A model generated the notes under the pieces. The model was not told the origin of the DNA and made no database searches. It saw only the letters and a program-made list of their open reading frames with translations. DNA of 23,910 nt from a virus. The position numbers and the translations under genes are program-made. Shown one piece after another: positions 1-23,910 of the stretch; positions within the stretch are counted from its first letter, which is position 1, and each line of letters begins with the position of its first letter. The stretch spans positions 1 to 23,910 of IMG/VR virus record IMGVR_UViG_3300011114_001034; one strand, written 5' to 3'.

Positions 1-71
1 ACATAGAATACAGGTAATTTAAAGTTTGAATGGAATAAATAATTTAAACATATTTATCAATATATTATTAA

Positions 72-94
72 TGTTTATTTTATTTAAATAAACA
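72..94. repeat. AT-rich perfect inverted repeat (9-bp arms)
   Basis: The arms TGTTTATTT (72-80) and AAATAAACA (86-94) are perfect reverse complements around a 5-base loop. No T-tract follows directly, so it is not a typical terminator. The arms contain only two G/C pairs, so the structure is weak and may be chance in such AT-rich DNA. The rest of 1-200 holds no convincing gene on either strand. A T9 run at about 140-148 follows a 4-bp CGTT/AACG hairpin and could be a weak terminator. Confidence 0.3.
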
Positions 95-209
95 CGTTAT
101 GTAAAACTCCATGTTATAAACAAATTCGTTGATAAAACGTTTTTTTTTAGTTGAATTACAATACTTATCTTAAATGTGAAATTAAATTTAAACTTTATCT
201 AAATGCAAC

Positions 210-219
210 ATATTTATAA
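210..219 (+). promoter_or_regulatory. Copy of the ATATTTATAA late-promoter/leader motif
   Basis: ATATTTATAA preceded by C, as in the copies before structural genes, but followed by ATATGG rather than (C/T)AAA. It lies directly before the GIY-YIG-like remnant and about 100 bases before the phoH-like gene. It may have served the remnant gene, or it may now serve phoH. Confidence 0.4.
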
Positions 220-315
220 ATATGGAAATATATTTTAGAAAAAGATAATATACCTTTTTACATTGGTAAATCAGTAAATGCTTTTCATAGATTTTATAAA
301 TATAAAAAAAAATAC
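220..315 (+). pseudogene. Truncated GIY-YIG endonuclease remnant
   Basis: This frame reads 32 residues including DNIPFYIGKSVNAFHRFYKY, followed by a lysine run. A hydrophobic-Tyr strand (WKYILEKD), a YIGKS strand and an Arg about eight residues later (FHRFY) match the first two motifs of the GIY-YIG nuclease fold, whose Tyr and Arg are catalytic. The frame has no ATG (a TAA stands directly before it at 217-219). It continues for only about 20 unrelated codons beyond the match, into the start of the phoH-like gene, so the later conserved Glu and Asn motifs are absent. I infer a decayed homing endonuclease whose C-terminal part was deleted at the phoH junction. The fragment is short, so chance resemblance is possible. 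Confidence 0.42.
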
Positions 316-317
316 TT

Positions 318-998
318 ATGGAAGATACAAATATCAATATGTTTAAACAAAGATCCAAACCTAAAAATCCTATAAAATTTAGATTAGAACTCAATGAAGA
401 GCAAAAATTAGCCAAACAGATTATATTAGACAATCCTGTTACATTAATTAAGGGAATGGCAGGTTCAGGTAAAACTTTAGTAGCATGTCAAATAGCTTTA
501 GACATGGTTTTTAAAAAGGAAATGAGTAAAATTATAATTACTCGAGCTACTGTGTCAAAAGAAGACATTGGGTTTTTACCTGGTGACTTAAAAGAGAAAA
601 TGGATCCTTGGTTAGCCCCAGTATATGCTAATCTTTATTTACTATATGATAAAGAAAAAATTGACAAAATGGTTGTAGACAACCAAATTGAAATTGTGCC
701 TTTTGCTTTTATGAGAGGCAGAACATTTCCAAATTCTTTTGTCATAGTAGATGAATGTCAAAACATAACAGGCCAACAAACTGAAATGATGTTAGGTCGT
801 TTAGGTAAGGGTGGTAAAATAGTTTTTTGTGGTGATTTAGCACAAGTAGATTTAAAAAGTAAAAAAGATTCTGGCATTGGATTTTTTCCACGTCTTGAAG
901 AAAGAATCAAAGGTGTAAAAATTATTACCTTAAAGAAAAATCACAGACATGAAATTGTGGAGGAAATTTTAAAAGTATACGAAGAATTTAGAGATTAA
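318..998 (+). CDS. phoH: PhoH-like P-loop ATPase
   Basis: This 226-residue protein has the signature of PhoH-family ATPases, which resemble the N-terminal half of superfamily 1 helicases. Walker A is GMAGSGKT (residues 46-53), Walker B is FVIVDEC (141-147) followed by QN, the GDLAQVDL motif is at 172-179, and an NHRHEIV box is at 208-214. The length is normal for phage PhoH proteins, which are just this domain. Members bind and hydrolyse ATP. Their role in phages is unsettled, with phosphate stress and RNA metabolism both proposed. The ATG at 318 has no Shine-Dalgarno sequence, only an A-rich leader that overlaps the GIY-YIG-like remnant. A copy of the repeated motif precedes the next gene, so phoH probably ends its own transcription unit. 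phoH genes are common in aquatic phages. Confidence 0.93.
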   Translation: MEDTNINMFKQRSKPKNPIKFRLELNEEQKLAKQIILDNPVTLIKGMAGSGKTLVACQIALDMVFKKEMSKIIITRATVSKEDIGFLPGDLKEKMDPWLAPVYANLYLLYDKEKIDKMVVDNQIEIVPFAFMRGRTFPNSFVIVDECQNITGQQTEMMLGRLGKGGKIVFCGDLAQVDLKSKKDSGIGFFPRLEERIKGVKIITLKKNHRHEIVEEILKVYEEFRD

Positions 999-1008
999 GA
1001 TTCCTCAC

Positions 1009-1018
1009 ATATTTATAA
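1009..1018 (+). promoter_or_regulatory. ATATTTATAACAAA motif before the appendage block
   Basis: Exact consensus C-ATATTTATAA-CAAA, with 18 bases between its last A and the ATG at 1037. Candidate late promoter or leader element. Confidence 0.55.
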
Positions 1019-1036
1019 CAAACAACTGATATAAAA

Positions 1037-1417
1037 ATGGCTGCAGGTAGATATTCATTTACTATAGAACAAGGTTCAACATTAAATTTAGAACTTCAAT
1101 ATAAAGACTCTAGTGGAAATCCTATTAACCTTACAAGCTACAGTGGAAAAATGCAAATTCGTCCATCTGTTGCCTCATCCACAGTATATATTACTTTAAG
1201 CAGCTCATTAGATACTGATGGAACAGGATTAAATTTTAGTGGTTCAAATGGATCTACACCTCCTACATCTGGTTCAATAGCAATATATGTTTCAGCGGCT
1301 TCATCTTCCCTACTAACTTTTGACACAGGAGTATATGATCTAGAAATAGTATCAGGAAGCATAGTTACAAGAATTTTAGAAGGCCAAGTAAAATTATCTA
1401 AAGAAGTAACCCAATAA
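1037..1417 (+). CDS. Putative virion appendage protein, Ig-like N-terminal fold
   Basis: A 126-residue protein without Cys, rich in Ser and Thr. It starts MAAGRYSFTIEQGSTLNLEL, then YKDSSGNPINLT and KMQIR. This pattern (an F-x-I-x-QG strand, a YKD-G-PI-LT turn, then a strand ending MQIR) recurs in small tail- or baseplate-associated phage proteins and looks like a beta-sandwich domain. I cannot name the family. The C-terminal part (YDLEIVSGSIVTRILEGQVKLS) is also strand-rich. The stop overlaps the start of the next gene (TAATG at 1415-1419), so the two are probably translationally coupled. The function as a fibre attachment or decoration piece is inferred from composition and neighbours. Confidence 0.7.
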   Translation: MAAGRYSFTIEQGSTLNLELQYKDSSGNPINLTSYSGKMQIRPSVASSTVYITLSSSLDTDGTGLNFSGSNGSTPPTSGSIAIYVSAASSSLLTFDTGVYDLEIVSGSIVTRILEGQVKLSKEVTQ

Positions 1418-1980
1418 TGTCTAATATAGGACCAATAAATATTATTCCTGACAACAATCAGGTGGTTTTACAAGACAATAACAGAACTATAACAGTAGTA
1501 GATAGTAATAGTAATAGTAATGTTGATGTAACTCAACCTATAACATCTGTTATTCAGATATTAACAGGCCCTATAGGAACAATAGGAGACCAAGGTCCTT
1601 CAGGTTCTCAAGGTCCTTCAGGTTCTCAAGGTCCTTCAGGTTCTCAAGGCGCTAGTTTTCCATACACCGGTTCAGCTGGAATAACAGGATCGTTATTTTT
1701 AATAGGACAAGGTTCATTTACATCATTACCATCATACACAACCAGTGATTTCTTTTTAGTAAGAAATTCAACAACAACCTTAAAGGTAATAGACGGCATA
1801 CAAATGACTTCTTCTGCTGAAATACCTTTACAAATATTTAACTCTTCCAACAACAGTTTACTACAAATATCTCAAAGTGGAGTAGTTGTTCTTGCAACAT
1901 CATCTATTATTTTAACAGGAACCGCTCCAAATGGAGGAATATACTTTACCTCATCTTCATTTTATGTTGGAATTGAGTAA
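1417..1980 (+). CDS. Collagen-like fibre protein
   Basis: A 187-residue protein with ten Gly-X-Y triplets at residues 51-80, the later ones a repeat of GPSGSQ. An N-terminal 50-residue strand-rich segment precedes them and a 100-residue Ser/Thr-rich globular part follows. Gly-X-Y runs in phage proteins form trimeric collagen-like rods in fibres. After the rod comes SFPYTGSAGITGSL, a motif found almost unchanged in the large fibre gene at 3495, so the two share a module. The start overlaps the upstream stop by one base. There is no Shine-Dalgarno sequence. Likely a trimeric tail or capsid appendage; which particle part it sits on cannot be told. Confidence 0.72.
   Translation: MSNIGPINIIPDNNQVVLQDNNRTITVVDSNSNSNVDVTQPITSVIQILTGPIGTIGDQGPSGSQGPSGSQGPSGSQGASFPYTGSAGITGSLFLIGQGSFTSLPSYTTSDFFLVRNSTTTLKVIDGIQMTSSAEIPLQIFNSSNNSLLQISQSGVVVLATSSIILTGTAPNGGIYFTSSSFYVGIE
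1591..1650 (+). repeat. 18-bp tandem repeat encoding collagen-like triplets
   Basis: Three identical 18-base copies (1591-1608, 1609-1626, 1627-1644), each CAAGGTCCTTCAGGTTCT, plus a partial fourth. They encode QGPSGS units. Identity at every synonymous position suggests recent expansion by slippage, and copy number may vary between relatives. Confidence 0.9.
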
Positions 1981-1988
1981 GAACTTTA

Positions 1989-1998
1989 ATATGTATAA
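1989..1998 (+). promoter_or_regulatory. Variant motif ATATGTATAATAAA
   Basis: One base differs from the consensus (G for T at the fifth position), followed by TAAA as in other copies. It lies 12 bases before the ATG at 2011, the usual spacing. Possibly a weaker version of the same promoter or leader element. Confidence 0.4.
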
Positions 1999-2010
1999 TA
2001 AAAATAAATA

Positions 2011-2919
2011 ATGGCAAATTGGAAAAAAGTAATAGTCTCGGGAAGTAACGCAGAACTATTGACAGTAACAGCATCATTCTTCAAAGGAGATGGTAGTGCT
2101 TTAACAGGAGTAGTAGCAACTTCTCCATTTGCCTTAACAGCAGGAAGTGGATTATCAGCTGCTGGCACTTATGATGGAAGTGTTGCAAGAACTTTTACTG
2201 TCAATTCAGGATCATTAGTAGCTTATTATTCAGAATCAATATTCGGCACAGTATCTGGAGATGTAACTATTACCTCTGCAGGCGTAGCAGCATTAGCCAC
2301 AGTAGCATCTGCAGGTACAACTGGTGGTAGTACAGCAATTCCAGTAATTACCATTAATGCTAAAGGTTTAACAACAGGCATCACAACAGCTGCAGTTGTT
2401 GCCCCAGCTGGAACATTGTCTGGAACAACATTAGCTTCAAATGTTTTAGCTTCATCATTAACAAGTGTTGGAACACTAGCTGGAGTAACAGTAACTGGAA
2501 CAGCAGCATTAGCAACATTAACAGTATCAGGAGATGCTACAATCACTGGTAATTTATCAGTAGCAGGAACTGCTTCATTTACTAATGCTGATAATTTAAA
2601 CATTAGAGATAAATTTATTTTAATCAACAGTGGTTCATCAACATTAGCAGATTCTGGTTGGATTACCCAATATAATACAGCAGGTTCAGGTTCAGCTTTT
2701 TATTTGGAAGCATCTTCAACAGGAACATATGGTCGTTTTGCTGTGGCATATGATGTAATTGGAACTACAACATCTCTAACACCAGATGAATTTGTGGTAA
2801 CAGCTCGAGTTTCAGCTTCATCAGCCATTCCAACTAACCCAACATGGGGTGGATCAGGAAATGGATCAGGTAACATGTTTGTTAATAGTAATAATGGTGA
2901 CATTTACATATATTCATAA
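2011..2919 (+). CDS. Tail fibre-like structural protein
   Basis: A 302-residue protein made of Ala, Ser, Thr, Gly and Val with hardly any charge. The N-terminus MANWKKVIVSGSNAEL matches that of the gene at 3495 (MPNWKKIITSGSAASL), so this is a shared anchoring module. Residues about 80-125 (VSGDVTITSAGVAAL, then PVITINAKGLTTG) are a repeat type I know from many phage fibre shafts. Residues about 130-190 are short beta repeats (TVTGTAAL, TVSGDATITG). From about 195 to the end (NIRDKFILINSGSS onward) there is a more complex globular part, probably a knob. It has no Shine-Dalgarno sequence. Likely a trimeric beta-structured fibre; receptor binding is inference. Confidence 0.78.
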   Translation: MANWKKVIVSGSNAELLTVTASFFKGDGSALTGVVATSPFALTAGSGLSAAGTYDGSVARTFTVNSGSLVAYYSESIFGTVSGDVTITSAGVAALATVASAGTTGGSTAIPVITINAKGLTTGITTAAVVAPAGTLSGTTLASNVLASSLTSVGTLAGVTVTGTAALATLTVSGDATITGNLSVAGTASFTNADNLNIRDKFILINSGSSTLADSGWITQYNTAGSGSAFYLEASSTGTYGRFAVAYDVIGTTTSLTPDEFVVTARVSASSAIPTNPTWGGSGNGSGNMFVNSNNGDIYIYS

Positions 2920-2938
2920 AATATACAAAAAATTAGTT

Positions 2939-3148
2939 ATGGCTTTTACTGCAAATAATTTAATTATTAATAACTTAGAAGTAGAGAAATCTACTTCTTC
3001 ACTTCTTAGTAAAGATAACTTGACTGCTGGAGAAATTCAACTTATATTAATTACATTACGCAACTCAACATTTAAAGGAGAGCATGTAGAAATATTATAC
3101 AACACAGTAATTAAACTACAAAACCAATATATTAATCAACAAAAATAG
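2939..3148 (+). CDS. Small protein, paralog of the next gene
   Basis: A 69-residue protein. I place the start at ATG 2939 (MAFTANNLIINN), just after the fibre gene ends, rather than at the upstream in-frame ATG at 2849, which would overlap that gene by 71 bases with an unlikely extension. The second half, LTAGEIQLILITLRNSTFKG and then YNTVIKLQNQ, aligns with LTVNEIQLLRQSLDIISIKG and then LANLQIKLENEL of the gene at 3154. The product looks like a small helical protein. It may help the fibre assemble, but that rests on position only. Confidence 0.68.
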   Translation: MAFTANNLIINNLEVEKSTSSLLSKDNLTAGEIQLILITLRNSTFKGEHVEILYNTVIKLQNQYINQQK

Positions 3149-3153
3149 CAGTT

Positions 3154-3393
3154 ATGAATATTTTTTCAATTGATTTAACAGTAAATGAAATTCAACTGTT
3201 AAGACAATCTTTAGACATCATTTCCATTAAAGGAACAGATGCTAAGTTTTTAGCTAATCTTCAAATTAAACTTGAAAATGAGTTACTTCAAATTCAAGAA
3301 ATTTTAAAACAAGAAGAATCTAAAAAACAAGAAGATTTGCAACACGTTATAGAAAAAGAAGAAAAGAAAAGTAAAAAGCAACAATCAATATAA
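3154..3393 (+). CDS. Small coiled-coil protein, paralog of the previous gene
   Basis: A 79-residue protein. The N-terminal half repeats the plan of the gene at 2939 (LT-x2-EIQLL, then an IKG turn, then a KLENEL helix). The C-terminal half is a long, highly charged Glu/Lys/Gln helix (EILKQEESKKQEDLQHVIEK) ending in a basic tail. The gene starts five bases after its paralog ends. Function unknown; its place between two fibre genes suggests a role in fibre folding or attachment. Confidence 0.72.
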   Translation: MNIFSIDLTVNEIQLLRQSLDIISIKGTDAKFLANLQIKLENELLQIQEILKQEESKKQEDLQHVIEKEEKKSKKQQSI

Positions 3394-3398
3394 AGTTG

Positions 3399-3408
3399 AT
3401 ATTTATCA
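3399..3408 (+). promoter_or_regulatory. Degenerate motif ATATTTATCATCAAA
   Basis: Matches the repeated motif except for C in place of the ninth base, and lies 86 bases before the fibre ATG at 3495, further than usual. The leader from 3409 to 3494 holds no convincing ORF or clear hairpin. Weakly supported. Confidence 0.25.
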
Positions 3409-3494
3409 TCAAACAAATTGTTGGCCTGAAAAGGAAGTAGGCATATACACTGGCATAAAGTGCATGTATCTAACCACAATTAAAAATACATTGT

Positions 3495-4703
3495 ATGCCA
3501 AATTGGAAGAAGATTATTACGTCAGGTTCAGCAGCATCCTTATACTCATTAGATGTATCAAATGGTATAACTGGTTCATTACAAGGAACAGCATCTTTTG
3601 CAACAACTGCTTCATATGTAACAGGTTCAATATTTACCAATTCAAACTCAGCAGCAAGTGCTTCTTACGCTACTTATGCCACAAATGGTGGAGTAACTAA
3701 AATACTAGCAGGAGCTAATGTAAATTTATCTCCAACAAACGGTTTAGGAGATGTAACGGTTACTTCTTTTGGTACTAACTTATACAATACAGCTACCGGA
3801 TCATATGGTAGTTTTTTTGATACTGGATCAGTACCAGCAACTTCAGCTACTACTATATACTCAATGTCTTTAAATACAACAGACATTTCAAATGGTGTTT
3901 ATATAAGTGCTTCAAACGGAGATGTAACTCGAGTAAAATTTACAAACGCTGGAACATATAATGTACAATTTTCATCACAATTTTCAAACACTGACAACTC
4001 TAATCAAAATGTAATTATTTGGGTTAGAATAAATGGAGCCGATGTACCAGATTCATCTGGTATAATAGGTATACTTCCATTTAAAGCTGGGTCAGATGGG
4101 CAAATTATTATAAGTTGGAACTATTATTTAAACTTATCTGCACAGGATTACATACAAATGTGCTGGCATGTAGAAACAGCTAACGTAGTCACATTAACCA
4201 CAATATCAGCTAGTACTTCTCCACCACATCCTAGAACACCATCTACTATTTTAACAGCAACTCGTGTAGATACGTTTTTAAGTAACACAGGATCATTTAG
4301 TGGTTCATTTACAGGAATATTAACTGGGACTGCCTCATATGCAACTACATCATCTTATGCTTTAACTGCTTCATATGTAGCAAATGCTTCATCATTTCCA
4401 TATACTGGAAGTGCTGTTATAACAGGAAGTTTAACTATAACAGGTTCAACAACTTCAACATATGGATTTACAGGATCTTTATTAGGAACAGCTTCGTGTG
4501 CAACAACTGCATCATTTGCAACAACAGCTTCCTTTGTAACGGGTTCAATATTTACCAATTCAAACTCAGCAGCAAGTGCTTCTTACGCAGTAACTGCTTC
4601 ATATGCATTAAGTGCTTCTTACGCAGTAACTGCTTCATACGCCCCAACAGCTGGAAACATATCCGCAGCAGTAAACCTATTTAACTATTATAATTTTACA
4701 TAA
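3495..4703 (+). CDS. Large tail fibre with TASYA repeats and an inserted jelly-roll-like domain
   Basis: A 402-residue protein. Residues 1-16 form the MPNWKKIITSGS module shared with the gene at 2011. Residues about 22-60 and 275-390 are hexapeptide-like repeats of the type TASYA/TASFA. Between them, at about residues 110-257, lies a different domain (TNAGTYNVQFSSQFSNTD, VIIWVRINGADVP, and later SAQDYIQMCW). It resembles the jelly-roll structural domains seen in many phage appendages. A second module, SSFPYTGSAVITGSLTITGS (about 294-313), matches the collagen-like protein at 1417. There is no Shine-Dalgarno sequence. Likely a receptor-binding or side fibre, with the jelly-roll as an exposed head. 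The overlapping frame from 3464 is a shadow. Confidence 0.8.
   Translation: MPNWKKIITSGSAASLYSLDVSNGITGSLQGTASFATTASYVTGSIFTNSNSAASASYATYATNGGVTKILAGANVNLSPTNGLGDVTVTSFGTNLYNTATGSYGSFFDTGSVPATSATTIYSMSLNTTDISNGVYISASNGDVTRVKFTNAGTYNVQFSSQFSNTDNSNQNVIIWVRINGADVPDSSGIIGILPFKAGSDGQIIISWNYYLNLSAQDYIQMCWHVETANVVTLTTISASTSPPHPRTPSTILTATRVDTFLSNTGSFSGSFTGILTGTASYATTSSYALTASYVANASSFPYTGSAVITGSLTITGSTTSTYGFTGSLLGTASCATTASFATTASFVTGSIFTNSNSAASASYAVTASYALSASYAVTASYAPTAGNISAAVNLFNYYNFT
3619..3670 (+). repeat. 52-bp direct repeat, copy A
   Basis: This 52-base stretch in the fibre gene recurs at 4537-4588 with one mismatch (A3623 versus G4541). It encodes VTGSIFTNSNSAASASYA. The two copies flank the jelly-roll-like domain and lie 918 bases apart, a multiple of three. 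Confidence 0.92.
4537..4588 (+). repeat. 52-bp direct repeat, copy B
   Basis: Second copy of the repeat at 3619-3670, 51 of 52 bases identical, in the same reading frame of the same fibre gene. Confidence 0.92.
4575..4646 (+). repeat. 36-bp tandem repeat encoding SASYAVTASYA units
   Basis: Two near-identical 36-base copies (4575-4610 and 4611-4646), each encoding twelve residues of the SASYAVTASYA type, at the C-terminal end of the fibre. Copy 1 overlaps the end of the 52-bp repeat. Confidence 0.85.
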
Positions 4704-4704
4704 G

Positions 4705-4956
4705 ATGATGACATATGTAGCTCCAGACGGACACACAATTAAAAGCAAAAGCAGTCCAACAACTTACACTTGCGCTTGTGAAGACATGCATGATGGAACA
4801 TATGAAAGTTTTGAAACCACATTTGCATCAACTGCAATAGGTATTCAACAAATTAAAATTGTAAGAACTGTCACCAACAACATGATGGAAATTACAATTA
4901 CACAAAGTACAAACCAAGAACTAACAGAATATATTAACCCCATACAAAACCAATAA
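4705..4956 (+). CDS. Small unknown protein
   Basis: An 83-residue protein, not recognised. It has two Cys in a TCACED cluster (residues about 22-27) and a His soon after (DMHDGTYESF), so metal or disulphide binding is possible but unproven. The C-terminal half is strand-like (IGIQQIKIVRTV, MMEITITQS). The start at 4705 is two bases after the fibre stop, and an in-frame ATG at 4708 is equally possible. It lies among appendage genes with a three-base gap to the next, so it is probably cotranscribed. Confidence 0.6.
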   Translation: MMTYVAPDGHTIKSKSSPTTYTCACEDMHDGTYESFETTFASTAIGIQQIKIVRTVTNNMMEITITQSTNQELTEYINPIQNQ

Positions 4957-4959
4957 ACA

Positions 4960-5379
4960 ATGGCAGCAAACACCACACCAATATTTGTAATTCAAGGAAA
5001 CAATAAACCAGCAAGAATTGCAGCAGCAAACACAGCATCTGATGGATCAGGTTCATTAGTAACTCTAGTAACTGCAGGAGCATCTGGTGCTAGAGTAGAT
5101 GGAGTAAGATTTAGAAATTCTCAAGTAACAGCAGCCATAACATCTGCATTGGTACATAGAATATTTCTTTCCGACACCGCCGGAACCAATCATAGACTTA
5201 TAGGAGAAGTAGCAACAGCAACAGCAACAAGATCACTTACAGTGGTTGGAGCAACTTCAATTTTTACTTTTGATCAACCCATCATCATGTTAAGCGGCCA
5301 AATCATGTCTGTTACACAATCATTATATACCACAGCTGCAGATCAATTTGATGCATGCGCATTTGCTGGAGACTATTAA
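4960..5379 (+). CDS. Putative virion surface/appendage protein
   Basis: A 139-residue protein rich in Ala, Thr and Ser. The pattern AANTASDGSGSLVTLVTAGA, then RVDGVRFRNSQ, HRIFLSDTAG, RLIGEV and a C-terminal FAGDY is one I recognise from small hypothetical proteins of phages and prophages, always near structural genes. It looks like one compact beta-sandwich domain. No enzymatic motif is seen. Gaps of three bases on both sides (AAACAATGGC before this start and the next) tie it to its neighbours. Decoration or fibre-accessory function is inferred. Confidence 0.68.
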   Translation: MAANTTPIFVIQGNNKPARIAAANTASDGSGSLVTLVTAGASGARVDGVRFRNSQVTAAITSALVHRIFLSDTAGTNHRLIGEVATATATRSLTVVGATSIFTFDQPIIMLSGQIMSVTQSLYTTAADQFDACAFAGDY

Positions 5380-5382
5380 ACA

Positions 5383-6411
5383 ATGGCAGTTAGAACAATA
5401 GCAGCTGGAGGAGGTAATTGGAATGCTACTGGAACGTGGGTAGAAGGAGTAGTGCCTATTGCTGGTGACACAGTATTTGCATCAGCCTCCTCAGGTCAAT
5501 TAACTGTCAATGTTGCCTCTGCCTGTACATCCATAGATTTTACAAATTATACAAACACACTAACAATGAATGCAACGTTAACTGTTACTGGTAATGTTAC
5601 ACTTGTTGATGCAATGGTTCTAATAGGTGTTGGGGCATTAACTATTAGTGCAACATCTACACTCACATCAAACGGGAAAATATGGTTAGGAGCAATAAAT
5701 TTCAATGCAGGTCCATTCACTTTAGCTGATAATTGGATTGTGAATGGAACTATGACTTGGAATGCTAATGGAGGGTTATTATTAGGTAATACCTTAACTT
5801 GTATGGGTAATTTTACTTTGACTCAAGCTCCTAATCCATCTTCAACAGCAACTATAATATTGGGAGGAACGGGAACTTGGTCAGGTAATTTTGCTGTTCG
5901 AGGGATAACATTACAAATTAACACAACAGGAAAAATTACCATAAGTGGAAATGTAAATAAAGGAATAGGAACATTCACATATATCGCTGGAACTGTAATA
6001 ACAACTGGAAGTAATTTAAATATATCCGCTGCGGCAACATTAACAGGCATGGATAAAATAGTATTGGATACCGTGACTGTAACTGCTGGCATAACTTTAA
6101 CCATGAATAAATTTTTTAGTGGAAGCCCAAATCAAAAAACAACAATACGGTCTAGTGTAACAGGTACAGTATATACAATTACTTTTCAAGACACTTTTGA
6201 AAAAACAGCAAAATTTGTAAAAATATCAGACTGTAGTTTAACAAGAAAAGGACAATTACTCATGCTAACTTCGAACTCAGATAAAGGAGGCAACTCTGGC
6301 ATTAGATATCTAAACCAATCACCAAATGGAATAGCTAAAAATTCTCCATCAATCACAGATACCATGACCAACCCAACATTTGGATTAGTTGCAGATCCTT
6401 GCTTTAGTTAA
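5383..6411 (+). CDS. Beta-helix-like appendage protein
   Basis: A 342-residue protein. The N-terminus GGGNWNATGTWVEGVVPIAG, then DTVFASASSGQLTV, resembles the start of repeat-rich beta-helical or G8-like surface proteins. Residues about 45-240 are short strands of alternating Thr, Val, Ile and Asn (TLTVTGNVTL, KITISGNV), as expected of a parallel beta-helix. The C-terminal 100 residues (FQDTFEKTAKFVKISDCSLT onward) are less repetitive. No catalytic motif is evident, so I cannot say whether it degrades a host polysaccharide. It is the last gene before the neck genes. Probably a fibre or spike component. Confidence 0.65.
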   Translation: MAVRTIAAGGGNWNATGTWVEGVVPIAGDTVFASASSGQLTVNVASACTSIDFTNYTNTLTMNATLTVTGNVTLVDAMVLIGVGALTISATSTLTSNGKIWLGAINFNAGPFTLADNWIVNGTMTWNANGGLLLGNTLTCMGNFTLTQAPNPSSTATIILGGTGTWSGNFAVRGITLQINTTGKITISGNVNKGIGTFTYIAGTVITTGSNLNISAAATLTGMDKIVLDTVTVTAGITLTMNKFFSGSPNQKTTIRSSVTGTVYTITFQDTFEKTAKFVKISDCSLTRKGQLLMLTSNSDKGGNSGIRYLNQSPNGIAKNSPSITDTMTNPTFGLVADPCFS

Positions 6412-6431
6412 GAATTACTTTAATCTTTGTC

Positions 6432-6441
6432 ATATTTATAA
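6432..6441 (+). promoter_or_regulatory. ATATTTATAATAAA motif before the neck genes
   Basis: Exact consensus with preceding C, 13 bases before the ATG at 6455. Confidence 0.55.
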
Positions 6442-6454
6442 TAAATCATAATTC

Positions 6455-7591
6455 ATGAATGTACCTATATATCCCGGTTCTAGTTCATTTTTTCCAGGTA
6501 ATACTCCTTTTGGATTTTATGATAATGACTATCAATTTCAAACTGACGCAGATAAAGTAACTACTTTTTGTGCTAGACGTTTAGGACATCCTATAATGGA
6601 AGTTGAATTGCAAGATTTAAACTTCTACACAGCTTTTGAAGAGGCAGTTACAACATATGGAAATGAATTGTATGCTTATCAAGTAAGAGATAATTTATTA
6701 AACATAGCTGGATCTCCTACCTCTTCCAACATGAACCATGCTACTGTCATTCCAAGCATGGCTAACATAATTAAATTGACAGAGCAATATGGCTCAGAAG
6801 CAGGAGTAGGAGGATATGTAGATTATCACAGTGGATCAGTAGCAACTACAGCAAGTATTCAAGATTACGATTTAACCCAATGGGCTTTAGACAACAACAT
6901 AACTGGGGGGATAGAAATAAAAAGAGTATTTTACCAACCAACTCCCGCCGTTAATCAACTTTATGGCCTAAATTTATTTTCAGGACTTGGAGGAGTTCCT
7001 GCAGTTGGAGGAGCGTCTTTTGCAAATGGAGTTCCAGGTTACTTTATGTATCCTACAAGTTTACTAATTCAAACAACTCAAGCAATTGAATTACAAAACC
7101 AAGTTGCATTATCTGACTATTCATTTGAACTAGTAAACAATAAATTAAGAATATTTCCAATTCCTTCCAACACTGGAAACTACATTTGGTTTCACTACAT
7201 TAGTATTGAGGAAAGAACAAATTCAATTATAACTCAGGCAGGATCATCAGTAACTAATGTTTCAAATGCCAATTTTACAAATCCCTCATATTCTCAAATA
7301 AATTCTATAGGCAGACAATGGATATTTGAATATACATTATCTTTATGTAAAGAAATGTTAGGATATATTAGAGGAAAATACACTCAAATTCCAATCCCAG
7401 GAAAGGAAATATCACTTAATCAATCAGACTTAATATCAGCTGCAACAGCAGAAAAAACAGCTTTAATAGAAAGATTAAGATTATACATGGATGAAACTTC
7501 CCGCCAATCTTTACTAGTAAGAAGACAAGCAGAAGGAGATGCAACTATGATTGAACTTGGAAAATCTCCTATGACTATATTTATAGGCTAA
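6455..7591 (+). CDS. Neck protein, T4 gp13-like
   Basis: A 378-residue protein, a little longer than T4 gp13 (about 309). Its start (an N-terminal Pro/Phe-rich segment, then FCARRLGHPIMEVELQDLNF, then FEEAVTTYGNELYAYQVRDN) is typical of head-closure/neck proteins of T4-like aquatic phages, where a helical bundle binds below the portal. The C-terminal part has a helical segment (RQWIFEYTLSLCKEMLGYIR) followed by KYTQIPIPGKEISLN and a long charged helix. It is followed 11 bases later by a gp14-like gene and then gp15- and gp18-like genes, as in T4, which supports the call. Role: connecting the packaged head to the tail. Confidence 0.75.
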   Translation: MNVPIYPGSSSFFPGNTPFGFYDNDYQFQTDADKVTTFCARRLGHPIMEVELQDLNFYTAFEEAVTTYGNELYAYQVRDNLLNIAGSPTSSNMNHATVIPSMANIIKLTEQYGSEAGVGGYVDYHSGSVATTASIQDYDLTQWALDNNITGGIEIKRVFYQPTPAVNQLYGLNLFSGLGGVPAVGGASFANGVPGYFMYPTSLLIQTTQAIELQNQVALSDYSFELVNNKLRIFPIPSNTGNYIWFHYISIEERTNSIITQAGSSVTNVSNANFTNPSYSQINSIGRQWIFEYTLSLCKEMLGYIRGKYTQIPIPGKEISLNQSDLISAATAEKTALIERLRLYMDETSRQSLLVRRQAEGDATMIELGKSPMTIFIG

Positions 7592-7602
7592 AAATGTAAA
7601 AT

Positions 7603-8112
7603 ATGGCTCTTTTTGGATCTAGTAGAGATGTCTCATTTATGAGAGGAATGAATAGAGAAGTAATGGGCAACGTTATTTCTCAACAGTGTTCTTTTTACAA
7701 ATACATTTTGCAAAAAACAACAGTAAATTTATACGGTGAAGCGTCTGGAGGAAAATTTTTTGATGGACCAGTTTTACTAAATGCTCTTATAACAGTAGGA
7801 GATCAAACTTCTCCTACAAGTGAATTGGGTGTAGGATTTGATTGGCCAATGACTTTTGCTTTTTTAAGAGATGATTTAGTAGATGCTAGTTTAGTTCCAG
7901 AAGTGGGAGATGTTATTTTATATCAAGAAAGCTACTGGGAAGTAGACAATGCTGGTTCAGCACAGTTTTTTGCAGGCAAAGATCCTGAATTTCCAAATTC
8001 TATAAACCCACTAAATCCAGGACTAGAAAATTTTGGATACAATGTTAGTGTAGCATGTGAATGTCATTATGTTCCTTCAGATAAGTTAAATTTAATTAAA
8101 TCAAGATTGTAA
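7603..8112 (+). CDS. Neck / head-closure protein, T4 gp14-like
   Basis: A 169-residue protein with FYKYILQKTTVNLYGEASGG near the N-terminus (residues about 30-49), then GFDWPMTFAFLRDDLVD and VGDVILYQESYWEVDN. This is the plan of head-closure proteins, in which a small beta-barrel with an 'x-GD-x-I-x-Y' strand binds the neck. T4 gp14 is longer (256), so this is a compact form. The order gp13-like, gp14-like, gp15-like supports it. The ATG at 7603 has no Shine-Dalgarno sequence; another ATG at 7594 meets a stop at once. Confidence 0.72.
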   Translation: MALFGSSRDVSFMRGMNREVMGNVISQQCSFYKYILQKTTVNLYGEASGGKFFDGPVLLNALITVGDQTSPTSELGVGFDWPMTFAFLRDDLVDASLVPEVGDVILYQESYWEVDNAGSAQFFAGKDPEFPNSINPLNPGLENFGYNVSVACECHYVPSDKLNLIKSRL

Positions 8113-8121
8113 TATTTATAA
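8112..8121 (+). promoter_or_regulatory. ATATTTATAATAAA motif before small basic gene
   Basis: Exact consensus overlapping the stop of the gp14-like gene. Only 8 bases separate it from the ATG at 8130, so a transcript starting there would be nearly leaderless. Confidence 0.55.
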
Positions 8122-8129
8122 TAAACAAA

Positions 8130-8309
8130 ATGAAAAAGTCAGAACTACGTCAAATCATTAAAGAAGAAATTTCTAAAATTTTAGATAAAAATATATTTGA
8201 ATCCAAAAAATTACAAATTCAAAAAGAAATGAGCGAACATGTAAAAAGAGGAGGAGAAAAATTAAAGAATATTCAAAATTTAATGAGAAAAAAAGGATAT
8301 AAAATATAA
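8130..8309 (+). CDS. Small basic helical protein (59 residues)
   Basis: ATG at 8130 to TAA at 8307-8309. It begins MKKSELRQIIKEEISKILDK and is almost wholly charged helix, with many Lys and Glu, no Cys or Trp, and a basic C-terminus (RKKGYKI). A motif copy directly precedes it and the next gene starts one base after its stop, which supports a real gene. I have the impression that MKKSEL-type N-termini recur in small proteins of aquatic phages, but I cannot verify this. Function unknown. Confidence 0.65.
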   Translation: MKKSELRQIIKEEISKILDKNIFESKKLQIQKEMSEHVKRGGEKLKNIQNLMRKKGYKI

Positions 8310-8310
8310 T

Positions 8311-8583
8311 ATGCTTCTAGAAGATAATAAAAGTATTGAAAAAGATATAAATCAATTAAGTCAACTTATAGTTAAATTAAGGGAGACAAAAGGATTAGAT
8401 GAAGAGTTTAAGAAAGAATTAATTTTATTATATGATTCTGAAATTTCACCTTGGACTAAGAAATATTATTTATTCAATAAAGAAACACCTAAAAATGAAG
8501 AAGATAGAATGACAGAAATAATTATAAATATGATAATAACTATAACTTCTCTTTTAAATACAAATAATGGCAACCAGAGGTAG
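8311..8583 (+). CDS. Small helical protein of unknown function
   Basis: A 90-residue protein, mainly charged helices (KSIEKDINQLSQLIVKLRET, EEFKKELILLYD), with a central aromatic segment SPWTKKYYLFNK and a hydrophobic C-terminal helix (IIINMIITITSLL) of about 13 residues, too short to be sure of a membrane segment. It overlaps the next gene by 17 bases, suggesting coupled translation with the tail terminator. No family recognised. Confidence 0.6.
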   Translation: MLLEDNKSIEKDINQLSQLIVKLRETKGLDEEFKKELILLYDSEISPWTKKYYLFNKETPKNEEDRMTEIIINMIITITSLLNTNNGNQR

Positions 8584-9421
8584 AAAACCAATTCCAAAAA
8601 CACAAAAGGAGCTTCTTGTTGATCAACAAGTTCCTTATGAACAAACTGGATTAGGAAATCCTAATTTAGCAAATGGAAAAAACAGAGGAGATCAACTTTC
8701 TTTTAAAGGAGATACTACCAAACCATTTTCTATAGGAATTCAAGACATTGATGAATCTATTTTCTATTACTTTACAAATGTTATTAAACCTTCTATAATA
8801 CAAAATGGCGAAAGAATTGAAGTGCCAATAATATATGGTTCACCTGAAAAATGGAAATCCTTCCAAAAAGACGGATACTATAGAGATGTTCAAGGTAGAA
8901 TTATGATGCCTATAATAATGTTTAAAAGAGACAGTATTGATAAGGTAAGATCTATAGCTAATAAATTAGACGCTAACAATCCTAACAATTTAGCTTTACA
9001 CAGAAAAAAATACAGTTCTAAAAATGCATATGACAACTTTAATGTATTAAACAATGTTATTCCTCAAAAGGTAAATTACGCAGTTGTAGTACCAGACTAT
9101 ATAACAATAACATACAGTTGTGCCATCAACACTTACTATATGGAACAACTAAATAAAATTGTTGAAGCAATTGGATATGCATCTGATTCATATTGGGGTG
9201 ATCCTTCACGTTTTCAATTTAGAGCGATGATTGATTCGTTTGCTATAAAAACTGAAATATCAGATAATCAAGAAAGAACAGTAAGTAGTACATTTAACAT
9301 AAAATTAAACGGATATATAATTCCTGACATATTACAAAAAGACATAACAGCATTAAAAAAATTACCAGATAAAGTTAAAATTATATTTACATCAGAAACA
9401 ATTCCACCTGCCCAACTTTAA
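8567..9421 (+). CDS. Tail terminator / tail completion protein, T4 gp15-like
   Basis: A 284-residue protein, close to T4 gp15 (272). The features match the gp15 family: a 65-residue variable N-terminus, then ERIEVPIIYGSPEKWKSFQK (residues about 82-101, like the 'RVPI-YAS' strand of gp15), a RIMMPIIMFKRD strand, VPDYITITYSCAINTYYMEQ and LNKIVEAIGYASDSYW (the 'Y-x-L-x-I-x-T' strand and following helix), then RTVSSTFNIKLNGYIIPD near the C-terminus (the 'NGY-x-x-P' end). gp15 caps the finished tube and sheath as a hexameric ring and binds the neck. The start lies inside the previous gene. Neck genes upstream and the sheath downstream fit. Confidence 0.85.
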   Translation: MATRGRKPIPKTQKELLVDQQVPYEQTGLGNPNLANGKNRGDQLSFKGDTTKPFSIGIQDIDESIFYYFTNVIKPSIIQNGERIEVPIIYGSPEKWKSFQKDGYYRDVQGRIMMPIIMFKRDSIDKVRSIANKLDANNPNNLALHRKKYSSKNAYDNFNVLNNVIPQKVNYAVVVPDYITITYSCAINTYYMEQLNKIVEAIGYASDSYWGDPSRFQFRAMIDSFAIKTEISDNQERTVSSTFNIKLNGYIIPDILQKDITALKKLPDKVKIIFTSETIPPAQL

Positions 9422-9423
9422 TA

Positions 9424-9433
9424 ATATTTATAA
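9424..9433 (+). promoter_or_regulatory. ATATTTATAACAAA motif before coiled-coil gene
   Basis: Exact consensus, starting three bases after the gp15-like stop codon and 13 bases before the ATG at 9447. Confidence 0.55.
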
Positions 9434-9446
9434 CAAAATAAAATTT

Positions 9447-9695
9447 ATGACAACAAAAGCTTTAACAGCAGAAGAAATTACACAATTGAAAGAAGTTCAA
9501 GAAAAAAGACTTCAACTAATTGAACAGTTTGGAATAATTGAATTAAGAATTCAAGAATTTAATTTGCAAAAAGAATATTTAATAGTAGAACTTAAAAAAA
9601 TACGTCAAGAAGAAACCACAATTGGTGAAACTTTACAGAAAAAATACGGCGATGGAACAATAAATCTTGAAAAAGGAGAATTTGTAAGCGCTTAG
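9447..9695 (+). CDS. Small coiled-coil protein between terminator and sheath genes
   Basis: An 82-residue protein that is nearly all amphipathic helix (ITQLKEVQEKRLQLIEQFGI, then IQEFNLQKEYLIVELKKIRQ), ending YGDGTINLEKGEFVSA. Heptad-like hydrophobic spacing suggests a coiled coil or a helical hairpin like prefoldin subunits. It has its own motif copy, so it is probably expressed on its own. It sits just before the sheath gene; whether it helps sheath or tube assembly is speculation. Confidence 0.7.
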   Translation: MTTKALTAEEITQLKEVQEKRLQLIEQFGIIELRIQEFNLQKEYLIVELKKIRQEETTIGETLQKKYGDGTINLEKGEFVSA

Positions 9696-9714
9696 TATTT
9701 TAATATGTTTCACC

Positions 9715-9724
9715 ATATTTATAA
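9715..9724 (+). promoter_or_regulatory. ATATTTATAACAAA motif before the sheath gene
   Basis: Exact consensus with preceding C, 21 bases before the sheath ATG at 9746. Confidence 0.6.
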
Positions 9725-9745
9725 CAAAATAAAACATAATAAACA

Positions 9746-11479
9746 ATGGCAGAAACATTAATATCACCTGGAGTCTTAGCAAGAGAAAACGATTCATCTT
9801 TTGTATCTCGTAGACCTGTAACAGCTGGAGCAGCAATCATTGGACCAACAGTTAAAGGTCCAGTTGAAATCCCAACAATTGTTACCACATTTAGCGAATA
9901 TGCCAATACATTTGGTACAACTTTTGAAAGTGGAAGTGCTAATGCTTTAAAAACATACTCCTACTTTACTTCAATAGCCGCGTACAACTACTTTGTTAAT
10001 GGCGGAACATCTTTACTAGTAGCTCGAGTAGTAACAGGATCTTACACATCAGCTAACACAACTACAGCTTCAGCTGGAAATGATGCAATTAAAGATTATA
10101 ATAACAGTGAATCATTTGCTTTAGAAACATTTTCTAAAGGCATAATCATGAACAACTCAGGTTCCCAAACATCTGGAGCTTTAATAAGTGGTTCTAAAGA
10201 CAATGTAAGATATCAAATTATAAATTCAAATACAAGCTCAGGAACATTTGATTTATTAATTAGAAGAGGTGACGACAATGTTCTTACACCTACTGTGTTA
10301 GAGACATTTACAATGTTATCTTTAGACCCAAATTCTCCAAATTTTATTTCTCGTGTAATTGGTGATCAAGTTCAAAATTACAATGGAACTACAATACAAA
10401 TTGACACTTCAGGTTCATATGCTAACAGATCAAATTTTATAAGAGTAAAAAATGTAAATGTTACAACATTAAATTATTTTGACAATAATGGAGTGGCTAA
10501 AAATGAATATACTTCTTCTATTCCTATAAATAAAAGTGGATCATTTGGTGGAGCAACAGGTACTGTGAGAGGAGGAGCTAAATTTTACAATGATATTTCT
10601 AACACAGATACACAAGGGCTAACAGCAGGATGTTATGATAATATGATTAATCTCTTATCAAACACTGATAATTTTAAATTTAATGTATTATTAACACCGG
10701 GATTAATTGATGGATTTGCAAGTCATGTTGGAACAATATCTTCAATCATTACAAACACTCAAAATAGAGGAGATAACATTTATGTAGTTGATCCTGTAGG
10801 ATATGGTTCATTAGTTTCAGCTGCTGTTGCTGCTGCTAGCTCTCGCAACACATCATATGCTGCTGAATACTGGCCTTGGTGCCAAGTAGTAGATCCTTCC
10901 ACAGGAGACTTAGTTTGGGTACCTGCATCAACAGTAATTGGAGGAGTATATGCTTACAACGACTCAGTAGCTGAGCCTTGGTTTGCACCTGCAGGAATAA
11001 ACAGAGGAGGACTATCACAAGTAGTTAGAGCTGAACAAAAACTCTCAGCTTCAAATAGAGACACTTTATATAATGGAAAAGTAAATCCAATTGCAACCTT
11101 CCCAGGAACAGGCATAGTAGTATATGGACAGAAAACATTACAAACTAGAGCTTCCGCTTTAGACAGAGTAAATGTTAGACGTTTGTTGATTGCTTTAAAA
11201 TCATACATTTCTCAAGTGGCACTTAATTTAGTATTTGAACAAAACACTATTGCTACAAGAAATCAATTTTTAAGCCAAACAAATCCTTACTTAACATCTG
11301 TTCAACAAAGACAAGGATTGTATGCTTTCAAAGTAATTATGGATGAAAGTAACAACACACCTGATGTAATTGACAGAAATGAATTGGTGGGTAAAATATT
11401 TGTTCAACCAACTAAAACAGCTGAATTTATTTACTTAGACTTCAACATCACACCAACAGGAGCTACTTTTGGGGCGTAA
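9746..11479 (+). CDS. Tail sheath protein, T4 gp18-like
   Basis: A 577-residue protein, near the length of T4 gp18 (659). The N-terminus SPGVLARENDSSF is typical ('SPGV-x-x-E-D'), followed by AAIIGPTVKGP, TIVTTFSEYANTFG and AAYNYFVNGGTSLLVARVV, the classical start of sheath domains. The C-terminal core has PIATFPGTGIVVYGQKTL, then LDRVNVRRLLIALKSYISQV and VFEQNTIATRNQF, the most conserved region, which forms the intersubunit mesh. The middle (residues about 110-270) is variable and is likely the outer domain. The sheath contracts to drive the tube through the cell envelope. It is preceded by its own motif and followed directly by the tube gene, as in other myoviruses. The start ATG carries the AAACAATGGC context. 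Confidence 0.96.
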   Translation: MAETLISPGVLARENDSSFVSRRPVTAGAAIIGPTVKGPVEIPTIVTTFSEYANTFGTTFESGSANALKTYSYFTSIAAYNYFVNGGTSLLVARVVTGSYTSANTTTASAGNDAIKDYNNSESFALETFSKGIIMNNSGSQTSGALISGSKDNVRYQIINSNTSSGTFDLLIRRGDDNVLTPTVLETFTMLSLDPNSPNFISRVIGDQVQNYNGTTIQIDTSGSYANRSNFIRVKNVNVTTLNYFDNNGVAKNEYTSSIPINKSGSFGGATGTVRGGAKFYNDISNTDTQGLTAGCYDNMINLLSNTDNFKFNVLLTPGLIDGFASHVGTISSIITNTQNRGDNIYVVDPVGYGSLVSAAVAAASSRNTSYAAEYWPWCQVVDPSTGDLVWVPASTVIGGVYAYNDSVAEPWFAPAGINRGGLSQVVRAEQKLSASNRDTLYNGKVNPIATFPGTGIVVYGQKTLQTRASALDRVNVRRLLIALKSYISQVALNLVFEQNTIATRNQFLSQTNPYLTSVQQRQGLYAFKVIMDESNNTPDVIDRNELVGKIFVQPTKTAEFIYLDFNITPTGATFGA

Positions 11480-11494
11480 TTTTTTAAAAATATA

Positions 11495-11504
11495 ATATTT
11501 ATAA
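11495..11504 (+). promoter_or_regulatory. ATATTTATAATAAA motif before the tube gene
   Basis: Exact consensus, 22 bases before the ATG at 11527. The abundant tube protein thus appears to have its own start signal apart from the sheath. Confidence 0.6.
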
Positions 11505-11526
11505 TAAACAAAAACATAAAAACAAA

Positions 11527-12015
11527 ATGGCAGTACTAAGCCCCAACGAAATATTTTTCACCGCATTTGAACCTAAAGTAAAAAATCGCTTTATTATGTA
11601 TGTGGATGGAATTCCAGCTTACACAATTAAAAAGATTGGAGCTGTGGGTGTAACAATGGAGGAAATTGTCTTAAATCACATTAACGTTTACCGTAAAATT
11701 AAAGGTAAAGCTAAGTGGGATGACATTGAAATGACATTGTTTGATCCTATTACACCATCAGGCGCTCAATCAGTAATGGAATGGGTACGTTTACATCATG
11801 AGTCTGTTACAGGCCGCGATGGTTACTCTGATTTTTACAAGAAAGACGTAACAATCAACATTTTAGGACCAGTAGGAGACATTGTATCTGAATGGGTTAT
11901 TAAAGGAGCATTTATTAAATCTGCAAAATTTGGAGACTACAGTTGGGATGATGAAGCAGCAGCTCAAGAATTAACAGTTAACTTATCAATGGATTATTGC
12001 ATTCTCAATTTTTAG
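11527..12015 (+). CDS. Tail tube protein, T4 gp19-like
   Basis: A 162-residue protein, the length of T4 gp19 (163). Features of the tube family: FEPKVKNRFIMYVDGIPAYT at residues about 14-33, VTMEEIVLNHINVYRKIKGK with KWDDIEMTLFDPI after it, QSVMEWVRLHHESVTGRDGY, a KKDVTINILGPVGDIVSEW strand pair, and a final loop KFGDYSWDDEAAAQELTVNL. These form the beta-barrel that stacks into hexameric rings. Sheath upstream and tape measure further downstream complete the usual set. A homing endonuclease gene separates it from the assembly and baseplate genes. Confidence 0.96.
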   Translation: MAVLSPNEIFFTAFEPKVKNRFIMYVDGIPAYTIKKIGAVGVTMEEIVLNHINVYRKIKGKAKWDDIEMTLFDPITPSGAQSVMEWVRLHHESVTGRDGYSDFYKKDVTINILGPVGDIVSEWVIKGAFIKSAKFGDYSWDDEAAAQELTVNLSMDYCILNF

Positions 12016-12044
12016 ATTAGAGAAGCACAATCCAAGTCGATCTT

Positions 12045-12086
12045 AAATCCTCCTCGCATATTTATAATAAATGAGGAGGATTTTTT
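12045..12086 (+). promoter_or_regulatory. Hairpin masking the endonuclease Shine-Dalgarno, with a motif in the loop
   Basis: Perfect 11-bp stem: AAATCCTCCTC (12045-12055) pairs with GAGGAGGATTT (12073-12083), with a 17-base loop. The 3' arm carries AGGAGG (12074-12079), seven bases before the ATG at 12087. The run of six Ts (12081-12086) makes the structure terminator-like as well. The loop contains an exact copy of the repeated motif. Read-through mRNA from the tube gene would hide the ribosome site or terminate; an RNA started from the loop motif would lack the 5' arm and leave it open. The structure is seen in the sequence; its function is inferred. Confidence 0.75.
12058..12067 (+). promoter_or_regulatory. 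ATATTTATAATAAA motif inside the hairpin loop
   Basis: Exact consensus with preceding C, 19 bases before the endonuclease ATG. If it acts as a -10-type promoter element, transcription would begin near 12073-12075, at or just before the AGGAGG. Confidence 0.55.
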
Positions 12087-12917
12087 ATGCTTAAATGTCA
12101 ACTATGTAATTATGAAACCGATAAACAACAAAAGTTAAGTAAACATACTTCTTTTTATCATAAACTAAGATTTCTTGAATATCTTATTCAAGTAAAATAT
12201 AATGGAATAAATCCATTATGTAAGTGTGGGTGTGGTAATAAAACCAAATATGCTCCTGAATATGGGGATTTTTATAAATTTATAGTTGGACATAATACTC
12301 GAAAAGAAGGACATTTTGGAGATCCTAAAAACCCCAAACGTGTAGCTAAAATTATTGCAACACGTAAAGCAAAATTTGCTTCAGGTGAATATGATTATAT
12401 AATAGATGCTATTAAAAATAAAGATTGGGTAGAACAAGGTAAAAAAATATCTAAAGGAGCTTTAGGTGTACCCAAACCAAAACCTAAAGGATTTGGAGTA
12501 GGCAGAATACAATCAGAAAAAACTAAATTAAAAATGAGCGATTCAGCAATGAAACGAATCATAAAAGAAGATAAAATACATACTTCCAAATTAGAAATAA
12601 CATTCCAAAATATATTACTTGAACAAAATATTGAAAATATCCATTCATATTATACTAAACCTATAAAAGCATTTTATGATTTTTATTTACCTAAATATAA
12701 TATGTTGATTGAAGTAGATGGTGATTTTTATCATTGTAATCCTCTTAAATATCCTAATGGTCCAATATGTAAAACTCAAGAAAAGAATATTAAACGTGAC
12801 AAACAAAAAAACCAATGGGCTAAAGACAACGGTTTTAAATTACTTAGATTTTGGGAAACAGACATTAACAATAACCCACAACAAATAATAGAAACACTTA
12901 AACAAGAACTCACTTAA
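12087..12917 (+). CDS. Free-standing homing endonuclease (zinc finger + Vsr-like/EDxHD nuclease)
   Basis: A 276-residue protein. Residues 4-25 are a C2H2 zinc finger (C4-x2-C7-x12-H20-x4-H25). C45, C47, C49 and H69 (CKCGCGNKT to FIVGH) look like a second metal site. Residues about 123-155 (GALGVPKPKPKGFG, then SEKTKLKMSDSA) resemble NUMOD-type DNA-binding motifs. The C-terminal domain, from TSKLEITFQN (E170) through FYDFYLP (D198), IEVDGDFYH (E209, D211, H216) and KRDKQKNQWAKDNGFKLLRF (D238), is a Vsr-like fold of the EDxHD or PD-(D/E)xK type. Such genes cut alleles lacking them and spread between phages. It splits the tube gene from the baseplate genes, has the only strong Shine-Dalgarno here, and ends in its own terminator. 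The start at 12087 is set by AGGAGG seven bases upstream. Confidence 0.83.
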   Translation: MLKCQLCNYETDKQQKLSKHTSFYHKLRFLEYLIQVKYNGINPLCKCGCGNKTKYAPEYGDFYKFIVGHNTRKEGHFGDPKNPKRVAKIIATRKAKFASGEYDYIIDAIKNKDWVEQGKKISKGALGVPKPKPKGFGVGRIQSEKTKLKMSDSAMKRIIKEDKIHTSKLEITFQNILLEQNIENIHSYYTKPIKAFYDFYLPKYNMLIEVDGDFYHCNPLKYPNGPICKTQEKNIKRDKQKNQWAKDNGFKLLRFWETDINNNPQQIIETLKQELT

Positions 12918-12940
12918 ACTTGGTGGGTTTCTTTTTTTTT
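12907..12940 (+). terminator. Intrinsic terminator of the endonuclease gene
   Basis: AACTCAC (12907-12913) pairs with GTGGGTT (12923-12929), seven pairs including one G-T, around a 9-base loop that contains the stop codon. It is followed by TC and a run of nine Ts (12932-12940). This is the clearest rho-independent terminator in the window. Confidence 0.75.
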
Positions 12941-12943
12941 CGT

Positions 12944-12953
12944 ATATTTATAT
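12944..12953 (+). promoter_or_regulatory. Variant motif ATATTTATAT before the gp26-like gene
   Basis: TATTTATA core intact, but the last base is T and the following CAAA/TAAA is missing. It lies 29 bases before the ATG at 12983, directly after the terminator, so it could restart transcription of the tail genes. Confidence 0.45.
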
Positions 12954-12982
12954 ATGAACAATAAGTTACATTAATAAAATCT

Positions 12983-13720
12983 ATGGAAAATACCAATGAA
13001 GTCAAATATGACTTTCCAACAGAAGAAATTGAATTGCCATCAAAAGGCTTAGTTTATCCTGAAGACAACATCTTGTCAAGTGGTAAAATTACCATGAAAT
13101 ACATGACAGCTAAGGAAGAGGACATTTTAACCAATCAGTCTTACATTCAAAAAGGCACAGTATTAGACAAAGTAATGCAAGCTTTAATTGTGTCTAAAAT
13201 CAACTACAGTGACTTAATTGTAGGAGATAAAAATGCTATAATGGTAGCTGCTCGCATTTTAGGATATGGTAAAGACTATTCATTTGACTACAATGGAGAA
13301 GAACATACTGTAGATTTATCAACAATTGAAAATAAACCATTTGAATTAAAAAATAAAGGTGTTAATGAATTTGACTTTACTTTACCATCTACAGGTGTAA
13401 ACATCACTTATAAAATATTAACTCATGGTGATGAGAAAAAAATTACAACAGAATTAGACAGTCTTAAAAAAATAAATAAAAACGCTTCACCTGAACTTTC
13501 TACACGTTTAAAATATATGATTACATCTGTTGGAGGAGATCGAGAAGTAAAAACAATTCGAGAGTTTGTAGACAAACACTTGTTAGCTCGAGACTCACGA
13601 GAGTTAAGAAAACATATTAAAGAAACACAACCAGATGTAGATCTGACTTTTTTTCCCGACAGGGACTCAGTTGGAGTCGATATTCCAGTTGGGATTAAGT
13701 TTTTTTGGCCTGACTTCTAA
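12983..13720 (+). CDS. Baseplate hub / tail assembly protein, T4 gp26-like
   Basis: A 245-residue protein (T4 gp26 is 208). The N-terminal part IELPSKGLVYPED, then KITMKYMTAKEEDILTNQSY and DKVMQALIV, is the signature of the T4 gp26 baseplate family ('LPS-G-x-x-Y', 'x-MTAKEED-ILT'). Next come a DLIVGDKNAIMVAARILGYG segment and a small domain with DYNGEEHTVDLS. The end FFPDRDSVGVDIP then IKFFWPDF is a typical C-terminus. The final 74 bases overlap an open +1 frame. It lies after the tube (apart from the endonuclease) and just before the tape measure, where tail-assembly chaperones lie in other tailed phages. Confidence 0.75.
   Translation: MENTNEVKYDFPTEEIELPSKGLVYPEDNILSSGKITMKYMTAKEEDILTNQSYIQKGTVLDKVMQALIVSKINYSDLIVGDKNAIMVAARILGYGKDYSFDYNGEEHTVDLSTIENKPFELKNKGVNEFDFTLPSTGVNITYKILTHGDEKKITTELDSLKKINKNASPELSTRLKYMITSVGGDREVKTIREFVDKHLLARDSRELRKHIKETQPDVDLTFFPDRDSVGVDIPVGIKFFWPDF
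13647..13720 (+). promoter_or_regulatory. Possible programmed frameshift region (two T7 tracts)
   Basis: Both reading frames are open between the TGA at 13644-13646 (downstream frame) and the TAA at 13718-13720 (upstream frame). T7 runs lie at 13648-13654 and 13700-13706. At the second, the Phe tRNA on TTT 13703-13705 can re-pair perfectly after a +1 step (13704-13706) or a -2 step (13701-13703). Either would join the gp26-like protein to the downstream frame. The downstream frame has no ATG until the middle of its conserved part. Confidence 0.4.
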
Positions 13721-14015
13721 CACAGCACCTATTGCAAGATCTAACCTATTTACCCAAATACATGAAATAGTATTTCATGGTAAAGGTGGATATGACTGGA
13801 ATACAATTTACAACATGCCACGCTGGTTACGTCAATTTACATTTAACCAAATCAATGATTTTTACAAAAAAGAATCTGAAGCATCTGAAAATGCTTCTAA
13901 TGGAGGTTCTAACAAATCCACACTAATGGATTCTTCTGGTAAAATTAGCCGTGAAAATTGGAATAGTGTTTCAAAACCTGTTACTCCTTCAGGTAAATCA
14001 ACAAAGTATAAATAG
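13671..14015 (+). CDS. Tail assembly protein downstream of gp26-like gene (gp51-like by position)
   Basis: Up to 114 residues if translation starts at TTG 13671; the frame is open from 13647. It contains SIFQLGLSFFGL, then NLFTQIHEIVFHGKGGYDWN and TIYNMPRWLRQFTFNQINDF, a pattern of short proteins encoded next to gp26 or before the tape measure in T4-like phages. The last 40 residues are a low-complexity Ser/Asn/Lys tail. No ATG occurs before the Met of IYNMPRW, which would delete half of the conserved part. So it is made either from TTG 13671 (weak AGGGA five bases before) or as a frameshifted extension of the gp26-like protein. In T4, gp51 helps hub assembly; equating the two is inference. 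Confidence 0.62.
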   Translation: MESIFQLGLSFFGLTSNTAPIARSNLFTQIHEIVFHGKGGYDWNTIYNMPRWLRQFTFNQINDFYKKESEASENASNGGSNKSTLMDSSGKISRENWNSVSKPVTPSGKSTKYK

Positions 14016-14018
14016 TTA

Positions 14019-14028
14019 ATATTTATAA
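14019..14028 (+). promoter_or_regulatory. ATATTTATAATAAA motif before the tape measure
   Basis: Exact consensus, overlapping nothing coding, 19 bases before the ATG at 14048. Confidence 0.58.
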
Positions 14029-14047
14029 TAAATAAACATTTTATAGA

Positions 14048-16573
14048 ATGACTGACGATATTAATGACATAAATCAGAAAATAAATGAACTTAGAGCTGA
14101 GCTTAGAAAAAATCCATTAACTCCATTTGATATTAAGGATTTAGAAAAAGCTAAAGCATTACTTTCTGGCTTAGGTGCTGAAGTTCGTGAGATGTCATCA
14201 GATTTGAATTATGTATATAATTCATTTAAAGATAGTGTTAATGAATTAGCAAATCAAAAAAATTACCTTTCAGATGCTAAAAAATCTCTTAATGGAATTG
14301 CGAGTATAGCACAAAAAGTTTCAGATTATAGAAAAGGAGAATCCGACTTAAGTGAAAAACAACTTAAGAACCTACAAAGACAAGCCAAAACAAAATTTAA
14401 TGAATTAATAACCATTAAAAACATGGGAAATCTTACAGGAAAAAATCTGGATGAACTTAACCAAGCAATAGACGCAGAAGAAAAATTTAATAAATCTATT
14501 GAAAGAACAGTTGAAATTCAAAAACAAGTTAATAAAGAAATAGGTTTATTAGGAACAGGTGTTGGGGGAGTAACAAAAGCTCTATCAAAAATAGGTTTTG
14601 GTGATTTATCTCAACCATTTAATGATGCAATTGAGAAAACTAAAAACGCTCGAAAACAAATTCTTCTTAATAAGGATGCAATAGCTGAAAATAATAATGA
14701 ATTAAAAAGTTTACAAAGACCTTATCAATATTTATCTCAAGTTGAAAGAGATAGAAAAAAAGAACTTTTAAAAAGTAATTTATTATTAAAATCTCAAAAT
14801 ATAGAACTTGAAACCCAAACTTCTAAATATAAAAATATAGGAAATGCATTAAAAGCACAACTAACCTTAACAAATCTATTAGATTTTGCTATAACACAAA
14901 TAGTTGATACTTTAATAAGTGTTGATAAAGGAGCAGGAGAGTTAGCTAAAGGTTTCAACATGACATATAATGAAGCTGCAAATGTAAGAGAAGAACTTAC
15001 ACAAATAGGTAATTTATCTGGTGATGCTGCTTTAAACACAAGGGCACTACAAGAATCTATGATGGCTATTGGTAAAGCTTTAGGTTCTAATGCTATGGCA
15101 AGTGAAAGAGACTTAATAGCCATGACTAAATTAAGAGAACAAGCAGGTTTCACTAATGAGGAATTATTAGGAATTGAAAAAACAAGTTTAGCTACAGGAA
15201 AAAACTTAAATGAAAACGTTTCAAGTTTACTACATGCTGCTAAAGTAACTGGTTTAAACAATAAAGTTTTACTAAATGAAAAAGACATAATGCGAGATGT
15301 TGCAAAAGCATCAGACGCAATTAAACTTTCATTAGGGGGTAGTGGTGAAAAATTAGGAGCAGCAGCAGCTCAAGCAAAAGCTTTAGGAATGAGTTTATCA
15401 CAAGTTGACAAAATAGCAGGTTCATTATTAGACTTTGAATCTTCTATTAACAATGAATTGTCTGCAGAATTAATAACAGGAAAAGATTTAAATTTAGAAC
15501 AAGCTCGTTTATATGCTTTAACTAATGACACAGAAGGATTGTCTAGAGAATTAGCTAAAAACTTTGGAACAGCAGCTGAATTTGGAAAAATGAATCGCAT
15601 TCAACAAGAGGCAATAGCTGCAGCTGTTGGAATGGGACGTGATGAATTAGCTACTACTTTAACAGATCAAGAAGCACTAAAAAATCTATCAGGCGACAAA
15701 TTAGCTGATGCTCAAGCTGCATTAAGTACAGCTCGTGCTCAAGGAATGTCTGAAAAACAAATAGCTGAAACTGGTTATGATAACTTAATGAAACAACAAA
15801 GTGCCCAAGAAAGATTAACAATGGCTGTTGAAAAAATGAAAGAAATATTTGTGTCTATAGCAGAGCCAATAATGGCTATAATCTCTCCTATTATGGATGC
15901 CTTACTGCCTGTTTTGTCTGTTATTTCAGGTGTTGTAGGAACAATAGCTGGAGGATTTGGAACAGTACTTAAATATATTTCTCCTATAGTAGTAGCAATA
16001 GCTTCATTTTATGCTATAGCAAAAACAATAATGGTAGTTCAAAAAACTATGGTAGCTTTACAAGGTGCTTATAATATTTTAACAGGAATAGGACTTACAA
16101 TGGAACAAAAAAGAGGATTGGTGATGTTAAGAAATGGAGCTATTGCGGCTAAAAACTTTTTAAAAAGTATGTATGGTTATGTTGTATCTGTAGGTGAAAA
16201 TGTAGCTAAAATTCCTTATATAGGACCAATATTAGCTATAGCAGCAATGGCCGGGGCAACAGCAATAGGAATGGGCATGTATAGTAAAATGATGGGTGAT
16301 GGAAACTTTCCAGCAGAAGGACAAGGTCCAGACAGAACTATTACTTCAAAAGGAACAATGTATAAACCGGCTAAAGAAGACAACATATATGTAACTCCTC
16401 AAAAAATGGTAGCTGTTGGTAATGCATCATTTAGAGGTAATGGTGGAGCAACTAATACTTCCTCAAACCAATTTACACAACAATCTCCAACACCAGTGTA
16501 TGTCACTGTTAATCCTACAACACCAACATCTGGAATAAGTCAAATACAAAATCAATATTACACAACAGCATAA
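14048..16573 (+). CDS. Tail tape measure protein
   Basis: An 841-residue protein, the longest helical protein here. Residues 1-280 are charged coiled coil (KINELRAELRKNPLTP, ELKSLQRPYQYLSQVERDRK). Residues about 280-590 are Ala-rich helices with motifs such as LGMSLSQVDKIAGSLLDF and NRIQQEAIAAAVGMGRDELA, typical of tape measures. Hydrophobic stretches follow at about 594-670 (PIMAIISPIMDALLPVL to YISPIVVAIASFYAIA) and 717-745 (IGPILAIAAMAGATAIGM), which in this family may enter the inner membrane during DNA delivery. The C-terminal 70 residues are Thr/Gln/Asn-rich and probably bind the hub. The protein sets tail length. It is longer than T4 gp29 (590 residues), so a longer tail is possible. 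Confidence 0.9.
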   Translation: MTDDINDINQKINELRAELRKNPLTPFDIKDLEKAKALLSGLGAEVREMSSDLNYVYNSFKDSVNELANQKNYLSDAKKSLNGIASIAQKVSDYRKGESDLSEKQLKNLQRQAKTKFNELITIKNMGNLTGKNLDELNQAIDAEEKFNKSIERTVEIQKQVNKEIGLLGTGVGGVTKALSKIGFGDLSQPFNDAIEKTKNARKQILLNKDAIAENNNELKSLQRPYQYLSQVERDRKKELLKSNLLLKSQNIELETQTSKYKNIGNALKAQLTLTNLLDFAITQIVDTLISVDKGAGELAKGFNMTYNEAANVREELTQIGNLSGDAALNTRALQESMMAIGKALGSNAMASERDLIAMTKLREQAGFTNEELLGIEKTSLATGKNLNENVSSLLHAAKVTGLNNKVLLNEKDIMRDVAKASDAIKLSLGGSGEKLGAAAAQAKALGMSLSQVDKIAGSLLDFESSINNELSAELITGKDLNLEQARLYALTNDTEGLSRELAKNFGTAAEFGKMNRIQQEAIAAAVGMGRDELATTLTDQEALKNLSGDKLADAQAALSTARAQGMSEKQIAETGYDNLMKQQSAQERLTMAVEKMKEIFVSIAEPIMAIISPIMDALLPVLSVISGVVGTIAGGFGTVLKYISPIVVAIASFYAIAKTIMVVQKTMVALQGAYNILTGIGLTMEQKRGLVMLRNGAIAAKNFLKSMYGYVVSVGENVAKIPYIGPILAIAAMAGATAIGMGMYSKMMGDGNFPAEGQGPDRTITSKGTMYKPAKEDNIYVTPQKMVAVGNASFRGNGGATNTSSNQFTQQSPTPVYVTVNPTTPTSGISQIQNQYYTTA

Positions 16574-16576
16574 ACT

Positions 16577-17065
16577 ATGGGACTATTAACTAAATATACA
16601 CTTCAAGGTTCAACAATGTTAGGAAGTTTACTTAATCCAGACTTAACAACACAGTATCCTGCTACTGTAACAGGCACACCAAACATTTTTAGCAATCCTG
16701 GAGGCCCAATTGTGCCTTTTCATCAAATATACAACTTTGCAAGAAATGGTGACACTTACTTAAGTCACATAAACAACTTACTTGTAGACAACAGTGACTT
16801 GTCAAATGACTTAAACATTCCAAGAATTTTAGCTATTACAAATTTAGACACTGAACATACTGGAGTAAATGGAGGATTTCCTACTAATCCACTTAATGAT
16901 CCAACAGTATATCCTTTAACAACCACACACACTTCACCAATAAGAGGACATTTTGCTGAACCATCAACATCACCTTCAAAATTTACTCAAAGTTTTAGCC
17001 CAAATGGCACATATTTAACATTTATTGAAAGTGGAAAAGATATATATAATAAACCATATATTTAG
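16577..17065 (+). CDS. Unknown baseplate-region protein, MGLL-type N-terminus
   Basis: A 162-residue protein, starting three bases after the tape measure stop. The N-terminus MGLLTKYTLQGSTMLGSLLN resembles that of the gene at 17092 (MGLLNQLTTNGSTFSYGNG), suggesting a shared attachment motif. The rest is Pro/Asn/Thr-rich and low in charge (NIFSNPGGPIVPFHQIYNFA, then TNPLNDPTVYPLTTTHTSPI), as in extended structural proteins that wrap around others. No enzyme motif. Coupled to the tape measure, it may be a minor tail-tip or baseplate component. Confidence 0.65.
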   Translation: MGLLTKYTLQGSTMLGSLLNPDLTTQYPATVTGTPNIFSNPGGPIVPFHQIYNFARNGDTYLSHINNLLVDNSDLSNDLNIPRILAITNLDTEHTGVNGGFPTNPLNDPTVYPLTTTHTSPIRGHFAEPSTSPSKFTQSFSPNGTYLTFIESGKDIYNKPYI

Positions 17066-17067
17066 TC

Positions 17068-17077
17068 ATATTTATAA
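17068..17077 (+). promoter_or_regulatory. ATATTTATAACAAA motif before the baseplate genes
   Basis: Exact consensus with preceding C, three bases after the stop of the previous gene and 14 bases before the ATG at 17092. No other copy was seen downstream, so the baseplate genes to the window end may form one unit. Confidence 0.57.
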
Positions 17078-17091
17078 CAAAAATACATACC

Positions 17092-17364
17092 ATGGGACTT
17101 TTAAATCAACTTACAACTAACGGCTCTACATTTTCTTATGGAAATGGAGTAACACCTCCTACTAATCAAGGAGCAACAGCATTATCTAAATTGCACGCAG
17201 ATGGAGCAGCTCCAGGATATTCAGTAGATGGATCTGACTTTTCAACAGTAAATGCTGCTTATCAAGCATACAATGATGGTACAAATAATATTTTACCTCA
17301 ACCATCACAGTTAGACTTAAACGGAGCAACACCAACTCAATACCTTAACAACTTACCTCAATAG
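17092..17364 (+). CDS. Small baseplate-region protein, MGLL-type N-terminus
   Basis: A 90-residue protein. It shares the start MGLL and a T-x-x-GST motif with the gene at 16577. It has no Cys, is rich in Asn, Gly, Pro and Gln, and ends with LDLNGATPTQYLNNLPQ. It seems to lack a hydrophobic core and is probably extended or wrapped on a partner. It ends three bases before the large baseplate gene. Function unknown; a linker or minor structural role is inferred from position. Confidence 0.68.
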   Translation: MGLLNQLTTNGSTFSYGNGVTPPTNQGATALSKLHADGAAPGYSVDGSDFSTVNAAYQAYNDGTNNILPQPSQLDLNGATPTQYLNNLPQ

Positions 17365-17367
17365 GCT

Positions 17368-19365
17368 ATGCCACTAATAGATCTTACAACTAATCTAAGA
17401 GATCTTAAGTTTGGTAGAGATAGAGTTGCTGGTGGCAGCAGCAACCAACCTTACGTTCAATCTGACATTCCTGCTCTTGACAAAGAGTCAAGTGGATTAG
17501 GCTATTTAAATCAAGATTTTGTTGTAAGAGGAGGTCTTAAAGCAGTTGTTAACTCTGTTAAAGATGTTGAAAGACTGTCAAAATATTTTTTTGACGTAAG
17601 AAACCCTAGTGGTCTTTTATTTATAGCAAAACAAAATTTACTTTCTAGAACAGCAGTAAAAACTCAAGCTAGTGGAAAGTTAAATGAAGGAGTATACACT
17701 CCTATAGGCACTTTAGCTCAAGCAGGAGACGTTGCTTTTGGATTGCACACTAACAAACAAGGACTAAACCCATTTGAAAATTTTAGAGTAGGAGCAGGAG
17801 CAACAGATCCTACATCATTGGGAGGATACTTTTTTGCAGTAACAGATACAAATAAACGTGAACTTAAACCAACAACAGAAACAAAAACATCACTACCTGC
17901 TTTTACCTCTTTTACATCATCAGATCTTGAGGCTTCATCAAATTCATTTATTACATTAACTACTATCACTACAAATAAACGAAATAGACTGTTAGAATTA
18001 TACAATGATCTTTTAATCTCAGAAAAAATCCAATCAGACATTTTATCATATCCTGGAGGCCCTGGATCTATTTTAGGAATTGGAAAAACTAATATTAAAT
18101 TTGCTACTGGTAATGGAAAAAATAGTGTAAGAACAGGTAAAAATAATATAGAATTAAAAAACTCAGGTTTTTTTACTTCACAAGGAAAATCTAAGTATTC
18201 AGTTTTTACCACTCCCTTACTTAGATCTATTGAAGAAAAACAAATTCCACTAGGTGTATCATTAGACATAGTTAGCTCTTTTCCATTAGGTACACCCCCA
18301 TATGAACAATATGAACAAGATAAGATATATTTTGATAGAAGAACTTCTATCATTTCTTTAGAAACAAAAGCTAAAGAATTTACATCTAAAGATAAAAGAG
18401 GAACAATTTTTGATCAAATTTCTTCAAATGAACCCCAAACATATCTTTATACAGAAATTTTAAATATCCCTGATGTTAGAGATAAAACTGCAAAACCTTC
18501 AGGTTCATCAATTTATATAGGTAAAATAGGTCTAACTACACCAGGTGATTTTAGAGCATTATTAAGAAGTAAAAATTTTCCTGAAATAGCTATGGCCCCA
18601 GATTATACTGAAAAAAATATAGAAGCAAAATTAGGAGATCCAGGAAATAGAAATGGCAAAAATTTACAATTTTATGATCAGGGAGCAGGAAATGGATCAA
18701 CAATCCCTGTAGGAGCAGCATCCTTTAACTCATATGACAAAATAAATGCTAGTGACATAAATGATAAAAATAAAGATTTAATTCCTTTTAAAATAGAAAA
18801 AATATCAAATAATGTTCCAACAGCAACCGATACTATTCAATTTAGAGCTTTTTTAGACAGCATAAGTGATTCCTTTTCAGCAGAGTGGAAAGGTGAAAGA
18901 TATGTAGGAAGAGGAGAAAATTTTTACACTTATAGTGGATTTGACAGAAAAGTTTCATTATCTTGGACAGTAGCTGCCCAATCAAAAGCTGAACTTATTC
19001 CAATGTATAAAAAATTAAGTTATTTAGCTTCAATTTGCGCCCCAGATTATAGTAGTAAAGGATACATGAGAGGAAACATAGTTAAATTAACTATAGGAGG
19101 ATATTTTTTTCAACAACCTGGTATTATAACTGGTTTTTCTTATGAAATGAATGAAGATAATGCTACTTGGGAAATAGGCATAGGTAGTAAAGGAGATGAT
19201 GATGACACTACAAGTCAACTTCCACACCTAATAAAAGTTAAAGGATTTCAATTTATTCCAATTCACACTTTTGTTCCAGAATTAGGAATATGGGACAAAA
19301 GTCCATTTATAGCAATAAGTCCACTTTCATCTTCATATGCTTTCACTGCTTCCATTCAAAAATAA
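17368..19365 (+). CDS. Baseplate / tube-junction protein (gp48/gp54-like C-terminal part)
   Basis: A 665-residue protein. The first 35 residues (MPLIDLTTNLRDLKFGRDRV, then SNQPYVQSDIP) look like an extended binding arm. Residues about 55-130 have a helix (LKAVVNSVKDVERLSKYFFD). The middle 130-490 is variable. From about 495 on, FLDSISDSFSAEWKGERYVG, ENFYTYSGFDRKVSLSWTVA, AELIPMYKKLSYLASICAPD and KLTIGGYFFQQPGIITGFSY resemble tube-like domains of baseplate proteins on which the tail tube starts, such as T4 gp48 and gp54. At 665 residues it is about twice either one (364 and 320), so it may combine their roles. The last residues include a TASYA-like SSYAFTASIQK. Not proven. Confidence 0.6.
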   Translation: MPLIDLTTNLRDLKFGRDRVAGGSSNQPYVQSDIPALDKESSGLGYLNQDFVVRGGLKAVVNSVKDVERLSKYFFDVRNPSGLLFIAKQNLLSRTAVKTQASGKLNEGVYTPIGTLAQAGDVAFGLHTNKQGLNPFENFRVGAGATDPTSLGGYFFAVTDTNKRELKPTTETKTSLPAFTSFTSSDLEASSNSFITLTTITTNKRNRLLELYNDLLISEKIQSDILSYPGGPGSILGIGKTNIKFATGNGKNSVRTGKNNIELKNSGFFTSQGKSKYSVFTTPLLRSIEEKQIPLGVSLDIVSSFPLGTPPYEQYEQDKIYFDRRTSIISLETKAKEFTSKDKRGTIFDQISSNEPQTYLYTEILNIPDVRDKTAKPSGSSIYIGKIGLTTPGDFRALLRSKNFPEIAMAPDYTEKNIEAKLGDPGNRNGKNLQFYDQGAGNGSTIPVGAASFNSYDKINASDINDKNKDLIPFKIEKISNNVPTATDTIQFRAFLDSISDSFSAEWKGERYVGRGENFYTYSGFDRKVSLSWTVAAQSKAELIPMYKKLSYLASICAPDYSSKGYMRGNIVKLTIGGYFFQQPGIITGFSYEMNEDNATWEIGIGSKGDDDDTTSQLPHLIKVKGFQFIPIHTFVPELGIWDKSPFIAISPLSSSYAFTASIQK

Positions 19366-19371
19366 GAAACA

Positions 19372-19698
19372 ATGAACCGTTATCAAAACATATCCACTAT
19401 TACAATTGATAAAAAACAAGTTTATCAAACTGTACGCTATCCTGAAATTCCTACTACAAGTGACGATATTTATGTATACACAAGTCAAGGCGACAGATTT
19501 GATGTTTTAGCAAATGTATACTATAAAGACAGTTCACTATGGTGGATTATATCAACAGCAAACACAGCAATAGCAGGAACAACATTACCTTCAGACTTAC
19601 CACAAGATTCTTTAGTTATACCTGAAGGACTACAAATAAGAATACCTGCTAATTACATAGCAGTGTTAAATAGTTTTAAATTTTTAAACGGTTTATGA
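19372..19698 (+). CDS. LysM-like baseplate wedge protein, T4 gp53-like
   Basis: A 108-residue protein. Residues about 18-100 read TVRYPEIPTTSDDIYVYTSQ, GDRFDVLANVYYKDSSLWWI, ISTANTAIAG, then VIPEGLQIRIP. This is the LysM pattern (GD-x-x-x-x-LA-x-x-YY-x-D-x-x-LWW-I-x-x-AN, ending in P-G-x-x-x-RIP) seen in short tail proteins such as P2 gpX and in the LysM domain of T4 gp53. In those it binds other baseplate proteins rather than peptidoglycan. Short gaps of 6 bases before it and 1 base after it place it in the baseplate operon. High confidence in the LysM fold, moderate in the gp53 equivalence. Confidence 0.8.
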   Translation: MNRYQNISTITIDKKQVYQTVRYPEIPTTSDDIYVYTSQGDRFDVLANVYYKDSSLWWIISTANTAIAGTTLPSDLPQDSLVIPEGLQIRIPANYIAVLNSFKFLNGL

Positions 19699-19699
19699 T

Positions 19700-22600
19700 A
19701 TGAACATTTTTGGAGAAGGTTTACCAGAACAAATAATAGGTCAAATAAATAGAAGACAAAAAACCTACGGCTCAGGTTATGCTGGAGCTACAAGAACTAA
19801 TGAAGAAATACTAGTACTAAATGCAAACACAGGATGGATTAAACTTTTATCTTCTGTTAACATACCTGATGTTAGTAAAATCAATAATCCTTCTATTCAA
19901 GCACTAAATCTAACAGAAAATAACTTAGCTAAAAAGTACACTTTATTTAATGGAACAGATGAACCATCTGCGTTACTTAGAAGTGGAGTAAGTCCTGTTA
20001 ATACATTTGATGGAGGAAACTACGCCTACGGCATAGGAGGAACAGACTTTGGCATTAATCCAATGATGGGCATTACTTCTATGACTGTCAATCATGAAAA
20101 CAGAGGTTCATTAAGACGAGCAGTTGTTAAAATAAGAGCCCACAATAAAGTTCAATTTGAAATAATAGATGTTTTATATTTACGTTTAGGATTTCAAGTT
20201 CTTTTAGAATGGGGAAATGCTATATATTTAGATAATGATAATAAGTATGATCCTTTAACAACAAACAACTGGAGTTTAGCAGATGATTTTTTAAGAGGTA
20301 GTGGAAATATAAAAAATCCTCCTCCTGATAAAGGAGAAAAGTTTAAACATTTTAATTATGATGATTTTTTACAAAGAATTCATCAAAACAGATTAGATTC
20401 TCAAGGAAATTATGATGCAATGTTTGCTAAAGTTACTAATTTTCATTGGTCTGTAAACAAAGATGGAAGTTACGACATAGAAGTTAACTTAGCTAGCATT
20501 GGAGACATAATTGAGTCTTTAAAAGTAAATGTAGCTTCAAAGTCCCCAATTCAAACTAAAAAACAAAAAATAAATTTAGAATCAGAAAATATTACTATCC
20601 AACAACAATTCATCCTATCACGTGGAAAATCAGCTATTGGAGATTTTTTATCTATGCCTTTAATAGAAATATCTACTGCAGAGCAAGCTACATCATATAA
20701 CCAAACAGGTGGTCAGATACTTGCTAATCTTATATATTCAAAATTAATCGCTGATACAGATAAAACAGCTGGTTTTGTATTTTCTATACATAAACAAGGT
20801 ATTAATACATCAGATAGATGGTCAAGTGTTCCTTATTTACAAAAGTTAAATGCTCTAAAATCACCTCCAATTAATATGAATATGAATCTTAATGATTTTA
20901 AGATTCAAACCCAAAGAGATTTTATTAATATCAATTGGGATAATGCTATGTCAAATGGTGTTGGTCTAGATGCAACAGATCCTTTTACATATGTAAGATT
21001 AGGAACATTTCTTCAATTTTTACAAGATGTTATTGTTTTTCAACAAAAAGGAGTAGATGCTAATGCACCAGCTAAACCAGGATTAAGATTTGACTATGAT
21101 GTAGAAACTAACATTATAAATGCTTATAATAGACAAGTAAGTTTTGACCCAAAAATTTGTGTTGTTAACAGAACAATAGATCTTAGTTATAACCCAGGAA
21201 ATGAAGAATTTAGTGATACATTAAAATTTCCATATATTTTTGCTCCAACAGATAAAGGACAATTTCCACCTACTTTACCTCAAGATGGAGGAAAATACAT
21301 AAGTGACAACCTTAAAACAATAGGAAGTTATGGTAAAATAATGAATGTATTTGTTAATAGTAGATTTATTTTAGAAATTATAGACAATAATAAAGACGAA
21401 CAAGGAGATGTATTATTAATTGATTTTTTGCAAAAGATATTAGATGGAATAAGTGAAGGTTTAGGAGGATTAAACAATTTAGATGTTTTTATTGATGAAA
21501 CACTTAACATGGTTAAAATCATAGACAAAAATCCTTTAAAAAATAGAGACACAGTATTAGAATTTATGAATAATAATGTATTTCTTTTTCCATATGCCCA
21601 TCAAGATTCATCTCAAAAAATTTCAACAGATCTTGCTAAATTTCAATTGTTTGGATACAGTGGCTCATCTGCTGGTTTTATAAAAGACTTTACTTTTAAA
21701 ACAGAACTTACACCTGCCTTTTCAACTATGATAACAGTAGGCGCAGCAGCAAATAAATCCGTAGTTGGAGAAGAAAACACAGCATTGTCTAGAATAAATA
21801 AAGGACTAGTAGACAGATATAAAAAAATAGTAGTAAATATAATTGATCCTAAAAAGTTACTTAAAGAAGAAGATAAATCAACAATTGCAGAAACAGAAGA
21901 ACTTTTAAAAATTAGAAATGAAGAATTTGAAAAATTTCTATATGATATGAGCTACACAGCTGAATTTTATCATAGTAAGGATGGTGTTGAATATAACATT
22001 GATGATATTAATTTACATAAAACATCTTTAAAAGAACTTATAGATTTAGAACAAAAATTAAAAGAACTAAAAGCAAGAAAAGCTGATGAACCTACACCTC
22101 CTCCATCTAATACAAGAGATGGTTTTATACCTTTTAACCTATCTTTAACAATGGATGGGCTATCAGGTATGAAAATAAATGAAAAATTTACAGTTAACAC
22201 TGATTTTTTACCTTCAAACTATCCAGAAACTGTAGAATTTTTAATTAAAAATTTAACACATGAAGTAACAGACAATAAATGGCTAACTAAAATAGATTCA
22301 TATTGTATTTCTAAACAAGCAGAAGCATCATCTGCAGTTAAAGATCCAGTAGTAGTTAAAAAAGACGTTATTCCTTCTAAAGATACTGCACCACTACTAG
22401 CAAAAAAAGAAACACCAGCTAAAACATCTTCAGGACTAGTAACATCATGTGGAATTTCTACTGTAAGTTCACATCCAAATGGTGACTATAGAGGAGGAAT
22501 TACAAAATGGATAGGAAACATAGTTACGTCAGCTAAATGTAACCTAGATGCTGTCACTTTTGATATTTATGATCCAGCACCACCACCACCTGCACCACCA

Positions 22601-23059
22601 AAAAATATTGTAGACAGTGGCAATATGGGATGTGCAGCAGCTGTTTCTTTAATATTCTACAGAGCTACAGGATACTCTATTACTCAAAAACAATCTTCTG
22701 TTCCTTCAACATGGCCTATTGCTAAGTTTCCTGGAAGTGTAGGAACATCTGGTTTATATGCATTTTTTACTAACAATCCTTCATTATGGGATCAATATTC
22801 ATTAAAAGATGCTAAACCAGGAGACATTATTATAACTGAAAGATTTTCTGCTACAGTATCAGGCCATGTAGGTGTAGTAATAGACACTACAAATGTTGAT
22901 GGAACATATGATGTAATTTCAAATACATCTAGTGGATATAATGGTAGTAGAAAAGGAACCATACAACAAAATTATACTGTTAAAAGTTGGTCGAAAATTA
23001 CGAAAAAAAATCCAACAAAAACATTTTGCTTTAGATATTTAGGAGGCTTTAGACCATAA
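19700..23059 (+). CDS. Baseplate hub protein with C-terminal CHAP/NlpC-like peptidoglycan hydrolase
   Basis: A 1119-residue protein. Residues 1-870 form a large structural part, including MGITSMTVNHENRGSLRRAV, KIRAHNKVQFEIIDVLYLRL and GFQVLLEWGNAIYLDNDNKY, patterns I associate with baseplate hub proteins of aquatic phages. There is a charged helix near 765-795 (LIDLEQKLKELKARK), then a Lys/Pro/Thr linker (about 880-925), and a PPPPAPP stretch near 960. The C-terminal domain has a catalytic Cys (C978, in MGCAAAVSLIFYRATGY), KPGDIIITE, then H1056 (SGHVGVVID) and N1075 (VISNTSSG), the Cys-His-Asn/polar order of CHAP and NlpC/P60 cysteine peptidases. It would digest the cell wall during injection, as the lysozyme domain of T4 gp5 does. 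No signal peptide is seen, as expected. Confidence 0.8.
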   Translation: MNIFGEGLPEQIIGQINRRQKTYGSGYAGATRTNEEILVLNANTGWIKLLSSVNIPDVSKINNPSIQALNLTENNLAKKYTLFNGTDEPSALLRSGVSPVNTFDGGNYAYGIGGTDFGINPMMGITSMTVNHENRGSLRRAVVKIRAHNKVQFEIIDVLYLRLGFQVLLEWGNAIYLDNDNKYDPLTTNNWSLADDFLRGSGNIKNPPPDKGEKFKHFNYDDFLQRIHQNRLDSQGNYDAMFAKVTNFHWSVNKDGSYDIEVNLASIGDIIESLKVNVASKSPIQTKKQKINLESENITIQQQFILSRGKSAIGDFLSMPLIEISTAEQATSYNQTGGQILANLIYSKLIADTDKTAGFVFSIHKQGINTSDRWSSVPYLQKLNALKSPPINMNMNLNDFKIQTQRDFININWDNAMSNGVGLDATDPFTYVRLGTFLQFLQDVIVFQQKGVDANAPAKPGLRFDYDVETNIINAYNRQVSFDPKICVVNRTIDLSYNPGNEEFSDTLKFPYIFAPTDKGQFPPTLPQDGGKYISDNLKTIGSYGKIMNVFVNSRFILEIIDNNKDEQGDVLLIDFLQKILDGISEGLGGLNNLDVFIDETLNMVKIIDKNPLKNRDTVLEFMNNNVFLFPYAHQDSSQKISTDLAKFQLFGYSGSSAGFIKDFTFKTELTPAFSTMITVGAAANKSVVGEENTALSRINKGLVDRYKKIVVNIIDPKKLLKEEDKSTIAETEELLKIRNEEFEKFLYDMSYTAEFYHSKDGVEYNIDDINLHKTSLKELIDLEQKLKELKARKADEPTPPPSNTRDGFIPFNLSLTMDGLSGMKINEKFTVNTDFLPSNYPETVEFLIKNLTHEVTDNKWLTKIDSYCISKQAEASSAVKDPVVVKKDVIPSKDTAPLLAKKETPAKTSSGLVTSCGISTVSSHPNGDYRGGITKWIGNIVTSAKCNLDAVTFDIYDPAPPPPAPPKNIVDSGNMGCAAAVSLIFYRATGYSITQKQSSVPSTWPIAKFPGSVGTSGLYAFFTNNPSLWDQYSLKDAKPGDIIITERFSATVSGHVGVVIDTTNVDGTYDVISNTSSGYNGSRKGTIQQNYTVKSWSKITKKNPTKTFCFRYLGGFRP

Positions 23060-23063
23060 AAAA

Positions 23064-23910
23064 ATGTATTATCCAAAATCACAAATTAAAACAAATTTAT
23101 ACACAAATGGAAATCCACCAAGTGACATATATGTTCTTTCCACAGATAAAACACTATACATAGGATACTATTATAAAATTTCAAATGGAGAAGTATTTAC
23201 TGGAAAGTCACCTTCTGATAAACCTAATATTTTACTAATTCCTCAACCAGCAGGTGAAGGACAAGATGTTATTTTAGAAAAAAATAATTTAGTTGAATTT
23301 AATTTATCTGAAGCATCAACAGAAATATCTAATTATATAAATTTAAAAAACATAGATGTTAACTTAATAATTTATCTTCCATCATCATCCCCAAATCCCC
23401 CTAACTCTTTAGACTACACAAATGGAGGAATGAGAAGATATTTTTGTAAAAAAACAAACCAAACTATTTACTTAGAAATAAATAAAGATACATACGATAA
23501 ACTAGTAAAAAAAGATTCATCAATTCTTTGGCAATTGTATCAACCTTTTACTTTAACATGGACACTTAAAGGTAACAGAGAACAAGTTGCTAAAAACAAT
23601 CAAAATGTTGTTGAAAGAATTTCTAATAAATTAAGAATTCAAAATTTAGCAGAATTTTTAAAAATGGATTTTACTAAATACTATAAATATCCTGAAGCGT
23701 CCAATTTATACACTAAAGGAAATGAATTAAAAACTACTCAAGACAATAAAATGTACATAGGATTTTATCACATTCATCCTGACAAAGGATACATGGCTGG
23801 AGCAACTCACGTTTTAGAACCTCATGCTTATTTGTCTCCTATTAATGTATTTTCTTACTCATCTCCATCATTTAAAGACACTTCAAAACCATCTTCTACT
23901 TCAAACACAC
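23064..23910 (+). CDS. Baseplate-region protein with a duplicated module (3' truncated by window)
   Basis: An open frame from ATG 23064 (four bases after the hub stop) to the window end, 282 codons so far. It has an internal duplication. The first copy, near residues 3-60, reads YPKSQIKTNLYTNGN, then LYIGYYYKISNGEVFTGKSP and ILLIPQP. The second, near residues 212-262, reads YPEASNLYTKGNELKTTQDN, then MYIGFYHIHPDKGYMAGATH. Each has NLYT-x-GNE/P, YIG-Y/F-Y-x and a Gly-x-hydrophobic-Gly turn. Between them is a helical segment with QVAKNNQNVVERISNKLRI. The C-terminal end of this part is Ser/Pro/Thr-rich. Probably a baseplate or fibre-attachment protein; family not named with certainty. Confidence 0.7.
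   Translation, partial: MYYPKSQIKTNLYTNGNPPSDIYVLSTDKTLYIGYYYKISNGEVFTGKSPSDKPNILLIPQPAGEGQDVILEKNNLVEFNLSEASTEISNYINLKNIDVNLIIYLPSSSPNPPNSLDYTNGGMRRYFCKKTNQTIYLEINKDTYDKLVKKDSSILWQLYQPFTLTWTLKGNREQVAKNNQNVVERISNKLRIQNLAEFLKMDFTKYYKYPEASNLYTKGNELKTTQDNKMYIGFYHIHPDKGYMAGATHVLEPHAYLSPINVFSYSSPSFKDTSKPSSTSNT

Follow-up and report, generated by a model that had tools for sequence, protein, structure and literature searches.

The stretch of DNA analysed here, called the window throughout, comprises 23,910 nucleotides of IMG/VR virus record IMGVR_UViG_3300011114_001034, and its setting is that of uncultured T4-like phages of Flavobacterium-type hosts. A gene for a putative homing endonuclease lies between a tail tube gene and a baseplate hub gene, with the following features in order along the DNA:

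11496..11508, + strand: promoter-like motif preceding the tube gene, with the same sequence as the loop motif (motif scan)
11527..12015, + strand: T4 gp19-like tail tube gene, structural, upstream of the endonuclease (Pfam match to Phage_T4_gp19 at E 1e-4, short of the curated cut-off; tail tube at the matching place in Immutovirus)
12045..12055, + strand: 5' arm of the hairpin (folding)
12056..12072, + strand: loop with promoter-like motif ATATTTATAATAAA at 12058-12071 (motif scan, leader comparison)
12073..12083, + strand: 3' arm, including AGGAGG at 12074-12079 (folding)
12081..12086, + strand: U-tract running from the stem to the start codon, its first three T pairing with A's of the 5' arm
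12087..12917, + strand: free-standing endonuclease of predicted Vsr fold with an N-terminal C2H2-like zinc finger, 276 aa (Pfam DUF559; PHROG homing/HNH endonuclease families; Foldseek)
12906..12930, + strand: native terminator of the tube gene, displaced to the 3' side of the endonuclease; its loop contains the endonuclease stop codon (terminator scan, empty-site comparison)
12943..12952, + strand: promoter-like motif of the downstream (hub) gene (motif scan)
12983..13720, + strand: T4-type baseplate hub gene (baseplate hub subunit in Immutovirus; Pfam match to T4_baseplate at E 6e-4, short of the curated cut-off)

A single-sequence phmmer search of the PDB with the endonuclease gave no useful match, and a profile of its family gave weak matches only (E 0.07 for similarity to the I-Bth0305I/Vsr fold); a structure was therefore modelled and used for the search. 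Foldseek comparison of the predicted model with the PDB returned Vsr (1cw0) as the top match, and I-Bth0305I (3r3p) scored a TM of 0.78 by target length. The modelled protein has a Vsr-like catalytic fold of the I-Bth0305I type. Both occupied and empty tube 3' sites exist among the loci compared.

The original prediction described a perfect 11-bp stem holding AGGAGG, with the motif in the loop, and refolding confirmed it. The arms, AAATCCTCCTC (5') and GAGGAGGATTT (3'), form 11 Watson-Crick pairs without mismatch, plus one closing G-U, around a 17-nt loop, GCATATTTATAATAAAT; AGGAGG falls within the 3' arm, and the ATG of the endonuclease is at 12087. With 56 nt folded, the minimum free energy is -16.6 kcal/mol versus -5.9 +/- 2.3 for shuffled sequences (z -4.7), and none of 200 shuffles folded as stably. 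The G+C-rich stem and the U-tract directly after it are features of an intrinsic terminator, in keeping with the proposal that transcripts might alternatively end at the U run. A terminator's loop of 3-8 nt is absent, the window loop having 17 nt and four inner A-U pairs; in several relatives the hairpin closes a loop of 4-6 nt. A simple terminator scan did not list the window hairpin, its loop being too long, and a search of Rfam with the hairpin gave no match.

Conservation of the hairpin and use of the loop motif

Relatives of the endonuclease are encoded at 80 loci, 79 of which include the gene start; many loci are near-identical, and about 45 leaders are distinct. The original prediction staked itself on hairpin and loop motif being kept in homologous genes. 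By inspection by eye, this held for all but one of the 79 and failed at locus L034, where the loop-promoter hairpin of the endonuclease gene is replaced, upstream of 3001, by a leader of AGAAAT repeats and a separate terminator. Such conservation makes a chance origin of the hairpin untenable. When mixed cassettes were aligned with MAFFT, their arms fell out of register; covariation was therefore assessed by the pairing of own versus swapped arms and in one nearly ungapped group. In five groups, own-arm duplexes were more stable than swapped-arm duplexes (-18.8 versus -9.8, -18.3 versus -11.7, -14.3 versus -8.7, -18.9 versus -10.7, and -14.7 versus -13.5 kcal/mol), with a permutation p <= 1e-4 in each by tests that ignore relatedness. 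In a distant group, at about 35% identity, the ATG is itself part of the 3' arm (tATGGGAATT); pairing holds in 99.2% of the cells of its 10-bp stem, and three pairs are altered on both sides. The one-sided changes that keep pairing there are all G-U, which suggests pairing as RNA. Cassette U-tracts have a median of 5-7 T per 12 nt, whereas ordinary leaders have a median of 2.

The loop motif is not confined to the hairpin. At up to two mismatches, TATTTATAATAAA has 28 matches in the window versus 9.4 expected, and sites lie 17-51 nt upstream of the start in about half of the window's genes; for the endonuclease, the distance is 28 nt. Among 374 leaders of related phages, 254 contain ATATTTAT where 9.9 would be expected, and its distance from the ATG is most often near 30 nt. 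A cultured relative is Flavobacterium phage immuto (Immutovirus), whose sheath is 53.5% identical; its motif copies are commonest in the structural region, where they precede sheath, tube, hub and terminase genes, and are seldom found upstream of those replication genes that were checked. Judged from position and frequency, the motif behaves like a late-type promoter. A literature search on late promoters of Flavobacterium phages and on promoters in terminator loops found nothing on point.

AGGAGG itself had been predicted to be the protected element, a role that the wider comparison does not favour. Shine-Dalgarno (SD)-like 5-mers occur in 18 of 76 cassettes overall and in none of the 29 of the distant group; they are present in 9 of 374 leaders of close phages and, within the window, before 2 of 25 genes, the endonuclease and one other. 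Bacteroidia ribosomes do not recognise the SD; in Flavobacterium-type ribosomes the anti-SD is sequestered, and initiation relies on adenines upstream of the start and on little structure around it (PMC9976891). Because these phages and hosts show almost no SD use, AGGAGG seems likelier to be the purine arm of a stem resembling a terminator than an SD; stand-alone terminators of similar look (purine arm) occur in these phages at L100 and L159. Masking of the start by the hairpin is still plausible, since structure at the start itself inhibits initiation in these hosts. Some cassettes (the window, L009, L117 and L258) do place AGGAGG at SD spacing despite their SD-ignoring hosts. To our knowledge, an extended SD is used in Flavobacteriales only at rpsU, by ribosomes lacking bS21.

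The insertion site and the families that share the cassette

At endonuclease-free loci, a terminator follows the tube gene in 73 of 75 cases, at a median of 20 nt past the stop codon, and is usually followed by the motif and the hub gene. Compared with these empty sites, the hairpin in the window occupies the place of the tube terminator, which has been displaced to behind the endonuclease. The motif lies inside the hairpin in 11 of 76 tube 3'-end terminators and outside it in the other 65; all 11 directly precede an inserted gene, namely an endonuclease gene at 3 loci and one other gene at 8. This other gene, seen at L099, L103, L105-L107, L110, L141 and L143, encodes 168 aa (MKLIDILNEL...), lies at about 2950-3480 in L099 and is without a Pfam or PHROG match; a gene similar to the L099 type follows an HNH endonuclease in L164. 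That the hairpin is merely the tube gene's own terminator was considered and rejected, because GIY-YIG copies at the sheath/tube junction carry it where most empty gaps have none (57 of 66 endonuclease-free gaps are without a hairpin).

The region 3' of the endonuclease varies. In the distant phages of L016, L036, L056 and L068, about 50 nt of the hub gene's own leader accommodate TATATTTA, the ATG and a terminator hairpin. At L023, L025 and L055, what comes after the tube-endonuclease pair is not the hub gene but a large ORF of 527-530 aa, possibly a terminase; this ties the endonuclease to the 3' end of the tube gene rather than to the junction. The endonuclease-hub gap of L030 and L078 holds a short frame that starts like the endonuclease zinc finger and may be left over from a second copy.

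When viral contigs were scanned for the layout CCTCCT - ATTTATAATAAA - AGGAGG, 29 were returned, of which 23 were examined. An endonuclease-like gene came next wherever the sequence sufficed for classification; the exceptions were L252, with no open frame directly after the cassette, and L243, with an unclassified 229-aa product. Behind the cassette, an HNH-type family occupies the same tube-gene site as the Vsr-like family (L163-L195), and a GIY-YIG family lies at the sheath/tube junction (L258-L267). The cassettes of a Vsr-like (L200) and a GIY-YIG (L258) gene share 47 of the 55 nt that precede the ATG, whereas the flanks of two similar cassette pairs match at only 21-24 of 98 and 31-32 of 100 positions, which is chance level. 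This difference indicates a shared module, and the common ancestry of the control cassette raised in the original prediction gains from it. Whether a portable 'promoter in terminator loop' module of approximately 45-55 bp has moved, or is shared, among the unrelated Vsr-like, HNH and GIY-YIG homing endonucleases of Bacteroidota T4-like phages is, in our estimate, evenly balanced. Such a module would permit insertion into structural operons without expression from them, in non-SD hosts, and would include start-in-stem forms with a nearly leaderless RNA begun in the loop.

Leader folding was also compared across four long phage contigs with 724 genes, 182 of which had the motif and were usable; endonucleases were labelled from motifs and similarity, four being added by hand. 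Endonuclease leaders were more stably folded than the others (median -8.7 versus -4.0 kcal/mol, p 1e-7), and their start regions were less accessible (p 3e-5). Only 9 of the 33 motif-bearing endonuclease genes had a leader at -14 kcal/mol or below; thus, the strict cassette belongs to some endonuclease families, not all. On contig G002, which carries L027, a PhoH-like ORF near 97685 on the minus strand begins inside a hairpin of great stability that includes the motif; this ORF has 592 aa versus 226 aa in the window, a possible insertion within the gene.

Proposed expression of the endonuclease and competing readings

We consider it somewhat probable that the hairpin is part of an insulated cassette from which a free-standing homing endonuclease starts its own expression, with an internal promoter inside a terminator-like hairpin. 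From the sequence we infer promoter activity, a start site, termination and a translation block, which would act as follows. Polymerase arriving from the tube gene would meet the terminator-like hairpin and its U-tract, and most transcripts should stop; the 3' end of the tube mRNA would then be set here rather than at the native terminator displaced by the insertion. In any read-through RNA, the start codon would adjoin a stable stem, or lie inside it in many relatives, and translation should be poor. The endonuclease would instead be translated from a separate transcript initiated at the promoter-like motif in the loop; such an RNA would lack the 5' arm and so could not fold the hairpin. The motif is positioned as expected if, as originally predicted, the gene start is concealed only on read-through RNA. 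The endonuclease transcript would end at the old tube terminator while the hub gene retains its own motif, so that the insertion would disturb the late operon little. Against this scheme stand the long 17-nt loop closed by only inner A-U pairs, the cassette-free L034, and the like layout at the non-endonuclease L099-type gene.

The hairpin could instead be a compact overlap of terminator and promoter that ends the tube transcript, with the loop promoter saving space and masking playing no role. This agrees with the U-tract and terminator position, with the hub leader of distant phages, which already packs motif, terminator hairpin and ATG together, and with the presence of the layout at a non-endonuclease gene. 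It does not readily explain why the start codon itself lies within the 3' arm in the distant group, why several other endonuclease genes mask their start without a clear U-tract, or why the motif lies outside the hairpin in the remaining 65 tube 3'-end terminators; we rate it as unlikely. An I-TevI-like early/late switch with a concealed SD site, as originally predicted, seems quite improbable. AGGAGG is correctly spaced in the window and some relatives, and I-TevI, segB and mobE offer precedents; however, the SD is scarce in cassettes and leaders alike and ignored by Bacteroidia ribosomes. As for timing, the upstream tube gene is structural and carries the identical promoter-like motif, so that the sequence gives no sign of an early/late switch.

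Loop placement is equally compatible with cleavage, and the motif is A/U-rich; it might thus be a leader or RNA-processing element whose cleavage in the loop, rather than a new start, frees the endonuclease start. We hold this to be very improbable, given that the motif occurs downstream of terminators and before many separate genes, at variable distances from the ATG, and is most frequent among the structural genes of the cultured relative. I-TevI represses its own expression from an operator that overlies its late promoter (PMC2988022), which gives some ground for viewing the hairpin as a DNA palindrome, either an operator bound by the endonuclease itself or a remnant of a homing site. The stem sequence varies freely, however, G-U pairs are present, and unrelated nucleases share the layout; an operator palindrome was rejected since it is complementarity and not sequence that is conserved, and the palindrome reading as a whole is barely credible.

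If the self-starting cassette is real, the T4 rule that a start is hidden by a hairpin and expressed only from an internal promoter would extend to phages of non-SD hosts, joined with terminator features. The cassette would be older than the endonuclease families or cross between them, meaning that regulation spreads too, not the nuclease alone, and it would provide a sequence signature for locating such genes in uncultured phages.

Comparison with known systems

In T4 I-TevI, I-TevII, I-TevIII and segB and in Aeh1 mobE, a hairpin covers the ribosome-binding site and a promoter yields RNA that lacks the 5' arm (PMC2988022). The window shares with this T-even set a stable hairpin over the translation start region and a promoter-like motif past the 5' arm, and the predicted resemblance to I-TevI control is upheld in this respect. 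No conserved SD is sequestered by the stem: AGGAGG is present in the window, but SD-like 5-mers occur in 18 of 76 cassettes. The cassette also differs from the T-even set in its endonuclease families, its SD-independent hosts, the terminator-like U-tract in its hairpin, a start codon that is often in the stem, and an upstream gene that is structural rather than early or middle; moreover, one cassette is common to three unrelated families. Two further cases are related. A stable hairpin lies just upstream of the endonuclease start in seg43(25) of Aeromonas phage 25, and the internal terminators of T4 mobE/segF may limit endonuclease transcripts; as described in the review, the elements are separate in both, and the promoter is not in the loop (PMC2988022). 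The protein resembles I-Bth0305I and other Vsr-fold homing endonucleases in its predicted catalytic-domain fold, but most members here add an N-terminal zinc finger, and sequence similarity is very low (E 0.07). The logic of a hairpin with an internal promoter is already known, including at free-standing genes: segB and mobE are free-standing, as is the window gene, and precede it as examples (PMC2988022), so the novelty first claimed on that ground falls away. What is new is the non-SD host lineage, a U-tract of terminator type, start codons placed within the stem, and one cassette across three unrelated families.
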